Assembly: GCA_016401345.1 (NCBI GenBank)
Contig: JAEACG010000001.1
Span: 744,001-808,000, forward strand
DNA from: Fictibacillus nanhaiensis
Lineage (GTDB): Bacteria > Bacillota > Bacilli > Bacillales > Fictibacillaceae
DNA length: 64,000 nucleotides
Reading direction: 5' to 3'
Position numbers and translations under genes: made by a program. Position 1 is the stretch's first letter; the number at the start of each line of letters is the position of its first letter. Below, piece by piece: positions 1 through 64,000 of the stretch. Under the pieces are notes generated by a model that made no database searches, was not told the origin of the DNA, and saw nothing but the letters and a program-made list of their open reading frames with translations.

Positions 1-1210
1 CCGTACCAATATATCCATGTTGAAGACCTGTTAATACGGTAGCTCCCTTTACAGTTGACCCCATTTCATAGGCATCAAACAGTGCCCCATAAGAATCATT
101 CGTAAATTTTCCATCTTTGTACTTTTTCCCTGCGATCCCTTTTATTTCACCTGTTTTAGGGTTCATCATAACGATGTAAGCTGAATCTAGAAGGTCATTT
201 CCTCCTAGTGGCTTAGCTCGTAATATTTCTTCCTCAAGAATTTTTTCTAAATGGAATTGCAGCTCCATATCCAAAGTTAATACGATATCTTTTCCACGTT
301 GACCTGGAATCGTTTTAGGTTCACCGATCGTTGCACCTGTTTTTGGATTTGTCAGGTAAACGGATTTTTCTTTTGTGCCTCTTAATACATTTTCGTATTG
401 ATCTTCAAGACCACTGATTCCCACTTGATCGCTTCGATCATATCCCATGCTCATAAAGTAATCTGTTTTAGATTTTGGAATCTGTTTAACTTGTCCAAAA
501 ATGGTAGAATCACCGTACGGATAGATTCTTTTTGAATCCGCCATAATATCTACCCCTGGAAGGTCACCAAGATTCTCTGAGATTACGGAAACTTCCTCGT
601 TGTTCAAGTTCGTTTTAATTCGTTGTGCTGAATACGCATAACCCGTATCCATTGCACGTTTATAAGCCAGAATTTTAATATCTTTGTCAGTTAGACTATT
701 GATTTCTTCCTCTGTAATCTTATTGACGAGTGCGATATATTGATCTTTGTCACTTAATTTCTTTTCCTTCTTGCTAAGGCGCTCTTCCAGCATCTTCGTC
801 ACATCTTGTTTCGCGATAAAATAGTCTTTTTTATCGCGTTCTGTGATCTTTTTAATCTGATCTTCTGTAACCCCAAGGCGATCAGCTAGCCATTCTGCAA
901 TTCGCATCGTGTCTTTTGCTTTTGTATCTACTGTTTTCGTATATGTTAAAGAAAAGAAAGGTTCATTCCCTACGACCTCACGGAAGTTGCTGTCTAACAG
1001 CTTTCCTCGTGGCGCTTCTTTCCTTGCGATAACTTCTTCAACTGCTTCAGACTCTAGCCGTTTTTCCTCTCCATTTACGATTTGGAGAACACCAAGCCTT
1101 AAAATAAGGACTGAGAAAAGAAAAAAGACGACCAAAAACAAGACATTTAAACGAAAGGGCACTTGCGACTTTTTCCTCTTTTTTTCCGGATCCGCTTTCG
1201 TTACCATCAT
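1..1210 (-). CDS. Class B penicillin-binding protein, PbpA/PbpH type (5' part; C-terminus beyond window)
   Basis: Peptidoglycan D,D-transpeptidase that cross-links stem peptides on the outer membrane face, probably during side-wall elongation. The visible ~403 residues begin with a basic cytoplasmic tail (KADPEKKRKKSQ), then one membrane anchor (about residues 20-40). A long PBP dimerisation/linker region follows, and the transpeptidase domain begins with the active-site motif STVK in the context MGSTVKGAT (catalytic Ser near residue 385). The KTG and SxN motifs lie outside the window. The MGSTVKGAT context resembles B. subtilis PBP2A/PbpH. Two ATG codons are adjacent (1210 and 1207) behind AAAGGAG; I chose the first, and either is possible. 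Which of the two paralogues it is cannot be told from this part. Confidence 0.88.
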   Translation of the reverse strand, partial: MMVTKADPEKKRKKSQVPFRLNVLFLVVFFLFSVLILRLGVLQIVNGEEKRLESEAVEEVIARKEAPRGKLLDSNFREVVGNEPFFSLTYTKTVDTKAKDTMRIAEWLADRLGVTEDQIKKITERDKKDYFIAKQDVTKMLEERLSKKEKKLSDKDQYIALVNKITEEEINSLTDKDIKILAYKRAMDTGYAYSAQRIKTNLNNEEVSVISENLGDLPGVDIMADSKRIYPYGDSTIFGQVKQIPKSKTDYFMSMGYDRSDQVGISGLEDQYENVLRGTKEKSVYLTNPKTGATIGEPKTIPGQRGKDIVLTLDMELQFHLEKILEEEILRAKPLGGNDLLDSAYIVMMNPKTGEIKGIAGKKYKDGKFTNDSYGALFDAYEMGSTVKGATVLTGLQHGYIGT

Positions 1211-1311
1211 TCCGCTCCTTTTGGAAATATTCCCGTTAATTTTACAATTATATTACAAAAGCATCTACCTATAGATTACTAGAAGTTGGTCACTATTCCA
1301 AGTCATTCGGT

Positions 1312-1344
1312 AAAAAAAACCTTATCTTTTTTTGATAAGGTTTT
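1312..1344 (-). terminator. Rho-independent terminator of the EAL gene
   Basis: An 11-bp perfect stem (1316-1326 with 1334-1344, core CCTTATC/GATAAGG) with a 7-nt loop is followed on the minus strand by eight T. It starts 8 bp past the stop of the EAL gene. Confidence 0.88.
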
Positions 1345-1351
1345 CGTAAAT

Positions 1352-2407
1352 TTATTGAACAGCTGCAGCTAAAGATTTTGTTGGAACTGGACGGCCAAAA
1401 TAGTAGCCTTGTGCAAGCTCAACTCCGCATTTAAGTGCGATATCTGCTTCTTCTTTTCTCTCGATTCCTTCAGCAAGTACGACAGCACCTATTTCTCTTG
1501 CAACCTCAACGATTTTTTGTATCATATCTTCCTTAGATGCGTCTTCATCACAGAAAGAAACGATTTTACGGTCAATCTTCACATAGTCTGGTTTCAGCTC
1601 TTTTAATACAGAAAGTGTTGAATGTCCTGCACCTAAGTCATCTAGTGCTACTTTCATTCCTTGCTCTTGGTAAGCTTGAAGGATACTTTTTAAATGATCG
1701 ATGTCTGCGATTTCTTCAGTCTCCACCACTTCAAAGACAAGATCGTTTGGATCTACTCCTGCGTCAGCTGCTGCTTTAAATGTTGTAGCCAGACAATGCT
1801 TTGGGTCGTAAATCGATGACGGAAGGAAATTAATGAATCGTTTCAAGCCTGGTGAAACGGCTCCAGCGCTGTTTCGAATAGAAGTCATCCTAGCATTTCC
1901 GTCCAACAGCGCCTGAAGACCTGCTCGTTCAGCAAACTGAAAAAGTTCATAAGGTTTGAATTCAAATTCTTCAGTTGATGGACGAAGTAAGAACTCATAT
2001 CCATAAATCTCTCCACTCTGTAAAAAAACAATAGGCTGCGAGTGTGTAGTGAAGAGCTGCTGTTGAATAATGTCATACAGATCGATATGCTTCATTCTTT
2101 CATAAAATTGCTGAAATGAAATCCAAGGTGTGAAGACGCTCATTTCTTCCAATGCAGAAGTAACTGAACAATAAAATGACCGTACAGCCATTTCGTTAAA
2201 TGTTTCAAGTGACTTTTCCATGAAATCTTGCAGTTCTATAAGATTGCTATATTTTGCTGATGCAACATTTCCAGAATGAATGCCTTCCAAACCGTGCTCT
2301 TTAAATAAATTCATCAAACTTTCCAAAAGAACGGGATGATCGGTACGGATATGAAAAAAGCCACTCTCCGGAAAATCTCCTGTTGGACGACACTGTGAAC
2401 ATGACAT
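1352..2407 (-). CDS. EAL-domain cyclic-di-GMP phosphodiesterase
   Basis: Predicted to hydrolyse c-di-GMP to pGpG in the cytoplasm. The first ~110 residues match no domain I know and open with a CSQC pair (MSCSQCRP). The rest is an EAL domain with the usual active-site positions intact: EFLLRP in place of EALLR, an Asn in FINFLP, ETEE, DDLGAG, KID, AEGIE and QGYYFGRP, so it is probably active and not a degenerate receptor. An upstream in-frame TTG at 2422 overlaps the GGAGG ribosome site, so ATG 2407, with GGAGG 8 nt before it, is the likely start (351 aa). It is divergent from the ABC genes at 2503, with 95 AT-rich bp between. No sensor domain or membrane segment is visible. Confidence 0.86.
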   Translation of the reverse strand: MSCSQCRPTGDFPESGFFHIRTDHPVLLESLMNLFKEHGLEGIHSGNVASAKYSNLIELQDFMEKSLETFNEMAVRSFYCSVTSALEEMSVFTPWISFQQFYERMKHIDLYDIIQQQLFTTHSQPIVFLQSGEIYGYEFLLRPSTEEFEFKPYELFQFAERAGLQALLDGNARMTSIRNSAGAVSPGLKRFINFLPSSIYDPKHCLATTFKAAADAGVDPNDLVFEVVETEEIADIDHLKSILQAYQEQGMKVALDDLGAGHSTLSVLKELKPDYVKIDRKIVSFCDEDASKEDMIQKIVEVAREIGAVVLAEGIERKEEADIALKCGVELAQGYYFGRPVPTKSLAAAVQ

Positions 2408-2502
2408 AGAAATAACCTCCAAAAAAAGAATTGCAAACTTTTGTAAAATTTGCTATTTTATATTCCTGCGCTAAAAAATGAAAACTTCATAAAGGGGGAC
2501 TT

Positions 2503-3282
2503 ATGGTTTATTGGATTCTTTTACAAAAAAGCTTTATGCGTAACATGCAATATAAAGTGGCGCATCTGATCAATAATGCAGCGAGTGCGATCTTCGGATT
2601 TGTTTTCATTGCCATATGGGTCGGTGTACTGCAAGGAAAAGAGAATGACAGTCCCTACACTGCCCTAGATATGACCTTTTACATTGCGGCTGTACAATGC
2701 ATCCTCTGGTTATCCGGTTTCTTAACGGCAGGACTCAATATTCATAACGGAATAAGAAATGGTGCAATATCTTTAGAATTAGCAAGACCAACAAACTTTT
2801 TTCTCTATGTTACCTCTCAAGAAGCTGGAAGATTAGTGTATAACTTGTTCTTTCGATTTCTTCCTATTGGGCTTGTTTTTTCCTTAACGGTAGGCTTTTA
2901 TATTCCTCAACACATACTGACTTATTTTTTCTTATGTATTTCTATTCTTTTTGCCATGATCATTTCTATTAACCTGCACTACCTAGTAGGGATAAGTGCA
3001 TGCTGGACGACTGAGATCGATTGGGCGCATTTTGTAAACTTTACTTTATTGGTTGGACTTGGAGGACAACTTGTACCTATCGATTTACTTCCAACTCCCC
3101 TATCTTCTATCACACCCTATTTACCTTTTGCAGGAGCCATCTATTACCCTGTCATGATTTTCCTTGAGAAGAGTTCAAGTGAAGTTATTCTTATCCAGTT
3201 GGTTTGGGTCGTGGTCTTAACATGCTTCAACCTATGGCTAACTGAGAAGGCACGCCATAAGTTAGAAATACAAGGAGGATAA
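2503..3282 (+). CDS. ABC-2 family transporter permease (first of pair)
   Basis: Integral membrane protein (259 aa, about six hydrophobic segments) of the ABC-2 permease family represented by DUF990/ABC2_membrane_6, in which two ~260-aa permeases and one long ATPase form an exporter. The start ATG follows AAAGGGGG. The second permease begins 3 bp after the stop and the ATPase follows it, so the three genes form one operon. The substrate cannot be told from sequence. Relatives are often annotated as multidrug or daunorubicin-type exporters from the ATPase alone, which is weak evidence. Confidence 0.8.
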   Translation: MVYWILLQKSFMRNMQYKVAHLINNAASAIFGFVFIAIWVGVLQGKENDSPYTALDMTFYIAAVQCILWLSGFLTAGLNIHNGIRNGAISLELARPTNFFLYVTSQEAGRLVYNLFFRFLPIGLVFSLTVGFYIPQHILTYFFLCISILFAMIISINLHYLVGISACWTTEIDWAHFVNFTLLVGLGGQLVPIDLLPTPLSSITPYLPFAGAIYYPVMIFLEKSSSEVILIQLVWVVVLTCFNLWLTEKARHKLEIQGG

Positions 3283-3285
3283 GTC

Positions 3286-4071
3286 ATGAACCTTTATCTG
3301 AAACTTTTATCAGGAAGTTTACGTTCACGTATGCAGTATAAGATGAACTTTCTCGTATCCTCCTTATCATACGGTTTGATCATGGCGGTTGATTTTATAC
3401 TGCTCGCAGCCATTCTGCAGCGTTTTGACGATGTAAAAGGCTGGAATCTTTATGAAGTGGGGCTTCTCTATGGAATTTCATCTGTTGCCATTACTCTGTA
3501 CAGAGTATTTTGTGTAGAGGTGCATAATTTTGAACGTTATATGGTCGAAGGTGAATTCGATAGTCTTCTAATTCGACCTGTCTCTCCGTTATCATTGCTT
3601 CTGACTAAAAACATAGACCTATCCCGAATAGGAGGAACGATACAAGGTATCCTGATCCTTGTTATTTCTATTATCGGTTTAAAACTTAATAACGTTGAAT
3701 TATTTCTTTTGTTAATTTATTTACCTGTAACTATCATTTCTGGATTACTTATTTGTTTTTCTCTAGGGTTGATCACAGCTACCATTGCCTTTTGGACACA
3801 GAGGATCAAAGATTTCCAAACCTTTACTCTATATGCTCCTTTTAATGCAGCAAACTATCCGATGAACATCTATCCCGGCTGGCTCAAAATCATTTTTTTC
3901 ACAGTCATCCCAGTAGGATTCATGAACTATACACCTGTTCTGTTTCTATTAAATAAAGGTGGTGACGTTTGGAACCTAGCATTACCACCACTCGTTTCAA
4001 TCGTTTTTCTTTTCATAGCGTTACGATTCTGGATGTTTGGAATCCGCCATTACCATAGTACAGGAAGTTGA
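3286..4071 (+). CDS. ABC-2 family transporter permease (second of pair)
   Basis: Second membrane subunit (261 aa, about six transmembrane segments), presumed to pair with the permease just upstream. Both proteins have the same plan: a short amphipathic N-terminus containing RMQYKM-like residues (NMQYKV in the partner), then helix pairs. The ATG follows AAGGAGG at good spacing, and the ribosome site overlaps the end of the previous gene. The ATPase gene starts 12 bp after the stop. The role in export is inferred from family and operon structure. Confidence 0.8.
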   Translation: MNLYLKLLSGSLRSRMQYKMNFLVSSLSYGLIMAVDFILLAAILQRFDDVKGWNLYEVGLLYGISSVAITLYRVFCVEVHNFERYMVEGEFDSLLIRPVSPLSLLLTKNIDLSRIGGTIQGILILVISIIGLKLNNVELFLLLIYLPVTIISGLLICFSLGLITATIAFWTQRIKDFQTFTLYAPFNAANYPMNIYPGWLKIIFFTVIPVGFMNYTPVLFLLNKGGDVWNLALPPLVSIVFLFIALRFWMFGIRHYHSTGS

Positions 4072-4083
4072 GGAGGGCTATAC

Positions 4084-5052
4084 ATGATTCAAGCTCAGCA
4101 GTTAAATAAACACTTTAAAATCTATGAAACAAAGAAAGGATTTATCGGGTCGTTTAGTTCTCTTCTTTCTACAAAGCATCATGTGGTAAGAGCTGTAGAT
4201 GATATTTCTTTTTCGATTGAAGAGGGTGAATTCGTAGGTTATATCGGGCCGAACGGAGCTGGAAAATCCACTACGATTAAAATGTTATCAGGTATTCTTC
4301 ATCCAACTAGCGGTAAAATTACAGTGGGGGGATTTAGCCCGCAGAAAAAAAGAAAAGAAGTAGCCAAAAAGATCGGCATTGTATTCGGACAGCGTACACA
4401 ACTATGGTGGGATCTCCCGTTACGTGATTCCTTTGATATTTTAAAAGAAATGTATAAAGTACCTGACGAAAAATATCGCCAGTTTTTGAGGTTGTATGAT
4501 GATATGCTTCAGATTGGAAAGTTTATGGACACGCCTGTTCGAAAACTATCTCTAGGGCAACGGATGCGCGGGGACCTTGCTGCAGCCATGATTCATGATC
4601 CTGACATCCTTTTCTTAGATGAACCTACGATCGGATTAGATGTTAATGCAAAAACAAGTATACGAGCCTTTTTGAAAGAATTGAACGAAAACGAGAAGAA
4701 GACCATCCTGTTAACCACACATGATATGGATGATATTGAACGGTTATGCAGCCGCGTGATCGTGATCAATCACGGACAAATGGTTTTAGATGGAACGCTG
4801 GAAGATTTACGTAAGAATATTGGATTACCAAGCGTCATGGAGATTCAGTATCGTGTAAAACCAAACACGGATGACATACAATTAGAAGGAATTGAAAGAA
4901 TGACATGGGAAGACGAAAAGTTAATTATCGATTATGATCGCTCTCTTCTATCTTCACCTCTATTACTTCAAAAAGTCACGCAATGGGGAGAACCGGTCGA
5001 TATTCAGATGAAAGAACCAGATATTGAACAAGTTATTCAAAAGATATACTAA
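4084..5052 (+). CDS. ABC transporter ATP-binding protein (ABC-2 exporter)
   Basis: Energises the two permeases encoded just upstream. Motifs in order: Walker A GPNGAGKST (about residue 57), Q-loop within FGQRTQLWWDL, ABC signature LSLGQRMRGD, Walker B ILFLDEPTIGLD and the H-loop TTHD. At 322 aa it has a ~90-residue C-terminal extension after the nucleotide-binding domain, as in NodI/DrrA-like ATPases. The N-terminal stretch before Walker A is longer than usual (KKGFIGSFSSLLSTKHHVVRA). ATG 4084 follows GAGGAGG. A bidirectional terminator follows the gene. Confidence 0.9.
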   Translation: MIQAQQLNKHFKIYETKKGFIGSFSSLLSTKHHVVRAVDDISFSIEEGEFVGYIGPNGAGKSTTIKMLSGILHPTSGKITVGGFSPQKKRKEVAKKIGIVFGQRTQLWWDLPLRDSFDILKEMYKVPDEKYRQFLRLYDDMLQIGKFMDTPVRKLSLGQRMRGDLAAAMIHDPDILFLDEPTIGLDVNAKTSIRAFLKELNENEKKTILLTTHDMDDIERLCSRVIVINHGQMVLDGTLEDLRKNIGLPSVMEIQYRVKPNTDDIQLEGIERMTWEDEKLIIDYDRSLLSSPLLLQKVTQWGEPVDIQMKEPDIEQVIQKIY

Positions 5053-5055
5053 ATG

Positions 5056-5113
5056 AAAAAAGCTTGCTATAGAGATCTGTTTCATGACTTCTATTGCAAG
5101 CTTTTCTATTTTT
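5056..5113. terminator. Convergent terminator between ABC operon and patatin gene
   Basis: A 10-bp stem (AAAAGCTTGC at 5058-5067 with GCAAGCTTTT at 5096-5105) with a 28-nt loop has a T-rich tail on both strands. It lies between the ABC ATPase stop and the stop of the minus-strand gene at 5148. Confidence 0.7.
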
Positions 5114-5147
5114 ATGGCATGAAATGATACGGGAAAGTGGATTGATT

Positions 5148-6005
5148 TTAATTGGATAACCAACTTCTTAAGTTATCCAATTGGTTAAGTGCATCTATTC
5201 TTCCTTGTTCGTACAGAACTCCAAGTCGTTTAGGATCGCGTTCAATTCTTTTTACTATCATTTTCTCCTTGGGACGAAGGACAAATAAGTTTCCACTTTT
5301 CTCTTCTTTTTCTATATAATCAAGCGTCTCATTATATTTGATGTAGCGTCCACGTAAACTTTCGTCGAGACCTGTGTATTCAGGATAGAATTTTTTCGTT
5401 ACCCACGTCATTTTAGGCTTTTTCTTGCGATAACCCTCATTCTGAGTGAGGATTACGACTCCTTTTTGTACGCCATCTTTCAAAGCTTTATGAACAGGTA
5501 TGGGATCCGCAATCCCTCCGTCCATCATCTGACCTCCTGCAAGCTCGACTACTGGTGCGATAAAAGGAATGGATGATGATGCACGTAGAACATTTGAGAT
5601 CTCCATCTCTTCGTAATCTTCTTTATTCAAATAAACGGGTTGGCCTGTTCTTACGTCTGTTACAACGACTACAAATCTTTCATTCGATTGTTTAAATGCA
5701 GCATAATCGAAGGGAACTAGGCGGTTCGGAAGTTCATCAAATATAAAGTCCATACCGAACAACCCCTTCTTCTTAAACAACCAATTCTTATAAGAAATAT
5801 ATTCAGGATGTGAGCTATATTCTAGATTCACCGTGCGATTTCTTCCGTGCTGGCGTGATAAGTATGATACAGCGTTACAAGCACCGGCAGATGCCCCGAT
5901 CACATACGGAAAGTAAAGGTCGTTCTCCATAAAAACATCGAGTACCCCTGCCGTATAAACACCGCGCATTCCGCCACCTTCAAGAATAAGTCCAGAGTTC
6001 TCCAA
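5148..6005 (-). CDS. Patatin-like phospholipase family protein
   Basis: Serine acyl hydrolase of the patatin/RssA family. The oxyanion-hole motif GGGMRGVY is at the N-terminus, the nucleophile elbow is GASAG, and the catalytic Asp lies in DGGIADPIP, so the Ser-Asp dyad is complete. No signal peptide is seen, so it is probably cytoplasmic or peripheral to the membrane; the substrate is unknown. The frame is open upstream with two GTG codons (6017, 6014), but the AGGTGG ribosome site overlaps them and sits 8 nt before TTG 6005. A TTG start gives the family's usual N-terminus (MENSGLILEGGG), 285 aa. The protein fits B. subtilis YqhO-type proteins. Confidence 0.86.
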   Translation of the reverse strand: MENSGLILEGGGMRGVYTAGVLDVFMENDLYFPYVIGASAGACNAVSYLSRQHGRNRTVNLEYSSHPEYISYKNWLFKKKGLFGMDFIFDELPNRLVPFDYAAFKQSNERFVVVVTDVRTGQPVYLNKEDYEEMEISNVLRASSSIPFIAPVVELAGGQMMDGGIADPIPVHKALKDGVQKGVVILTQNEGYRKKKPKMTWVTKKFYPEYTGLDESLRGRYIKYNETLDYIEKEEKSGNLFVLRPKEKMIVKRIERDPKRLGVLYEQGRIDALNQLDNLRSWLSN

Positions 6006-6116
6006 ATTTGGCACCACCTATTGTTAACTGCATTTATTATTTATGGTTTTAATTATATGAATAAAGTGAACATAAAATCCAGTCAAGCGAATTATGAATA
6101 GGAAAAGATACTTACT

Positions 6117-6167
6117 GAAACAAAAGAGGCACCGTTTAAAAGTTCACACTTTTAATCACTGCCTCTT
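6117..6167 (-). terminator. Terminator of the amidase gene
   Basis: The outer stem AAGAGGCA/TGCCTCTT (6124-6131 with 6160-6167) encloses a second stem TTAAAAGT/ACTTTTAA. On the minus strand it is followed by TTTTGTTT, directly after the amidase stop. Confidence 0.7.
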
Positions 6168-6171
6168 CACC

Positions 6172-7761
6172 TTATTGAAAATATTGAGCCAATCCTTTCG
6201 TAATACCCGTTGCTGCTTTTGTTTGAAAAGAATTACTCTTGATTATACTTTCATCAAATGGATTTGACAAAAAACCAAGCTCTACTAATACGGCAGGTTG
6301 TTTGTTTTCACGTAGAACGTGAAAGTTTCCATATCTAACATTTCCACCTTTTAATCCCGTATTTGCTCCAATTAATCCGTTGTTTACCGAGTTCGCCAAT
6401 TTCAGGTCCTTCTGGCCGTAATAAAAGGTTAACAGTCCTGTAGCGGATCTATCTGAAGCTGAGTTGTAATGTAGACTAACAAATGCATCTGCAAAATGAT
6501 AATGACTAATCTCCACACGTTTATTAAGAGATATATACGTATTATCACTTCGAGTTAAGATGACTTTTGCACCTGCATTACTAAGCTGTGTGGCTAATAA
6601 TCTCGCACTCATCAACGTCATAGCGGCTTCTTGTGTACCCGATGATTTTCCTGAAGCTCCTGGATCATTTCCACCATGACCAGGATCTATCACAATCCTT
6701 TTTCCTTTTAATCCCTTCAAGGATGGTTTAGGAGTTGAAGGATTGTTAGAGGATGATTGTTGAACAGCTACAAGCCATCCTGCCACCCAAGCACTTTTAC
6801 CATTTGGCAGCTTAATTTGTACCCAGTCGTTCTTAGATTGAAGAAATGCGAATTCGTCCCCTTGATTTGCATGACCCACTATTAAGTAGGCTGTAGAAGG
6901 ACCTTGCCTAATATTCACTCCATCTGACAAGACGACAACTTTTTTTGATACAGATGAAGGTGGAGCAACTGGAGGTTTCGTTGCAGGCTTAGGGTTTGTA
7001 ACGATTGGAGACCCTCCCGTTTTTAGTGATATGTACTGGCTAGATACCCAACCTTTCTTTCCATCGGACGTTTGAATGAAAAGCCAGCTTCCTGACACTG
7101 ACAAAATCTGAACAGAAGTACCATATTTGAGTGAGCCGATGATTGGTGAAGATAAATTTCCGGATGATCGAAAATTCAAATACGTCGCTGTTACTGTTCC
7201 CCACTTTCCATTGTTTACAGGTTTGTTTGTAGGAGGCTTAGGAGGAGTTGTACCTGTTTGATTCAATAGATATGCACTACTTACCCATCCTTTAATTGAA
7301 CCGTATGTTATATTAGCCCAATTGCCTTCTTCTTTAATTACAGAAACTACCGCTCCATTCTTTAGCGAGCTTACCGTCTTATATTGAGTTCCTGCACCAC
7401 TCCGCACATTTAGAGAAGTTGCTGTTACTTTTGCTGTTTTAATATTTTTTGCTTCCTTTTGAGATGGTGTTTTGGAACTAGTTGAGTTATTTACCTTTAT
7501 GTACGCTGAACTAACCCAAGCTTTTCTATCCTGAAAAGATATGTTTGCCCATCCTTTTTCTATCTGGAACACCGTAACTATCGAGCCTTTTTTTAATGAT
7601 CCGATCTGTTTTGACGATGACGAAGGTTCTGTGCGAACATTCAAGCTTGTTGCATTCACTGTTGCCGTTTTTCCTGCTGCCGAGGCAGGTCTTAATGGAA
7701 AGCTTACGATTAAAAAGACAGCGATTAAAAAGTAACACATCACCTTTACATTCAATCTCAC
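6172..7761 (-). CDS. Secreted N-acetylmuramoyl-L-alanine amidase with four SH3b repeats
   Basis: Cell-wall hydrolase cleaving the bond between MurNAc and L-Ala. It has a signal peptide (about residues 1-28, ending PASAAG), then four bacterial SH3 domains (about 30-90, 105-165, 180-240, 270-330; repeated LNVR or NIRQ motifs and GWVSS or AWVAG ends), separated by Pro/Ser/Thr linkers. The C-terminus is an Amidase_3 domain (about 350-525) with zinc ligands in DPGHGG, TQEAA and SLHYN and a catalytic Glu in LVELGFLSN. The SH3b repeats probably bind peptidoglycan. An in-frame TTG at 7770 touches the AGGAG ribosome site, so GTG 7761 (9 nt away) is the likely start, giving 529 aa. The gene stands alone. 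Confidence 0.9.
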   Translation of the reverse strand: MRLNVKVMCYFLIAVFLIVSFPLRPASAAGKTATVNATSLNVRTEPSSSSKQIGSLKKGSIVTVFQIEKGWANISFQDRKAWVSSAYIKVNNSTSSKTPSQKEAKNIKTAKVTATSLNVRSGAGTQYKTVSSLKNGAVVSVIKEEGNWANITYGSIKGWVSSAYLLNQTGTTPPKPPTNKPVNNGKWGTVTATYLNFRSSGNLSSPIIGSLKYGTSVQILSVSGSWLFIQTSDGKKGWVSSQYISLKTGGSPIVTNPKPATKPPVAPPSSVSKKVVVLSDGVNIRQGPSTAYLIVGHANQGDEFAFLQSKNDWVQIKLPNGKSAWVAGWLVAVQQSSSNNPSTPKPSLKGLKGKRIVIDPGHGGNDPGASGKSSGTQEAAMTLMSARLLATQLSNAGAKVILTRSDNTYISLNKRVEISHYHFADAFVSLHYNSASDRSATGLLTFYYGQKDLKLANSVNNGLIGANTGLKGGNVRYGNFHVLRENKQPAVLVELGFLSNPFDESIIKSNSFQTKAATGITKGLAQYFQ

Positions 7762-7860
7762 ACGTTTCAACTCCTATTTGAAAAGTTCTTTACTTGCTGT
7801 ACGTGTTATATCGTCATTAAAAGGTTGCTCCTTTACCTTTTTCACTGCAATTTTCAGAAC

Positions 7861-7890
7861 AAAAAAACCCTAGCTGAATTCAACTAGGGT
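7861..7890 (-). terminator. Terminator of the HAD hydrolase gene
   Basis: Stem ACCCTAG/CTAGGGT (7867-7873 with 7884-7890) with a 10-nt loop, then seven T on the minus strand, 10 bp past the stop. Confidence 0.88.
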
Positions 7891-7899
7891 GCTCCATGA

Positions 7900-8676
7900 T
7901 TAAATTAATCCAAAATGTTTAAGTCCATGATAGATACCATCTTCATCAACTGATTTTGTAACAAAGTCTGCCGCGTCTTTTGCTTCTTTTAAACCATTGC
8001 CCATCGCAATTCCTGTTCCCGCTGCTTTAAGCATTTCGATATCATTTAACGCATCACCAAATGCGTACACATTCTCAGGTTTCATGTTCATCTGGTTCAT
8101 AAAAGCTTCAATTCCTTTTGCTTTAGAACCACCAGTTGGCAAAATGTCTAATGCATTTTCATGCCAGCGTATAAAATCGAACGTGCCTTTGTATCCATCG
8201 CGATAGACATGTTCATGCTGTTCCTGGCAGAATAATAAAACTTGATAAACCTCATTCTCCTTATAAAAACCAGGATGAAAAACCGGATAACTAGGCATTA
8301 GATTAAACGTACAGTTCTTGATGATCTCATGATTATCAGCATTGCTTGTTGCTCGTTCATGATCAAGATACACAAGTGGGTGACCCGCCTTTTCAGCTTC
8401 TTGTTCTATTTTTAAAATAGCTTCTCTAGATAATGGCGTCTTGTGGATCACTTCATCTTTAAAAACAACATATGATCCGTTAAAACTCACAAACGAATCC
8501 ACCTCTAATTCCTCACGAATTGGTTCAAACATGAACGGGCCACGTCCAGTGGCGATTGCTACATGAACGCCGTTCTTTTTCAACTGAAGTATACTCTCTT
8601 TCGTGCTGTCAGGAATAATTTTCTCATCATTTACTAGCGTTCCATCTATATCAAAAAATACTATTTTGTCATTCAT
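7900..8676 (-). CDS. HAD-superfamily Cof-type phosphatase (YkrA-like)
   Basis: Cytosolic phosphatase of HAD class IIB. Motif I is DIDGTL (nucleophile Asp), motif II ATGRG, motif III the Lys in GSKAKGIE and motif IV GDALNDIEM, all intact; the C2-type cap lies between motifs II and III. Members act on sugar phosphates, phosphorylated vitamins or flavin nucleotides, and the substrate cannot be assigned here. The protein (258 aa) resembles B. subtilis YkrA in length and N-terminus. ATG 8676 is 9 nt from AGGAG; ATG 8682 lies only 3 nt from it, and longer in-frame starts have no ribosome site. Confidence 0.86.
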   Translation of the reverse strand: MNDKIVFFDIDGTLVNDEKIIPDSTKESILQLKKNGVHVAIATGRGPFMFEPIREELEVDSFVSFNGSYVVFKDEVIHKTPLSREAILKIEQEAEKAGHPLVYLDHERATSNADNHEIIKNCTFNLMPSYPVFHPGFYKENEVYQVLLFCQEQHEHVYRDGYKGTFDFIRWHENALDILPTGGSKAKGIEAFMNQMNMKPENVYAFGDALNDIEMLKAAGTGIAMGNGLKEAKDAADFVTKSVDEDGIYHGLKHFGLI

Positions 8677-8754
8677 ATGCATCGTCTCCTGTTGAATGTT
8701 TTTCCCTACCATAGTGGTACGATTCCGTATAAATGTCAAATCATGCGTTTTGCT

Positions 8755-9687
8755 TTACTTTTTTATTGACTGACTCACTTGTATTAGTCCCTTTTCTGGC
8801 ATAGATAGCAAGAATACTGTCAAAATAATGAGCATGCCACCTGCTGTTTGGAAACTCCCAAACGCAGTACCAAACCATATGACAGATACAAGGGTTGCTA
8901 CTAAAGGTTCTGCACTTCCAAGTAAGCTCGTTTCTGTCGAGCTTATATACTTTAAACTGTCTAAGTAGAGATAAAAAGGCAATAGTGTTCCGAATACTAC
9001 TACAAATGATAGCATTCTAAATAATGAGAAAGACCATTCGATTGCATTCGCCTGCCACGGCTGAGTAAAAATAGAAACAGCAGATCCACCAAGCAACATG
9101 GCCCAACCTACGATCGTAGCAGATGCATACTGTTTTAACAGTCTCACTGGATAGACGGTATATATAGCTACTGAAATACCTGAGAGAACTCCCCAGAATA
9201 TAGCTTTTTCGGAAACCGTTATCTCTTGCAAACTTCCATTGGTTAAGAGCAAGAATGTTCCTGAAAGAGCCATTAGTACTGCGATCCATTCTTTTCGTTT
9301 TGGCCATTTTAAGAACTTTAACGCAAAATAGATCGTAATAAACACCGGGCCTAAAAATTGAAGCAGTGTAGCCGTTGGTGCATTACCCGCTTCTATACTC
9401 AAAAAGAACGTAAGCTGTGCCCCAAGCATACCCGTTAAAGAAAATACTATTAAATCCATTCGGTCTTTTTTAGTTCTCCAAACTTCAAATATATTGTGAT
9501 GAAAAGAGACTAGAAATAATAGCAGCGCTCCAGCCATTACCATACGGACTGAAACTAACCATGTTGCGGTCATTGCTGAATGTGAAAAGATCCATTCTGC
9601 TGCGTTTCCTGAAAACCCCCAAAGAGATGCTCCTGCTAAGGCTAGTCCTATACCTTTCCACCGGGAATACTCTTTTTGATTCCCCAT
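8755..9687 (-). CDS. EamA/DMT-family transporter
   Basis: Membrane protein of 310 aa with about ten hydrophobic segments in two EamA repeats (roughly residues 10-145 and 158-295), the plan of the drug/metabolite transporter superfamily. The second repeat holds the characteristic SSTETSLLGSAEPLVA stretch. Family members export amino acids, metabolites or drugs; the substrate is unknown. ATG 9687 follows a GGGTGTAGG stretch. No terminator is seen between this stop and the HAD start 78 bp downstream, so the two may be cotranscribed. Confidence 0.85.
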   Translation of the reverse strand: MGNQKEYSRWKGIGLALAGASLWGFSGNAAEWIFSHSAMTATWLVSVRMVMAGALLLFLVSFHHNIFEVWRTKKDRMDLIVFSLTGMLGAQLTFFLSIEAGNAPTATLLQFLGPVFITIYFALKFLKWPKRKEWIAVLMALSGTFLLLTNGSLQEITVSEKAIFWGVLSGISVAIYTVYPVRLLKQYASATIVGWAMLLGGSAVSIFTQPWQANAIEWSFSLFRMLSFVVVFGTLLPFYLYLDSLKYISSTETSLLGSAEPLVATLVSVIWFGTAFGSFQTAGGMLIILTVFLLSMPEKGLIQVSQSIKK

Positions 9688-9894
9688 CCTACACCCGCTC
9701 TCCCAATTGCATGAAGTTCTAACGTTTCTGATCCTTCATCTATTCATATTACTATTGAATCTATATCCTTCATTCATTATAAAACGAATGCGTTAAAATC
9801 AAATATATTTTATTACTCTAATTTCTACAATTTTATCTTTTTATGTATCAATCAGCTAGTAATCAATTACCTACCATAGTATCAACAGGCGTCA

Positions 9895-9937
9895 TAAAAA
9901 CAGAAAGCACTGAGCTTAACAAACCAGCTCAGCGCTT
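9895..9937 (-). terminator. Orphan terminator-like hairpin in a 425-bp gene-free stretch
   Basis: The stretch 9688-10112 holds no supported gene. It contains a hairpin with arms AGCACTGAGCT and AGCTCAGCGCT (9907-9937, one mismatch) followed on the minus strand by TTCTGTTTTT. No upstream minus-strand gene with a ribosome site is visible that it would end. The rest of the stretch is AT-rich with no clear signal apart from the SASP promoter. Confidence 0.5.
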
Positions 9938-10061
9938 ATCTTGAAAATAAAAATAGGGGGATGATGTATCATACGAAACTTACGGGTTTTGGTGTCGGTT
10001 AAAGCAAAAATATGCGAATACCTATCGATCTCTTCTTCCGAAAAAAACTTTTCCATCATGC

Positions 10062-10090
10062 GCATAAAATTGTTAAATATATACAAACTA
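10062..10090 (+). promoter_or_regulatory. Candidate sigma-G promoter of the SASP gene
   Basis: GCATA (10062-10066), 17 nt, then CAAACTA (10084-10090). It resembles the forespore sigma-G pattern (TGAATA / CATACTA) and lies 22 bp before the SASP ATG. Sigma-G control of SASP genes is established; this particular match is inference. Confidence 0.5.
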
Positions 10091-10112
10091 GTAATACAAG
10101 GAGGTGATACAT

Positions 10113-10319
10113 ATGGCACGTAACAATAACTCTAACGAATTAGTAGTAGCTGGAGCACAAGCAGCTTTGGATCAAATGAAGTATGAAATCGCTTCTGAGT
10201 TTGGTGTTCAACTAGGACCAGACACAACATCCCGTGCGAATGGATCTGTTGGTGGTGAAATCACTAAACGTCTTGTTCAAATGGCTGAACAACAGCTAGG
10301 TGGCGGATACCGACGCTAA
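10113..10319 (+). CDS. Alpha/beta-type small acid-soluble spore protein
   Basis: A 68-aa DNA-binding spore protein that coats and protects forespore DNA and is degraded at germination. It has both family signatures: the germination-protease region [12 protein letters not shown] (cleavage within EIASEF) and the C-terminal [17 protein letters not shown] motif. ATG 10113 follows a consensus AAGGAGGTGAT site at 7-nt spacing; a GTG three codons upstream lies inside that site. Expression is expected in the forespore from a sigma-G promoter, and a candidate lies just upstream. It is monocistronic, with a terminator 16 bp after the stop. Confidence 0.96.
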
Positions 10320-10334
10320 ACTGCAGTTAATATG

Positions 10335-10370
10335 AAAAAGTCATCCACAATATGCGGATGACTTTTATTT
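10335..10370. terminator. Convergent terminator between SASP and nuclease genes
   Basis: An 11-bp perfect stem (AAAAGTCATCC at 10336-10346 with GGATGACTTTT at 10356-10366) has T-rich tails on both strands, between the two converging stop codons. Confidence 0.88.
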
Positions 10371-10372
10371 AT

Positions 10373-12811
10373 TTATCTGACTTTATCTAGTTTTACTTGA
10401 ATTAACACAGGATCATGGTCACTTGCTCGACCGTGTTCTTCCATAAACTGCGAATTGATATGAACGATATCCACTTTTGTCTTTCTCGCCATATTGTTTG
10501 TTACTAAAATATGATCAAGAACTTGAGCGTTCCCTTGGTAAGAATATGTGTAGCGCTCTTTATAAGGAACTTTCTCAATCATGTTCGTCAACTCTTTGCC
10601 TTTAACTTTCTGCAGCGTCTTCGTAAACTCGAAATCATTGAAATCTCCAAGCAGCACGACCTTTGCATCCTTATCTTCACTCTTAACATTTTTAACAAAC
10701 TGATTTACAATTCCCGCGATTTCTAAACGTTGCGCTTCACTTCCAAGGAAAGGAGGCTGATTTTTCCCAAACAGCGGCTGATCTCCGCCTTTTGAGTTAA
10801 AATGATTCGCAACCACAATTACGCTCTCACCTTTAAACATGAACTGTGCTGCGACTGGCTTACGGCTGTTTTCAAATGCTGGGTTTGTCGGATCGATACG
10901 CCCAGGATTTACAGTAAGCTTCCCGTCCTTATAGCCTACCGCTTCTGTTGCTGTTCCTTTAGTTCCTTTTGCAAGTGAAACACGTTCAGGATTGTAGATG
11001 AATCCTACACGAATGTTACCACCAGGAATTCCGCCGTCTTGTCCATCAACTGGTGCGATATCTGTATACACATATTGTGGACCACCTTGCGCCGTAATCT
11101 CAGCGATTAATCGATCAGCACTTTCTTTTGCATCTGTCGTACCATCATTCGTTGGACCGTTTCCATCTTGCATCTCAACAAGCCCTACGATATCTGGTGC
11201 GTTCAGGTTACGAACGATCGATTTTGCGATACGCGATACTTTTTCATCGCTCGTACTGTCACGCCCTTCTTCAAGTGCAGAAAAGTTCTCTACGTTAAAG
11301 CTCGCGATCGTTAACTCTTTATGTTTTTCGTGAATCTTTGTAACTTCCGGTTTTGTTCTTCCTTCAACAAACGTTGGAAGTTCTTCTCGGTCAGCTAACA
11401 CTTTATAGTTACCAAATCCGTAGCTGACAACTCCAGTAATTGAGCCCAAGAAGAAATCTCCTGTTTTTGCCACAAACGATTCGTCGTTCATATCGACAAA
11501 AATGCGTTCTGGGTTGTAATCAAATTCCTTGATGTTTAGACCACCTGATGAGTTAAATTCTTTTTGCTTCCAAAAATCTGGAACAACAACAAGTTCTCCA
11601 TATTTTTGAGGTGCAAGAACACCAGGATTTTTTACTTCTACAAGCATACCTTCTAAACTCTCATAAAAATCAATGCCATCTTCTTTTGGATCAAACAACC
11701 CAAAGTTATCATTATCAATCACTCTAGTTGGTTGTTGAAGACCAAACAAACCGATGATTGTTGACTTTGGAAGTTTTTGTCCTTCTTGTAGTTTTGTGAT
11801 GCGACTTCCATTAATCTCTGTAACAGCTAGATCTGTTTTTAATTTATCAGAATATCCTTCAAGTACCCATTCTTTTACTAGCCCATCAACTGAAACAAGA
11901 TTTCCTTTAGTCTGACCGTGATCTTTTTGGTAGACTAAAATACCTTCAGACGTTCTATAGTCTTTGTCTGGTTTAACGTCCTGCATATAAAAATTATTGT
12001 TATCTACAACTTTTGTTACAATTCCTTCGACACCCTCTACTGCTTTATTCGAAACAGGAGATTGATGACTTGCACCTTGAATATCATGGATACGAAGTCC
12101 GGATAGAGCAACTTGGTATTTGAACTCTGATATGTTGCTATTCTTAAATCCTTCTTTAACAGCGACAGCTCTAATGGTTACATCTTCATCTACTGAAATA
12201 GGAGATGTATAACGTGTGCTAGCTGTAGTCGGATCTTGTCCATCTAAAGTGTAAAAAATTTCAGCATCTGTTGTTTCAGTAGAGAGTACGACTGAAGTCC
12301 CTTTAGAAACAACCTGTCCCTCAACCGAAGACTTTACTTCTTCTACTTGTGGTTCAGAAGGAGCACCATCAATAATTTGATATTTGTTTACATTTTTAAG
12401 TCCTGGCACACTAAAATAGGCCTCTAGTGTTCCTTCAAGTTGAACTTTTTTCCCTAAATTCTCAGGGTGATCAACGAGGTTCAATGCAGATCTTGCAGCA
12501 TTATTAGGTAATTGAACAGTTAGTATTTTCGTTTTGTCTGTTTCGTTCACTGAATCTGCGATGGCCAAGTTGGTATTCGCAGTAAATGGTCCTTCATGTT
12601 TGAATGAGATAGAAGACCCACTACCTCCATGAACAGTTCCTACGATATACCCTTCAACCATCTGTGTTGATTTATCCTGCTTAACCAATGCTTCGCTAAC
12701 CGTTAGAACGTCAGCTGCAGATGCAGTCTGCTGCAGTGGTATAGCCATGCTAAGCACCATTACTAGCATGATACTTATATTTGTAAGCCTTTTCGTCATT
12801 TTCATGAACAT
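10373..12811 (-). CDS. Large secreted nuclease: DUF6359, chitobiase-like and endonuclease/exonuclease/phosphatase domains
   Basis: An exported 812-aa protein, probably degrading extracellular DNA. A signal peptide (about 1-32, ending TASAAD) leads into a DUF6359 domain (about 33-150, with EGYIVGTV). A CHB_HEX_C-type Ig-like domain follows (about 165-230, YTLDGQDPTTASTRY), then an OB-fold-like spacer (about 235-490). Last is an EEP-fold nuclease (about 495-808) with ASFNVENF, Glu in GLVEMQD, NHFNSKGG, LLGDFNDF and the terminal RASDHDP, so the metal and catalytic residues are present. No sortase or S-layer anchor is visible, so it is probably released. ATG 12811 follows AGGTGG; another in-frame ATG lies two codons further in. 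Phosphate-starvation control is possible but no Pho box was recognised. Confidence 0.88.
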   Translation of the reverse strand: MFMKMTKRLTNISIMLVMVLSMAIPLQQTASAADVLTVSEALVKQDKSTQMVEGYIVGTVHGGSGSSISFKHEGPFTANTNLAIADSVNETDKTKILTVQLPNNAARSALNLVDHPENLGKKVQLEGTLEAYFSVPGLKNVNKYQIIDGAPSEPQVEEVKSSVEGQVVSKGTSVVLSTETTDAEIFYTLDGQDPTTASTRYTSPISVDEDVTIRAVAVKEGFKNSNISEFKYQVALSGLRIHDIQGASHQSPVSNKAVEGVEGIVTKVVDNNNFYMQDVKPDKDYRTSEGILVYQKDHGQTKGNLVSVDGLVKEWVLEGYSDKLKTDLAVTEINGSRITKLQEGQKLPKSTIIGLFGLQQPTRVIDNDNFGLFDPKEDGIDFYESLEGMLVEVKNPGVLAPQKYGELVVVPDFWKQKEFNSSGGLNIKEFDYNPERIFVDMNDESFVAKTGDFFLGSITGVVSYGFGNYKVLADREELPTFVEGRTKPEVTKIHEKHKELTIASFNVENFSALEEGRDSTSDEKVSRIAKSIVRNLNAPDIVGLVEMQDGNGPTNDGTTDAKESADRLIAEITAQGGPQYVYTDIAPVDGQDGGIPGGNIRVGFIYNPERVSLAKGTKGTATEAVGYKDGKLTVNPGRIDPTNPAFENSRKPVAAQFMFKGESVIVVANHFNSKGGDQPLFGKNQPPFLGSEAQRLEIAGIVNQFVKNVKSEDKDAKVVLLGDFNDFEFTKTLQKVKGKELTNMIEKVPYKERYTYSYQGNAQVLDHILVTNNMARKTKVDIVHINSQFMEEHGRASDHDPVLIQVKLDKVR

Positions 12812-12960
12812 ATCGTTCCACCTGCCTCAATAATAGGATGTAAAACATGTAAATCCATGAAAAATATAACACAATTCTGTCGATTCAATTGTTAGTTTTA
12901 TATTAAAACAGTCAGAAAGACTTACAAAAAATTTACAATATAGTACTCTTGGATTATTTT

Positions 12961-13015
12961 TCGTAAAAAAAATGACACTTTCACCTGATCAAATACAGAT
13001 CAAAAGAAACTGTCA
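12961..13015 (-). terminator. Terminator of the SRAP gene, overlapping its stop codon
   Basis: A hairpin with arms TGACACTTTC (12972-12981) and GAAACTGTCA (13005-13014; one mismatch) encloses a second pairing around CTGATC. It is followed on the minus strand by at least seven T. The arm includes the stop codon of the SRAP gene. Confidence 0.72.
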
Positions 13016-13660
13016 GCTAGTTCTATGAACGTTCAAATCCATAGTGACTTGTTCTGCAAATAGTTCTGGGTTGTTGTCTTGGAGAATAGAAAAAAGTTTA
13101 TCCTTACTTGCTGAGCGATCCAACCAGTTCTCTCCAACGTTTGGCTCTAACATTACTGGCATACGGTGATGATATTTTTCCATAGAGTCATTAGATGCTT
13201 TTGTTAAGATGGAACAGGTAATTCTTTCTTCTTGCTGTCCGTCGACTTCACCTGTCCATCTAGACCAGATTCCGGCAAATGCGAACGGCTTTTTATCTCT
13301 TAATGTAAACTTATAGGGCTGCTTCTTGCTAACACCTTCTTCAATAACCCATTCGTAGAATCCACTTGCAGGAATCAAGCATCTTTTTTGAACAAAAGAG
13401 TTTTTAAAGCTTGGTTTTTTAGAAACTGTCTCACTTCTCGCGTTCATTAATTTGTTTCCTATTTTCGGATCGTTCGCCCAACTTGGGACAAGTCCCCACT
13501 TCATATATCCTGCTCTATTTCCTGAGCTCGCTTTAATAATCGAAAGAACTTGCTGACTCGGAGCAATGTTAAAGCGTTTATCATAATCAAATTCGTTTAT
13601 TAAGTTAAATGCATCAATAATCACATCTTTTTCGTAGTAAAGCATATATCTGCCACACAA
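13013..13660 (-). CDS. SRAP-domain protein (SOS response-associated peptidase, HMCES/YedK family)
   Basis: The family senses abasic sites in single-stranded DNA and forms a protective thiazolidine crosslink through the N-terminal cysteine. The protein (215 aa) starts MCGRYML, so Cys2 becomes N-terminal after Met removal. Other family residues are visible: Asn in MNARSET, Glu in SGFYEW and His in YHHRMPV. The start is a TTG at 13660, with GAGGTG 7 nt upstream; an ATG nearby is out of frame, and only the TTG exposes Cys2, which supports the choice. No LexA box was recognised just upstream. Length is normal for the family. Confidence 0.92.
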   Translation of the reverse strand: MCGRYMLYYEKDVIIDAFNLINEFDYDKRFNIAPSQQVLSIIKASSGNRAGYMKWGLVPSWANDPKIGNKLMNARSETVSKKPSFKNSFVQKRCLIPASGFYEWVIEEGVSKKQPYKFTLRDKKPFAFAGIWSRWTGEVDGQQEERITCSILTKASNDSMEKYHHRMPVMLEPNVGENWLDRSASKDKLFSILQDNNPELFAEQVTMDLNVHRTS

Positions 13661-13733
13661 AACATATCACCTCGGTTCAACTTATGGATAAGGATGTCAA
13701 TCATGCAAAAACTAAAAACAGGAGGTGGATGTC

Positions 13734-13964
13734 ATGAAGAATCCTGTTGTTATTTATATCATTTTACTATTCAGTATGTTCTCTTTACTCGTTGTCATTG
13801 ATTGGTTTCTAGGGATCGCTCCAGCAACGGTTATAAAAAAATCGTTTATGTCTTTCTTTCACTATGTGGACAAGGTTGAATATGTTCTAGTGATCACTTT
13901 GATGATCTTACCCATCCTAACGTTTATTCTGTCGAAGTGGATGGAGAAGAAGCAAAAGGCTTAA
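13734..13964 (+). CDS. Small two-helix membrane protein
   Basis: A 76-aa protein with two strongly hydrophobic segments (about residues 5-26 and 48-68) and a basic C-terminus (KWMEKKQKA). I do not recognise the family. ATG 13734 follows AGGAGG at 8-nt spacing; a GTG three codons earlier overlaps the site. The last 41 bp overlap the 3' end of the convergent gerKB-like gene, so the two mRNAs would be antisense there. Being next to a germination operon it may be a sporulation gene, but nothing in the sequence proves that. Confidence 0.72.
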   Translation: MKNPVVIYIILLFSMFSLLVVIDWFLGIAPATVIKKSFMSFFHYVDKVEYVLVITLMILPILTFILSKWMEKKQKA

Positions 13965-15057
13965 GCTTCTTTCTTCTTATTAAGAATACAATAATGAACA
14001 GACTCGGTAAAACAACTTGAAATGGTAAATGGATAAAATGAGGAACGATATTTAAACCTTCTGTAATATGTTCCACATAATTTGCTGCTATGACGATAGA
14101 TGAAAGAATCAATACAATACCGATTGGTCCTATGAGCTTTTTTTCTTCTTTTACTCCGAAGATGTCTTGGGTTGCTTTAACTGCAACATAAAACAATACA
14201 GAGATCTTAAAGAATCCTCCTATAATGAGCGTAAATACCACTAACGCATCCAACCTTTGAATAAATTCTCCTAAGTTAATCTTCGCAACTGCAGCAAGCA
14301 ATGGGAAGTAGACATGAGTAGCAACATGCCCTCCTAATATCGCAATGTCCATCGCGACCGTTACACTTAAGATAATCCCACTCACCATAATGGCAAATAA
14401 CCCAACTGTTAGTGCTTTACTTTTCTTTGTTGTTTTCAAATATGGCAACAACATTGTAAAAACCACCATTTCTCCAAAAGGAAAAGTCGGTGTTACTGGG
14501 AACGCCGCCTTTAAGACCGGCAAGAACCCCTTGCCTAGAACAGGAAGAAGATAATTGTATTTCATTAAGTCTGCTGATAAAACAAGTACAGCAAGAATGA
14601 TTCCTAAGAGAACGACTAGAAAAAAAATGATCTCCCCTGTTCTTACTAGAACTTCGAAACCTAATTTTAAAACATAAACGATCGTAGCAATCATTAGCGC
14701 ATTTACAACGATAATCGGTGTTTGTACAAAAACAGCTGAAAGCAGAAGGCTTCCAAAGTCACGCAAAACACGAGCAGCTAAATACATGAAGTACATTAGG
14801 TACAAGAAACCAAATAATTTTCCTATATACTTACCGAACAAGATCTGCAAATATTGTGTTAACGATTGCTCTGGAAATTGTTTATAGAGATAATAATAAC
14901 CTACAAATAGAAACATACCGCTTGTCATACCGAGCAGGATAGCGATCCAAGCATCCCTGCCAGCATCCATTCCTAAACCAACAAGGATCGCACTTCCGAG
15001 TTCAAATAAGACGATGATAATAAAGTATTGTTGAATGTCGATCTTGATGGTCTTCAT
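13924..15057 (-). CDS. gerKB: Spore germination protein, GerKB/GerAB family
   Basis: B subunit of a nutrient germinant receptor: an APC-superfamily, amino-acid-permease-like protein with about ten transmembrane helices in the spore inner membrane, thought to bind the germinant. The protein has 377 aa with no extracellular domain, normal for the family. Its ATG overlaps the stop of the C subunit (ATGA), and the order A-C-B matches gerK of B. subtilis and differs from gerA (A-B-C), which is why I use the gerK name; the ligand is unknown. The C-terminal tail codons overlap the convergent small membrane gene. Confidence 0.88.
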   Translation of the reverse strand: MKTIKIDIQQYFIIIVLFELGSAILVGLGMDAGRDAWIAILLGMTSGMFLFVGYYYLYKQFPEQSLTQYLQILFGKYIGKLFGFLYLMYFMYLAARVLRDFGSLLLSAVFVQTPIIVVNALMIATIVYVLKLGFEVLVRTGEIIFFLVVLLGIILAVLVLSADLMKYNYLLPVLGKGFLPVLKAAFPVTPTFPFGEMVVFTMLLPYLKTTKKSKALTVGLFAIMVSGIILSVTVAMDIAILGGHVATHVYFPLLAAVAKINLGEFIQRLDALVVFTLIIGGFFKISVLFYVAVKATQDIFGVKEEKKLIGPIGIVLILSSIVIAANYVEHITEGLNIVPHFIHLPFQVVLPSLFIIVFLIRRKKLKPFASSPSTSTE

Positions 15058-16274
15058 TTTGGAGCCTCTTTCTTTTCCTCAAATAAAAACGGTGAAGTTC
15101 GAACACCTGATCTTCTAATACGAGAATCGACATTCACTTTCACTTCTAACTTTGGAAATATTTCTTTGTAGTTCTTTTTGTAAACATTGCGCCATTTACT
15201 CGGATTTTCTCTATACAACAATTCACCAAATCCAAGTACATCGCTATTAAAGTCTTGTGATGCGTTAATCGTTTTTTGAATTTCTTTTTCAATTACAAGG
15301 TTTAATTTACTTTCAATTTTAAGGATTTCAGAAGTTTTTTCTAAGTTCACTGCACAGTTTGCTTCTGCAATATTTGCTTCAGGAAACACATCGAGTGTTA
15401 TCGTTGGTATATCCTGTTTTGTATCTGCCGACAGTTCAGTATTCGAACGAACAATCTCGATAGAATATCCGTTATCGTTACCCATACAAGGTACCGCAAT
15501 CGCTGAACTAACAAGCTTTCCCTTTATCCACAGAACGCCTCTCGCTTCAGGTCCATCCAACCACCCCTGCAGCTTGCCATCTCTAAATACCCCCATGCCT
15601 GATAACTGAACTCTCGCGGGATCGCCCACTTCATAGTTTTGTGCTGTCACTGCCAATTTATGGTCACCCGTAATTTTAATGCCATTGATTATTGGTTCTC
15701 CGCCTTCATCGATTATGGATTGAAGAACTTCATTAATATCCTGCTGCATATTTTCTCCCCAATTTTTCTCTGAAATCTTCAAAATAGTAGCTACTTCATC
15801 GGAAGTAACTTTATCGATGGCAGTAAACGTTCTTAATAATTTTGATGGCGTCGTATCTCTAGCTACAACAACTTGAATGGTCGAACGAACTTCAGGGTCA
15901 CGAGAAATCATGTCAACCGCTTGATAGATACTCTCTTTTGCAATTTTCTCACTAAAAACAAGCATCCTCGCATGCGCAAAAAACAAGCGTCTTGATGTTT
16001 GTTTACTTGCTTTTCTCGTTGCTTCCATCAAGTTTCTTCCTGTTGTCTCATAGACGGTGAAGACGGGCTGTTTTCCTCCTCCCGCTCCGGTAATCCCTGG
16101 AGCAACTTCTGTTGGGTTCACCACTTGATAGGTCACAATTAAATTTCCTTTTTTATCAATGTTAATTCCAATTCCCATTACGATTGAAAGCTCATCCAGC
16201 TCATTTTGATCCCAGCAGCCTGTTAGAAATAGAAGGCAGAGTGAGAGAGGAAGGCAACTTTTTAAAAGTTTCAA
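15054..16274 (-). CDS. gerKC: Spore germination lipoprotein, Ger(x)C family (GerKC-like)
   Basis: C subunit of the germinant receptor, a lipoprotein on the outer face of the spore inner membrane. The signal peptide has a clear lipobox (LTGC, then WDQNELDEL, the family hallmark), so Cys20 is the lipidated residue. The 406-aa length and the conserved N-terminal block GCWDQNEL...VMGIGI fit GerAC/GerKC. Translation starts at TTG 16274, which overlaps the stop of gerKA (TTGA) and has GAGGAG 8 nt upstream, giving tight translational coupling between receptor subunits. Confidence 0.9.
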   Translation of the reverse strand: MKLLKSCLPLSLCLLFLTGCWDQNELDELSIVMGIGINIDKKGNLIVTYQVVNPTEVAPGITGAGGGKQPVFTVYETTGRNLMEATRKASKQTSRRLFFAHARMLVFSEKIAKESIYQAVDMISRDPEVRSTIQVVVARDTTPSKLLRTFTAIDKVTSDEVATILKISEKNWGENMQQDINEVLQSIIDEGGEPIINGIKITGDHKLAVTAQNYEVGDPARVQLSGMGVFRDGKLQGWLDGPEARGVLWIKGKLVSSAIAVPCMGNDNGYSIEIVRSNTELSADTKQDIPTITLDVFPEANIAEANCAVNLEKTSEILKIESKLNLVIEKEIQKTINASQDFNSDVLGFGELLYRENPSKWRNVYKKNYKEIFPKLEVKVNVDSRIRRSGVRTSPFLFEEKKEAPK

Positions 16275-17944
16275 CGTGTTGTCTCCTCCTCTCGTTTCTT
16301 CTTAACCGAATAAGGTTTTGTACGTGTTTGGTTTTTTTTCGATAGCTTTTCTGGTCTTTTGAACAATTTAGTAATCGGAAATCGAAACAGACTATCTTTT
16401 AAATCCTGTGTTTGTAACGGAGCAAAAGGACTTAAATATGGATAACCGAAAGATCTTAAGCTTGATAAATGTGCGATGATGACAATCAAAGCTAGTGTAA
16501 GACCATAGAAGCCGAAAACTGATGAGATCAGCATTAACGGAAATCGTAATAATCGTGCTGATGTGGCGACAGCAAACGATGGGATCGCAAAGCTGGCTAC
16601 TGCAGTGATTCCCACAACGATAACCATCGCAGGTGAAACAAGTCCTGCTTGAACTGCTGCTTGACCTAATACAAGTGCCCCAACGATCGAAACGGCGACG
16701 CCTACCGCCCGTGGCATCCTAATTCCTGCTTCACGTAAGATTTCAAATGTAATCTCCATCACTAACGCTTCTGCTATTGCCGGAAACGGTACTCCTTCAC
16801 GCTGAGCAGCGATTCCAAACAAAAGAGTAGTTGGAATCATGGCTTGGTGAAAAGTGGTAAGGGCAATATAAATCGATGGAGCGATCAAGGAAATAATAAA
16901 GACCGAAAATCTCAACAAACGAAGAAATGTACTGATGTCATACCTCATATAATAGTCTTCTGATGACTGAAAGAACTGTATAAATTGTGCTGGGGCGATT
17001 AAAACAAACGGTGTTCCATTAATAATGATACCCACACGACCTTCGAGCAGGTTTCCAATAACAACATCTGGTCGTTCAGTATTTAGAAACTGCGGAAAAA
17101 CAGTAACTGTCTCGTCTTGAATAAACTCTTCAAGTTGACCGGATTCTAGCAAGCCATCTGTCTTCACTTCTTCAATTCTCTCTTTAATCTCTTGGATCAA
17201 TAATGGATCGGCGATATTCTCTAGATAAACAACCGCAACATCTGTATGTGTGACTTCTCCTATTTTGAACTTTTCAATTCTAATATCTTTTGATCTTACT
17301 CTTCGTCTTATTAACGAGATATTCGTCTTGATTGACTCTGTGAATGAATCCTTAGGACCACGAATAACAACTTCTGATGTAGGCTCTTCGATTCCTCGAA
17401 CTTTTCCGCCGTTCGTTCCTAGTTTAAGACCTTTTGTATTCCCTTCAACTAAAAGAACACTTAAACCAGCAAGAAGGGCTTCAACTAATTCATCTTCCGT
17501 TTCGACATCCAATACTCTTCCAAGGGCTAAAGCATTCTGTTTGATGTAATGTAATGCATGGTCTACTGGCACTGGAGAAGATTGCTTGTCTGATGACAGT
17601 GACATCAATGGTGAAAGAATGAACTCATTTAACACTTGAGAATCATTCATTTCTTCTAAAAATAATAATGTAGCTGTAACCTTGTGTTCTAGCTCAAATT
17701 CAAACTCACGGACGATTAAATCCATCGGGTTACCTAAGAGTGTCTTTACTCTATCAACCACCACATGCAGAACCGGACTAAGTTCTCCAACACGCTTTTC
17801 TGTTTCTTTTTTCTGTTGTATTGATGTATCCATAGAAATGGTATTAGATTGAAGAGAAGAATGATCATCATGCTTTTTATCTGCTAACATATCTGTTAAC
17901 TTTTTATGAGTTCTAATGATTGGACGCTTTCTTCTATTCCGCAT
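16271..17944 (-). CDS. gerKA: Spore germination protein, GerKA/GerAA family
   Basis: A subunit of the germinant receptor. A large hydrophilic N-terminal domain (about residues 1-310) is followed by about five transmembrane helices (about 330-505) and a basic cytoplasmic tail. Recognisable blocks include LLVEGNTKGLKL, VRGPKDSFTESI (here VIRGPKDSFTES) and GRVGIIINGTPFVL. ATG 17944 lies 9 nt after AAGG; ATG 17950 and a TTG at 17965 are in frame but worse spaced. It is first of a three-gene operon with coupled starts. Such operons are normally made in the forespore under sigma-G; I could not identify that promoter confidently. Confidence 0.9.
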   Translation of the reverse strand: MRNRRKRPIIRTHKKLTDMLADKKHDDHSSLQSNTISMDTSIQQKKETEKRVGELSPVLHVVVDRVKTLLGNPMDLIVREFEFELEHKVTATLLFLEEMNDSQVLNEFILSPLMSLSSDKQSSPVPVDHALHYIKQNALALGRVLDVETEDELVEALLAGLSVLLVEGNTKGLKLGTNGGKVRGIEEPTSEVVIRGPKDSFTESIKTNISLIRRRVRSKDIRIEKFKIGEVTHTDVAVVYLENIADPLLIQEIKERIEEVKTDGLLESGQLEEFIQDETVTVFPQFLNTERPDVVIGNLLEGRVGIIINGTPFVLIAPAQFIQFFQSSEDYYMRYDISTFLRLLRFSVFIISLIAPSIYIALTTFHQAMIPTTLLFGIAAQREGVPFPAIAEALVMEITFEILREAGIRMPRAVGVAVSIVGALVLGQAAVQAGLVSPAMVIVVGITAVASFAIPSFAVATSARLLRFPLMLISSVFGFYGLTLALIVIIAHLSSLRSFGYPYLSPFAPLQTQDLKDSLFRFPITKLFKRPEKLSKKNQTRTKPYSVKKKREEETTR

Positions 17945-18033
17945 AACCATCCGCCTTTTTACCAAACTTTTCTTAGCATTTGCACAACACGACTTGGTTA
18001 TGTACTAACGATTCGTTTACACACTTTAAACAC

Positions 18034-18080
18034 AAAAAAGCCCCTGATCGATTTCATTGATGAAAACGATCAGGGGCTTT
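18034..18080 (-). terminator. Strong terminator upstream of the ger operon
   Basis: A 14-bp perfect stem (AAAGCCCCTGATCG at 18037-18050 with its complement at 18067-18080) with a 16-nt loop is followed on the minus strand by T-rich sequence. It lies about 90 bp before gerKA and about 130 bp after the thioesterase stop. Confidence 0.85.
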
Positions 18081-18133
18081 AACAAATTAACAGTATAAAT
18101 GCCAGGGTTCTGTATCCCTGGCTGGAAAAAGGT
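18034..18133 (-). ncRNA. Candidate small RNA or attenuated leader between thioesterase and gerKA
   Basis: A sigma-A-like promoter directs a transcript of about 100 nt that ends at the strong terminator at 18037-18080. The RNA would begin around 18133 and contain a first hairpin GCCAGGG/CCCTGGC (18101-18107 with 18116-18122), a short AU-rich spacer and the terminator hairpin. No reading frame of note lies within. It could be an independent sRNA or a leader that limits readthrough into gerKA. The sequence matches no RNA family that I recognise. Confidence 0.45.
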
Positions 18134-18139
18134 AACTTT

Positions 18140-18168
18140 ATTATAGCATCTTCTTTTAAAAATGCGAA
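18140..18168 (-). promoter_or_regulatory. Sigma-A-like promoter for the candidate small RNA
   Basis: On the minus strand: TTCGCA (18163-18168), 17-nt spacer, perfect TATAAT (18140-18145), downstream of the thioesterase stop and upstream of the terminator. Confidence 0.5.
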
Positions 18169-18207
18169 TCTTATGAACTGCAAAACACTAAAAATATATC
18201 TTTATAC

Positions 18208-18726
18208 TCACATTGGATCCCAAGGTTTTTTTACTCCGAACTCTTTGGCCAATTTCTTGCTTTCTTCTCTGCGCTTTTTTCTTGCAATTGCTCGTTCTGG
18301 CGCATGTTCATGGAGCCATTTTTCTTCTTCTGTTTCAGGTATAACTTTTGGCACTGGGGTCGGTTTACCCTCTTCATCTAACGCTACAAATGTTAGAAAG
18401 GAAACAGCGCAAACTTTTCGTTCTCCAGACAATAAATTTTCTGAAATCACTTTTACGAAAACTTCCATTGATGTTGTTTTCGTCCATGTCACGAAAGATT
18501 CCAAACAAACAGAATGTCCTTCTTTTATCGGCTGTAAAAAGTCAACCGAATCCGTTGAAGCTGTAACCACATTTTTTCGTGCATGTCGGATCGCTGATAT
18601 AGCTGCAACATCATCGATATAAGCCATCAATTTCCCTCCGAATAACGTACCATGATTATTTGTATCCGGTGGAAGTACTACTGAGGATTTTACTGTTCGA
18701 GATTCACGAACAAATTTTTCTTCCAT
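18208..18726 (-). CDS. Acyl-CoA thioesterase, hotdog fold (YkhA-like)
   Basis: Hydrolyses acyl-CoA to free acid and CoA in the cytosol. The single hotdog domain carries the family pattern NNHGTLFGGKLMAYIDDVA, with the catalytic Asp in IDD, and TASTDSVDFLQPI. The C-terminus is rich in Lys/Arg/Glu (ARKKRREESKKLAKEFG), as in YkhA/BACH-type single-domain enzymes. ATG 18726 is 8 nt after AGGAG and gives 172 aa, the same length I recall for B. subtilis YkhA; the frame is open further upstream without a ribosome site. Confidence 0.9.
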   Translation of the reverse strand: MEEKFVRESRTVKSSVVLPPDTNNHGTLFGGKLMAYIDDVAAISAIRHARKNVVTASTDSVDFLQPIKEGHSVCLESFVTWTKTTSMEVFVKVISENLLSGERKVCAVSFLTFVALDEEGKPTPVPKVIPETEEEKWLHEHAPERAIARKKRREESKKLAKEFGVKKPWDPM

Positions 18727-18787
18727 GATCAAAACTCCTATTCTTATCTCTTCATCACTAGTATATATTGAATGTCCAAAAGTTAAT

Positions 18788-18826
18788 GAAAGACCTCTGC
18801 TTAAACGTATAAGCAATGAGGTCTTT
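18788..18826 (-). terminator. Terminator-like hairpin after the phosphogluconate dehydrogenase gene
   Basis: Arms AAAGACCTC and GAGGTCTTT with an inner TGCTTA/TAAGCA pairing. The minus-strand tail is only moderately T-rich. Confidence 0.6.
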
Positions 18827-18840
18827 ATTAAGGCATTTTA

Positions 18841-19737
18841 TTATTTTTTCACGACTGCATGGCCACCAAATTCGTTACGAAGAGCTGCAACGACTTTACC
18901 GTGGAACGTGTCGTCTTCTAATGAACGGAAACGCATGAATTGTGATAATGCGATAACTGGAGCTGACGCTTGATAATCAAGAGCAGCTTCAACTGTCCAG
19001 ATCCCTTCACCTGAAGAATTCATCACACCGCGAATGTCTTCAAGTTTTGGCTGTTTGCTGAATGCGTTCTCCATCAGTTCGATCAGCCAGCTACGGATAA
19101 CTGATCCGTTATTCCATACTCTAGAAACTGCTTCATAGTCGTAATCGAAATCACTTTTATCTAAGATCTCAAAACCTTCTCCGATTGCTTGCATCATACC
19201 GTACTCGATTCCGTTATGAACCATCTTCAAGAAATGCCCAGAACCTGCACGCCCTGTAATCATAAATCCTTTTTCTACACAAATTTTTTCGTATAGCGGA
19301 GCAAGGTAGTTAACAGCATCGTCATCTCCACCCATCATGGCACAAAGACCGTAACGCGCTCCATCAGTTCCTCCACTCGTACCAACATCAACTAGATGGA
19401 TGCCTGATGCTTTTAGTTCCTCATATCGGCGAAGAGTGTGCTTGTACATGGAGTTACCAGCGTCAACGATAATATCTCCCTCTGTTAAATGTGGCTTCAG
19501 TTGTTCGATTACTTGGTCAACGATCTCTCCAGCTGGAACTAAAAGAATAACCGCTTTTCTTCCTGTAAAAGAATTAGCAAGCTCTTCGATCGAGTCAACA
19601 CCTTTAACACCTTCCGTTGAGATCTCTTTCACTGTATCTTTGTTAACATCTGTAGCGAAAACCGTATTCCCTTTATCATTCATATTCAGTGCCATATTGA
19701 AGCCCATTTTCCCAAGGCCGATTAAACCGATTTCCAT
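18841..19737 (-). CDS. gnd: 6-phosphogluconate dehydrogenase, decarboxylating (short NAD-type, YqeC-like)
   Basis: Converts 6-phosphogluconate to ribulose 5-phosphate and CO2. The N-terminal Rossmann motif is GLIGLGKMG, the substrate-binding block is DVGTSGGTDGARYG, and the C-terminal helical domain contains KMVHNGIEYGMMQ (catalytic Lys, His, Asn) and NSSGEGIWT. At 298 aa it belongs to the short form (about 300 aa, often NAD-preferring), not the ~470-aa dimeric NADP enzyme. ATG 19737 sits behind GGAGTGAT; a GTG four codons upstream overlaps that site. The gene is monocistronic. Confidence 0.9.
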   Translation of the reverse strand: MEIGLIGLGKMGFNMALNMNDKGNTVFATDVNKDTVKEISTEGVKGVDSIEELANSFTGRKAVILLVPAGEIVDQVIEQLKPHLTEGDIIVDAGNSMYKHTLRRYEELKASGIHLVDVGTSGGTDGARYGLCAMMGGDDDAVNYLAPLYEKICVEKGFMITGRAGSGHFLKMVHNGIEYGMMQAIGEGFEILDKSDFDYDYEAVSRVWNNGSVIRSWLIELMENAFSKQPKLEDIRGVMNSSGEGIWTVEAALDYQASAPVIALSQFMRFRSLEDDTFHGKVVAALRNEFGGHAVVKK

Positions 19738-19979
19738 TGTACATATCACTCCAATTTATGTATTTATAACTGTTTTGTATTATTCCACAAAATAAAGGCG
19801 ATTAACCTCTACTTGCAACACTGTCTATTAGAGTATCTAAAAATGAACAAAAAAACAATTATTTCAGTTCTTTTTATATGAAATAACAAAGAAAAATTAT
19901 AAAATCATAAACATTTGACCTGAACCTTTCTCATTTTGTCCACATAATCTATAGCATCATTATTGTTGGAGGACCTTTT

Positions 19980-20846
19980 ATGAAAAAAATTGTAATGCTG
20001 GCTTTGATTGGTCTCATGGCTCAACTCATAGATGGCTCTCTAGGCATGGCTTATGGAGTTACTTCTACAACTCTTCTCTTAGTAGTCGGGTTCTCGCCCG
20101 CTTTAGCCTCTGCTTCTGTTCACTTATCAGAAGTTGTGACATCTGCTGTCTCAGGCTACTCACACCTCAAATTCGGAAATGTAGATATGAAGACGGTCAA
20201 AAAGCTCGTCATCCCAGGCGCTATAGGTGCATTCTTAGGTGCTGCTTTTTTAAGTTACATTCCTTCTGCATTTATCAAACCGTACATCTCGTTATTTTTA
20301 TTAGGTCTTGGCTTTTATGTTCTGTTCCGCTTTTTACTGATAAAAGTAAAGGTGGATACAGAGACAGATTCTACAGAGAGCAGTGCTAAGCAAATGATGT
20401 ATCGTCCATTAGGGCTAATCGCTGGGTTTATGGATGCAACAGGTGGCGGTGGATGGGGACCGATAACAACTCCTATTCTGCTTACACAGAAAAACCTTAC
20501 TCCTAATAAAGCGATCGGCTCAGTAAATTTTAGTGAATTTGCAGTATCATTATCTGCTTCTATCGGTTTCTTTTTGTTTATCGGTTGGGAAACTTTGCTT
20601 TGGCAGGTCGTTGTTGCGATGATGCTAGGTGGGATCATTGCAGCTCCTTTTGCAGCGTGGCTTGTGCAAAAGTTAAAGCCAGCGCTATTAGGCGTATTAG
20701 CTGGTGGCTTAATAATCGTAACGAACTTAAGAACGATTTTGAACGAGTTTTTTTCTATAGATTTGTTTACAGAAATTTCAGCTTTGGTACCCCTACTTCT
20801 TCTATGGAGTATGTTGATCGTCTTTGCAGTTCGAAAAAAAGCTTAA
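19980..20846 (+). CDS. TauE/SafE-family membrane transporter
   Basis: A 288-aa membrane protein with about eight transmembrane helices in two halves, each with a conserved Gly-rich stretch (GSLGMAYGVT and DATGGGGWGPITTP), typical of the TauE/SafE (DUF81) family that exports sulfite, sulfoacetate or related anions. The start ATG follows GGAGG at 7 nt. No sulfur metabolism genes adjoin it, so the substrate is open. A 19-bp-stem terminator follows. Confidence 0.87.
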   Translation: MKKIVMLALIGLMAQLIDGSLGMAYGVTSTTLLLVVGFSPALASASVHLSEVVTSAVSGYSHLKFGNVDMKTVKKLVIPGAIGAFLGAAFLSYIPSAFIKPYISLFLLGLGFYVLFRFLLIKVKVDTETDSTESSAKQMMYRPLGLIAGFMDATGGGGWGPITTPILLTQKNLTPNKAIGSVNFSEFAVSLSASIGFFLFIGWETLLWQVVVAMMLGGIIAAPFAAWLVQKLKPALLGVLAGGLIIVTNLRTILNEFFSIDLFTEISALVPLLLLWSMLIVFAVRKKA

Positions 20847-20874
20847 GAAAAGCAGTGCAATATAGATCATAATA

Positions 20875-20917
20875 AAACAGGCAAAATGTCCATCATGGAT
20901 GGACATTTTGCCTGTTT
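20875..20917. terminator. Convergent terminator between TauE and DegV genes
   Basis: A 19-bp perfect stem (20875-20893 with 20899-20917) with a 5-nt loop lies between the two converging stop codons, just before the GGGGTCAGACCCC repeat. Confidence 0.85.
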
Positions 20918-20927
20918 GTAATTGTGT

Positions 20928-20940
20928 GGGGTCAGACCCC
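20928..20940. repeat. Copy 1 of the GGGGTCAGACCCC palindrome family
   Basis: GGGGTCAGACCCC, preceded by AATTGTGT. Its last C is the first base of the degV stop triplet on the plus strand. See the finding on the repeat family. Confidence 0.85.
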
Positions 20941-21782
20941 TATTCTTCAAACCAGAGGAGGCCGAGGGTGCCTGCGCCAACGTGGACGCCGATCGCAGGG
21001 CTCAGCTGCCCTAGATTGAATGTAATGTGTGGATACTTCTCTCTTAACAGGTGAAGCCAATCCTCCGCCTTTTCTGAGGAGCCGCTGTATACGACACTTA
21101 CACCATAAGCACCTTTATTTTCTGCCGCTTCATCAAACAAAGCGAGAACACGAGATTCTGCTTTTTTTAACGTTCTGATCTTTTCAAATGGTACAAGTGA
21201 ACCATCGTCAAAGGTAAGTATGGGTTTGATCTGAAGAAGATTTCCAACAAGGAAGCTTGCACCAGATAATCTACCACCTTTTCTTAATTGCTCAAGACTC
21301 CCGATGCAAACATAGCCTTTTACATGATCTGCTGTTTCACGCAGCATCGCAGCAATTTCCTGAGCTTCCAATCCTTCAGATTCAAGTTTCTTTCCTTTTA
21401 ACAAAAGTTGTTTCATTGATTCAGATAAAATCTTTGAATCTACAATATGTACTGGAAAATCTGCCATTTCCGCACCAAGTCTAGAACCATTGATCGTGCC
21501 GCTGAATTTTTCAGAAACATGTATGGCAATTCCACAATCATAGTTGTGTTTCAGCACTTCATAAAAGTCTGAGAACTCTCCAACTGTTGGCTGGCTCGTT
21601 TTTGGAAGTTCAGAAACACTTTCAAGTTTTGCATAAAATTCATCCGGGGTAATATCTACTCCGTCTTTATAAATTTTATCTTCCATTATGACAGATACAG
21701 GAATAATATGAATGCCAAGTTCTTTCGCTTCATCCTGTGTTATGCAGCTTGTACTATCTGTAATCCAAGCAATACGTGCCAT
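20940..21782 (-). CDS. DegV-family fatty-acid-binding protein
   Basis: Probable FakB-type protein that holds a fatty acid for phosphorylation by FakA in exogenous fatty-acid use. The 280-aa sequence has the family's N-terminal ITDSTSCI, TSQPTVGEF (lipid carboxylate-binding TSQP) and HVSEKFSGTINGS, and a C-terminal GPAIGVHVGAG-like block (here SPAIGVHVGAGTLG). ATG 21782 is 9 nt from a GGGGG ribosome site; an in-frame ATG at 21791 touches that site. The stop codon abuts a repeat element. No FakA gene is visible nearby. Confidence 0.9.
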   Translation of the reverse strand: MARIAWITDSTSCITQDEAKELGIHIIPVSVIMEDKIYKDGVDITPDEFYAKLESVSELPKTSQPTVGEFSDFYEVLKHNYDCGIAIHVSEKFSGTINGSRLGAEMADFPVHIVDSKILSESMKQLLLKGKKLESEGLEAQEIAAMLRETADHVKGYVCIGSLEQLRKGGRLSGASFLVGNLLQIKPILTFDDGSLVPFEKIRTLKKAESRVLALFDEAAENKGAYGVSVVYSGSSEKAEDWLHLLREKYPHITFNLGQLSPAIGVHVGAGTLGLLWFEE

Positions 21783-22008
21783 CTTGCACATCCCCCTTTA
21801 TCTCTCTATTTTTTATTAGATAGTAACAAGTGAATTCCTCTTTTATCAGGAAATATATTTTTGTTTCTAAATTAAACCTATATTTCAATAGTTTAAATAC
21901 TAGCACAGAGATACACATTGAAAACTAGATACTTTATACTACTCTTTAATGGAACTTATCGGAAATTTATATTAAAATAGGAGTAATGTAAGCTAAGGAG
22001 GCAGTACT

Positions 22009-22452
22009 GTGAAAGTGGTGGCAGATAGTAGAAATGTATTAATGGAAGTAGAGCGTATAGAGAAAGCGTTTAATGAGATCATGGACGTGATAAAGCCTGA
22101 GATATGGGAAGAAGAAGAGATTACTTCTACTCAATTCCAAATATTAAAGACTTTATCATCTCGTGAAAAATGGACGGTTTCCGAGATTGCTGACGCTATG
22201 AAAGTACGTGCAAGTGCTACTACCGTTATCATCGATCGACTCGTTAAAAGAGGATTAGTAGATCGTTATCGCTCTGACCTCGATCGAAGAATTGTATATG
22301 TGCAATTAAATGAAACTGGTTTAGTGGCATTTCATGCAATTCAAGAAAAAAGAAACGGTGTACTGATCAAGTACATGTCACAGCTCACTGATAAACAGCT
22401 TGCGGATATGGTTCAATGCATTGAACGCCTTTCTTCAATAGTAAAGAACTAA
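22009..22452 (+). CDS. MarR-family transcriptional regulator
   Basis: A 147-aa winged-helix DNA-binding protein. The helix-turn-helix is WTVSEIADAMKVRASATTVI, followed by the wing RGLVDRYRSDLDRRIVYVQL with the family's D-R-R signature. Flanking helices provide the dimer interface. Translation starts at GTG with AAGGAGG 7 nt upstream. The target is unknown; the divergent neighbour DegV and the downstream WYL regulator are candidates only by position. A terminator follows the gene. Confidence 0.9.
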   Translation: MKVVADSRNVLMEVERIEKAFNEIMDVIKPEIWEEEEITSTQFQILKTLSSREKWTVSEIADAMKVRASATTVIIDRLVKRGLVDRYRSDLDRRIVYVQLNETGLVAFHAIQEKRNGVLIKYMSQLTDKQLADMVQCIERLSSIVKN

Positions 22453-22516
22453 TATTAAAAAACTGCTTATAACAATGACCGCAGATTAGTTTTCCTACCT
22501 TTCATACTACGAAATC

Positions 22517-22548
22517 AACACGTTATCCAATGGATTAACGTGTTTTTT
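22517..22548 (+). terminator. Terminator of the marR gene
   Basis: Stem AACACGTTA/TAACGTGTT with inner TCCA/TGGA pairing, then six T. Confidence 0.85.
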
Positions 22549-22664
22549 AATTTATTCTTACTTTGTTTGGATAAACTCTAACATTTCAGCATATTTGTAC
22601 GATATAACATACAAAGACTAGTACAAAAGTTTTAATATATGAATATTTCAATTAGGGGTCTAAC

Positions 22665-23618
22665 ATGTCAAAAATAAAAAGACTGGAACGGTTACTGCTT
22701 TCCATAAACTCTAAAAAGCATTTTACCTTAAAGGAATTAGCTGATGAATTTGGAGTATCTACAAGAACCATTCAACGTGATCTATTAAATCTGATCGAGA
22801 TGGGCCTTCCAATCGTATCTGAATTCGGACCACACGGCGGATATCGCATCGAGAACGATCGTATTCTTCCTCCGATTGGATTTACCGAAATGGAGGCTTC
22901 CTCTATTCTATTTAGTTTGCAAGCATACACTGAATCAAGTTTTCCTTTTCAAACCCAAAGTAAATCTATTTTACATAAACTGCATCAGTTCATGCCAGAA
23001 GATGCTAAAGACAATTGGACTCAAATTCAAAAACGACTTTTGGTGCAGCTACCATTACCTCCAAAAAGTCAGGTTGCGCCAGTTATTCTTGAAGCTTCAA
23101 TCAAACAAAAGATTGTCACGATCCTATATACGATGAAAGAACAAAAAATGTATAGCAACATTCAACTGATTGGGCTTTATAGCGAAAATGGTGAATGGTA
23201 CTGTCCAGCATATTGTTACTCGCTCATGGATTATCACGTTTTTACACTATCAGATATCAAGCATGCTGTAATAAATTATGAACCAATAGAGGTAAAAGAT
23301 TTTACCGAGGTAACTATTCATAACTGGGCATCTCAAATCTCACCAAGAAACTATGTTAGACTCGAAGCAGATTTATTACTAGAAGAATTAACTTATTGTG
23401 AGTCTCACCCTTTTCTTAAGCAATTTATTACTATGAAACAAGATGGTTTATACAGTCTGACAGGAGATATTTTGGCAACTTATGTTGAAAAAGCTGCCGA
23501 GTATTTATGGCCATTGAAAACGAACATTTCCATAAAATCTCCGAGAGAAATTAAAGAGATTCATGCACGCTGGGCAAGGGAAATCTCTGCTCAATATGAA
23601 CTTATTTTAAATATGTAA
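22665..23618 (+). CDS. HTH/WYL-domain transcriptional regulator (YafY type)
   Basis: A 317-aa regulator. An N-terminal HTH_11 domain (FTLKELADEFGVSTRTIQRDL, about residues 20-40, then a wing GPHGGYRI) precedes a WYL-type ligand-sensing domain (about 140-220), where the signature reads GEWYCPAYCYS, and a C-terminal WCX-like part. WYL proteins bind nucleic-acid or nucleotide ligands and control stress or defence genes in known cases; the target here is unknown. The ribosome site AGGGGTCTAAC is only moderate. The gene lies alone between MarR and the YdjO-like gene. Confidence 0.88.
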   Translation: MSKIKRLERLLLSINSKKHFTLKELADEFGVSTRTIQRDLLNLIEMGLPIVSEFGPHGGYRIENDRILPPIGFTEMEASSILFSLQAYTESSFPFQTQSKSILHKLHQFMPEDAKDNWTQIQKRLLVQLPLPPKSQVAPVILEASIKQKIVTILYTMKEQKMYSNIQLIGLYSENGEWYCPAYCYSLMDYHVFTLSDIKHAVINYEPIEVKDFTEVTIHNWASQISPRNYVRLEADLLLEELTYCESHPFLKQFITMKQDGLYSLTGDILATYVEKAAEYLWPLKTNISIKSPREIKEIHARWAREISAQYELILNM

Positions 23619-23685
23619 TCAAATTGATACATATTTTTCCTCTTTTAGGCGTATACTATAAGTAGAACAGAAAAGGGGGATATCT

Positions 23686-23874
23686 ATGGCTTTTTTTTCA
23701 AAACAACCTGCAGAGCCGATTCCAGACGTAGAAACGAAGGTTTGGGCATGTACGAGTGATGGATGCTCATGCTGGATGCGCGCTGACTATTCTTTGCAAA
23801 AAGAACCGCAATGCCCCATTTGCAAATCAGCAATGAATGAAGAAATTCGTATGCTTCCAGAATTAAAGAGTTAA
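23686..23874 (+). CDS. YdjO-like small cysteine-rich protein
   Basis: A 62-aa protein with two Cys pairs (WACTSDGCSCW and CPICKS) that could form a zinc knuckle. The pattern WACxxxxCxCWMR...PxCPxCxS matches the B. subtilis YdjO family, named cold-inducible; the molecular role is unknown to me. ATG 23686 follows AAAGGGGG. A rho-independent terminator follows 18 bp after the stop, so it is a single-gene unit. Confidence 0.86.
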   Translation: MAFFSKQPAEPIPDVETKVWACTSDGCSCWMRADYSLQKEPQCPICKSAMNEEIRMLPELKS

Positions 23875-23892
23875 TGAAATAAATAGAATTCG

Positions 23893-23918
23893 GCCGGGTG
23901 ATTGCTGCCCGGCTTTTT
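23893..23918 (+). terminator. Terminator of the ydjO-like gene
   Basis: Stem GCCGGG/CCCGGC with a 9-nt loop and a run of five T. Confidence 0.88.
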
Positions 23919-24062
23919 CTATATTCAAATTTATAACGTTTTGGAGTTATCATTCTCTATCAACCGTATATAGAGTAAATATATTATTTGCTTTCCATCA
24001 TGCATGCCATCCTAAACGATAAATTTGTTTCTATTAATATTCATCACGCCTTCATGCTTCAT

Positions 24063-24088
24063 GTTTATCATCAATAGGTTCCGGGTAG
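24063..24088 (+). promoter_or_regulatory. Candidate sigma-B promoter of the YtxH-domain gene
   Basis: GTTTAT (24063-24068), 14 nt, GGGTAG (24083-24088), close to the general-stress sigma-B pattern GTTTAA-N12-15-GGGTAT, 34 bp before the ATG. The rest of the 248-bp gap upstream shows no gene. Confidence 0.6.
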
Positions 24089-24122
24089 GGTTTTATACAG
24101 ACTAAAAGGAGGATTCAATACT

Positions 24123-24704
24123 ATGCCTAACCATACAAACACAACAACGACTACTGCGGAACCGGTCTTTACACATTCCGATTTCCAAACACGAGATACT
24201 GCTGATACTAACGTTAGCAAGAAAAGTAATGCTTCTGGTTTTGCTACAGGTTTAGTAGTGGGAGGTCTTGTAGGGGCTGCTGCAGCATTGTTATATGCTC
24301 CTAAAAACGGAAATGAGTTTAGAAACGATCTTCGTGATTCGTCTATCAAATTGAAAGAACGAACGCAACAGATGAAAGATGAAACAATGCTAAAAGCAAA
24401 ACTTGGAACGATGGATGCTAAAGATACAGTTGCATCTATAAAAGAAAAATCCGGAAACCTTTCTCTTTCTGCACGTCAAAAGCTACAGGAAGCGAAGAAT
24501 ACGGCGACTGAGGTAAAAAGTGAAACACAATCTGCGATAGAAGAAGCAAAACAAGAGGCTGAAAAAGACAACTATCAAACCAACACGCAAACAAAAGCTG
24601 TTGTAACGCCTCGTACCCTTTCTTCCACTGATACACAGCAAAAGACAGGAACAGATTCTAGCTATGAAAAAAAACAAAGTGATATAAACAATAATACTTT
24701 TTAA
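24123..24704 (+). CDS. YtxH-domain general-stress protein
   Basis: A 193-aa protein. A Thr-rich N-terminus is followed by one Gly/Ala-rich membrane segment (ATGLVVGGLVGAAAALLYAP, about residues 40-60, the YtxH signature ending YAPKNG). A long charged, helical, coiled-coil-like region (about 65-155) and a polar Thr/Ser/Gln tail follow. It is probably anchored in the membrane with the helical part in the cytoplasm. YtxH relatives belong to the sigma-B stress regulon, and a sigma-B-like promoter is visible here. AAGGAGG lies 10 nt before the ATG. Function beyond stress association is unknown. Confidence 0.87.
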   Translation: MPNHTNTTTTTAEPVFTHSDFQTRDTADTNVSKKSNASGFATGLVVGGLVGAAAALLYAPKNGNEFRNDLRDSSIKLKERTQQMKDETMLKAKLGTMDAKDTVASIKEKSGNLSLSARQKLQEAKNTATEVKSETQSAIEEAKQEAEKDNYQTNTQTKAVVTPRTLSSTDTQQKTGTDSSYEKKQSDINNNTF

Positions 24705-24711
24705 TTCAGAT

Positions 24712-24743
24712 AAAAAGCCGCGACGTTAAGTCCGGCTTTTTTC
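24712..24743. terminator. Convergent terminator between YtxH and P-type ATPase genes
   Basis: Stem AAAAAGCCG/CGGCTTTTT with a T-run on the plus strand and a matching run on the minus strand. Confidence 0.8.
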
Positions 24744-24748
24744 TGTGG

Positions 24749-26617
24749 CTATTTTAATAAGCGGAGCCCATTTAAAATCACTAGTATCGTGCTTCCTTCA
24801 TGCCCGATCACCCCAAATGGCAACGTGAGGAACTGTAAATAGTTCGCACATAATAAAAATAAAATAACACTGATTGAAAAAATGATATTTTGTTTAATAA
24901 TTTTTGATAAACGTTCAGATAGTTGCATGGCATAAAGCAGCTTGCTTAGATCATTTTTTACGAGGATTACATCTGCAGTCTCAATGGCGGCGTCGCTTCC
25001 CATTCCCATCGCTACACCAACATCTGCTATAGCGAGAGCAGGTGCATCGTTCACACCATCACCGATCATAGCTACCACCGCTTCTTTATCTTTCCATTTT
25101 TTCACGGTCTTAACTTTATCTTCAGGCATGCACGAAAAACCTATTTCGTCTACCTTCGCGATTCTTCCGATCATTTCTGCTCCACGTTTAGAGTCACCAG
25201 TTAGCATGATCGTTAAAATTTGTTTTTCTTGTAGATCTTTTATCGCTTGAATGGTCTCTTCCCTTACAGTATCTCCTAGTAGAAAATAGGCTGTGAGCTG
25301 ATCATCAGCCGTTACATAGACAACAGTGTGTCCTGTTTCTTCTCCTTTGTCCTCTATCCTCATCAACAGCTCGCACTCTTGCTTTTCTGTTATATCAGTC
25401 CACTCACGATTTCCTATTTTCCATATAATATCTTGGATGTGAGCTTTCACACCCATTCCTGGAACATCCTCAAACGCATTCAGTTCTATAGGTTTTATTT
25501 CTTGATGAATTTTAAGATGTTCATTAATAGCTTTTGCAAGAGGATGTATGCTATTACTTTCAATTCCATGGATGATTGAGATCAACTCTTCTTTTGCCCA
25601 AGAAGAATGGAGAAACTCAGCATGTTTCACAGTGGGATGGCCTTTTGTTAAAGTACCTGTTTTGTCAAAAGCAATTACGTTCACTAAACTCAACTTCTCC
25701 AAAAATACACCACTTTTAAATAGAATCCCATTCTTCGCTGCGTTAGATAACGAAGCAAGTAATGCTGGCATTGTCGATGCTACAAGTGCACAAGGAGAAG
25801 CAACAACTAGTAGAACACAAGCTCGATATAAAGATTCGGAATAACTCCAAATACCAATCGATCCAGGCACTAGAAACGTTAAGGCTGCTGCCAGTAATAC
25901 GAAAAGAACATATTTTGTTTCAAACTCTTCAATCTTCCTTTGCACTGGCGGAGCATCACTTTGAGCGTTGTTCACTAAATCTATCATTCTTTGAAACACA
26001 GAGTCTTTCATGTGTTTCGTCACAGAAATCTCTAATAATCCAGATTGATTCAACGTTCCTGCTAATACTTCCGATGATGCGTAGACCTCTCGAGCAAGGG
26101 GCTCACCTGTTAGAGCGGATTCATTAATAAAAGAGTTCCCTTTTACGATGATTCCATCTGCAGGCACCCGTTCTCCTGGCTTAACCTTTATAAGGTTACC
26201 AGGTTCTAAGGAGGAAGCTTCCACTCTATATTCCTTATCCTCCATTAAAAGCCAAGCTTCTTCCGGCTGCAAAGAAATTAATGCTTTGATTTCTTTATCA
26301 CTTTTTTGTAAAGTGTACATCTCTAGCGCACCAGAATAAGCAAAGATCAAGATCAAAACAGCGCCTTCTCCCCAATAGCCGATCGCAGCTGATCCAATTG
26401 CGGCAAACATCATAAGAAGTTCAACATTCAATTGTCGCTCTTTAATGCTTTCCTGAATCCCCTCAACCGCTTTTGCATAGCCTCCTACGATGAAAGCTAA
26501 CAGATAAAAGAGCACATAATAAGGAGACTCTGAATACTTTTCCATCATCCATGCCGTTAATATGAAGATGCCAGACGTCGTTGCCATTAACAGTTGTGTT
26601 CGTGCAGAGAGTTCCAT
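24749..26617 (-). CDS. P1B-4-type heavy-metal ATPase (PfeT/ZosA-like)
   Basis: Membrane pump of 622 aa that exports a metal ion using ATP. It has no N-terminal HMA or Cys-rich metal-binding domain. Motifs in order: actuator loop TGEP, transmembrane SPC (SPCALVAS), phosphorylation site DKTGT, HP motif IHPLAKAI, MLTGD and GDGVNDAPALAIADVG. A late-helix HEGST follows. SPC plus HEGST defines the P1B-4 group, which includes the iron efflux pump PfeT (formerly ZosA) and cobalt pumps. A Fur/PerR-like box upstream favours ferrous iron. ATG 26617 follows AGGAGG at 9 nt. Zinc or cobalt specificity is not excluded. Confidence 0.9.
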   Translation of the reverse strand: MELSARTQLLMATTSGIFILTAWMMEKYSESPYYVLFYLLAFIVGGYAKAVEGIQESIKERQLNVELLMMFAAIGSAAIGYWGEGAVLILIFAYSGALEMYTLQKSDKEIKALISLQPEEAWLLMEDKEYRVEASSLEPGNLIKVKPGERVPADGIIVKGNSFINESALTGEPLAREVYASSEVLAGTLNQSGLLEISVTKHMKDSVFQRMIDLVNNAQSDAPPVQRKIEEFETKYVLFVLLAAALTFLVPGSIGIWSYSESLYRACVLLVVASPCALVASTMPALLASLSNAAKNGILFKSGVFLEKLSLVNVIAFDKTGTLTKGHPTVKHAEFLHSSWAKEELISIIHGIESNSIHPLAKAINEHLKIHQEIKPIELNAFEDVPGMGVKAHIQDIIWKIGNREWTDITEKQECELLMRIEDKGEETGHTVVYVTADDQLTAYFLLGDTVREETIQAIKDLQEKQILTIMLTGDSKRGAEMIGRIAKVDEIGFSCMPEDKVKTVKKWKDKEAVVAMIGDGVNDAPALAIADVGVAMGMGSDAAIETADVILVKNDLSKLLYAMQLSERLSKIIKQNIIFSISVILFLLCANYLQFLTLPFGVIGHEGSTILVILNGLRLLK

Positions 26618-26639
26618 TGGACTTCCCCTCCTGCTGTAT

Positions 26640-26654
26640 TGATAATAACTATCA
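26640..26654 (-). promoter_or_regulatory. Fur/PerR-type box upstream of the P1B-4 ATPase
   Basis: TGATAATAACTATCA matches the 7-1-7 Fur box TGATAATNATTATCA with one mismatch. It overlaps the likely promoter (TTAAGG, 18 nt, TATTAT on the minus strand), 23 bp before the start codon. Confidence 0.65.
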
Positions 26655-26669
26655 TCCTCAAGTACCCTT

Positions 26670-26706
26670 AAAAAGCAGAAATGCTGCCGTCTTTTACGAC
26701 AGCAGC
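26670..26706 (-). terminator. Terminator-like hairpin after the ABC exporter genes
   Basis: Arms GCTGCCGTC (26683-26691) and GACAGCAGC (26698-26706) with one G-U pair, followed on the minus strand by TTTCTGCTTTTT. It separates the ABC permease gene from the ATPase promoter. Confidence 0.45.
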
Positions 26707-26813
26707 CTGAAAACTATCCAATATTCGGTTCCTAGCACTAACATTGTATGTGGAATTTCTATTTTGGTGACTTTGTTTAATATTATACACGTTAGTCGAA
26801 CTATTTAGAATAT

Positions 26814-27620
26814 TTATAACGGAAGATTTCTATTCTTAAACACGATCACACTAACCATGAACAATAAAAATGTTGAGATACTTAGAGAACAACCGATCCA
26901 GATCGCGTCCATTTCATTGTTGATCAACTTAACCGGGTCGTACCATTTAAAGATCGAAAAGTTTAACATCCATTCTGTTTTCTCACTGAGTTTACCTGCC
27001 ATGTTCAACATATAAAACAAAAGCGTGATCCCAGCAGAAATTCCGAGCGCTTTTTTCTCATCATTACTTACCGATGAGATAAAAAAGCAATAACCTGCGA
27101 TCGTTGAGAAGATAAGAAAGGTCAGTACATTCATTCTAATAAAAGAAGGAATATCCAATTGATACCCTTGAATCAACCATTCACTTGCTGCAATGCCACT
27201 AAGCGTTGTAAACCCTACGATCAATGCAAGTCCGGTAAGCAATACTGCTGCCTGTGTGATAGCAACCTTAACTCTTGAATTAGGTGTAGCGAGCATATAG
27301 GCCATTGAACCTTGATCGATCAGGCGTGCCATCACCCGAGTTGAAGTCAAGATCACATATACCATCAATATGATCAAAAACAACATACCGTAAAATTCAC
27401 CCGCTACATAGTCTGATAGCGAATTTATGCCATTCTCCATACCGATCAGCTTTCGCATGCCTTCTGGCAGAGCTGCGATCATATCGTTAAATCCTTTCAT
27501 ATCAGCAATAGAAGGATATATCCAAATGATCAGGACAATATAAGCTGCAGCACCGTATATGAACCCGGCAATCAGCTTTCCGTGACTTTTCATCATCGCA
27601 AGGAATAAAGGCAAGCTCAT
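26814..27620 (-). CDS. ABC exporter permease subunit
   Basis: A 268-aa membrane protein with about six hydrophobic segments and an ABC-2-like layout, including a short loop with MEKSARV-type basic residues replaced here by TSTRVMARLIDQGSM. Its ATG overlaps the stop of the ATPase gene (ATGA), so it is the membrane partner of that ATPase. The substrate is unknown, probably a drug, lipid or peptide given the TetR-controlled context. Confidence 0.78.
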   Translation of the reverse strand: MSLPLFLAMMKSHGKLIAGFIYGAAAYIVLIIWIYPSIADMKGFNDMIAALPEGMRKLIGMENGINSLSDYVAGEFYGMLFLIILMVYVILTSTRVMARLIDQGSMAYMLATPNSRVKVAITQAAVLLTGLALIVGFTTLSGIAASEWLIQGYQLDIPSFIRMNVLTFLIFSTIAGYCFFISSVSNDEKKALGISAGITLLFYMLNMAGKLSEKTEWMLNFSIFKWYDPVKLINNEMDAIWIGCSLSISTFLLFMVSVIVFKNRNLPL

Positions 27621-28504
27621 TTCGTCACTTCCCTTCTGTCGTAATAATGCATAAAAATATCTTCTAAATCCTGTGGCCGTGTATCGATATGTTGAACCTC
27701 ACAGCCGCTTAACAATTGAAGAAATTCCTGATCGTTCCCTTGAACCGTAACATGAACCGTTCTTTCCCCTTTTACTTCTGTATCCAAATTGGAATGAAGA
27801 ATGGTATTCATATCATTTTCAGACTTAACTTTCACTTCAAATACACGTCGTTGAACCGTACGTAACCTATGCATATCTTCTAGCGCTACTAATTTTCCGT
27901 CTTTTATGATCCCTGCCGAATCACAAGTCCGCTCAATCTCTTGAAAACTATGTGATGACATAAGTATCGTTTTGTTATTTTGTTTTTCTTCCAAGATAAG
28001 ATCGATAAAAACACGCTGCATGAGTGGATCTAGCCCCGATGTAGGTTCATCTAATATAAGAACTTGAGGTTCATGCATAAACGCTGCTATGATTCCCACT
28101 TTTTGTTTCATCCCTTTAGACATCTTCCTTATTGGTGCTTTTACATCTAACTGAAATCTTTCAATTAATTCGTCTCTCCGTTTTGTAGAGGTTTGCTTTC
28201 GCATCTTTTGAACGAGTGACAAAAAGCCAAGCCCTGTCATCCCTTCTAAAAAAACAATCTCTCCGGGCAGGTATCCTGTTTGTTCTTGAATGCGTGCAGC
28301 GTTGTTCCAACAGTCCATTCCATCGATTGAAGAATGCCCACTATCTGGTTTCATAAAACCCATCAAGTGACGAATGGTTGTTGATTTGCCCGCTCCATTC
28401 GGACCAATATATCCAAACACCTCACCTTTTTGCACTTCAAAGTTCAGGTCGAACAAACCTTTTTCTTCAGTAAATCGCTTTGACAGTCCCTTTACGATAA
28501 TCAT
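27617..28504 (-). CDS. ABC exporter ATP-binding subunit
   Basis: ATPase of 295 aa with Walker A GPNGAGKST, signature MSKGMKQKVG, Walker B VLILDEPTSGLD and H-loop SSHS. Family members work with ABC-2 permeases in drug or peptide export. The frame is open upstream of ATG 28504, but the AGGTGG site 8 nt before it and the family N-terminus (MIIVKGLSKRF) settle the start. It is divergent from the TetR gene, with two inverted-repeat operators between, so it is probably repressed by that regulator. Confidence 0.88.
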   Translation of the reverse strand: MIIVKGLSKRFTEEKGLFDLNFEVQKGEVFGYIGPNGAGKSTTIRHLMGFMKPDSGHSSIDGMDCWNNAARIQEQTGYLPGEIVFLEGMTGLGFLSLVQKMRKQTSTKRRDELIERFQLDVKAPIRKMSKGMKQKVGIIAAFMHEPQVLILDEPTSGLDPLMQRVFIDLILEEKQNNKTILMSSHSFQEIERTCDSAGIIKDGKLVALEDMHRLRTVQRRVFEVKVKSENDMNTILHSNLDTEVKGERTVHVTVQGNDQEFLQLLSGCEVQHIDTRPQDLEDIFMHYYDRREVTK

Positions 28505-28520
28505 CGTCACACCCACCTTT

Positions 28521-28550
28521 TTTGAAATATTAAACTTAATATATTTCAAA
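28521..28550. promoter_or_regulatory. Operator 1: inverted repeat upstream of the ABC exporter
   Basis: Arms TTTGAAATAT and ATATTTCAAA separated by 10 bp, directly upstream of the ABC ATPase ribosome site. The spacing is the same as operator 2. Confidence 0.65.
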
Positions 28551-28587
28551 ATAATCATAACCCTTTTCGTCGCGCTTAGCAATACTT

Positions 28588-28617
28588 TTTGAAATATGTG
28601 ATTTGTTATTTTTCAAA
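28588..28617. promoter_or_regulatory. Operator 2: inverted repeat upstream of tetR
   Basis: Arms TTTGAAATAT and ATTTTTCAAA separated by 10 bp, 33 bp before the TetR start. The half-sites match operator 1 with one difference. Confidence 0.65.
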
Positions 28618-28650
28618 ATATGTTTTATCCTAGTAAAGAGGTGAAGAAAT

Positions 28651-29244
28651 TTGAACGGATACGAACGTCGTAAGGAACAGAAGAAAAAAGATATTAAACA
28701 AGCTGCTTTCTCGCTTTTTCAAAAACAAGGCATTAAAGAAATAAAAATAGAAGATCTCGCAAAACATGCTGGGGTATCTCAAGTAACCATATATAATCAT
28801 TTTGGCAGCAAGGAAGCATTGTTTCGTGAAGTGATTAAAGAATTTGTTGAAGAAGAATACAAATTCCATAAGAAGCTATTTCAGAAGGATCTTTCTTTTA
28901 AAGAAAAAATGACCGCAAGCATCCATCAAAAGACGAATAACGTACTGAACATTCATCCAGAAGTTATTCAAGAGATGATGCTAAACGATGAGGAGTTAAA
29001 AATTTACTTAACGGAATTTCAATCTAAGTATGCAATTCCTTTAATAGTTGACCTGATTAGAAGTGCTCAAAATAATGGTGAGATTAATCCTGATCTTTCT
29101 TTAGAATCGATAATGGTATACATCCAACTTTTCAATAACGATATGCTTATCTCGATGATCACAGGAGAGAATGGAAAAAAGCTAGCAACAGATATTTTAC
29201 AAATGTTCTTCTATGGGCTTTCTGTGCCACTAGATTCTAAATAA
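28651..29244 (+). CDS. TetR/AcrR-family repressor of the divergent ABC exporter
   Basis: A 197-aa regulator. The N-terminal HTH reads IKIEDLAKHAGVSQVTIYNHF, the TetR signature, and the helical C-terminal ligand domain is of TetR_C type. The start is TTG 28651 with GAGGTG 7 nt upstream; no other start has a site. The divergent position and two matched operators suggest that it represses both itself and the exporter until a ligand binds. Confidence 0.9.
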   Translation: MNGYERRKEQKKKDIKQAAFSLFQKQGIKEIKIEDLAKHAGVSQVTIYNHFGSKEALFREVIKEFVEEEYKFHKKLFQKDLSFKEKMTASIHQKTNNVLNIHPEVIQEMMLNDEELKIYLTEFQSKYAIPLIVDLIRSAQNNGEINPDLSLESIMVYIQLFNNDMLISMITGENGKKLATDILQMFFYGLSVPLDSK

Positions 29245-29386
29245 TACGTTAAGGAATGATGAGTTAGAAGAATATAAAGAAACCATTTCAAATCATTTAC
29301 ATTGTAAATTCTGTGTGTGTAAATTATAAAAAGATAGGTTAACCTTGTTAATCTTTTGTAAATAATTGATTACAATTCATTCTTTT

Positions 29387-29416
29387 TCGACAAAAACTCT
29401 TATTTTTTTGTATAAT
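29387..29416 (+). promoter_or_regulatory. Sigma-A-like promoter of the ykaA-pit operon
   Basis: TCGACA (29387-29392), 18 nt, TATAAT (29411-29416), about 88 bp before the ykaA start. The 260-bp gap before the gene holds no other gene. Confidence 0.6.
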
Positions 29417-29504
29417 GTGTTGGGTGGTTAAAAAATAGAAAAAAATAACCACTATAAAAAACGTAAAAGAAAAAGGATAAAAGACATTTCTTTTGGAGGG
29501 TACT

Positions 29505-30122
29505 ATGTTTACAAAGAAAAAGGACAAGTTCATGGTCATGCTAACGGATATTGCTAGCAACTTGAAGGACTCTGCTGGTTATTTCCACGATTTCAAAATT
29601 AACAACGAAAATGATCTTCGCGAGTTTGCGGACCACTTAAAAGAACTAGAATCTAAAGGTGATTCTTATGTTCATACCGTTATCATGGAACTGAACAAAG
29701 TATTTATTACACCCATTGAAAGAGAAGACATCTTATCACTTGCCATGAGCATGGATGATATTTTAGATGGTATCGAGCAATCTTCTGCATTGTTTGATAT
29801 TTACGCAATCACAAATCCAGATCAATACATGGTTAAATTTGTAGAATACATTAAATTAAGTGCGGAAGAAATCCTGCTTACTGTTAATTTGTTATCAGAG
29901 AAAAAACTTCTTGATATGCGTGAACATGCTATCAAAATTAAAGATTACGAATCAAAATGTGACGATCTTTACCGTGAAGCTCAGCGTGAGTTGTTCTCAA
30001 CACAAACAGATCCGATCAAAGTTATTAAGTATAAAGAAATGTACGAAGTGCTTGAAGGCATTGCCGACAGCTGCCAGAACGTTGCAAATACTTTAGAATC
30101 TATCATCATGAAAAACGCGTAA
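29505..30122 (+). CDS. DUF47/PhoU-like protein (YkaA), partner of Pit
   Basis: A 205-aa all-helical cytoplasmic protein of the DUF47 family, distantly related to PhoU and usually encoded with a Pit-type phosphate permease, whose activity it is thought to tune. Typical blocks are LKELESKGDSYVHTVIMELNKVFITPIEREDI and the closing ANTLESIIMKNA. ATG 29505 follows GGAGGG at 4-5 nt; an in-frame TTG 12 bp upstream overlaps that site. The pit gene starts 12 bp after the stop. Confidence 0.88.
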   Translation: MFTKKKDKFMVMLTDIASNLKDSAGYFHDFKINNENDLREFADHLKELESKGDSYVHTVIMELNKVFITPIEREDILSLAMSMDDILDGIEQSSALFDIYAITNPDQYMVKFVEYIKLSAEEILLTVNLLSEKKLLDMREHAIKIKDYESKCDDLYREAQRELFSTQTDPIKVIKYKEMYEVLEGIADSCQNVANTLESIIMKNA

Positions 30123-30134
30123 CGGGTGGCTGGT

Positions 30135-31133
30135 ATGGATACAGTATTACTCATTACCATTCTTGTTGTAATCGGTGCGCTTGCATTTGATTTTATCAAT
30201 GGATTTCATGATACGGCGAACGCGATTGCAACATCTGTTTCAACAAAAGCGCTGACACCAAGAAGAGCTATTATTTTAGCTGCTGTCATGAACTTTGTCG
30301 GAGCCATGACATTCACTGGTGTTGCAAAAACGATCACAAAAGATATTGTTGACCCATTTACACTTCCTAACGGGTCAGTCGTTATCCTTGCTGCTCTTGT
30401 TGCGGCAATCGCTTGGAACTTGATTACTTGGTACTACGGAATTCCAAGTTCATCTTCACATGCGATTATCGGTTCTATCGCTGGTGCTGCGATTGCAGCT
30501 GCTGGTTTTGAAGCACTTCATTATTCTGGTTTTCTAAAAATTATTTATGGTTTACTTCTTTCTCCGATTCTAGCATTTATTGTTGGTTTTATATTTTATA
30601 ACGTTATTAAGATGATATTTAAAAATACGAACCTAACGAAAACAAATAACGGTTTTCGTAAAGTGCAGGTAGCTACTGCTGCGCTTCAAGCTTATTCCCA
30701 CGGTACGAATGATGCGCAAAAAGCGATGGGTATCATCACGATGGCACTAATCGCGAACGGCTACACGGAAAGCACTGATATTCAGCTTTGGGTACAGATT
30801 TCCTGTGCACTTGCAATGGGTCTTGGTACTTCTGTAGGTGGCTGGAAAATTATTAAGACGGTTGGCGGAAAGATCATGAAGATTCGTCCAGTTAACGGGG
30901 TATCTGCTGATTTAACGGGAGCTTCTGTTATCTTTGGTGCATCTTTCTTAGGTATACCAGTAAGTACAACGCACGTTATCACTTCTTCTATCCTAGGAGT
31001 TGGTGCGTCTCACCGTTTAAAAGGGGTTAAATGGGGAACGGCTAAGACAATGATCATCACTTGGTTCATCACACTTCCGATCTCTGCGACATTAGCAGCT
31101 CTATCTTATCTCGTATTAAACTTAATCTTTTAG
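30135..31133 (+). CDS. pit: Low-affinity inorganic phosphate transporter, Pit family
   Basis: A phosphate permease of 332 aa with about ten transmembrane helices and the two inverted PHO4 signatures FDFINGFHDTANAIATSVST (N half) and AYSHGTNDAQKAMGII (C half). It normally moves metal-phosphate complexes with protons. ATG 30135 follows GGGTGG; a GTG 9 bp upstream has no site. Cotranscribed with the DUF47 gene, as in B. subtilis ykaA-pit. A terminator follows. Confidence 0.93.
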   Translation: MDTVLLITILVVIGALAFDFINGFHDTANAIATSVSTKALTPRRAIILAAVMNFVGAMTFTGVAKTITKDIVDPFTLPNGSVVILAALVAAIAWNLITWYYGIPSSSSHAIIGSIAGAAIAAAGFEALHYSGFLKIIYGLLLSPILAFIVGFIFYNVIKMIFKNTNLTKTNNGFRKVQVATAALQAYSHGTNDAQKAMGIITMALIANGYTESTDIQLWVQISCALAMGLGTSVGGWKIIKTVGGKIMKIRPVNGVSADLTGASVIFGASFLGIPVSTTHVITSSILGVGASHRLKGVKWGTAKTMIITWFITLPISATLAALSYLVLNLIF

Positions 31134-31143
31134 TTACACCTAA

Positions 31144-31178
31144 GTCTTCCGTTATTAGTTAGCGGAAGGCTTTTTTTA
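31144..31178 (+). terminator. Terminator of the ykaA-pit operon
   Basis: Stem CTTCCG/CGGAAG (31146-31151 with 31163-31168), then GGC and seven T. The T-run abuts the stop codon of the convergent pentapeptide gene. Confidence 0.82.
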
Positions 31179-31997
31179 TTTTGCTTTTACTGTCAGCCAA
31201 TGATTGGGATGTGATAACAAAACAGGTAGCTTTGTATCAGCATTCCCTTTTGCTGAATTCACCTGAGCTTGCGTTAAAAATATACTCCCTCTTAAGTTTG
31301 CACCACTTAAATCAGCATCTCGTAAATCAGCACCTATTAGATCTGATTTTCTTAAGTCCGCGTTTTTTAAGTCTGCCGCTATAAGAAGAGCACCCTGTAA
31401 ATTTGCACCAACTAAATCTACTTTTCGAAGTTTAGCGCCTATTAGGTCACTTCTTTTACCTGTTACTTTATATGTTTTATGAATGAATTCCGCTCTTACT
31501 AATTCACTTGTACGAATCAGTAACTTCTTTATCTTCATCCGGATGTTTGATATGTTAATCTGTTTGATCTCCGCTGCTCTAAGTTGTGTTAGTTTTTCAA
31601 TTTCACCTATAGCCATTTTTAATTCATGGAGGATAGGTCTAGTTTCATTGAGGTTCACCGCCTCAGTTAGGTAATACAACATTTCTTGAAGTTGTTGCAT
31701 GATGGGAAAGACATCAAACATCTCTTTCGCTAACTTAGGATTAGTCGCCCAATCCATTCCAGAAAAAGTGTTTTGTGAGACTTTTTGCCCCGCACCAAAG
31801 CATTCATATACCGTACAACCTTTAAATCCTTTATCTCTTAAGTGCTGGTGAATTCCACAACGAAAATCGTCTTGCAAGTTCCTACAAGGAGTGCCTCCAT
31901 CTTTATCAAAAGCAAAATCTGCAGATCTTGCGTAAGGGAGAGCCACACAGCAAAGACCAAAACAACGAGCACAGTCAGCTTGTAATGAAGAATTCAT
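31176..31997 (-). CDS. Pentapeptide-repeat protein with cysteine-rich N-terminal domain
   Basis: A 273-aa protein in three parts. Residues 1-75 hold a cysteine cluster (CARCFGLCC, then single Cys in GTPCRNL, RCGIH, GCTVYEC) that could bind a metal, as in YkgJ-type clusters. Residues 90-175 are helical. Residues 180-250 are about ten A(D/N)Lxx pentapeptide repeats (for example VGANLQGALLIAADLKNADL) forming a right-handed beta-helix. No signal or membrane segment is seen. Pentapeptide proteins sometimes mimic DNA and protect gyrase, but this is not shown here. ATG 31997 follows AAGGAAGTG. Confidence 0.82.
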   Translation of the reverse strand: MNSSLQADCARCFGLCCVALPYARSADFAFDKDGGTPCRNLQDDFRCGIHQHLRDKGFKGCTVYECFGAGQKVSQNTFSGMDWATNPKLAKEMFDVFPIMQQLQEMLYYLTEAVNLNETRPILHELKMAIGEIEKLTQLRAAEIKQINISNIRMKIKKLLIRTSELVRAEFIHKTYKVTGKRSDLIGAKLRKVDLVGANLQGALLIAADLKNADLRKSDLIGADLRDADLSGANLRGSIFLTQAQVNSAKGNADTKLPVLLSHPNHWLTVKAK

Positions 31998-32097
31998 TTG
32001 TTCACTTCCTTTTCCAACCTAATCATGTTAATTCTTGTTAAATTAAGAGTAACATTTACAATATGTTTTGAGGATGTGTAGATACACATTTTTTCCA

Positions 32098-32139
32098 TAA
32101 AAAAAATCTCTAACTCAACATAGGATGAGTTAGAGATTT
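32098..32139 (-). terminator. Terminator of the dicarboxylate symporter gene
   Basis: A 14-bp perfect stem (32104-32117 with 32126-32139), then T-rich sequence on the minus strand, 8 bp after the stop. Confidence 0.9.
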
Positions 32140-32146
32140 AAATAGA

Positions 32147-33400
32147 TTATGCGCCTTTTTGTTCTGTTAACGAACCTGTCTTTTTAATCAGCCAGTTCTT
32201 ACCTTCAACTAAACGCGCTGTCATCATACTTGCGACATTATCACCTGTAGCGTTCAATAAAGTAGCTGGAGGATCAATAATGGCAGAGATCGCTGCAATT
32301 ATTGGAAGAGCTTCAGGAGGAAAACCGAACAGAGATAGAATAAGCATCTCCGCTATCAGTCCACCTTGAGGGATCGCTCCCATTACCATACCGACTAGTA
32401 GAGCAACTCCTCCAACAAGAAGATAAGTATTGAATCCGGAGAAGTCCATTCCAAATATTCCAAAAAGGAACGTGATCTTTAATACCCCACCTATAACAGA
32501 TCCGTCTTTATGCAGCGTTGCACCGAGCGGAATCGTCGTTTCACTAATATCGTCAGGTACTCCCATTTTCTTAGTAGCTTCTAAGTTAACAGGAATACTC
32601 GCAGCAGAACTGCACGTTGCTAAACTCGTTACAGATGGCGAAAGCATGTTTTTCCAAAACACACGAATACCAAGCTTTCCATGAGCCATGAACGCGTATA
32701 GCGTAAAGAAACCAAAGAAATAAAGAATAGAGAACGGATAGTAGAATAAGACTGCTTTAAAGTATGAACCGAGCAGCGTTGGGCCGAATTCACCTACAAG
32801 TGCAGCAAAGTATGCTCCTAAACCAATCGGTGCATAATACATCACATATTTCACCATCTGAAGGGTAACTTCACTTCCCGCTGAAAGGAAGTTCGCCAGC
32901 GGCTTTGCTTTTTCTCCTACTTTTGAAGTTGCAAGACCTAACAACACAGAAAAAAGGATTAGTGCTAACATATTGGCACGACTTAATAGATCTACGAAAT
33001 CTGGCACAGTGACTGTACTAACTAACTGATCACCAATCGATACTTCCTCACCCGTTGTATCAGGCTTCACTAAGTCGATCTTCACACCCTCTGAAGGCGG
33101 AAAGATTTTAATTCCAGCCATACTGATGATAGCAGCAACCGTTCCTGTGAATAAAAAGACGATCAGCATAGAGCTGATAATCTTACCAAAACGTTTAGTT
33201 CCAGCCATACTCGCTACACTCGATGAGATCGAAAAGAAAACGAGTGGAACGACAATCATGAACATAACGTTTAGAAACAGATCGCCGAACGGTTTAAGGA
33301 CTGCAGCGTCCTTACCCATCGTCGAACCGATGATGCTTCCGGCAATAATTGCGAGGAGCAATATAATCGGTGAACGATAGGCTTTCCAAGTGTTTTTCAT
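32147..33400 (-). CDS. Dicarboxylate/amino acid:cation symporter (DAACS family)
   Basis: Imports acidic amino acids or C4-dicarboxylates with Na+ or H+. The 417-aa protein has eight transmembrane helices and two re-entrant loops: the Ser-rich HP1 motif (ATCSSAASIPV), the TM7 region, HP2 (PQGGLIAEM) and the TM8 DPPATLLNATGDN block with the substrate-binding Asp/Asn. ATG 33400 follows AAGGGGAG. The gene stands alone. The AIPQGG and IDPPATLLNATGDN sequences fit the family but do not separate a glutamate from a succinate carrier. Confidence 0.9.
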   Translation of the reverse strand: MKNTWKAYRSPIILLLAIIAGSIIGSTMGKDAAVLKPFGDLFLNVMFMIVVPLVFFSISSSVASMAGTKRFGKIISSMLIVFLFTGTVAAIISMAGIKIFPPSEGVKIDLVKPDTTGEEVSIGDQLVSTVTVPDFVDLLSRANMLALILFSVLLGLATSKVGEKAKPLANFLSAGSEVTLQMVKYVMYYAPIGLGAYFAALVGEFGPTLLGSYFKAVLFYYPFSILYFFGFFTLYAFMAHGKLGIRVFWKNMLSPSVTSLATCSSAASIPVNLEATKKMGVPDDISETTIPLGATLHKDGSVIGGVLKITFLFGIFGMDFSGFNTYLLVGGVALLVGMVMGAIPQGGLIAEMLILSLFGFPPEALPIIAAISAIIDPPATLLNATGDNVASMMTARLVEGKNWLIKKTGSLTEQKGA

Positions 33401-33487
33401 AACATTCTCCCCTTAAATAGATTCATAATCACTCTATCTATTTTATACGGAAAAAATATTTTTCATAGAGGTGAAGTAAAAATAGTA

Positions 33488-34396
33488 CTATTTTCTAGAA
33501 TATGTTTCTGCTGAAAGTTGCTTCTTAATATGAAATAGTTCTTTTTGAATAACAAACCCGATTCTCTGGTATAGGTTAATCGCTTGTTTATTATCATGGT
33601 TTACGCATAGATCAATACGTCTCATGTGCGGATTACTAAGTATCCATTTGACGGCATACGTTAATAGCTGTACGCCGATTCCTTTTCCTCGATGCTTTTC
33701 ATCTACAGCGAAAAATTCAATAGAACCCTCTGCAAACTCAGGTTGTATTTCCACATAAATGTAACCGACCACCTCATTCTCAGTCTCATAAACAAACACT
33801 TTATGAAACTCGTTAATTCGTTCAATGATCTGTTGTGAATTATAGTAAGTAGAAGGAAAATATGTATCATGGAGATTTTTGAAAACATCTTTATCATTTT
33901 CTGTCAGTTCTTTTATGTTCTTTACTGAAGCTGCGGCTATTAAGGATTCCTTATTGACCGTAAGTATTGTATGTTTACTTTCTTGATCCATAAAGTCATT
34001 ATGTAGTAGGAACTCTCTCTGATTTGTATTTTCTGTAGAGATAAAGAAATGAACCGTGTTAATCGTTTTGGGAATGAGCTGAAGTAAAAACTCCCAAAGC
34101 TGTTTAGTAATTTGCTGGTGCTCACTATGCCGGATAAAAGGTCCCCATATTTCTGCGTTTCCGTTCTCGAGATCTGCATCAAATCCGATCACTCCTACAA
34201 GGAGGTCTTCCTCATAAGCCAATGCGAAGGATTCATTGTAAGGAACATCTGAAACGTCTTCAATTAGTGAATGGAGAATTTCATGCTCTTCTTCACCACA
34301 ATAACCGCAATAGTTAGAGGTGATTCTGTTTTCGTTTGCAATGAAGATTGCGATTTCTTTCGCTTTTGAAGAATCTGCTTTTACTATCGTAAACAC
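33488..34396 (-). CDS. Tandem GNAT-fold acetyltransferase
   Basis: A 302-aa protein with two GNAT-like halves. The N-terminal half (about 1-150) is divergent and carries a CGYCG motif. The C-terminal half (about 160-300) is a standard acetyltransferase with the acetyl-CoA loop HRGKGIGVQLL and the closing NLYQRIGFV. The substrate is unknown. The longest frame starts 19 codons upstream without a ribosome site; GTG 34396 has AAGGAGG 6 nt before it and gives MFTIVKAD. It is likely cytosolic. Confidence 0.84.
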   Translation of the reverse strand: MFTIVKADSSKAKEIAIFIANENRITSNYCGYCGEEEHEILHSLIEDVSDVPYNESFALAYEEDLLVGVIGFDADLENGNAEIWGPFIRHSEHQQITKQLWEFLLQLIPKTINTVHFFISTENTNQREFLLHNDFMDQESKHTILTVNKESLIAAASVKNIKELTENDKDVFKNLHDTYFPSTYYNSQQIIERINEFHKVFVYETENEVVGYIYVEIQPEFAEGSIEFFAVDEKHRGKGIGVQLLTYAVKWILSNPHMRRIDLCVNHDNKQAINLYQRIGFVIQKELFHIKKQLSAETYSRK

Positions 34397-34451
34397 GTTA
34401 TTCCTCCTTCGTATTTTTCTACTATTAAATTTTAACATATTGTTCCATTTC

Positions 34452-34484
34452 AAAAATAAAAAGACTTCTTTTTAGAAGCCTTTT
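34452..34484 (-). terminator. Terminator of the HAAS-domain gene
   Basis: Arms AAGACTTCT and AGAAGCCTT (one mismatch) with a T-rich loop. The minus-strand tail is CTTTTTATTTTTG, directly after the stop at 34487. Confidence 0.65.
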
Positions 34485-34486
34485 TC

Positions 34487-35524
34487 TTATCCATTTTTCA
34501 TCCATTGGTCGATGACAGCGTTTGATTTATTTGCTTTATTGAAACCCGTAATAATATCAATGATGGAAAATACAGCCATGAGTGTTGCTATTGTGGATAC
34601 AAACCAAAATGCCGGAACATCCGGGACGGTGTCATATAGTTTTTGAGTAAATGACTTATTATAAAGAGTTTCATCCGTTAGCATAAAGCAAAGTAATCCT
34701 ACCGAAATAAAATGATAGATTAAGTTCAATGAAGCAAGCAGATTCGTCCATCTTCCAATGAAAAATTTATAGATAGCAAGACCCACTTCAATAAGAATAA
34801 GCAAAACTATAAAAGGAGCATACGTGAACAAAACTTCTTCATTAAATAGTGGCGCTTTGAGCGTAAGTCCTTCTAATCCTTTTCCACTTTGCTCATACCA
34901 GCCGATCATTTCAGACGACTTAAATAGGATTATTGCCCAAATTGCTGTCCAGAACAAACTAAAGAAAACTTCCGCTTTTGGAATCTGTCTTTTCGCAACT
35001 ACTTTCTTAAGTTGATATAGATCAGATGGAGACCATGTTTTCTTTTTTCTCGTGTAAAGATCACCATTTGAAACTCCTGATCGCTCTAACATGATAAATA
35101 CAATCGTTACCCAGAAGAAAACTTGAAACAAAACATTCAAGCTGGATAAGAGCATCTTCAAGCAAAGTTGACCGATAAAAGCCATTACAGTGAATAGAGA
35201 TTTATCACCCTCAAACGTGATCATACCGTTTACAAAAAGCGTAAGGCTGCTGATTACAACAGAAATGATCGCTGCTACGATCAAGACATTGATATAACTT
35301 TCATAAAACATAGGACCTATGAGATAACGAGGCTTATTATTGTATTCGTCTGCAAGTTTTACAGGATCTCCCAGTTTCATTAGAACCACTTCAACATCCT
35401 TGTCTGTGTATTGATCTGGAAGCATATCTTCGATAGTAGACCTTAATTCCATCGCAATGTCATCCTTTATTTTTTCGGGAAGTCTTTGTGTCACTTCACT
35501 GATATACGTTTCAATCAAATTCAT
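34487..35524 (-). CDS. HAAS-domain membrane protein cotranscribed with PadR
   Basis: A 345-aa membrane protein. Residues 1-65 form a helical HAAS-type domain (YISEVTQRLPEKIKDDIAMELRSTIEDML), the signalling domain usually found beside PadR regulators, followed by about seven transmembrane helices. The molecular role is unknown; such proteins are thought to pass a membrane signal to PadR or to be its target. ATG 35524 follows AAGGAGG, and the gene starts 13 bp after the PadR stop, so the two are cotranscribed. Confidence 0.82.
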   Translation of the reverse strand: MNLIETYISEVTQRLPEKIKDDIAMELRSTIEDMLPDQYTDKDVEVVLMKLGDPVKLADEYNNKPRYLIGPMFYESYINVLIVAAIISVVISSLTLFVNGMITFEGDKSLFTVMAFIGQLCLKMLLSSLNVLFQVFFWVTIVFIMLERSGVSNGDLYTRKKKTWSPSDLYQLKKVVAKRQIPKAEVFFSLFWTAIWAIILFKSSEMIGWYEQSGKGLEGLTLKAPLFNEEVLFTYAPFIVLLILIEVGLAIYKFFIGRWTNLLASLNLIYHFISVGLLCFMLTDETLYNKSFTQKLYDTVPDVPAFWFVSTIATLMAVFSIIDIITGFNKANKSNAVIDQWMKNG

Positions 35525-35537
35525 TTGGAATTCCTCC

Positions 35538-35858
35538 TTATAACATCGAATTTAATTGCATGGACGTTTTTTGCCATTCTTCTTTCAGCTGTCTGAACAC
35601 TTCTTGACCAAACTCGCTCAGAAGATAATATTTTCTAGGTCGGTTCTCGGTTGTATCCCACTCACTCGTCAGCAGCTCTTGCTTTTCGAGCCTTCGAAGA
35701 AGTGGATACAATGTGCTTTGATCAATAGATACGTTGTTCTCTTCTAACCGTTGTGCGAGTGAGTACCCGTATTGCGGTGTTTGGAGCTGGCTTAAAACTG
35801 CTAAAGTTAAAGTTCCTCTTCGCAGTTCTGTCTTTAGAGAGAAAATTAATTCGCTCAT
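35538..35858 (-). CDS. PadR-family transcriptional regulator
   Basis: A 106-aa single-domain PadR winged helix with the motif LAVLSQLQTPQYGYSLAQRL, the recognition helix around VSIDQSTLYPLLRRLEKQELL, and the typical ENRPRKYYLLSEFG wing. ATG 35858 follows GAGGTG. A promoter 18-48 bp upstream carries a dyad between its -35 and -10 boxes, so it is probably autorepressed together with the downstream HAAS gene. Confidence 0.93.
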   Translation of the reverse strand: MSELIFSLKTELRRGTLTLAVLSQLQTPQYGYSLAQRLEENNVSIDQSTLYPLLRRLEKQELLTSEWDTTENRPRKYYLLSEFGQEVFRQLKEEWQKTSMQLNSML

Positions 35859-35875
35859 GCAATCACCTCGATTAT

Positions 35876-35905
35876 AGTATAGTGTATGTCATACAGTAAT
35901 GTAAA
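35876..35905 (-). promoter_or_regulatory. padR promoter with embedded operator
   Basis: Minus-strand TTTACA (35900-35905), 18 nt, TATACT (35876-35881). The spacer contains the dyad TGTATGTCATACA (35883-35895), placed to block RNA polymerase when bound. Confidence 0.62.
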
Positions 35906-35945
35906 GTTACTAATATTATGGAATTTATCATATTTAAAAATAAAG

Positions 35946-35976
35946 AAAGGGGTCAGACCCCGGGTCTGACCCCTTT
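35946..35976. repeat. Copy 2 of the palindrome family (doubled), acting as proS terminator
   Basis: Two copies of the GGGGTCAGACCC core face each other around a single C, extended by AAA/TTT, giving arms of 15 bp with a 1-nt centre. It begins 4 bp after the proS stop on the minus strand. Confidence 0.85.
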
Positions 35977-35979
35977 CCT

Positions 35980-37419
35980 TTAATATGCTTTTGCCCAGTA
36001 GACAAGTTGTTTAGCTTCTTGGTCGCAGCAAACGCACTTTTCTGAGAGCTTTTCTTGTTCAAATGGTATACACCTTGATGTTGCACCTGTTTCATCTTTA
36101 ATGAAATTCTCACAAGCTTCATTTCCACACCACATCGCTTTAATGAACCCGCCTTTATCAGTTAGTTCATTTTTAAATGCATCAAATGTAGTGACTGTCG
36201 TTGTTTGATGTTCTCGATGAGCCTTTGCCTTTTTAAATAAGTTACTCTGAATATCAACTAATGTATTTTGTATGTGTAATTCTAAATCTTGCAGAGATAT
36301 TGTTTCTTTTTCTCCTGTATCCCGACGAACTAATATGACTTGGTTTTGCTCAATGTCACGCGGCCCAACCTCAAGACGAAGCGGTATTCCTTTCATCTCA
36401 TATTCATTAAATTTCCACCCTGGTTTTTTATCACTTGCATCAATTCCAGTTCGAATGGTCTGTGAAAGCTTATCTTTTAAATCGTATGCAAAATCGAGAA
36501 CACCTTCTTTGTGTTGAGCAATCGGAACGATCATGAGTTGAGTTGGTGCTATTTTTGGAGGAACGACTAGCCCGCGGTCATCACCATGAACCATGATCAT
36601 CGCTCCAATAATACGAGTTGTGAAGCCCCATGATGTCTGCTGAACCGTCTGCAGTTTACCTTCTCTGTTCGTAAATTCGATACCGAACGCTTTGGCAAAT
36701 CCATCTCCTAAATGATGAGAAGTTCCAGACTGTAACGCCTTCCCATCATGCATTAGGCTTTCAATCGTATAAGTGTATTTCGCTCCAGCAAATTTTTCTT
36801 TCTCCGTTTTCTGACCTTTCACGACCGGTATTGCAAGGAATTCCTCACAGAGATCAGCGTATACGTTAAGCATACGAACCGTTTCCTCGTGTGCCTCTTC
36901 ATCTTTTTCATGGCACGTATGTCCTTCCTGCCAGAGGAATTCAAGGGTACGAAGAAAAGGTCTTGTGGTTTTTTCCCATCTCACAACGTTCGACCACTGG
37001 TTATAAAGCTTTGGAAGATCACGATGAGAATGGATAATGTTTTTAAAATGCTCGGCAAAAAGAACTTCAGATGTGGGGCGAACACAAAGACGTTCTGTCA
37101 GCTTTTCTTCTCCACCATGTGTTACCCATGCTACTTCAGGTGCAAATCCTTCAATATGGTCTTTTTCTTTTTGAAGCAGACTTTCTGGTATGAAAAGCGG
37201 CATATACACATTCTCATGACCTGTCGCTTTGATCTGCTTATCAAGTTCCTTTTGAATGTTCTCCCATATTGCGTATCCGTAGGGTCTTAAAATCATAGAC
37301 CCTCGAACACTTGAATAATCGATAAGTTCAGCTTTTGTAACAACATCTGTATACCATTGAGCAAAATCATCTTGCATACTCGTTACATCTTTTACAAATT
37401 CTTTTGCCATAGGTTGCAC
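35980..37419 (-). CDS. proS: Prolyl-tRNA synthetase, archaeal/eukaryotic-like type (ProS type 3)
   Basis: Charges tRNA-Pro. The 479-aa length, the absence of the bacterial INS editing insertion, the class II motif 2 region ([21 protein letters not shown]), the HGDDRG motif and the C-terminal Cys-containing domain ([15 protein letters not shown], ending in aromatic Tyr) identify the archaeal-type enzyme, distinct from the ~565-aa bacterial ProRS of B. subtilis. ATG 37419 lies behind GGAGTGCAACCT. A T-box leader precedes it, so it should be induced when tRNA-Pro is uncharged. It may be a second ProRS; the rest of the genome is not visible. Confidence 0.95.
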
Positions 37420-37440
37420 TCCTCACTATTATTAGAAAAT

Positions 37441-37686
37441 AAAAAAAGCTAAACTTTTTCATTAGGGACCAATTTCATGGCGGTACCACCCTAATTCAAA
37501 GCTTAGCTTTACACTCTTTCATGATAACGGTATTTAACCGCTGGATATCTTATTATGGGAATAAGATACAGAACTCAGAGGCAGGTTCAATCGTTTGTCA
37601 GTAGAAGCTTTGCAGCCAAACAGCTTCCTCTCTAGAAAGACAGAATCGATTTACTAATCCTCTTCTTCGTTTTCTACTTCATATGT
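37441..37686 (-). promoter_or_regulatory. T-box riboswitch leader of proS
   Basis: The minus-strand leader of about 245 nt contains the conserved T-box sequence GGGTGGTACCGC (plus-strand 37480-37492 region), which reads the tRNA acceptor end. It ends in a terminator (AAGCTAA/TTTAGCTT arms, then seven T). Upstream elements resemble Stem I (AGAGG...CCTCT pairing near 37575-37640). A CCT triplet at 37583-37585 in the Stem I region is a candidate proline specifier. The gene and the specifier agree, but the fold was not computed. Confidence 0.9.
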
Positions 37687-37693
37687 TTTTGAA

Positions 37694-37723
37694 ATTATAT
37701 GTGATATTGGTATGAACTGTCAA
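37694..37723 (-). promoter_or_regulatory. Promoter of the proS T-box transcript
   Basis: Perfect TTGACA (37718-37723) and TATAAT (37694-37699) on the minus strand with an 18-nt spacer. Confidence 0.85.
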
Positions 37724-37767
37724 TTTTTTTTAATTAATGAGGTTCAACATTTAATTTCATGAACACT

Positions 37768-37800
37768 AAACCCGTATCCCATTAACTGGGATACAGGTTT
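37768..37800. terminator. Hairpin between proS promoter and sugar cluster
   Basis: 14-bp arms (37768-37781 with 37787-37800, one mismatch, core GTATCCCA/TGGGATAC) and a 5-nt loop. A possible terminator for the minus-strand sugar cluster, but the T-run is poor. The stretch 37724-37895 holds no gene, only this hairpin and the repeat below. Confidence 0.45.
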
Positions 37801-37849
37801 TATCAGAGCTTGTGAGACTTGAATGTTAACCGCTAGAGAGTGTTCACTC

Positions 37850-37896
37850 CACAAATACAAATTTAGTAGATTTGTATTTGTGTGGGGTCAGACCCC
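37850..37896. repeat. Copy 3 of the palindrome family with AT-rich hairpin
   Basis: A 13-bp-arm hairpin (CACAAATACAAAT at 37850-37862 with ATTTGTATTTGTG at 37870-37882), then GGGGTCAGACCCC (37884-37896). The last C is the first base of the stop triplet of the next gene. The same composite occurs at 58021-58067. Confidence 0.88.
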
Positions 37897-38864
37897 TAGA
37901 CCCACCACATCTCGGCTGGCTGCTCGGCGATGAGGATTGACTGCAGGTTCTTCACCGCGCGGTTGAATCCTTCGTCGATCGACATGATCGGATCTTCATG
38001 CTCGATGCTTACTACATAATCATAACCATACGTACGAAGGGCACTCATCATGTCTGACCAGTCTTGAACAGAATGACCACAGCCTACTGAACGGAAGCTC
38101 CATGCGCGGTTTTGAACAGCTCCATATGGCTGCATGTCCGTTAATCCGTACATGTTGATGTTGTCTTGATCTAAGTATGTGTCTTTTGCATGGAAGTGGT
38201 GGATTGCTCCAGCTTTTCCAAGAATTTTGATTGCTGCCACAGGATCGATGCCTTGCCACCAAAGATGGGATGGATCAAGGTTCGCACCGATTGCGTCACA
38301 TGTTTCTTCACGCAGCTTCAGTAACGTATATGGAGTATGCACTAAGAAACCACCGTGAAGCTCTAAGCCAATCTTCACTCCATGTTCTTTTGCAAATTGA
38401 CCCCACGTGCGCCAATACGGAATCAACTTCTCTTCCCATTGCCACTTCAACACATCGCTGTATTCATTCGGCCAAGGTGAAACAGGCCAGTTTGGATACT
38501 TTGCATTCTCAGAGTCACCCGGTACACCAGAGAAACAGTTTACCACTGGTACATTCATCAATTCAGCCAGTTCAACAGTTTTTACAAAAGTATCATGAGA
38601 TTCTTTTGCAAAAGCCTCGTCTGGAGATAACGGATTACCATGACAACTGAATGCTGAAATCGTCAAACCTCGCTTTTCTACTTCATGAAGATATTGTGAA
38701 CGCTTCTCTTCACTCTGAAGTAGTTCATCAAGCGGACAGTGAGCGTTTCCTGGATAGTTTCCAGTTCCAATCTCTACAGCTTGCACTCCCGCTTCTTTCA
38801 CATAGTCAAGCATGTCTGTAAATGATTTTTGTGAGAACAAAACCGTAAACACACCTAATTTCAT
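37896..38864 (-). CDS. Sugar phosphate isomerase/epimerase family protein (TIM barrel)
   Basis: A 322-aa xylose-isomerase-like TIM barrel (AP_endonuc_2 family). Metal-binding and catalytic positions typical of the family are seen: Glu in LELHGG, Asp and His in NLDPSHLWW, His in HHFHAKDT and Glu in VSIEHED. It probably isomerises or epimerises a keto-sugar made by the neighbouring dehydrogenases. ATG 38864 begins 1 bp after the stop of the preceding gene, with AGGAG in its end. The C-terminus (EMWWV) is encoded right up to a repeat element. The exact substrate is unknown. Confidence 0.85.
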   Translation of the reverse strand: MKLGVFTVLFSQKSFTDMLDYVKEAGVQAVEIGTGNYPGNAHCPLDELLQSEEKRSQYLHEVEKRGLTISAFSCHGNPLSPDEAFAKESHDTFVKTVELAELMNVPVVNCFSGVPGDSENAKYPNWPVSPWPNEYSDVLKWQWEEKLIPYWRTWGQFAKEHGVKIGLELHGGFLVHTPYTLLKLREETCDAIGANLDPSHLWWQGIDPVAAIKILGKAGAIHHFHAKDTYLDQDNINMYGLTDMQPYGAVQNRAWSFRSVGCGHSVQDWSDMMSALRTYGYDYVVSIEHEDPIMSIDEGFNRAVKNLQSILIAEQPAEMWWV

Positions 38865-38865
38865 G

Positions 38866-39921
38866 CTACTTCACTCCTTTTTCATTTCCTAGTTGAATAC
38901 CTTTTCCCATAAGACTGCTAGCATAGATCGCTTCGATTACGCGTGAAGTATTCATCGCTTCTTCAGCTTTCACAAGTGGTTCTGCTTTACCTAAACAGCT
39001 GTCCACAAAATTCTCTGCTTGAGGAAGACCGGGATCATCTTCTCCAAGAATCCAATCTGCTTTAGTTGTCGTCATCATCCCGTTTACTGCTTTGTTTACC
39101 GTAAGTGGAAAGACATCTAGCCCGCCTTTGTCACCCGAAATACGAAGTAGTTCTGCATCGTCCGGAATATTTGCCGCCCACGATGTTTCAAACAGAATTG
39201 ATCCCCCATTTGCAAGACGAATATATGCCGTTACGTGGTCATCAACTTCAAACGTTTCTGCATCAAACGAACCCCATTGGTTCACTTGTTCTGCTTCACG
39301 ACTCACTGTGTTATACGTTTGTCCAGTTACTTCACTCACAATTGGATTATCTAGGAGCCAAAGCGTTAGATCCAGTAGATGACAGCCATAGTCGATCAAG
39401 CTACCGCCACCTTGAAGTTCTTTATTTGTAAATACGCCCCAACCCGGAACTTTTCTTCTTCTAAGTGCTTGTACACGAACAGCAAGAGGATTACCAACTT
39501 CTCCTGCCTCCATTATTCGTTTTGCAGCCTGTGACTCTTTCATGTATCGATAGTGATAGGCGATCGATAATACTTTTCCTGATCGTTTTTCTGCTTCTAC
39601 CATTTCTGCACATTCTTCAACGGTCATTGCCATCGGTTTCTCACATAAAACATGTTTGCCTGCATCTAATGCTGCAACTGTAATCTCTCTATGAAACTTG
39701 TTAGGTGTACAGATAACAACAGCATCTACATAAGGCCACATCTCTACATAACTCGTAAAATAGTTCGGTACGTGAAATTTTTCAGCAACACTTTTTGCAA
39801 CATCCACGTTCACATCACTAATCGCAGTAACTTCTGCTTTTTCTCCTAACTTTTGAAAAGCGGGGATATGACGGCCTTGTGCGATTCCGCCTGCCCCGAT
39901 GATCCCAACTCTTAGTTTCAT
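38866..39921 (-). CDS. Gfo/Idh/MocA-family oxidoreductase (second of pair)
   Basis: NAD(P)-dependent sugar dehydrogenase of 351 aa. A Rossmann N-terminus (VGIIGAGGIAQGRHIP), the catalytic EKP motif (LCEKPMAMT) and the C-terminal sheet domain (GGSLIDYGCHLLDL, His as the likely proton relay) are present. ATG 39921 overlaps the preceding stop (ATGA). The EKP lysine and the GxxxDxxxH helix are intact, so it should be active. The substrate is probably a glucoside or cyclitol, by context with ThuA and the isomerase. Confidence 0.9.
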   Translation of the reverse strand: MKLRVGIIGAGGIAQGRHIPAFQKLGEKAEVTAISDVNVDVAKSVAEKFHVPNYFTSYVEMWPYVDAVVICTPNKFHREITVAALDAGKHVLCEKPMAMTVEECAEMVEAEKRSGKVLSIAYHYRYMKESQAAKRIMEAGEVGNPLAVRVQALRRRKVPGWGVFTNKELQGGGSLIDYGCHLLDLTLWLLDNPIVSEVTGQTYNTVSREAEQVNQWGSFDAETFEVDDHVTAYIRLANGGSILFETSWAANIPDDAELLRISGDKGGLDVFPLTVNKAVNGMMTTTKADWILGEDDPGLPQAENFVDSCLGKAEPLVKAEEAMNTSRVIEAIYASSLMGKGIQLGNEKGVK

Positions 39922-40952
39922 GCGTGAACTCCTGTTTTAACTTTTTCGATCGTTTTCTTCTCGTTTGATTCTAAAGCAGCTAGTATGACTGCCAATGAAC
40001 GTTTTCCTTCTTCGCCCGTGATTAGTGGAGCTTTACCAGAGTCGACCGCTTCAATAAAATGATCTACCACATGCGAGTTAGACTGGTTATCATTCGTTTG
40101 GATCGCACCCATCTCGTAGCGTACAACATTTCCGTTCGTATATTGTGCGACTAAAGAATACTTCGGATCATCTTCTAATCGAAGGATTCCTTTTTCACCA
40201 TAAATAATTGTAGAGTTATCCTCTTTTGCCGTGTAAGACCAACTAGCCGCCAATGTTCCGATAATTCCACTCTCTGTTTTCAACACGCAAACAGCTGTAT
40301 CATCAACGGAAGCAAACTCTTTTGCACTCGTCTCAACAAAAGCACCAACTTCAGCGATCTCTTCTCCAAGAATGTATCGAATCAAGTCTGTTTTATGAAC
40401 ACCAAGGTCTCCCATTGCGCCGATAAATGCTTCATCCTTTTTAAAGAACCAGCTGTTTACACCATCTACGCTCCAGCCTTCAGGTCCTGGATGCCCGAAA
40501 GCCGTTCGGAAACTGTAAATTTTCCCGATATCACCAGAGGCAATTAGCTCACGCGCTTTTTGGTGTGCCGGAACAAAGCGCTGATTATGACCAATCATTA
40601 GCGTTTTTCCGCTCTTTTCTGCTGCTGCGATCATTTCCTCTGCTTCTTGAAGCGATGTTGCCATCGGTTTTTCACATAAAACGTGCTTTCCAGCATGTAA
40701 AGCTGCAATTGAAATCGGTGCGTGAAGAAAGTTAGGCGTACAAACACTTACTGCATCAACTTCTTCAAGTGCAAGAAGATCATTATAATCCGTAAAGATC
40801 TTTCCTCCGTATACCGACTGTGTTGATTCAGCACGCTCTTTTATGATGTCACAAACAGCAACGATCTCTACGTCTCCATTAGCCGCATATTCTGGAAGGT
40901 GACGATGTTGTGCGATACTACCGCAACCGATAATTCCAACTTTAATTGTCAT
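39918..40952 (-). CDS. Gfo/Idh/MocA-family oxidoreductase (first of pair)
   Basis: A 344-aa paralogue of the next gene with a Rossmann motif (VGIIGCGSIAQHRHLP), EKP (LCEKPMATS) and GDLGVHKTDLIRY. AAGGAGG lies 9 nt before ATG 40952. Two tandem dehydrogenases followed by an isomerase suggest oxidation to a keto-sugar and later rearrangement or reduction, as in inositol or 3-keto-glucoside pathways; this is inference. Confidence 0.9.
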   Translation of the reverse strand: MTIKVGIIGCGSIAQHRHLPEYAANGDVEIVAVCDIIKERAESTQSVYGGKIFTDYNDLLALEEVDAVSVCTPNFLHAPISIAALHAGKHVLCEKPMATSLQEAEEMIAAAEKSGKTLMIGHNQRFVPAHQKARELIASGDIGKIYSFRTAFGHPGPEGWSVDGVNSWFFKKDEAFIGAMGDLGVHKTDLIRYILGEEIAEVGAFVETSAKEFASVDDTAVCVLKTESGIIGTLAASWSYTAKEDNSTIIYGEKGILRLEDDPKYSLVAQYTNGNVVRYEMGAIQTNDNQSNSHVVDHFIEAVDSGKAPLITGEEGKRSLAVILAALESNEKKTIEKVKTGVHA

Positions 40953-41094
40953 ATTTAGTTCCTCCTTTTATTGTTAACCCTTATTAAAGATTGTTGTTTT
41001 ACAGACTTTTAAATTGGCTTCATTTACACGTAGATGGGTGCGTAAGGTGTATGCCTTATGCCTGAGACTCAGATTTAAAGAAACTTCCTTGCTC

Positions 41095-41225
41095 GTTTGA
41101 TTGTAGCGTAAGGTGCGAGACTCCTGTGGGACAAGCTGGCTGGTGAGACATTTATACGTGAAACGTACGAATGTGGCTCACCGCCTGCCCCGCGGAAAGC
41201 GAGCAGCCTGGAGTGGAGATCAAAC
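41095..41225. repeat. Bacillaceae-type dispersed intergenic repeat (~131 bp)
   Basis: A G/C-rich element in an AT-rich gap, bounded by the 7-bp inverted repeat GTTTGAT/ATCAAAC and internally paired (GGTGAG/CTCACC). Blocks such as AAGGTGCGAGACTCCTG and GCCCCGCGGAAAGCGAGC match, from memory, a repeat found in many Bacillus genomes. No protein is supported. It lies in the 315-bp gap between thuA and the dehydrogenase genes, splitting the presumed operon. The rest of the gap shows nothing clear. Confidence 0.65.
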
Positions 41226-41267
41226 ACTCTCAATAACTTCATAGTTTTTCAAAAAAGGCTTTTATTT

Positions 41268-41990
41268 TTACTTTGCACCGATCGCTTCAAGCGGCTTAGC
41301 ATTTCCGTACTTTGGCGCTTCACTGCCTGAAGGAGCTAAGAAAGATACAGCATTCGTGATTACTTTTTGTACATCTTCGTTATAATACGTTGGATACGTC
41401 TCATGTCCCGGACGGAAATAGAACACTTTTCCTTTACCACGGCTGTAAGCCGCTCCTGATCGGAATACTTCTCCTCCTTCAAACCAGCTAACAAATACTA
41501 GGTCATCTGGAGCAGGAATGTCAAAATGCTCCCCATACATCTCTTCTTTTTCAAGCTCGATGTATTCACCAAGTCCGTTTGCTATCGGATGGCTTGGATT
41601 AACAATCCAGATGCGTTCTTTTTCATCAGCTTCACGCCACTTAAGGTCACAGGATGTTCCCATCAGCTTTTTAAATATTTTTGAGAAGTGACCAGAGTGA
41701 AGAACGAGTAGACCCATTCCATCAAGAACGCGTTGATAAACTTTATTTACGATTTCATCTTCTACTTCATCATGAGCTAAGTGTCCCCACCAAACTAACA
41801 CATCCGTGTTGTCTAATACTTCTTCTGTTAGCCCATGTTGAGCTTCATCAAGTGTTGCTGTGTTAACATCATGCCCTGCTTTTTCTAGAAATTCTTGAAT
41901 AGCACCATGAATTCCTTTTGGATATATTTCTTTTACTACTGGATTTTTCTGTTCATGGCGGTTTTCATTCCAAACTGTAACTTTAATCAT
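41268..41990 (-). CDS. ThuA-domain protein (trehalose-utilisation family)
   Basis: A 240-aa protein of the ThuA-like fold (class I glutamine amidotransferase-like). Blocks [29 protein letters not shown] and [18 protein letters not shown] (here [18 protein letters not shown]) are typical. Family members act with Gfo/Idh/MocA enzymes on trehalose-like disaccharides or 3-keto-glycosides. ATG 41990 follows AGGAGG at 9 nt. A LacI-type operator lies 30 bp upstream, so expression is probably induced by the sugar. Confidence 0.88.
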
Positions 41991-42010
41991 TTATAACTTC
42001 CTCCTATGTG

Positions 42011-42041
42011 TGTAAGCGTTTTACGTAAACGTTTACGTAAA
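42011..42041. promoter_or_regulatory. LacI-type operator (and possible cre) upstream of thuA
   Basis: A 22-bp perfect palindrome at 42020-42041 is centred on GTAAACGTTTAC (42025-42036). Beside it, TGTAAGCGTTTTAC (42011-42024) resembles a CcpA cre site with a mismatch. Confidence 0.75.
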
Positions 42042-42078
42042 TCCCAAATAAAAATGAAGCTTTGAGGTAACCCGTTTT

Positions 42079-43095
42079 TTACTTGTCACGAAATTCACTG
42101 ACTGATTGCCTTTCCACAATAGTAAAAGGCATATAACGGCTTTTTGCTTCTTGTTGTTCACCTTTAATCAAACTGACTAGCATTTCACCTGAGGTTTGTC
42201 CCATATCCTTTAACGGCTGAGATACAGTCGTTAGTGGCGGATAACACATCTCAGCAATCTTCAGATTATCATAACCGATGATTGATAGTTCCTCTGGCAC
42301 CCTTATTCCTAACTGATGTGCAGCAGACATTGCACCAATGGCCATCTCATCACTTGCTGCGAATAGTGCCGTCATGTCAGGAAGTTTTTTTAGCAGAAGT
42401 GGCAGCGATTCTTTTCCGTTTTGAAAACGATAGCCTTCATTTTTCGTTATGTGATTGTTAGTAAATGAAAGACCATTGCTCTCAAGAGCTTTTTGAAATC
42501 CTTGCATTCTTGGCACTCCAGCAATCGGATCCTCATCGCTTCCACCTATCATGCCAATCACTTTATGACCTTTTCGAATTAAATACTCTGTAGCTTGAAA
42601 AGCTCCATCAAAATCATTTACCCGAACAAACGGAAGATCGTATTTGGATGACGCCGTAGAAACAAGGACAACAGGTACTTTCATCTCTTCAAAGATTTTA
42701 TAGTACTCTTCTTTAACATCTTCTGAAGCAAAGATGATTCCATCTACTCGTTTTTCTTGCAGCAGCCTCAAATACTTCACGGTTCTCTTCCCACTTGAAG
42801 TCGTGTTGCAGACGATTACGCTAAATCCTCCGTCATGCGCCGCATTCTCTACACCTTCTAATACTTCTGACGAGAGCATTCCGGATACATCCGGAAAAAG
42901 AACCCCTATCGTCTGTGTCCGCTTGTTGATGAGCCCGCGTGCGATGGCGTTAGGCTGATAACCGAGTGCTTCGATAGATTGCTGAACTTTTTTCTTTGTT
43001 TCCTCCGAATAGCCAGGCAATCCGTTTACAATCCGAGATACTGTAGCGATTGAAACGTTTGCATGCTTGGCAACATCTTTTATTGTCGGATTCAA
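42079..43095 (-). CDS. LacI-family transcriptional regulator of the sugar cluster
   Basis: A 338-aa repressor. The N-terminal HTH is IKDVAKHANVSIATVSRIVNG with the hinge helix NAIARGLI, followed by a periplasmic-binding-like sugar domain (about 60-330). The start is TTG 43095 behind AGGGAG at 5-6 nt. The GTAAACGTTTAC operator core occurs both upstream of this gene and upstream of thuA, so it probably controls itself and the cluster. The inducer is unknown. Confidence 0.9.
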   Translation of the reverse strand: MNPTIKDVAKHANVSIATVSRIVNGLPGYSEETKKKVQQSIEALGYQPNAIARGLINKRTQTIGVLFPDVSGMLSSEVLEGVENAAHDGGFSVIVCNTTSSGKRTVKYLRLLQEKRVDGIIFASEDVKEEYYKIFEEMKVPVVLVSTASSKYDLPFVRVNDFDGAFQATEYLIRKGHKVIGMIGGSDEDPIAGVPRMQGFQKALESNGLSFTNNHITKNEGYRFQNGKESLPLLLKKLPDMTALFAASDEMAIGAMSAAHQLGIRVPEELSIIGYDNLKIAEMCYPPLTTVSQPLKDMGQTSGEMLVSLIKGEQQEAKSRYMPFTIVERQSVSEFRDK

Positions 43096-43115
43096 AACAT
43101 CTCCCTGCTTTCTTG

Positions 43116-43136
43116 TTACGTAAACGTTTACATTTA
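43116..43136. promoter_or_regulatory. LacI-type operator upstream of the lacI-type gene
   Basis: The GTAAACGTTTAC core (43120-43131) is identical to that at 42025-42036, 25 bp upstream of the regulator's start; probably autoregulation. Confidence 0.7.
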
Positions 43137-43249
43137 CACTTACAATCTATCAGCGCTCTTAGAAAAAGTCAATTATTTTATTATCAAAATAAGATTACGA
43201 ATTACTAAAAAGGGAAAAGACTACTATTATGAAATGGAGGTCAGATTTA

Positions 43250-44338
43250 ATGTGGTATCAGCACTCATTTTTCAAGTACGCCGCAGGCTCAGTTTTACTA
43301 TTAATGATCCTTTATTTACTAGGGAAAATTGATTACCTGCTTGACTTCCTTTATCTTGTTATATCTAGCGTTTTCTTTCCTTTGTTTATCGCTGGGTTGC
43401 TTTATTATCTGCTTAGACCGGTCATACGTTTTTTAATGGAGAAAAAAGTCCCTAAGTTTGTAGCCATCATGGTAGTGATGGTTGGTTTAATCGTAGCGAT
43501 ATCTAGTGTTGCCATGCTAGCCGTCCCCGTTGTAGCAGATCAGCTTTCTAGTATCACTGATGATTTCCCAAAAAAGATTGGAGAAGCTACTGAAAAAACA
43601 GGTACGATGATTACTGGAAGCAAAAAATCATTCGTCGATAGCACACATATAACAAAATTAGCTACACAACGGCTTGAAAAGTTTACAAGTACCGTTTCAA
43701 AAGATGTTATTGCTCTTTTAGCCACATTGACAAACATCGCTTTAGTATTGTTAGTGGTCCCTTTTATTCTTTTTTACTTGTTGCTTGACGATAAGAAATT
43801 TTTTAATTATTTTTTAAGGTTTACTCCTCATCACATGGAGCATGATGTCGCTGCGATTGTTAGAGACATAGACTCTACCCTATCCTCCTACATAAAAGGT
43901 CAAGTTCTCGTTGCTTGGTTTGTAGGTATTTTTATGTTTGCGGGGTATCTATTGATCGGATTAAAGTTTGCCTTAGTGCTTGCTCTTTTTGCAGTTCTAA
44001 CAAATGTGATTCCTTTTTTAGGACCATTTATCGGTGTATTTCCAGCTCTTTTAGTAGGTTTGATCCAAGACCCGTTTATGGCTGTAAAAGTCGCTATCGT
44101 AACGCTCGTTGTACAACAAGTAGAGGGAAATATTTTGTCTCCTCAAATCATGGGAAAACAGCTTCGTATCCATCCGCTCACCATCATCCTTGTCGTACTC
44201 ATGGCAGGTGCAGCATTTGGATTTATCGGTCTGCTTTTAGCCATCCCTACTTATGCGGTATTGAAGACGATCATCAGTAACGTGTACCGAATCTACTTGT
44301 TATACAACCCACCAGAGACTAGAAGTAATCTACTCTGA
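43250..44338 (+). CDS. AI-2E family transporter
   Basis: A 362-aa membrane protein with about eight transmembrane helices of the AI-2E (UPF0118/PerM) family. The family block is NVIPFLGPFIGVFPALLVGL followed by QQVEGNILSPQIMGKQLRIHPL. Members export autoinducer-2 or act as Na+/H+ antiporters; function is not decidable here. ATG 43250 is 9 nt after GGAGG; an in-frame ATG 21 bp upstream lies before the site. It is followed after 10 bp by the DUF1206 gene. Confidence 0.9.
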   Translation: MWYQHSFFKYAAGSVLLLMILYLLGKIDYLLDFLYLVISSVFFPLFIAGLLYYLLRPVIRFLMEKKVPKFVAIMVVMVGLIVAISSVAMLAVPVVADQLSSITDDFPKKIGEATEKTGTMITGSKKSFVDSTHITKLATQRLEKFTSTVSKDVIALLATLTNIALVLLVVPFILFYLLLDDKKFFNYFLRFTPHHMEHDVAAIVRDIDSTLSSYIKGQVLVAWFVGIFMFAGYLLIGLKFALVLALFAVLTNVIPFLGPFIGVFPALLVGLIQDPFMAVKVAIVTLVVQQVEGNILSPQIMGKQLRIHPLTIILVVLMAGAAFGFIGLLLAIPTYAVLKTIISNVYRIYLLYNPPETRSNLL

Positions 44339-44348
44339 AAGGAGAAAC

Positions 44349-45209
44349 GTGTTTATCGTGAAACAGCCTTTTGTAAAAGAACCAACATTCAAAGATAAAA
44401 TGAAAACTCATTATGAATCGTATCGCCCTTGGGTACATCGTTCTGCTCGTATCGGGTATCTTTCAAAAGGTATCGTTTATATCATCATCGGCATTCTAGC
44501 GCTAATCATGTCTATAGGAAAACACCCGAATGAAGCGAGTTCAAACGGAGCGCTATACACAATCGCTCAACAGCCATTCGGCCCCGCATTATTAATCGTG
44601 CTTTCCTTAGGTTTGAGTGCATTCGCTTTTTGGCAGATTGTTAAAGCTCTTTTCGATCCTGAGTGTGCAAAACACGATTGGAAAAGATGGTTTAACCGAT
44701 TAAATTTTTTAATCATTGCGGGGATTTATATTGCAATGTGTATCAGTTCATTACGCATCTTGTTTCGTGCAAGAGCAAAATCTTCTGATGAAACTTACCA
44801 AACGCTTTCTGCACAAATGCTCTCACAGCCTTTTGGTCAACTGTTAGTCGCTATTGGAGGTATTGTTTTTGCCATAACAGGAATCGTATTTATGTTTCGA
44901 GCCTTTACACACCGATTTAAACGCGACTTAAAGAAGAATGAAATGAACAAAAAAGAATGGCGATGGAGCGGTTATATTGGAACATTTGGAATGGCTGCCC
45001 GCGGTATCGTTTTTATGATTATTGCATTCTTTCTAGTTCGTACGGCTATACTTGCTGATCCAAAAGAAACTCGGGGTTTGGATGGCGCACTCTTAGAGCT
45101 TGCGTCACAGCCGTTTGGTCCAGTGCTTCTCGCCATCGTAGCAATCGGCTTTATATCGTACGGTATTTTCATGTTCGCAAGTGCTCGATATAGACGATTG
45201 AATAACTAG
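44349..45209 (+). CDS. DUF1206 membrane protein
   Basis: A 286-aa protein made of three DUF1206 repeats, each with two transmembrane helices and a conserved start (ARIGYLSKGIVYIIIG; AQMLSQPFGQLLVAIGG; GMAARGIVFMIIAFF) and a repeated QPFGP/QPFGQ turn. The function of the family is unknown. GTG 44349 lies only 4 nt after AAAGGAG, and GTG 44358 is an alternative. It is probably cotranscribed with the AI-2E gene. Confidence 0.85.
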   Translation: MFIVKQPFVKEPTFKDKMKTHYESYRPWVHRSARIGYLSKGIVYIIIGILALIMSIGKHPNEASSNGALYTIAQQPFGPALLIVLSLGLSAFAFWQIVKALFDPECAKHDWKRWFNRLNFLIIAGIYIAMCISSLRILFRARAKSSDETYQTLSAQMLSQPFGQLLVAIGGIVFAITGIVFMFRAFTHRFKRDLKKNEMNKKEWRWSGYIGTFGMAARGIVFMIIAFFLVRTAILADPKETRGLDGALLELASQPFGPVLLAIVAIGFISYGIFMFASARYRRLNN

Positions 45210-45211
45210 AT

Positions 45212-45245
45212 AAAGGCCCCGGTCTCATATGAGACCGGGGCCTTT
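45212..45245. terminator. Perfect palindromic terminator after the DUF1206 gene
   Basis: A 34-bp perfect palindrome (17-bp arms, GGCCCCGGTCTC core) with TTT tail. A further stem AAAGACAT/ATGTCTTT (45257-45282) follows before the repeat. Confidence 0.85.
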
Positions 45246-45286
45246 GTCTTTGTGGGAAAGACATAATCGAAAAAATGTCTTTCTTG

Positions 45287-45310
45287 GGGGTCTGACCCGG
45301 GTCAGACCCC
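45287..45310. repeat. Copy 4 of the palindrome family (24-bp perfect palindrome)
   Basis: Two inverted cores, GGGGTCTGACCC then GGGTCAGACCCC, fused without a spacer. The stop codon and last codons (SGV) of the Fsr-type gene lie inside it. Confidence 0.87.
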
Positions 45311-46537
45311 TGAAGACCATTTCTTAAGCGTTTTATCTTTTGGCAGCATGACAGTTAACAATCCTACTAACGGCAAGAAGCTGATCAAAAACATCGTGTT
45401 TGAGATGCTTGTAACGTCAGCGACCTTACCAAGCACTACCGATCCGAGCGCTCCCATACCAAACGCCAGACCTACGATCAAACCTGACACCATGCCTATT
45501 CTGCCTGGTACTAGTTCTTGAGCATACACGACCGTCACCGAAAAACTCGTGTTCAAAATGAAACCGATTAAGAAGAACAAAGGAATAACGGCCCACAGTC
45601 CTACGTGTGGAAGAAGGAGAGCGAGTGGAGCAGTTCCGACCATCGACCAAAAGATCATGTTTCTCTTTCCTAGCCGGTCTGCGATCGGTCCTCCAAAGAA
45701 TGTTCCGAGTACACCGGAGGCCATGAAAACAAATAAATAAACTTGAGCTTGTCTAATCGTTAAACCATAATCATCGATCAAGTAAAATTGATAATAGTTT
45801 CCGATTCCAGAGAAATACCATGAACGAGCAAATACTAAAAATACGAGTAATGCCATCGCTCCTATTACTTGTTTTTTTCGCTTTCTATCAATCTTTTTCT
45901 TCTCGCCAGTTTGCTTTTGAACGCGAGGAAAATGCACGAGCTGTTTAGCATACCAGCCTGAAACATAAAACAGTACAAAAATGGCGATAGCCGCCAGTGA
46001 AGTAAACCATACAGCTCCAAACTGTCCGAGTGGGACGAATACAAGTGCCGTCATCACAGGAGCGAGCGAACTGCCTGTATTGCCTCCTACTTGATAGATG
46101 GATTGAGCTAGACCTCGGCGGTTTCCTGCTGCCATATACGCGACTCTAGAGCCCTCAGGGTGAAAGACAGCAGACCCTAAGCCGATTCCAACTACCGAGA
46201 GTATGATCATGTAAAAGGAATCTGCAAACGCGATGCCTAACATACCTATTAAACTTGCCATCATACCAACAGGTAGGATATAAGGTGATGTCGTTCTATC
46301 CGTATACCAACCAATCACTGGCTGCATGATAGAAGACGTGATGTTTAAAGTAAAAGCAATCCAACCAAGCTGAGTAAATGAAAGATTCATTGATTTCTCT
46401 AAAATTGGAAAGATGGCTGGAATAACCGCCTGCATAGAGTCATTTAATAAATGCACAAAACTTATCGCAAAAAGAATAGAATAGATCGTTTTTTGTTGGT
46501 TAGAAGTATCTGTTGACTTGCCTGTGGTAGCTGACAT
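45302..46537 (-). CDS. fsr: MFS transporter, fosmidomycin-resistance (Fsr) type
   Basis: A 411-aa, 12-helix major facilitator protein. The blocks HLLNDSMQAVIPAIFPILE, QPVIGWYTD, GSAVFHPEGSRVAYMA and GLAQSIYQVGGNTGSS closely follow the E. coli Fsr family, which exports fosmidomycin and related compounds. ATG 46537 follows AAGGAATG. The final codons (SGV, stop) are provided by the repeat palindrome, so the original C-terminus may have been altered by it. Real substrate in this organism is unknown. Confidence 0.87.
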   Translation of the reverse strand: MSATTGKSTDTSNQQKTIYSILFAISFVHLLNDSMQAVIPAIFPILEKSMNLSFTQLGWIAFTLNITSSIMQPVIGWYTDRTTSPYILPVGMMASLIGMLGIAFADSFYMIILSVVGIGLGSAVFHPEGSRVAYMAAGNRRGLAQSIYQVGGNTGSSLAPVMTALVFVPLGQFGAVWFTSLAAIAIFVLFYVSGWYAKQLVHFPRVQKQTGEKKKIDRKRKKQVIGAMALLVFLVFARSWYFSGIGNYYQFYLIDDYGLTIRQAQVYLFVFMASGVLGTFFGGPIADRLGKRNMIFWSMVGTAPLALLLPHVGLWAVIPLFFLIGFILNTSFSVTVVYAQELVPGRIGMVSGLIVGLAFGMGALGSVVLGKVADVTSISNTMFLISFLPLVGLLTVMLPKDKTLKKWSSGV

Positions 46538-46710
46538 GCTTCATTCCTTCTTTCGTTTATCTTTGCAAACTCATATACTGTTGAACAATGCAACTTACAT
46601 TAGATTACCATATTCAGCCTGATCAGAACGAAATGGCATGCATCTGAAGTTCAAAATGAAACAAACACTCGTAGAGAAAATCTTAAAACAAGACGGGAAA
46701 TAAATTGTTT

Positions 46711-46723
46711 GGGGACTGACCCC
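46711..46723. repeat. Copy 5 (variant) of the palindrome family
   Basis: GGGGACTGACCCC with the same left flank as the thiM copy (AATTGTTT). It differs from the core at one central base, about 70 bp downstream of clpP. The rest of the gap 46538-46710 shows no gene. Confidence 0.7.
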
Positions 46724-46734
46724 ATCAGTACATA

Positions 46735-46763
46735 AGAAAGCCAGTCGTTGATCACGACTGGCT
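46735..46763 (-). terminator. Terminator of the clpP operon
   Basis: 10-bp perfect stem AGCCAGTCGT/ACGACTGGCT with a 5-nt loop and TTTCTT tail on the minus strand. Confidence 0.85.
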
Positions 46764-46790
46764 ACCATGCACTTATCTCTCTTCTATCTC

Positions 46791-47372
46791 TTAGATCTTC
46801 TCGATCACTTTATCAATGATCCCGTATTTCAATGCTTCTTCTGCAGACATGAAATAATCACGGTCAGTGTCTTTTTCTACCTTCTCGATCGGTTGACCCG
46901 AACGGTCAGAGATGATCTTATTCAACAACTCACGAGTCTGCAGGATGCGCTTCGCGTGAATTGCCATATCGGATGCCTGCCCTTGTGTTCCGCCTAATGG
47001 CTGGTGTATCATCACTTCTGCGTTCGGAAGCGCGTAGCGTTTTCCTTTTGCACCAGCTACCATGAGTACAGCTCCCATTGACGCCGCCATCCCGATACAG
47101 ATCGTTGAAACATCTGGTTTGATGAACTGCATCGTGTCGTAGATTGCGAGACCTGCTGTAACAGAACCTCCTGGTGAGTTGATGTAGATGGAGATATCTT
47201 TATCCGGATCTTCAGCAGCTAAGAAGAGCAATTGAGCAACGATAGAATTTGCCACGTTATCATCGATCGCACTTCCTAGCATAATAATTCTGTCTTTTAA
47301 TAAACGCGAATAAATATCATAAGATCGCTCTCCACGATTTGTCGACTCTACTACCATAGGGATTAAATTCAT
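46791..47372 (-). CDS. clpP: ATP-dependent Clp protease proteolytic subunit (probable second ClpP)
   Basis: Serine protease ring that degrades proteins delivered by ClpX or ClpC. The 193-aa sequence has the intact triad Ser98 (GMAASMGA), His123 (MIHQPLGG) and Asp172. The N-terminus ([28 protein letters not shown]) fits ClpP. Variable parts ([30 protein letters not shown]) differ from the main B. subtilis ClpP and look like the extra ClpP1 of some Bacillus species. It is third in an operon with an HTH regulator and a small protein, which is not the usual setting of housekeeping clpP. ATG 47372 follows AGGAGG. Confidence 0.94.
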
Positions 47373-47387
47373 CTGTTTTCCTCCTAG

Positions 47388-47597
47388 TTAGGCTGCAATT
47401 GCCATTGGGTTTGTATTTGTTTTTGGTGAAACATGTATTTTACCAAATCCTGACGTGATAAAAATGATCTTAGCCGGCTCCTGCACCGTTTCTGTTTCTT
47501 TCACCTGTACTTCCGTTTTCATAGGAATGATGTTCGCATCCTCATTTGCCACTTCAGAATTGATCGGGATAACAGTACCTTTGCTCTTCTTATTCAC
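47388..47597 (-). CDS. Small protein with SsrA-like C-terminus, between HTH regulator and ClpP
   Basis: A 69-aa protein with no domain I recognise: basic start (MNKKSKG), an acidic/polar middle, one hydrophobic stretch (AKIIFITSGF) and the C-terminus NPMAIAA. The last residues resemble the ClpXP-recognised SsrA tag (ALAA). GTG 47597 overlaps the stop of the HTH gene (GTGA) and has GGAGG 9 nt upstream. clpP begins 16 bp after its stop. Coupled translation and the AIAA end suggest a ClpP substrate or reporter, but this is inference. Confidence 0.75.
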   Translation of the reverse strand: MNKKSKGTVIPINSEVANEDANIIPMKTEVQVKETETVQEPAKIIFITSGFGKIHVSPKTNTNPMAIAA

Positions 47598-48196
47598 GTT
47601 GTGCCGCCTCCTTCAGGTTTTGGATACATCGCCATTGAAACGTGATACACTTTTGCGTTCTCTTCGTTTGGTCTGTGGTGTTTTTGTATGAGAGTGGTGA
47701 GCATATCTGCATATTCCTGTAAAAATGCATTGCGGTGTTCCATGGTAGAAAGTGCTAGTTCCATTTCTACTACTGCGCTTGGTATCTCTTCTTCCTCCGA
47801 TTGCTCCATTAAAGAAATGGCATCCCGCTTCATCTTCTCTGTAAGGGATAACACATGAGCAAGAGCGGTTTGATCTTGGAGTTTTTTTATCGTATCAGAA
47901 GAGAGACCTAATGAATCTGACAATAAAAAAGAACGGCCGGCACTTACATATAGAACTTCTACAAGGTTCCTAACATTCCTTGTGCCTGCGCGAATCACAA
48001 GGCCCACTTTTTCTAGTGCTTTAAGATGATAATTAATCTTTTGAGCGGAATCGTTCATTCTTTTTGATAGCTCTGTCGCAGAACGCGGCTCTTTTAACAA
48101 ACTTATGAGCTCAGATCTTACAGGATGCAATAGTGCAGCTGCTTGTTCCGGTTCTGTGACAATAAACGTCTCTGGCATTCTTTGATTCCTCTTCAC
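47594..48196 (-). CDS. ArsR-like helix-turn-helix regulator of the clpP operon
   Basis: About 200 aa. An N-terminal winged helix of ArsR/HTH_20 type (HPVRSELISLLKEPRSATELSKRM, then KINYHLKALEKVGLV) is followed by a long helical C-terminal part of unknown role. Start choice is uncertain: GTG 48196 is 6 nt from GAGGTG, ATG 48178 is 9 nt from AAGAGG, and ATG 48202 overlaps the site. It is first gene of the operon. Its promoter has three TTACRT boxes at 18-bp spacing, which it probably binds. Confidence 0.85.
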   Translation of the reverse strand: MKRNQRMPETFIVTEPEQAAALLHPVRSELISLLKEPRSATELSKRMNDSAQKINYHLKALEKVGLVIRAGTRNVRNLVEVLYVSAGRSFLLSDSLGLSSDTIKKLQDQTALAHVLSLTEKMKRDAISLMEQSEEEEIPSAVVEMELALSTMEHRNAFLQEYADMLTTLIQKHHRPNEENAKVYHVSMAMYPKPEGGGTT

Positions 48197-48230
48197 TCTC
48201 ATCACCTCACTTCACAATAATATATGTTCG

Positions 48231-48290
48231 TTACATAAAAATATTTCTTTACGTAAAATTATTTTATTACGTTCAGTATCATTTTGTCAA
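48231..48290 (-). promoter_or_regulatory. clpP-operon promoter with three 18-bp-spaced boxes
   Basis: TTGACA (48285-48290), 18 nt, TAAAAT (48261-48266) on the minus strand. Boxes TTACATAA (48231), TTACGTAA (48249) and TTACGTTC (48267) begin exactly 18 bp apart. The last fills the spacer next to the -10. Confidence 0.6.
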
Positions 48291-48324
48291 AGATTTGAAA
48301 AAAATATACGTTTGCCTAAAAATA

Positions 48325-48361
48325 AAGAAAACAGACTGATTTTCATTTCAGCCTGCTTTCT
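48325..48361 (-). terminator. Terminator after the small membrane gene
   Basis: 13-bp arms with two mismatches (GAAAACAGACTGA / TCAGCCTGCTTTC) and a T-rich minus-strand tail. Confidence 0.6.
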
Positions 48362-48375
48362 ATACATTATCCTTT

Positions 48376-48615
48376 TTATACAAACGGTACGATTCCAAGA
48401 ATGAAAAAGACCGTGGCCATTCCTGTGTTCAACCAAAACTCAGTTTTTTGATTAAATATTTTTCGCTCAACTGCACGAAAGATAAAGATCACCATCAAGA
48501 TTGAAAATAATACAGTGGGATTTTCCCAAGTCTTACCGTTATAAATAGCTAAAAGCAGTCCAAAAAACATAAGAACCATCTCTGTATACACCCAGGGTTT
48601 TGGACGTTTTTTCAT
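48376..48615 (-). CDS. Small three-helix membrane protein
   Basis: A 79-aa protein with three hydrophobic segments (about residues 8-24, 32-48, 60-78) and a basic start (MKKRPKPW). The family is not recognised. AGGAGG lies 11 nt before ATG 48615. A terminator follows, and the thi operon ends 71 bp upstream on the same strand, so it may be read from that operon. Confidence 0.7.
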   Translation of the reverse strand: MKKRPKPWVYTEMVLMFFGLLLAIYNGKTWENPTVLFSILMVIFIFRAVERKIFNQKTEFWLNTGMATVFFILGIVPFV

Positions 48616-48686
48616 CCGATCTTCCCCCTCCTATTCAGGTTGATAGTACACATTGTACGGTATGTGAGCCTATCCGGTGCATAACT

Positions 48687-49205
48687 TCATAGAGCTTTTT
48701 CTTCATTCGATCCTAGCCAGTTTTTTGCCGCTGCATTTTTAAAAAGAAGACGGAGAATTAGCAACCCGATCACTCCACCAATGATGGAGCTAACCAAAAA
48801 AGGAGTGACAAAAAAGAATGCACCCGTTTTTGATCCTAAGAAAACAGTAGCAACCGGCACTGCTATAACAGCTCCTATAATTCCAGTTCCAACCCATTCC
48901 CCTATTACTGCGAACGTGTATTTTTTTCCCTTTTTATAAAGGTAACCGGCCAAAAATGCACCGATCATTCCCCCCGGAAAAGCAAGCAGAGAGCCGATTC
49001 CAATTAAGTTACGAAGCAAACCGATACTGAATGCGACGATTACCGCCGGAATGGGTCCGAGCATCACACCAGCCATCACGTTGATCGCATGCTGAACGGG
49101 AAACGCTTTTGCTACTCCAGCAGGAATATATAACAAATGTGAACAGATCGTCCCGATCGCGACTAACATAGCCATTACAGTAAGTTTTTGAACAGATATC
49201 TTCAC
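48687..49205 (-). CDS. thiW: ThiW, thiazole-specific S component of ECF transporter
   Basis: A 172-aa membrane protein with about five helices, matching ThiW: substrate-binding subunit of an energy-coupling-factor transporter thought to import hydroxyethylthiazole. Blocks IPAGVAKAFPVQHAINVMAGVMLGP and RNLIGIGSLLAFPGGMIGAFLAG are typical. GTG 49205 overlaps the stop of thiE (GTGA). Fourth gene of the TPP-riboswitch operon. The shared ECF ATPases are encoded elsewhere. Confidence 0.9.
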   Translation of the reverse strand: MKISVQKLTVMAMLVAIGTICSHLLYIPAGVAKAFPVQHAINVMAGVMLGPIPAVIVAFSIGLLRNLIGIGSLLAFPGGMIGAFLAGYLYKKGKKYTFAVIGEWVGTGIIGAVIAVPVATVFLGSKTGAFFFVTPFLVSSIIGGVIGLLILRLLFKNAAAKNWLGSNEEKAL

Positions 49206-49879
49206 TTCACTTCTCTTTTCGCTGTTTGAATAGCAAAAAGCAGGTTGCTTGAAGCGGAAGAAGGATCAACTGCACCACTTATTTCTGAGATTAGAGCTAC
49301 ACCATCCGCACCTGCCTTAATGACTTCACTCGCGTTTTGCAGCGTAATCCCGCCGATACCAACAAGCGGAATGTTCACTTGATTGCTGCGAAGTTCTGCG
49401 ATTAGATCAACGCCTACAGGTTTCTTCGCATCAGGTTTTGTACTCGTCTGATAGATCGGGCCAGCACCAATATAATCGGCTCCATGTTCGATGGCATCCT
49501 TCGCCTCAGCAAGTGTGTGAGCTGACACACCTAAAAGTTTACCTTCTGTTTCTTTACGAATATACGCCAGATTACCATCTGTTTGACCAACATGAAGTCC
49601 ATCCGCATCAACAGCTTTCATCAAATCTAGGTCGTCATTCACGATAAATAGCACATCATGTTTGTGGCATATTTCCTTTGCGCGCTTTGCCATTTCTAAC
49701 TGTTTCTGACCACTCAAGCAGTTAACACCTTTTTCACGAAACTGAAACGTGGTAATTCCACCTTGAATCGCTTGCACAAGAATACGATAAAAATCTTCTG
49801 GTGAACAGCAGTTCATCGTCCCTGCTACATAATAGAGTGATAGATCTTGTTGTAAACGTGTCTTTGCTTGAGTTTTCAT
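49202..49879 (-). CDS. thiE: Thiamine-phosphate synthase
   Basis: Joins HMP-pyrophosphate and thiazole phosphate to thiamine phosphate. A 225-aa TIM barrel with the family sequences FQFREKG, NDDLDLMKAVDADGLHVGQ, GVSAHTLAEAKDA, YIGAGPIYQTSTKPDA and VGIGGIT. ATG 49879 overlaps the thiM stop (ATGA). Third gene of the thi operon. Confidence 0.96.
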   Translation of the reverse strand: MKTQAKTRLQQDLSLYYVAGTMNCCSPEDFYRILVQAIQGGITTFQFREKGVNCLSGQKQLEMAKRAKEICHKHDVLFIVNDDLDLMKAVDADGLHVGQTDGNLAYIRKETEGKLLGVSAHTLAEAKDAIEHGADYIGAGPIYQTSTKPDAKKPVGVDLIAELRSNQVNIPLVGIGGITLQNASEVIKAGADGVALISEISGAVDPSSASSNLLFAIQTAKREVK

Positions 49880-50778
49880 CGGTTCGCTCCCTCCTTCAAC
49901 ACGTGATCTTGCCAGTGGATGGATCCGTGAAATATCTCATGAGTAGATTCTAAACTATAGAGCTGATCGAGAAGGTTTTGCTGAAAGCTTCCAGGGCCTT
50001 TGGCCGTTTTCACAGCCTCTTCAGCCGCCTTAGTGAGCATCAATAGTGCAAGTGCTGTTCGTTCTAGTATCGGAAGGTCAACTTTAGCTCTTGTAACTTC
50101 TTTTTTCCGATTTCCCTGATAGAGAGCTACCATTGATGTAGCAAAGCATCCTGTCCCGGTGACATAGGAGAGCATCGGATCTCCATGAGAAAGTACGATT
50201 GCTCTTTCACCATCTGAAATAACATCTTTAGTTCCAGTCATGGCGATAAGACAGCCTGTTTGCTTCGCAGCAGCTCTAGCAAGCTTGATGAGATCCTCTT
50301 CTGAGTTAGCTAGATCACCATCTACTCCTCTGCCTTCCCATGCGCCTTCAGCCAAAAACTGCATCTCAGCAGCATTACCGCAAATTGTTAGAATTGTTTG
50401 GGGTCTGACCCCCTTCAATTCTGAATATTCAAACAATAACTTCCTTACAAGCTCTTGCCTGAATGATGATAATCCTATCCCCACTGGATCGAGGACTACT
50501 GGCACTTCTGCATGCATTGCTCTTCGTAGAGCGAGTATCATAGATTTCGCTGATGCTTCATCTAAAGTACCGATGTTTAGTACTAAAGCATCGGCCACAC
50601 TTACTGCTTCTTCTACTTCACATGCGTCATGCACCATCATTGGACTTCCTCCTGCTGAGAGGACACCATTAGCTAGAAAGTTCATGGTTACGTTATTCGT
50701 TATATGATGAACGAGCGGCTTTTCTTCTCTGATCTGTGATACGAACGTTTTCCATTCTTGTATTCTAGTATTGTTCAT
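49876..50778 (-). CDS. thiM: Hydroxyethylthiazole kinase with an in-frame repeat insertion
   Basis: Phosphorylates hydroxyethylthiazole for thiamine salvage. Family blocks are PLVHHITNNVTMNFLANGVLSAGGSPMM, LNIGTLD, LDPVGIG, GNAAEM, AMTGTKDVI and GTGCFATS with the catalytic Cys. Between DPVG and GNAAE the protein has 33 residues against 24 in B. subtilis ThiM, and the extra part (LKGVRPQTI) is encoded by a GGGGTCAGACCCC palindrome, with IRGNAAE changed to ICGNAAE. The frame is kept, so it may still work. ATG 50778 lies 7 nt after GGAGG and the start overlaps the thiD end by 14 bp. Confidence 0.93.
   Translation of the reverse strand: MNNTRIQEWKTFVSQIREEKPLVHHITNNVTMNFLANGVLSAGGSPMMVHDACEVEEAVSVADALVLNIGTLDEASAKSMILALRRAMHAEVPVVLDPVGIGLSSFRQELVRKLLFEYSELKGVRPQTILTICGNAAEMQFLAEGAWEGRGVDGDLANSEEDLIKLARAAAKQTGCLIAMTGTKDVISDGERAIVLSHGDPMLSYVTGTGCFATSMVALYQGNRKKEVTRAKVDLPILERTALALLMLTKAAEEAVKTAKGPGSFQQNLLDQLYSLESTHEIFHGSIHWQDHVLKEGANR
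50390..50422. repeat. Copy 6 of the palindrome family, inside thiM
   Basis: GGGGTCTGACCCC (50400-50412) flanked by AGAATTG/CAATTCT arms, a 33-bp imperfect palindrome = 11 codons. It shares the AATTGTTT flank with copy 5. Confidence 0.85.
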
Positions 50779-51589
50779 GTGTAACCCTCCTATAAGCGAA
50801 ATGATTGACCGGTCCATGACCTGAACCAACATCAATTCCATGTTCGATAGCGGTTTGTATATATTTTTTTGCACACACTATCGCATTCTCTGCTTTCTTG
50901 CCAGAGGCAAGCTCAGCTGCTATAGCCGCTGAGAACGTACACCCTGTTCCGTGTGTATTTTTTGTTTGAATCCGCTTCTCTACAAGTTCGATCATTTCAA
51001 TGCCATTAAAGACAAGATCTGATACAAATTCACCATCTCCAAAGTGTCCACCTTTAACAACAACATGATCAGCACCAGCGTCAAATAAAACTCTTGCCGC
51101 CTCAATTCTAGCTTCAATGCAGTCTATCTTTATCCCTGTTAATGCTTCTGCTTCTGGAATGTTAGGTGTGATGATTTTTGCGAGTGGAAGCATGCATGTT
51201 TTCATCGCATGAAGTGCTTCTTCACCTAACAGCGTTGCGCCTCCTTTTGCGATCATGACTGGGTCAACGACTACGTTCTCCCATTGAAATTCCCTTATCA
51301 TATATGCTGTTCTCTCGATATACTCACCTGAAAAAAGCATTCCTGTCTTAATGGCATCCGGCGTCAGATCAGTCCCTATTGACTTCAACTGAGCTTCTAA
51401 TCCCTCTATTGCGACTGGAAATATCCCTTGGACACCTGTTGTGTTCTGAGCAGTAACTGCAGTAAGAACCGACATACCGTACACACCTAATTCTTGAAAC
51501 GTTTTTAAATCAGCCTGAATGCCTGCTCCCCCGCCACTGTCTGATCCTGCGATCGTGAGGGCTTTACTAACTTTTATCAAATGTGCCAT
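50765..51589 (-). CDS. thiD: Hydroxymethylpyrimidine / phosphomethylpyrimidine kinase
   Basis: Phosphorylates HMP and HMP-P. A 274-aa ribokinase-fold enzyme with TIAGSDSGGGAGIQADLKTF, LDPVMIAKGG-like (VVDPVMIAKGG), VVVKGGHFGDG and the anion-hole motif THGTGCTFSAAIAAELA. ATG 51589 follows AGGAGG. First gene of the operon, downstream of a TPP riboswitch terminator. Confidence 0.95.
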   Translation of the reverse strand: MAHLIKVSKALTIAGSDSGGGAGIQADLKTFQELGVYGMSVLTAVTAQNTTGVQGIFPVAIEGLEAQLKSIGTDLTPDAIKTGMLFSGEYIERTAYMIREFQWENVVVDPVMIAKGGATLLGEEALHAMKTCMLPLAKIITPNIPEAEALTGIKIDCIEARIEAARVLFDAGADHVVVKGGHFGDGEFVSDLVFNGIEMIELVEKRIQTKNTHGTGCTFSAAIAAELASGKKAENAIVCAKKYIQTAIEHGIDVGSGHGPVNHFAYRRVTHEQY

Positions 51590-51614
51590 AACTTCTACCT
51601 CCTAGTTGTCTATG

Positions 51615-51647
51615 CAAAAAAGCCACCCGCTTATTTAGCGGGTGGCT
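51615..51647 (-). terminator. Terminator of the TPP riboswitch (expression platform)
   Basis: 11-bp perfect stem AGCCACCCGCT/AGCGGGTGGCT with a 5-nt loop and six T on the minus strand, 26 bp before thiD. Confidence 0.92.
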
Positions 51648-51687
51648 TAAATTTTCAAATCATAAAGGAAACGATAGTTTATCCACG

Positions 51688-51775
51688 CCGCTTCCCTACG
51701 CCAGTATGAACTGGATCAGGTTCAAAGGGTCGAAAGTCATAACCTTCTCTCAGCTTAGAATAAGCACCCCTAGCG
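51688..51775 (-). promoter_or_regulatory. TPP riboswitch (Thi box) of the thi operon
   Basis: The minus strand carries the conserved aptamer blocks GGGGTGC, CTGAGA, ACCCTTTGAACCTGATC, and CTGGCGTAGGGAAGCGG. It is followed by the terminator at 51615-51647, so binding of thiamine pyrophosphate should stop transcription before thiD. Confidence 0.96.
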
Positions 51776-51799
51776 AAATAACAATATTGAGTTAACACA

Positions 51800-51829
51800 A
51801 TCCTACTCATACATAAACAATAATGTCAA
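51800..51829 (-). promoter_or_regulatory. Promoter of the thi operon
   Basis: TTGACA (51824-51829), 18 nt, TAGGAT (51800-51805) on the minus strand, 30 bp before the aptamer. The stretch 51830-52056 to its right has no gene and no further clear signal. Confidence 0.65.
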
Positions 51830-52056
51830 TATTTTTTAGGTTATCGGTTTCAAAAAGTTTAACCCTCTTGAAATACGGGGAAATAATAACTAACACAGAA
51901 TTACAACATAAAAAACATAGAAATAAAACATTCGTAACAAATAGTTTTTACCAGAAATAAAAATTACAATTCACTAACATTTTTCCCAGAAGGTGGTGAA
52001 AGAAAGGTACTTTAGAAGCAATAAAGAAATTTTTTCTGAATTTTCAAACAAAATGG

Positions 52057-52085
52057 TTGTCATTAGGCATCTTGCTCAGTATACT
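52057..52085 (+). promoter_or_regulatory. Promoter of the IDEAL-domain gene
   Basis: TTGTCA (52057-52062), 17 nt, TATACT (52080-52085), 63 bp before the start codon. Confidence 0.65.
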
Positions 52086-52148
52086 AGTAGAAACCTAGAA
52101 ACATAAAAGGTTAATTGGATAGGGAGATAATTTAAGGAGGGAAACAGG

Positions 52149-52379
52149 ATGAAAGACAAAAATGCTTCTTTTAACAAGAACCAAAATGAAATGGTGCAGT
52201 ACAAACAACAAAAAAGAGACCCATTTGCCTTCAGCCTTATTGCCCAAATGGTACTGGATGAGGCCCTTCACAATTATTACAGAGAATATTATGAAAGAGA
52301 AATTGACAATGCCTTGGATACAAAAGATAAAGAACGATTCATGAAATTGAGCGCAGAGTACAAAGCGTTTCTCAGTTAG
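52149..52379 (+). CDS. IDEAL-domain protein
   Basis: A 76-aa cytoplasmic protein. A polar N-terminus is followed by a short hydrophobic helix (FAFSLIAQMVLDEAL) and the IDEAL motif region (EREIDNALDTKDKERFMKLSAEYK), found at the C-terminus of several Firmicutes proteins. Function is unknown; in larger relatives the motif may mediate binding. ATG 52149 follows AAGGAGGG. It has its own promoter and terminator. Confidence 0.84.
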   Translation: MKDKNASFNKNQNEMVQYKQQKRDPFAFSLIAQMVLDEALHNYYREYYEREIDNALDTKDKERFMKLSAEYKAFLS

Positions 52380-52420
52380 TGCTTTTGGGCGGCACACTCT
52401 CTAAAAAGGTGCCGTAAAAG

Positions 52421-52476
52421 CCAAAACACCCTTTCAGCAAACGGTGGAATCATCCGTGCTGCAGAGGGTGTTTCTG
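52421..52476. terminator. Convergent terminator between IDEAL and DUF4349 genes
   Basis: Outer arms AAACACCCT (52424-52432) and AGGGTGTTT (52465-52473) with inner CAGC/GCTG and ACGG/CCGT pairings. A second weaker hairpin GGCAC/GTGCC lies at 52391-52413. Confidence 0.7.
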
Positions 52477-52510
52477 ACGTCCCCGTTACTGACAGGTTAA
52501 AACCTATTTT

Positions 52511-53416
52511 TTAAGTCAAAGTTGTCGGTGATTCCGGCTTTTTCTTTTGCTCTTTTTTCCGTTTCAACCACCACATATAAATCACAATGACTACGATCAC
52601 CCAGATCGGCGCAAGACCCAATAAACTTACTACAACAAACGAAATAGCAGACATTAAAAAGTTAACTGTATCCATAAATAGGACCTTTGTTTTTGCCCAC
52701 GTATTTAAACCTTCTGTTTCAAGTGCTTTCGCATTTAAATTTTTCACTTCAAATTGTATCGTAACAGTTGAATAATCACTTTGGTTTTGTAAAAAATTCA
52801 AACGACCCTCTACCTGTTCGATCTCTTCTTGAACAGCAGCCAGATCACCCGATATCTTCAACAAATCTTCTGTTTTCTGAGCATTCTTCATGAATGCTTC
52901 AAGCCGCTCTCTTACTTGTTGTTTGGCTTTTAACCGTGAAGATAGATCAACGTATTCTTCCGTAACATCTTCTCCACGAATATTTTCGTTTGGAGTCCCC
53001 TTACTCAAACCTCGAACCTCGTCTAAGAAAGGACGAAAATTTTTCATCGGTACACGAACAACCATCACACCAGATTCATAATCTTTCTCTCCTGTACTCG
53101 TGTTCGACTCAACCATATATCCGTCCATTGTCTCTAACTTTTTCCGAACGGCTTCCATAGAGGTTTGTAATCTATCTACTGTAATCTCAAGATCAGCGTG
53201 ATAGATCACTTTTCTTTGGTTCTTCATTTGTTGCTCATCTTTTCCTTTTTCAGATTCAGAACTCTGACTTTCTTCTGTAGAGGTATCCATGTTTGCTTCA
53301 GACTTGCTGCCACTATCTCGGTCTATTGCTTTATCACTCTTTGAACTGCTATCGCTGCTGCATGCACTCAACAAAAACACAGTTATGAATACCCACATTT
53401 TCCATCTCTTCCACAT
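52511..53416 (-). CDS. DUF4349 lipoprotein
   Basis: A 301-aa exported lipoprotein. The signal peptide ends in the lipobox LSAC (Cys19), followed by a Ser/Asp/Lys-rich linker (about 20-65). The DUF4349 domain (about 68-230, KVIYHADLEITVDRL and VTEEYVDLSSRL) contains a coiled coil (about 150-205), and one transmembrane helix near 260-282 precedes a basic tail (WWLKRKKEQKKK). It is anchored by lipid and probably by the helix. Function of the family is unknown. ATG 53416 follows AAGGGGG. Confidence 0.86.
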   Translation of the reverse strand: MWKRWKMWVFITVFLLSACSSDSSSKSDKAIDRDSGSKSEANMDTSTEESQSSESEKGKDEQQMKNQRKVIYHADLEITVDRLQTSMEAVRKKLETMDGYMVESNTSTGEKDYESGVMVVRVPMKNFRPFLDEVRGLSKGTPNENIRGEDVTEEYVDLSSRLKAKQQVRERLEAFMKNAQKTEDLLKISGDLAAVQEEIEQVEGRLNFLQNQSDYSTVTIQFEVKNLNAKALETEGLNTWAKTKVLFMDTVNFLMSAISFVVVSLLGLAPIWVIVVIVIYMWWLKRKKEQKKKPESPTTLT

Positions 53417-53546
53417 ATCGTAATTCCCCCTTTCTCGCTTAGACGCTCTCTACAAGAAAAAGGTTTCAGTTCCCAAAAAAACCAACCTATTGAATGATTT
53501 TTTCCTAGACATTTTTGTGATAAAATAGTGTCTGATGATTTGTAGT

Positions 53547-53574
53547 TTGAAAAAAAACCGATTTATGCTAGTAT
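53547..53574 (+). promoter_or_regulatory. Promoter of the SEC-C protein gene
   Basis: TTGAAA (53547-53552), 16 nt, extended -10 TGCTAGTAT, 37 bp before the start codon. Confidence 0.55.
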
Positions 53575-53610
53575 GTACAGGATAAGTAAGTGGTTTACTG
53601 GAGGAATAGC

Positions 53611-54639
53611 ATGTCAATGATAGGAAGAAATGATCCGTGCTATTGTGGCAGCGGAAAAAAATATAAAAAATGTTGCTTACATAAAGAAGAGCAAACACGT
53701 GAAGTATCCTTTCATCAAGAAGGACTCATCAAATATGCTCTAGAGAACTATCAGCAGGATTTAGCTGCACGTACTTCTAAGTATGTGAAAAAATACCCTG
53801 TTGCTAAAGAGCAAGAACAAACATACGCAAACATTGCCGTTTGTTGGGAGATCTTTTGCTCAGAGATTAAGGAAAACAAGACCCCTGTTCAACTTTATGT
53901 AGAAAAAGTGAAAAGTTCTGTTAAACCAGAAGTAGCTGAAATTCTAGCTGGCTGGACAACTGCTGCACCTTCACTATATAAAGTTTTAGAGCAAAAGACA
54001 GGATTCATCTTTACCGTTCAGGATATTTGGACAGAGGCGGTGTATGATGTCACGATCAATGCTGCTGAAAAGCCAAAAACAGAAAGTGCACTACTTGGAA
54101 CACTCGTTTCAAACGGAATCAACCATGAGTTTTACGTTGGATATGTAGAAATGCCGATGACTGAACTTCCGCCGCTAAAAACAGCGATAGAAAAGATTCA
54201 GCCTCACCAAGATCCAAAAGTTACATTCAAGAACGAATTCCCTGCTGTTCTGCAACTCGCTTTGATCGATATTAGTGCTGGTGTACCTCAATCTCAAGTT
54301 GAGAAGAAGGAAACTGACGCTACATCTACCAAAGTTGAAAAACCAGAAGAAACAGCGGATTTTAAAGATGAAAAATACAATGCTGTAACCGAGCTCGTTA
54401 AAGCGAATGCCGAAACAGAAGTTGTAGAAGAAGCAGAAAAGCTTTGGAGTGAGTACGTTACAGAAAGCAAACCTGCTATTCGTAAAGAAGAGATTTACGC
54501 GGCTGCCCTTGACTATCTCGTTTCAAAAGATATTCGAGGAATCGCTTCTACTCAAGCAGAAACAGCTAAAAAATATGGTGTCTCACCTGCTAGTCTATCC
54601 TCACGATATCGTGAGATGAAAGAACTATTAAGCGTATAA
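53611..54639 (+). CDS. SEC-C zinc-motif protein
   Basis: A 342-aa cytoplasmic protein. Residues 2-25 are a SEC-C motif (GRNDPCYCGSGKKYKKCC), the zinc-binding module also at the end of SecA. The middle (about 40-220) is a helical/mixed domain not recognised, residues 230-265 are low-complexity and charged, and the end (about 310-335) looks like a small helix-turn-helix (AETAKKYGVSPASLSSRYREM). Its function is unknown. ATG 53611 follows GGAGG at 8 nt; the frame is open 7 codons further upstream. Confidence 0.85.
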   Translation: MSMIGRNDPCYCGSGKKYKKCCLHKEEQTREVSFHQEGLIKYALENYQQDLAARTSKYVKKYPVAKEQEQTYANIAVCWEIFCSEIKENKTPVQLYVEKVKSSVKPEVAEILAGWTTAAPSLYKVLEQKTGFIFTVQDIWTEAVYDVTINAAEKPKTESALLGTLVSNGINHEFYVGYVEMPMTELPPLKTAIEKIQPHQDPKVTFKNEFPAVLQLALIDISAGVPQSQVEKKETDATSTKVEKPEETADFKDEKYNAVTELVKANAETEVVEEAEKLWSEYVTESKPAIRKEEIYAAALDYLVSKDIRGIASTQAETAKKYGVSPASLSSRYREMKELLSV

Positions 54640-54652
54640 ACTTTTTTCACTA

Positions 54653-54682
54653 ACCCGCCTGATGCCTCAGGTGGGTTTTTTC
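54653..54682 (+). terminator. Terminator of the SEC-C gene
   Basis: 10-bp perfect stem ACCCGCCTGA/TCAGGTGGGT with loop TGCC and a run of six T. Confidence 0.9.
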
Positions 54683-54683
54683 A

Positions 54684-54720
54684 TAAAAAAAACAAGACCC
54701 TCTCTAAAAAGAGTCCTGTT
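54684..54720 (-). terminator. Terminator of the steT-like gene
   Basis: Arms AACAAGACCCTCT/AGAGTCCTGTT with two mismatches and a minus-strand run of at least eight T. It overlaps the end of the gene. Confidence 0.55.
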
Positions 54721-56026
54721 TGTTATTTCGCTCTAGCCAATAATAAACGGGAAGTCCCGCAACTGTAATAAAGATAGCTGTAAAACTATCTAAAGGATCG
54801 TTGAGTATCGTTGATACTACGATGTACAAAGAGCCTAAGATCGCAAAAATAGGAACGACAGGAAATAACGGAACACTGTAGGTTCTCTTTTTATCACGAT
54901 TCCGATTGCGCAGTTTAAACACAGCATAAAACGCAAAAATATAAAAAATGTATACAGCAAATATCGCCATTTCTGATAGATAGTCTGGATCAGTTACGAT
55001 CATCATGATGATCGCGATCACGACTTGTAAATACGTAGCAGCAATAGGTGTACCATATTTTTCACTAACCTGACTAAACGTTTTTGACATCGGAAGCTGA
55101 TTTCGTTCTGCCATAGCAAAAGGAACGCGAGGAATGGTTAAAATCTTACCGTTCAAACAACCAAATATGGATACCGCAATGCCGACTGCTATTAATTTTC
55201 CGCCTAGTGGTCCAAAAAGGATGGTTGCTGCTGCTGATGCAGAATTCTCTCCTAGTCTTACGATTTCTGAAGCAGGTAAAATGTGAAACAGTGCAATGTT
55301 AACTAACAGATATGCTGCCATAACGACCAAGATTCCACCAATAATAGCTTTAGGTAACGTTTTTCCGGGATCCTTCATCTCACCTGCTACGAATCCAACC
55401 ATCAACCAGCCATCATAAGCAAAAAGTGTTGCTAAAATCGCTGCACCCATTGATATTTCAACAACTGCCCCACTTGAAGCATTTAAGATCTGTTCATTTC
55501 CTTGCGTTAATCCAAAAACAATGATCAGCACGATCGGAACCAGTTTTCCTATCGTAAATATATTTTGGATAAAACCTCCATACTTTGTTCCAAAGTTATT
55601 AACGACAGTGAGAAAAAGTACAGTTCCTATTCCAATCCAAGGTCCTAAGTATTCTTTCCACGAGAATAAATGAACCATTAACGAACCGAAATATAATCCT
55701 AGAGCACCGATCACCGCCGGTCCATAAATAACAGTCTGAACCCAACCACTCAAGTATCCCCAAAGCTTACCGTAAACTTCTTCCATATAGACATACAAAC
55801 CACCTGTCTTTGGAATCTGTGTTGCCACTTCAGCGATCGTTAACCCGCCAGCTAACGTGATCAACCCTCCAAGAGCCCAAGCTAATAGTGCAAGGTTGGA
55901 ATTTCCTGTATACTCAAGCACACTTCCAGGTTTCATAAAAATCCCTGATCCAATAACCGTTCCAATAACGATGGACATGGCTACGGAAAGCCCAATATCT
56001 TTTTTCAATGCTGTGTCTTGATTCAT
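54704..56026 (-). CDS. steT: APC-family amino acid exchanger, SteT-like
   Basis: A 440-aa permease with twelve predicted helices of the LAT/APC family. Blocks IVIGTVIGSGIFMKPGSVL, AGGLTIAEVATQIPKTGGLYVYMEEVYG, ATLFAYDGWLMVGFVAGEM and SIFGCLNGKILTIPRVPFAMAERNQLP match, from memory, B. subtilis SteT (serine/threonine exchanger) over the full length. ATG 56026 follows GGGAGTG. It stands alone; no regulator site recognised. Confidence 0.9.
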   Translation of the reverse strand: MNQDTALKKDIGLSVAMSIVIGTVIGSGIFMKPGSVLEYTGNSNLALLAWALGGLITLAGGLTIAEVATQIPKTGGLYVYMEEVYGKLWGYLSGWVQTVIYGPAVIGALGLYFGSLMVHLFSWKEYLGPWIGIGTVLFLTVVNNFGTKYGGFIQNIFTIGKLVPIVLIIVFGLTQGNEQILNASSGAVVEISMGAAILATLFAYDGWLMVGFVAGEMKDPGKTLPKAIIGGILVVMAAYLLVNIALFHILPASEIVRLGENSASAAATILFGPLGGKLIAVGIAVSIFGCLNGKILTIPRVPFAMAERNQLPMSKTFSQVSEKYGTPIAATYLQVVIAIIMMIVTDPDYLSEMAIFAVYIFYIFAFYAVFKLRNRNRDKKRTYSVPLFPVVPIFAILGSLYIVVSTILNDPLDSFTAIFITVAGLPVYYWLERNNKQDSF

Positions 56027-56181
56027 GTTGTGTTCACTCCCTAAAAAAACCTACAATACAAAATGTCCATCTGAAAAAGACTAGTGTCACTTTAACACAT
56101 ACAGCATCAAGCTGTCACTACCTCGCTAAAAAGACAGTTAATTCAGTTTTTTGAAAGTGTGTTCTATAGAGTCAGAAAAAT

Positions 56182-56355
56182 TCAGAGTTCCTTTCGCCGT
56201 AATAACTGTTTTTTGATAAAAGCTTTTTCGATCAGATTATTGAGCTGTCGTTCAAGTTCCTTTTTTTCTTTTACATTCGATTCATGTCTTATTTTCTTCT
56301 TCAGTTCACGAATCATGAGCTTTTCTTCTGATGAAAAATGAGAAGAATGCAACAA
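56182..56355 (-). CDS. Small charged helical protein, hypothetical
   Basis: About 57 aa: a short polar start, then a Lys/Glu/Arg-rich helix (IRELKKKIRHESNVKEKKEL) that could form a coiled coil, ending RRKEL. Not recognised. It is supported by GAGGTG 6 nt before TTG 56355 (a GTG at 56364 overlaps the site) and by codon content; there is no terminator after it. It may be spurious. Confidence 0.5.
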   Translation of the reverse strand: MLHSSHFSSEEKLMIRELKKKIRHESNVKEKKELERQLNNLIEKAFIKKQLLRRKEL

Positions 56356-56533
56356 CGTAATCACCTCATTTCAGATTTGATTCACTGAACTTCCTTCTAT
56401 TTATTAGGATAAGTTAATCTCACATCCATAACCTTTCATGTGTAATAAAATCTAACACTCTATTTCCAGATGTGAATTCCATTGTCACAATTTTTATAAG
56501 ATGTTTACTTTTGAAAGCCAAATCTTTTTATAG

Positions 56534-56977
56534 TCTACTTTTAAATTTTCCAAATTCAGGCTTGAATTACTCGTTAAACTTCCCGAAGCTGAGTATAAAC
56601 GACTTCAAGTAAACTCAGATACATCAGACATCAAGATGCACGCTATTAAAGCTAATAACATCCATCTTCAAACAAATCTAGGAGATATCCTTCTTGAAGA
56701 TGTAACAGGTGTTGTGTCAGCAAAGTCAGACGTTGGTGATATCGACATACACCTTCTTCATATAAAGAAAGATATTATCGCTAAATCCAATCTTGGTGAT
56801 ATTACGATTAAAACAAAAAACGAACCCGATCAATTACGAACGGATCTTCGAAATACGATAGGTGACGAAAAGATAACGTTACCTTCTTCAAAAAATGGAT
56901 CAATAGGAACAGGTGGACCACTTGTATTCCTTTCGTTAGAAGTAGGAGACCTCGCTTTAATAATGAGTAACGAATAA
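56534..56977 (+). pseudogene. Truncated DUF4097-type (YvlB-like) gene remnant
   Basis: The frame is open from 56534 (a stop TAG ends at 56533) and encodes the repeated strand pattern of DUF4097 adhesin-like beta-helix proteins (VNSDTSDIKMH, TNLGDILLEDVTG, AKSDVGDIDIH, AKSNLGDITIK). Good homology to the pattern starts upstream of the first ATG (56636) without a usable start or ribosome site, and the usual N-terminal half is absent. I take it as a 5'-truncated remnant. A shorter protein from ATG 56636 (113 aa) cannot be excluded. The 180 bp before it hold nothing clear. Confidence 0.6.
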
Positions 56978-56978
56978 T

Positions 56979-57008
56979 AAAAAGACCTCCACATTTGGGG
57001 GTCTTTTA
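56979..57008. terminator. Convergent terminator before the DeoR gene
   Basis: Stem AAAAGACCTCC/GGGGGTCTTTT with loop ACATTT and a T-rich tail on both strands. Confidence 0.8.
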
Positions 57009-57020
57009 TAAAAAAGAAAA

Positions 57021-57818
57021 TTATTCTGTTTCTGAAGCTGAGTGCTGCTGGCTAAATTCCGATTGAGCAATTATTACACTAACTCCTTGCTGTTCAATGG
57101 CTGACAGATGGTCTCTTTCTGCATCATCATCTGTGATTACAACATCTAGATTGGAAACTGGCCCAACTTTCGCAAACGCGTTAACCCCTATTTTGTAATG
57201 TGGAAATACACCGATACTTTTACGGGATACCATTCCAACTGCATTCATAAAAGCAGCTACTTCAGGCGTCGCCGTACTGATACCTCTTTCAGAGATCCCG
57301 CCACCTGTTGCGAATGAAACATCAAACGAATACTGACCGATTAAATTTGTTACTAGTGCATCCGTCATATTTCCTGATCTCTTCACTTTTCCTCCGACCA
57401 CATAAAGATCGATGTTATCTTTTTCGCGAAGTATTTCAGCTGTTACAAGAGAGTTCGTCACAACAGTTAATCGGTAGTGTGGAAGATGCTTTACAATCTC
57501 ATGGTGCATTCCGCCTCCACTTAGGAAAATAGTATCGTTCTCTTTGATGTACTTCACAGCTTCCTTCGCTATTGCTCTCTCATACTTAGATCCTTCTCCA
57601 AAACGAACTGCGTTTGATGTAGGTCCTTTTTTTACTTCTGTCACAGGAATTGCGCCACCATGCGTGCGTTTAAGTAGCCCGTTATCCTCTAGAGATGATA
57701 AGTCCCGGCGAATAGAATCAATCGAAACTTGGAGGGCATCAGATAATTCTTTTGCAAGCACTCGACCTTCATTCTTAAGCACTTCTAAAATCTTTTCTCT
57801 TCTTTCCTCAGAAAACAT
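57021..57818 (-). CDS. DeoR/GlpR-family sugar regulator
   Basis: A 265-aa repressor. The N-terminal DeoR HTH (RREKILEVLKNEGRVLAKEL...VSIDSIRRDLSSLEDNGLLKRTHGGA) precedes a DeoRC effector domain (about 75-235) with the sugar-phosphate-binding signature (FLSGGGMHHEIVKHL, VTNSLVTAEIL). ATG 57818 follows GGAGG. It has no catabolic neighbours, so its target and ligand are unknown. Confidence 0.9.
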   Translation of the reverse strand: MFSEERREKILEVLKNEGRVLAKELSDALQVSIDSIRRDLSSLEDNGLLKRTHGGAIPVTEVKKGPTSNAVRFGEGSKYERAIAKEAVKYIKENDTIFLSGGGMHHEIVKHLPHYRLTVVTNSLVTAEILREKDNIDLYVVGGKVKRSGNMTDALVTNLIGQYSFDVSFATGGGISERGISTATPEVAAFMNAVGMVSRKSIGVFPHYKIGVNAFAKVGPVSNLDVVITDDDAERDHLSAIEQQGVSVIIAQSEFSQQHSASETE

Positions 57819-57908
57819 AATAATTTCCTCCGTTACCTCTTATTTCCACGTGGTACTCTAATCTTATGCTGTTTCATGCTTGTTTGTCAAACTTGTTTTG
57901 CATGTTTT

Positions 57909-57970
57909 CTCTTTTTTTATATAAAAACGGGCTAAAACAAGCAGTTCGTTAGCTTGTTTTAGCCCGTTTT
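57909..57970 (-). terminator. Terminator downstream of the pyrophosphohydrolase gene
   Basis: 19-bp perfect arms (57924-57942 with 57952-57970, core CGGGCTAAAACAAGC) and a 9-nt loop. The minus-strand tail is TTTTTATATAAAAAAA. Confidence 0.8.
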
Positions 57971-58020
57971 GATAGGAATATAAATTACGAGTATACAGTG
58001 TTGTCAAAGTATGTATTTCT

Positions 58021-58067
58021 GACAAATACAAATTCTTTAAATTTGTATTTGTCTGGGGTCAGACCCC
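58021..58067. repeat. Copy 7 of the palindrome family with AT-rich hairpin
   Basis: A 13-bp-arm hairpin (GACAAATACAAAT, ATTTGTATTTGTC) followed by GGGGTCAGACCCC (58055-58067), ending 2 bp before the gene's stop. Same composite as 37850-37896. Confidence 0.88.
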
Positions 58068-58068
58068 T

Positions 58069-58392
58069 TTAGTCTTCTACCTTGATCAGGAAGAGACGCT
58101 CGTGAAAACGCCCTTGTTTTTGAGCCTTTTCCTGCCTGATCTCATCCAATTCTCTCAGAGTAAGATCATGTACTTTCGTTAATGCGATCAAGATCTCAAA
58201 CAGCTCCGCCAGTTCTTCCGCAGCATCTATTTCATTTTTGGCTTCTCGATATTCTTTCACACCTTCTGTTAGCTTTTTCTTCAGTTCTGTTTCGAACTCC
58301 TGATTTCCAAGAATCCGAAAAGTTCCTTTCTTCCCAGCCTGTTCAAGCAGTTCTGGTATTTTATCTCGCACTAATTTATTGTAATACGCCAT
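58069..58392 (-). CDS. MazG-like nucleoside triphosphate pyrophosphohydrolase
   Basis: A 107-aa cytosolic all-alpha NTP pyrophosphatase (phosphoribosyl-ATP pyrophosphohydrolase-like). The N-terminal LVRDKIPELLEQAG and the metal-binding helices KEYREAKNEIDAAEELAELFEIL (ExxxD-type Glu/Asp cluster) are characteristic. It probably cleaves an abnormal nucleotide. ATG 58392 follows GGGAAAAGAG. Its 3' end abuts a repeat element. Cotranscription with the YkvI-like gene 65 bp upstream is likely. Confidence 0.87.
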   Translation of the reverse strand: MAYYNKLVRDKIPELLEQAGKKGTFRILGNQEFETELKKKLTEGVKEYREAKNEIDAAEELAELFEILIALTKVHDLTLRELDEIRQEKAQKQGRFHERLFLIKVED

Positions 58393-58457
58393 CGGCTCTT
58401 TTCCCTTCCAACAATTTCACAACACCTAAAAAAACAATCCTATATAAACGATATGCA

Positions 58458-59489
58458 TCAAGTTAGTTTTTTAGCAGAAACAACACCTAAAAAAATAATT
58501 GCGATTATACCAAATACTGGATACAAATAATGAAGAAGCTCAGAATAGCCTACTTGACTCAACAAGTAACTTCCTGTCATCAAAGTAATCAATACAACTT
58601 GATTGGATATCCTAACATTTCTTTGCAATGCACCTGCAAGTCCGAAAATGTTACCTATTAATGTTGAGAAGATCTCCCCATAGATCACAATCACAAAAAT
58701 ATAATGTACAGCTACGCCAAGACCTCCTACTATTTCCGCGATTGGTATCTCATAACTCAATACACGCGGAACAGAATAGAGGACATAGTGGCTATTTAAT
58801 AGAATAAAAGTTAATCCTAAGCCACCTAAAAAGCCGCCCCACTTAATAACCGATTCATCATTAGCTTCTCGTGATAAAGGAACAAGGACAGCTTGTGCAA
58901 GGGTTAAGTTAAATGCTGCATAAGCAAATGAACTTACAAGCCATCTCCAATCTCCAACAAAGTCACTTTCAACAAAAAGCTGCCTACCTTCAGATAGATC
59001 AAACATTGATACCGACAAAACGATAGAAAAGAATATCATGATGGGGACAATCAATGAGTTTGTCCAAAGAATCCCCTCTATGCCTTTTTTCATAACTAAA
59101 TAGGTTACGAGTAGTGTAAAAACAATTCCCAATTGAAACGGAAGATGAAGTTGTTCCCAAAACAATGCTCCTGCACCTGATAACATGACTCCAGTGACTC
59201 CAAAGAGCATGATCATCATTAAAACGTTGACGATTCTTGAGGCAATCGCTCCAAACAAGTATTGATTCATCTCATCAAAAGAAGTTGCACCTAGTCGCTT
59301 TGCCATGATCATTAGCTTTGTACCAATCATGATAAAAAGGAAGCCACTGATCAGAATGCCGGCAAATCCAGCTGAGCCGTATCTAGTAAAAAATTCAACG
59401 ATTTCTCTTCCAGTAGCAAACCCAGCACCGACAACAGTGCCGATGTAAGTGGCGGCTATCTGCAGTATTTGTTTCATTCGACTACTCAT
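58458..59489 (-). CDS. YkvI-like membrane transporter
   Basis: A 343-aa membrane protein with about ten helices and the N-terminal LeuT-type motif GTVVGAGFATGREIVEFFTRYG, matching B. subtilis YkvI-family proteins. The substrate is unknown; the fold resembles amino acid/sodium carriers. ATG 59489 follows GGAGGTG at 5 nt. The frame is open ~66 codons upstream and overlaps the GGDEF gene, but the proposed start is well supported. Confidence 0.85.
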   Translation of the reverse strand: MSSRMKQILQIAATYIGTVVGAGFATGREIVEFFTRYGSAGFAGILISGFLFIMIGTKLMIMAKRLGATSFDEMNQYLFGAIASRIVNVLMMIMLFGVTGVMLSGAGALFWEQLHLPFQLGIVFTLLVTYLVMKKGIEGILWTNSLIVPIMIFFSIVLSVSMFDLSEGRQLFVESDFVGDWRWLVSSFAYAAFNLTLAQAVLVPLSREANDESVIKWGGFLGGLGLTFILLNSHYVLYSVPRVLSYEIPIAEIVGGLGVAVHYIFVIVIYGEIFSTLIGNIFGLAGALQRNVRISNQVVLITLMTGSYLLSQVGYSELLHYLYPVFGIIAIIFLGVVSAKKLT

Positions 59490-59550
59490 GCCCTCACCTC
59501 CATGGCCATATCTTTTACAAACATATGCATGGACAAGGATTTTAGAAGAA

Positions 59551-59580
59551 AAAGAAAAAACAGCAAGATATCTCTTGCTG
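59551..59580 (-). terminator. Terminator of the GGDEF gene
   Basis: 8-bp stem CAGCAAGA/TCTTGCTG with loop TATC, followed on the minus strand by TTTTTTCTTTTTC. Confidence 0.85.
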
Positions 59581-59595
59581 CAAATAAGTGACTTA

Positions 59596-60714
59596 TTAAA
59601 TATGTATAGCTTCACTGTATCCTTCAGTAATGACTCTATTCTTCCCTTGCCTCTTTGCAACGTACAAGCTATTGTCGGCACCTTCAAAGAATGCCTGTTT
59701 ATGCATGCCTCTTCTGTACGTTTGCAACCCTGTACTAATTGTTATATGTTCTTCCTTAACTTCAGGGTGTTCAAGCCTTTGTATGACCAATCGTACTTTT
59801 TCTAATAATGTAAAGGCTTCTTCCTCATTTATATCATTTAAGATAACAACAAATTCTTCTCCGCCGTAGCGTGCGACAAAATCATCTGTAGTGACATTAT
59901 CTTTTATCGCTTTCGCAATTCGTTTTAAGACGACATCTCCAATTCCGTGACCATATGTATCGTTGATCTTCTTAAAATTGTCAATATCCATCACCGCTAA
60001 ATGGACGGGATAATGGTACGTTTCTGCTTGAAGCAACAACACATCCATATATTCATAAAACGCCATATGATTATACAGCCCTGTTAGTGCATCTGTTTTC
60101 ACTTGCTTCTCCATAATTGTTGACTTAACCATTAAATCTTGATGATCTGCCTGCGCTTTGTTAAGCTCTTTCGCCATCTCATAGCCTCTACTCATAATTC
60201 CAACACAGATTGCTGTTGATGTTAAGAGAATGCATATCATTGAGACTTGATCCATGACAGCATTCATATTTCTTATGACCGGATGGAAATTGGAGATCAG
60301 CAGATAGGTAAGTGAGCTAAGAGCAAACGACAGCCACACTTTCTTCTTTTTAAAATAAATGGTCGATATCAACATAGGGAAAAACAGACTCGTATACATG
60401 ACATACATTTCATAGTGCACGCTGATTAAAATTGCGGAGAACATACTCGCTGTCCAAATAATGATGTAATCTATGTATTTTGTTTTCTTTATAAAACTCC
60501 ATTCAGCCAAACTAACCATAAAAATCAAAAGCGCTGTCGGCAGAATAATGTACATCCCAATAAATTCTTGTAATGGCCTAGATGTAAAAAAACTATTAAT
60601 GACCTCTACACACACTGACACAAAGATTACAACCCAAAATACATTTATGATTTTTCGATTCCAAGCAATGTGATTTAAGTGTGCAGGCAGGTGTTTTTTC
60701 CCCAATACATTCAC
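59596..60714 (-). CDS. Membrane-bound diguanylate cyclase (GGDEF)
   Basis: Makes c-di-GMP from GTP. A 372-aa protein with about six N-terminal transmembrane helices (about 20-190), a short coiled linker, then a GGDEF domain (about 210-370). The active site is YGGEEF (GGEEF variant), with metal Asp in VMDIDNFKKIND. There is no RxxD inhibitory site at the usual position, so it may not be product-inhibited. GTG 60714 is the open start, but its spacing to GGGG is poor; TTG 60705 is possible. Confidence 0.88.
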   Translation of the reverse strand: MNVLGKKHLPAHLNHIAWNRKIINVFWVVIFVSVCVEVINSFFTSRPLQEFIGMYIILPTALLIFMVSLAEWSFIKKTKYIDYIIIWTASMFSAILISVHYEMYVMYTSLFFPMLISTIYFKKKKVWLSFALSSLTYLLISNFHPVIRNMNAVMDQVSMICILLTSTAICVGIMSRGYEMAKELNKAQADHQDLMVKSTIMEKQVKTDALTGLYNHMAFYEYMDVLLLQAETYHYPVHLAVMDIDNFKKINDTYGHGIGDVVLKRIAKAIKDNVTTDDFVARYGGEEFVVILNDINEEEAFTLLEKVRLVIQRLEHPEVKEEHITISTGLQTYRRGMHKQAFFEGADNSLYVAKRQGKNRVITEGYSEAIHI

Positions 60715-60833
60715 CCCATCTACACGTATCCAAAATCATTATAACATTTTTTTCCTTCTTTCATTTTATTTTCTATATTATTTCTTTTCCAACACATGGC
60801 TCTTTTTTAAAAAAATCCTACACATATAAAACG

Positions 60834-60865
60834 AAAAACGCACAGCAAAATGAATCTGCTGTGCG
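60834..60865 (-). terminator. Terminator of the hypothetical gene at 60882
   Basis: 9-bp stem CGCACAGCA/TGCTGTGCG with a minus-strand TTTTT tail. Confidence 0.85.
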
Positions 60866-60881
60866 GTTATTTTAAGGTTAT

Positions 60882-61163
60882 TTATTTTATTTTCACACGT
60901 TTCTTTTTAGGTAGTTTATCAAGGAGCCAGCCTCTGCCCACTTCACAAAAACGAATCGGCATCTCAAGTGTCGCGAGTATCTTATCCTTTCCATGAATGG
61001 TAAGTAACCCTGTCTCATCGTTCACTTGATCAACAACTGCATTTTCAGTACCAGAGAGCGGAAACGCCCATTTGTTGTTACCAGGATCCTTGATCTTAAT
61101 CATTCTTCCGTCACAAGTTACTTTGTGGCAATGTGGAGGCAAGCCTAACGTAATTTTATTCAT
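60882..61163 (-). CDS. Hypothetical basic protein
   Basis: A 93-aa protein, not recognised. It has one HCHKVTC cluster near the start, a mixed beta-rich middle and a strongly basic tail (LPKKKRVKIK). GGGAGG is 11 nt before ATG 61163. It has its own terminator. Coding by codon pattern and by the ribosome site; no function offered. Confidence 0.68.
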   Translation of the reverse strand: MNKITLGLPPHCHKVTCDGRMIKIKDPGNNKWAFPLSGTENAVVDQVNDETGLLTIHGKDKILATLEMPIRFCEVGRGWLLDKLPKKKRVKIK

Positions 61164-61371
61164 TGCATTTCTTTCCTCCCTTTCCGGATTTGTTTTATTG
61201 TAACAGATATAGTGCGTGTCTGACTCTATATTTTTTTAATTTTTCGACTATTTAACACATTTGAAATAAAGCTTCAAAAAATTAGGGGACGAGTAGTAGG
61301 TAATCGCCAAATCGAATTGGTTTGTACAAACATATACTATACAAATTGGAGTTCAAAGGGGGAACGATCGA

Positions 61372-61779
61372 GTGGAAAAATGGTCCATGCTATACAACAT
61401 GACTGTAGTATCACTAGGAGCAGTTGCCAGCTTCTTATTTGGTACACCAAGCATGTTATTTAAGACACTTGTCTTATTTATTGTATTAGACTATTTAACT
61501 GGTATGGCTGCTTCAGCCTACGAAGGCAGATTAAACAGCAAAGAGGGCTTTAGAGGAATACTAAAAAAAATGATCATATTTGCGATCGTCGCAGCAGCCC
61601 ATTCTCTCGACCAATTGCTAGGTGGAAATTACATTCATTCCGCTACTATCTTTTTTTATTTATCTAATGAATTGTTATCAATCATTGAGAATGCAGGAAG
61701 AATGAATGTTCCGATTCCTGAGTTCATAAAAAATGCCGTTTCTCTGTTAAGACAGAAAAACGACAATCAAAATAAGTAA
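61372..61779 (+). CDS. Phage-holin-family protein (Holin_4_1 type)
   Basis: A 135-aa membrane protein with about three helices, matching the toxin-secretion/phage-lysis holin family (GMAASAYEGRLNSKEGFRGILKKM). No lysin or other phage gene is near, so a role in spore or cell-wall processes is more likely than lysis. GTG 61372 has GGGGG 9 nt before it. The palindrome GTTTGTACAAAC (61320-61331) and CATATACT lie upstream, possibly a sporulation promoter. Confidence 0.82.
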   Translation: MEKWSMLYNMTVVSLGAVASFLFGTPSMLFKTLVLFIVLDYLTGMAASAYEGRLNSKEGFRGILKKMIIFAIVAAAHSLDQLLGGNYIHSATIFFYLSNELLSIIENAGRMNVPIPEFIKNAVSLLRQKNDNQNK

Positions 61780-61782
61780 TGT

Positions 61783-62040
61783 TTAATTGGAATAAAATTG
61801 TGAGATCTTTTTTGCGATCGCTTGCGCATCGATCTGGTATTCACCAGCATCAATGCGTTTTTTAATATCTAATAATTTCTTTTCTCTTATGTTTAATTGA
61901 GCATTTTCATGCAGCACTTTTGCCTCGTTAGATATGTATAGTTCGTCTTTAGCAAATGATGGCGGCTTTACAGAAGGCTGCTGATACACTTTATTCACAT
62001 CATATTTTCGCTGAACGGGTTGTTGTCCATCAATTCTCAT
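61783..62040 (-). CDS. FlgM-like anti-sigma-D factor
   Basis: An 85-aa protein resembling FlgM: a disordered, basic N-terminal half (MRIDGQQPVQRKYDVNKV) and the conserved C-terminal sigma-binding helices (DELYISNEAKVLHENAQLNIREKKLLDIKKRIDAGEYQIDAQAIAKKISQFYSN pattern: SxEAK...R..K...IK..I..G.Y..D...IA.K). FlgM holds sigma-D inactive until the flagellar hook is finished. Here it is not beside flgK/flgN but after an unknown gene, whose stop overlaps its ATG (ATGA). It may be a second FlgM paralogue. AGAGGTG lies before ATG 62040. Confidence 0.74.
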   Translation of the reverse strand: MRIDGQQPVQRKYDVNKVYQQPSVKPPSFAKDELYISNEAKVLHENAQLNIREKKLLDIKKRIDAGEYQIDAQAIAKKISQFYSN

Positions 62041-62297
62041 GATTTCACCTCTTCTGTGTATTGAAATGTGCCAAGCCATTTCCATTGATCATCATAATCC
62101 AAGTTGTCCAACAGTCGGAAGAACAATTCTTGTCCTGATGTATCCCATTTTACTTCGAACTCATTTCCGTTTTCTTTATCCTTACAAAAAGAATGAATCC
62201 ACTGTGAAGTAAACAAGTAAGGCGTAAACTGTTCAAAGTCTAATAGATGTTTCTCTAACAATTGAATGACATCATCATGTGTAAGTTTATGCATCAT
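62037..62297 (-). CDS. Small acidic protein upstream of the FlgM-like gene, hypothetical
   Basis: An 86-aa acidic protein rich in aromatic residues (FYFTSQWIHSF-like stretches), without a recognised domain. AAAGGACG precedes two adjacent ATG codons (62297, 62294). Its stop overlaps the start of the FlgM-like gene, so the two are translationally coupled and probably act together; a chaperone or partner role is only a guess. Confidence 0.68.
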   Translation of the reverse strand: MMHKLTHDDVIQLLEKHLLDFEQFTPYLFTSQWIHSFCKDKENGNEFEVKWDTSGQELFFRLLDNLDYDDQWKWLGTFQYTEEVKS

Positions 62298-62537
62298 TAG
62301 AATCGTCCTTTGTTTGTGGTCGTCTTAACCTGTATCTATATAATTCGGCCACTACCATTTTTTTGAGGGTATACAAATAAAATAATTCACATTTTTTTCT
62401 AATGTTCGTTATCAATACTTTCTTGCTTTATGGAGTTTTACCCGCTATACCTACATTTATAAACATCTTTCCTTTCTACGAATCAAGTGAAAGGTCTATA
62501 ATGAATAGTGACGAAATACATAACAGAAGGTGTTTAC

Positions 62538-63839
62538 ATGAAATTAACGTTTTCTTCTCTTCAATGGATGGTTTTTATCCTTGCGGGTAGTTTAGTAGCT
62601 CCTATCGCTATTGGTGATGCATTTGGAATGACACAAGCAGAGACTGCAGATCTTTTACAACGTTCATTCTTAATTATTGGAGTGTCTGCGATTCTGCAAG
62701 CACTTTTCGGACATAAGCTTCCGATCAATGAAGGACCTGCTGGATTATGGTGGGGTGTTTTTACCGTTTACGCGGGGATTGTAGCTTCAGGGGCATTAAC
62801 GGTTGCTGACGGGCTGCAGCAACTTACAGCGGGAATGCTGATCAGCGGCGTTCTTTTTCTACTGCTTGGAATGTTTCGCATCATAAGTTCGGTCAGAGCT
62901 CTCTTTACTCCTTTAGTTACCGGCACTTACTTAATCCTTCTCGTCTCACAGTTGAGTGGTTCTTTTATTAAAGGTATGCTCGGGATTGGATATCTGCAGG
63001 AAGGTGCAGATAGCAAAGTGGCTCTCACATCACTCTTCATCTTAATTTTATCTATCGTTCTAGGAAAGTCTCGTGTGAAATGGTTAAGAAGTTATTCCAT
63101 CTTGATCTCTTTGTTACTTGGTTGGGGATTGTTCAGAATCTTGAACTTAACAAAAGAAACGATGCATAGCAATACGACTTTTGCTTTTCCAGAGTTACTA
63201 GCTTGGGGGATGCCAGAACTATCTTCCGGAACGATAATAACTTCTCTATTCGTAGGCATGCTCTTACTTACGAACATGGTAGCTAGTATTAACGTCGTCG
63301 AAAAAGCGTATGAAACAGAGAAAAAAGATTATGAACCTATCAATTATAATCGATCATCAATCATGATGGGTATAAACACGTGGATAGCTGGTCTATTTTC
63401 AGCAGTTGCAAGTGTACCCATCTCAGGTTCAGCAGGCTTTATACTAACTACAAAAATGTTCAGCAAACTAGCATTCATTATAGGAAACGCACTTATTATC
63501 TTGATTAGTTTTTTTCCGCCACTTACTTTTTTCTTTGCTGGTATTCCTGCTCCGGTAGGATATGCAACCATATTCCTCCCTTTTTCTAGTATGATTGGTT
63601 TAGCTTTCAAAGAATATAGATCCGAGCTAAAGTCGGAAAATAATCTCTTTATTATCAGTACTTCTCTTATGGTTGGAATCGGGAGTCTCTTCATTCCTGC
63701 TGCCGCTTTAAAAGAATGGCCAAATATTATCGTAACGCTATTAAGCAACGGCCTGATCATGGGGATGCTAACATGTATGATTCTTGAACAGTTCTATAAA
63801 CGAAGAAATTCGCATCAGCTTGTGCAGAAAGAAGACTAA
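62538..63839 (+). CDS. Purine/pyrimidine permease (NCS2 family, YwdJ-like)
   Basis: A 433-aa membrane protein with about twelve helices of the nucleobase:cation symporter-2 (xanthine/uracil permease) family. Blocks are GPAGLWWGVFTVYAGI, MLLLTNMVASINVVEKAYE (NCS2 signature-like) and GSAGFILTTKMFSK. It imports a nucleobase; which one is open. The in-frame GTG at 62508 is poorly placed, and ATG 62538 has AAGGTG 5 nt upstream. A terminator follows. Confidence 0.88.
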   Translation: MKLTFSSLQWMVFILAGSLVAPIAIGDAFGMTQAETADLLQRSFLIIGVSAILQALFGHKLPINEGPAGLWWGVFTVYAGIVASGALTVADGLQQLTAGMLISGVLFLLLGMFRIISSVRALFTPLVTGTYLILLVSQLSGSFIKGMLGIGYLQEGADSKVALTSLFILILSIVLGKSRVKWLRSYSILISLLLGWGLFRILNLTKETMHSNTTFAFPELLAWGMPELSSGTIITSLFVGMLLLTNMVASINVVEKAYETEKKDYEPINYNRSSIMMGINTWIAGLFSAVASVPISGSAGFILTTKMFSKLAFIIGNALIILISFFPPLTFFFAGIPAPVGYATIFLPFSSMIGLAFKEYRSELKSENNLFIISTSLMVGIGSLFIPAAALKEWPNIIVTLLSNGLIMGMLTCMILEQFYKRRNSHQLVQKED

Positions 63840-63846
63840 TAAATAG

Positions 63847-63880
63847 AAAAGGGCTCCCTCATTGTAGGGAGCCCTTTTCT
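63847..63880. terminator. Convergent terminator after the permease gene
   Basis: 13-bp perfect stem AAAAGGGCTCCCT/AGGGAGCCCTTTT with a 6-nt loop and T-rich tails on both strands. Confidence 0.9.
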
Positions 63881-63885
63881 AGCAA

Positions 63886-64000
63886 TCATCTAAAAGATCT
63901 CTCTGAAACAGGTATTTCCGAGTGAAACTTTAATATGGCCGCTGCTAGTTCTTTGGCATGATCAAACATCATTAGATGTGTTGAATTAGGGATAATCACA
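63886..64000 (-). CDS. Alpha/beta hydrolase, C-terminal end (gene continues past the window)
   Basis: The last 38 codons of a minus-strand gene. The sequence IIPNSTHLMMFDHAKELAAA carries the catalytic His region of alpha/beta-fold hydrolases (V.I.N.GH...). The N-terminal part with the Ser nucleophile and Asp lies outside. The shared terminator with the permease gene sits just downstream. Confidence 0.7.
   Translation of the reverse strand, partial: VIIPNSTHLMMFDHAKELAAAILKFHSEIPVSERSFR

Follow-up and report, generated by a model that had tools for sequence, protein, structure and literature searches.

The locus described here, in a window of 64,000 nucleotides from Fictibacillus nanhaiensis (the window being the whole stretch of DNA that was analysed), raises the question of why a clpP gene should follow a gene for an ArsR-like regulator and another for a small protein whose end resembles the tag that marks proteins for the Clp protease itself. 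What is known of how Bacilli adjust the supply of Clp to demand comes mainly from CtsR and Spx. An earlier, sequence-only reading had proposed that the small protein, hereafter S, is turned over by ClpP and signals protease load to the regulator, hereafter R, a putative role that fits the anatomy of the operon and published parallels.

The three genes lie on the minus strand in the order R, S, clpP (Table 1), and the ArsR-like regulator, the 69-residue protein and the ClpP are as first described, including the GTGA bases shared by the stop codon of R and the start codon of S. Two details have to be amended, as the gap between S and clpP is 15 bp on recount and not 16, and the stretch originally delimited for the operon, 47388..48290, stops short of clpP, which lies outside it (47372-46791). 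The promoter of the operon is called because it is conserved in relatives and not because of a bare pattern scan, in which the window gave 6 promoter-like sites against a shuffle mean of 5.7, i.e. no excess; a pattern with a 17-bp spacer had no match in the window and missed this promoter because its own spacer is 18. Terminator-like sites were found in excess (6 versus 1.3 in shuffles). Compared with plasmid records, the operon DNA had 45 matches, none covering 80% of the query, and the 10 rows listed all concern the clpP part only. Just upstream of the operon is a thiamine-gene group (51589-48687) of thiD-, thiM- and thiE-like ORFs, named by eye, and a 172-aa membrane protein, behind a TPP riboswitch (51676-51781, minus strand, 85.8 bits). 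Between the thiamine genes and R sits a 79-aa membrane-like ORF (48376-48615, minus strand) with sub-threshold Pfam matches only and a clear relative at the equivalent place of a related locus, L030 (2550-2789). The window also holds a T-box leader (37461-37676, minus strand, 120.7 bits).

Table 1. Features of the R-S-clpP operon, in coordinates of the window
Feature	Position	Strand	Description or basis
R	48205-47594	-	ArsR-like (HTH_20) winged-helix regulator, GTG start, 203 aa; proposed autorepressor
S	47597-47388	-	GTG start, 69 aa, ends NPMAIAA
Core of S, IIFITSGFGKI, residues 44-54	47436..47468	-	Conservation in aligned members
AIAA codons at the C-terminus of S	47391..47402	-	Proposed C-degron; tail conservation
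clpP	47372-46791	-	Canonical ClpP of 193 aa, one of two in the genome
Promoter match TTGACA-18-TAAAAT	48290-48261	-	11/12 positions; like arrangement in relatives
Operator ACGTAATAAAATAATTTTACGT (ACGTAA-N10-TTACGT)	48251-48272	-	Predicted; overlaps the -10 box
Second operator copy, one mismatch	48233-48254	-	Overlaps the first; middle half-site common to both
Terminator-like hairpin 3' of clpP, 10-pair stem	46763-46739	-	Pattern scan

The protease gene had been taken for a second ClpP with an intact catalytic triad, and both statements stand. The triad consists of Ser98, His123 and Asp172 in the motifs GMAASMG, MIHQP and DTDRD, the protein passes the TIGR00493 cut-off of 308.6 bits with a score of 343.9, and a count of ClpP genes gives two canonical ClpPs in the genome (E 3.9e-88 and 3.5e-87), the other being encoded on another contig, besides three weaker ClpP-like proteins. 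By length and loops, the Clp-ATPases of the genome are ClpX-like (loop VIGF), ClpC-like (SLGF) and ClpE-like (KLGF), plus an HslU-like protein. In a tree of 94 ClpPs, made up of 67 operon rows (the own protein and those of 66 of the 68 Bacillota loci introduced below) and 27 other ClpPs, operon and other proteins are separated by 2 label changes, compared with an average of 23.7 in shuffles, none of 500 of which was as low; the deep forks have moderate support (80 to 93), with the operon ClpPs of Fictibacillus adjoining other ClpPs. The operon ClpPs of three Cohnella loci (L094, L103 and L110) fall inside the housekeeping type and the R proteins of the same three group with other Cohnella R proteins (95/84), a pattern in which ClpP has probably been exchanged in place with R and S kept; because of this exchange, S would not be tied to one ClpP lineage. 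Most of 23 host genomes besides the own one have one or two canonical ClpPs beyond the operon copy. A housekeeping ClpP was not found in the F. aquaticus genome (G427, locus L051), where the operon copy, apparently the only canonical ClpP, may be the sole ClpP.

Whether the small ORF beside clpP recurs in other bacteria was addressed with R as the query in a collection of species genomes, where at least 590 stretches matched, 406 were confirmed and the best 80 were kept, namely 68 loci of Bacillota and 12 from outside Bacillota (L112-L123). The 68 come from Fictibacillus, Brevibacillus, Paenibacillus, Cohnella, Gordonibacillus, one genome labelled Anoxybacillus, and Thermoactinomycetaceae. An S frame follows R in 68/68, one of them damaged (L072, without an in-frame start), and a ClpP, identified by phmmer search, is next in 67/68, with clpP in two frames in L102. 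As the loci of this best-80 set were recruited with R alone, the recurrence in 67 of 68 places the order R-S-ClpP beyond chance. Neither S nor ClpP was found in the 12 relatives outside Bacillota within the stretches examined, nor in L139, recruited by similarity of R only; the three genes recur at two loci, L043 and L138, from order-level searches. S itself is present in 25/34 genomes of the own family, in 14/397 of the own order (with a 13-row profile) and, in a class-wide draw, in 57/398 genomes and 22/145 genera, and a phylum-wide draw returned it from 1 genome in 398, the own one. From the class-wide sample, 55 of the 57 S-positive genomes were examined (30 + 25; the other two are the own genome and G003), and they have R in 55/55 and a ClpP in 53, the latter count including a broken copy (Melghirimyces); this sample and the R-recruited one are not independent, some genomes being common to both. 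From these sequences it looks as if many soil bacteria pair a protease gene with a small protein bearing an apparent degron for the same protease.

The Kroppenstedtia lineage (L072, L242) provides a case of decay, in which clpP is gone, with an epimerase-like gene or a by-eye fragment of one following, and remnants of R and S are left. In L242, S looks intact and ends QAA, with the end of R out of frame, and therefore S can outlast its own clpP. That clpP loss goes with decay of the partners is, with two related genomes, suggestive only.

S belongs to no described family as far as the models searched go, with no Pfam match reaching E <= 0.01 in any of 56 members, one weak NCBIfam match in a single member of the 56 (NF047423, E 6.7e-4) and, for S of the window, no curated Pfam or NCBIfam model matched above cut-off. 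Its most constant parts are a [ST]SGF core and the last two residues. Within the core, G and F are invariant in 56/56 aligned members, and the preceding residue is Ser in 66/67 loci of the best-80 set and Ala in L108 (SAGF). Among Fictibacillus, five of the six pairwise comparisons show no amino-acid change in the core against 2 to 6 synonymous changes, the sixth (L046) shows 2.5 amino-acid versus 6.5 synonymous changes, and the core is, by this codon measure, under purifying selection. The AF2 model of S is of low confidence (pLDDT 56.4), with a possible beta hairpin ending at SGF and a loose tail; such a loose, poorly modelled protein suits a Clp substrate and proves nothing.

The tail was read off with an S profile lacking the last 12 residues, run on the open frames of the 68 Bacillota loci; the scan itself is blind to tail residues, the profile being derived from S proteins of the very loci scanned, with first seeds picked by a tail pattern. 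Of the 68 S tails, 62 are AA, 4 are AS (from near-identical Paenibacillus), and VA and AC occur once each, compared with AA in 2 and AS or VA in 0 of 546 long ORFs from the same loci, R and ClpP included. Since the stretch from SGF to the end varies in length (10 to 25 residues in 66/67 loci, L108 with its SAGF not being properly measured), AA is anchored to the C-terminus and not to the alignment. With the first-listed locus per genus, AA is found in 12 of 12 genera (Kroppenstedtia omitted as damaged); the 55 genomes of the class-wide sample have AA in 50, VA in 4 and AS in 1, and S of L138 ends CA. In Fictibacillus the tail Ala codons vary synonymously only (GCA-GCC versus GCG-GCA), leaving the residues unchanged. 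The likeness to the SsrA tag noticed at first is thus strongly supported by the AA counts and by the genome's own tmRNA tag, GKQNNNLALAA, whose LALAA end is the xLAA-type C-terminal Clp signal; conservation of the last four residues, proposed at the time as a check, applies to the final two, where the loss of conservation that would have refuted the idea did not occur, as AIAA in its four letters is found only in Fictibacillus and the tail elsewhere is mostly xxAA. In contrast to the SsrA tag, the tail of S (47391-47402) is encoded in the gene and not added by tmRNA, and is fixed to one protein family. Published Clp tails, as excerpted from PMC5352834, include counterparts of AA, VA and AS, namely AA, LAVA (ClgR) and LAAAS (CarD), and B. 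subtilis ClpXP recognises poly-Ala C-terminal tails according to the excerpted text of PMC8138137. Judged from its conserved end, S is very probably degraded by ClpP.

R matches HTH_20 (PF12840) with 47.9 bits (cut-off 27) and is also above cut-off for the winged-helix family HTH_5 (PF01022); against the NCBIfam ArsR/SmtB metalloregulator model NF033788 it reaches 27.0 bits, below the cut-off of 55. Its AF2 model (pLDDT 88.7) has a winged helix and a separate helical C-terminal part. The archaeal protein PH1932 (1uly) is both the top Foldseek match and the best sequence match (E 5.3e-11), and Phr (2p4w), the heat-shock regulator of Pyrococcus, comes 17th as a weaker, full-length match; superposition on the two is weak (TM 0.34 to 0.46, rmsd 14 to 19). 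Like R, both are ArsR-like, about 200 residues long and extended at the C-terminus; unlike R, both are archaeal, and we know of no S or ClpP partner for either.

What R would bind is suggested by an inverted repeat which covers the -10 box of its promoter. ACGTAA-N10-TTACGT occurs with <=2 mismatches upstream of R in 68 of 69 loci, 50 of these exact, 13 with one mismatch and 5 with two, and in 0.6% of base-shuffled upstream regions; the operator is absent from the 12 relatives outside Bacillota (5 or 6 mismatches). The -35 to -10 spacing in the 68 loci is 17 in 54, 18 in 12 and 36 in 2, the last being loci where the second of two tandem operator copies scored best. In the class-wide sample the operator is present with <=1 mismatch in 30/30 and with <=2 in 22/25. 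Since 48251-48272 is the only exact copy in the own genome, R looks dedicated to its own operon. Besides the tandem partner, the genome has 9 other one-mismatch sites, 6 inside ORFs and 3 intergenic, and a wider regulon via such sites was considered and rejected, as no clp neighbour was seen (by eye, from the first 25 residues); sites with <=2 mismatches number 148, fewer than the 351 of a reversed control. From its position, the operator is what one would expect if R were an autorepressor with one target of its own, and autorepression by R is, with the site so conserved, highly likely. One Laceyella sacchari genome, apparently present twice (L246/L083), has R, S and ClpP and lacks an operator (5 mismatches) within the 170 bases that were searched, possibly a natural loss of autoregulation. 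Its close relative L247 keeps an exact operator.

How could a repressor, an apparent protease substrate and a protease serve one purpose? We propose, giving it about an even chance on the sequences compared, a self-limiting feedback loop on ClpP capacity in which the degron is carried by the separate small protein. R, bound to the inverted repeat that covers the -10 box, would repress its own operon, and S would be made together with R and would carry the SsrA-like C-terminal degron, mostly xxAA. As long as protease is free, ClpXP, or another Clp-ATPase with ClpP, would clear S fast; when Clp capacity runs short, be it that substrates overload it or that the other ClpP is lost or inhibited, S would persist and, through its SSGF core, lift the repression exerted by R. 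The output of S and of ClpP would then rise, and the new ClpP would clear S and so close the loop. Both the contact between S and R and the sign of its effect are what we infer here; that S acts in the direction of relief is slightly favoured, and as a co-repressor it would give the opposite loop. Against the loop speak the poor model of S, from which no interface with R follows, the tails that are not AA (AS, VA and AC, and CA in L138), the S that outlasts clpP in L242, and the operator-less Laceyella genome that keeps R, S and ClpP.

The alternative that survives best, unlikely as it is, makes S a cofactor of Clp and not a signal to R, that is an adaptor or inhibitor which docks with its GF on ClpP or ClpX and which, by virtue of its AA tail, would be consumed along with the cargo. 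Clp-ATPases dock on ClpP through [LIV]-G-F loops. The invariant GF of S (56/56), beside the VIGF, SLGF and KLGF loops of the genome's own ATPases, and the almost constant place of S next to ClpP (67/68, best-80 set) would suit such a role, as would the precedent of MecA, a ClpC adaptor that is itself degraded (PMC8138137, in excerpt). However, GF in S is preceded by Ser (66/67) or Ala (L108) and not by Leu, Ile or Val as in the docking tripeptide, and the three Cohnella with a housekeeping-type operon ClpP have nevertheless kept R and S.

Rather improbable is a second alternative, in which the tail is a degron, S is a short-lived peptide unrelated to R, and R senses a metal, a thiol or a small molecule. 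Many ArsR-like regulators of the HTH_20 group, to which R belongs, do sense small ligands, and the separate C-terminal helical part of the R model is in line with this, but the score of 27.0 bits is below the metalloregulator cut-off of 55, and a ligand for R leaves unexplained why an S frame is kept at the same place in 68/68 loci. Of similarly low probability, and marginally lower, is a degron in trans, whereby S binds R and its tail delivers the R-S complex to ClpXP, which would rid the cell of R whenever ClpXP is active. In 44 of the 67 loci with an S start (best-80 set), S begins no later than R ends, 26 of these with the 4-base overlap of the window, as for partners made in equal amounts, and R has no AA end of its own in any of the 68 Bacillota loci. 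Such delivery would, on the other hand, yield positive feedback on ClpP, or a switch, opposite in sign to ClgR and PopR, and there is no sign of instability of R. That the tail is an alanine-rich C-terminus without function, a single AIAA in a 69-aa ORF being unremarkable alone, is rejected as extremely improbable, being contradicted by the conservation counts (AA 62/68 versus 2/546) and by the purely synonymous changes of the tail Ala codons in Fictibacillus.

Under the proposed feedback loop, the cell may gauge whether its protease suffices by the survival of S. If this is true, a gene pair that reads free Clp capacity would be a simple, portable reporter of protease load, and would predict how Paenibacillus, Brevibacillus and their relatives react to ClpP-directed antibiotics. 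The loop also makes a direct prediction, namely that changing the last two residues of S from AA to DD switches the operon on. S stands for a further small-protein family, one with two tight motifs and no Pfam model, which is, on the sequence comparisons, the putative degron carrier in a new variant of Clp feedback.

Among systems already described, CtsR is itself subject to proteolytic feedback. It shares with the present operon the control of clp expression by a repressor and differs in its DNA site and in the kind of regulator, which here is ArsR-like and apparently has a site at a single operon. CtsR is described as a common clp regulator of Gram-positive bacteria in the excerpted part of PMC8419472, from which a second parallel is also taken, that of the Bacillus cereus group, where a second clpP likewise stands behind a transcription factor in a small putative operon. 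In B. anthracis Sterne a clpX mutant has this clpP, which shares a putative operon with a sigma factor, up more than 300-fold, and loss of ClpX is thus something to which a second clpP of this class can respond; that operon has a sigma-70-type first gene and two genes versus three here, and its description, within the same excerpt of PMC8419472, mentions neither R nor S. Among the papers listed from the open-access literature, no title or abstract opening names such a system.

Among circuits known from experiment, the closest in logic is that of actinobacterial ClgR and PopR, which control clpP operons through their own turnover by Clp (PMC9765437 and PMC5352834, both in excerpt). Streptomyces ClgR ends AA, and exchanging this for DD makes the protein more stable and clpP1P2 expression higher; the ends of mycobacterial ClgR and of CarD are LAVA and LAAAS, respectively (all from the excerpt of PMC5352834). 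The likeness lies in an AA-type C-terminal tail on a protein of a clpP control circuit, here deduced from sequence only. In ClgR and PopR, however, the degron is on the DNA-binding activator itself, whereas here the tail is on the separate S, and R is an ArsR-like presumed repressor with an AA tail in 0/68 Bacillota loci of the best-80 set. With the balance of probability resting in the middle, S may thus represent a new family of stand-alone protease-capacity sensors whose half-life is the signal, short-lived and mostly disordered, its only fixed parts being an SSGF effector motif for the autorepressor and an encoded SsrA-like degron, which would be the ClgR principle divided between two proteins and arisen in Bacilli together with a dedicated second ClpP.
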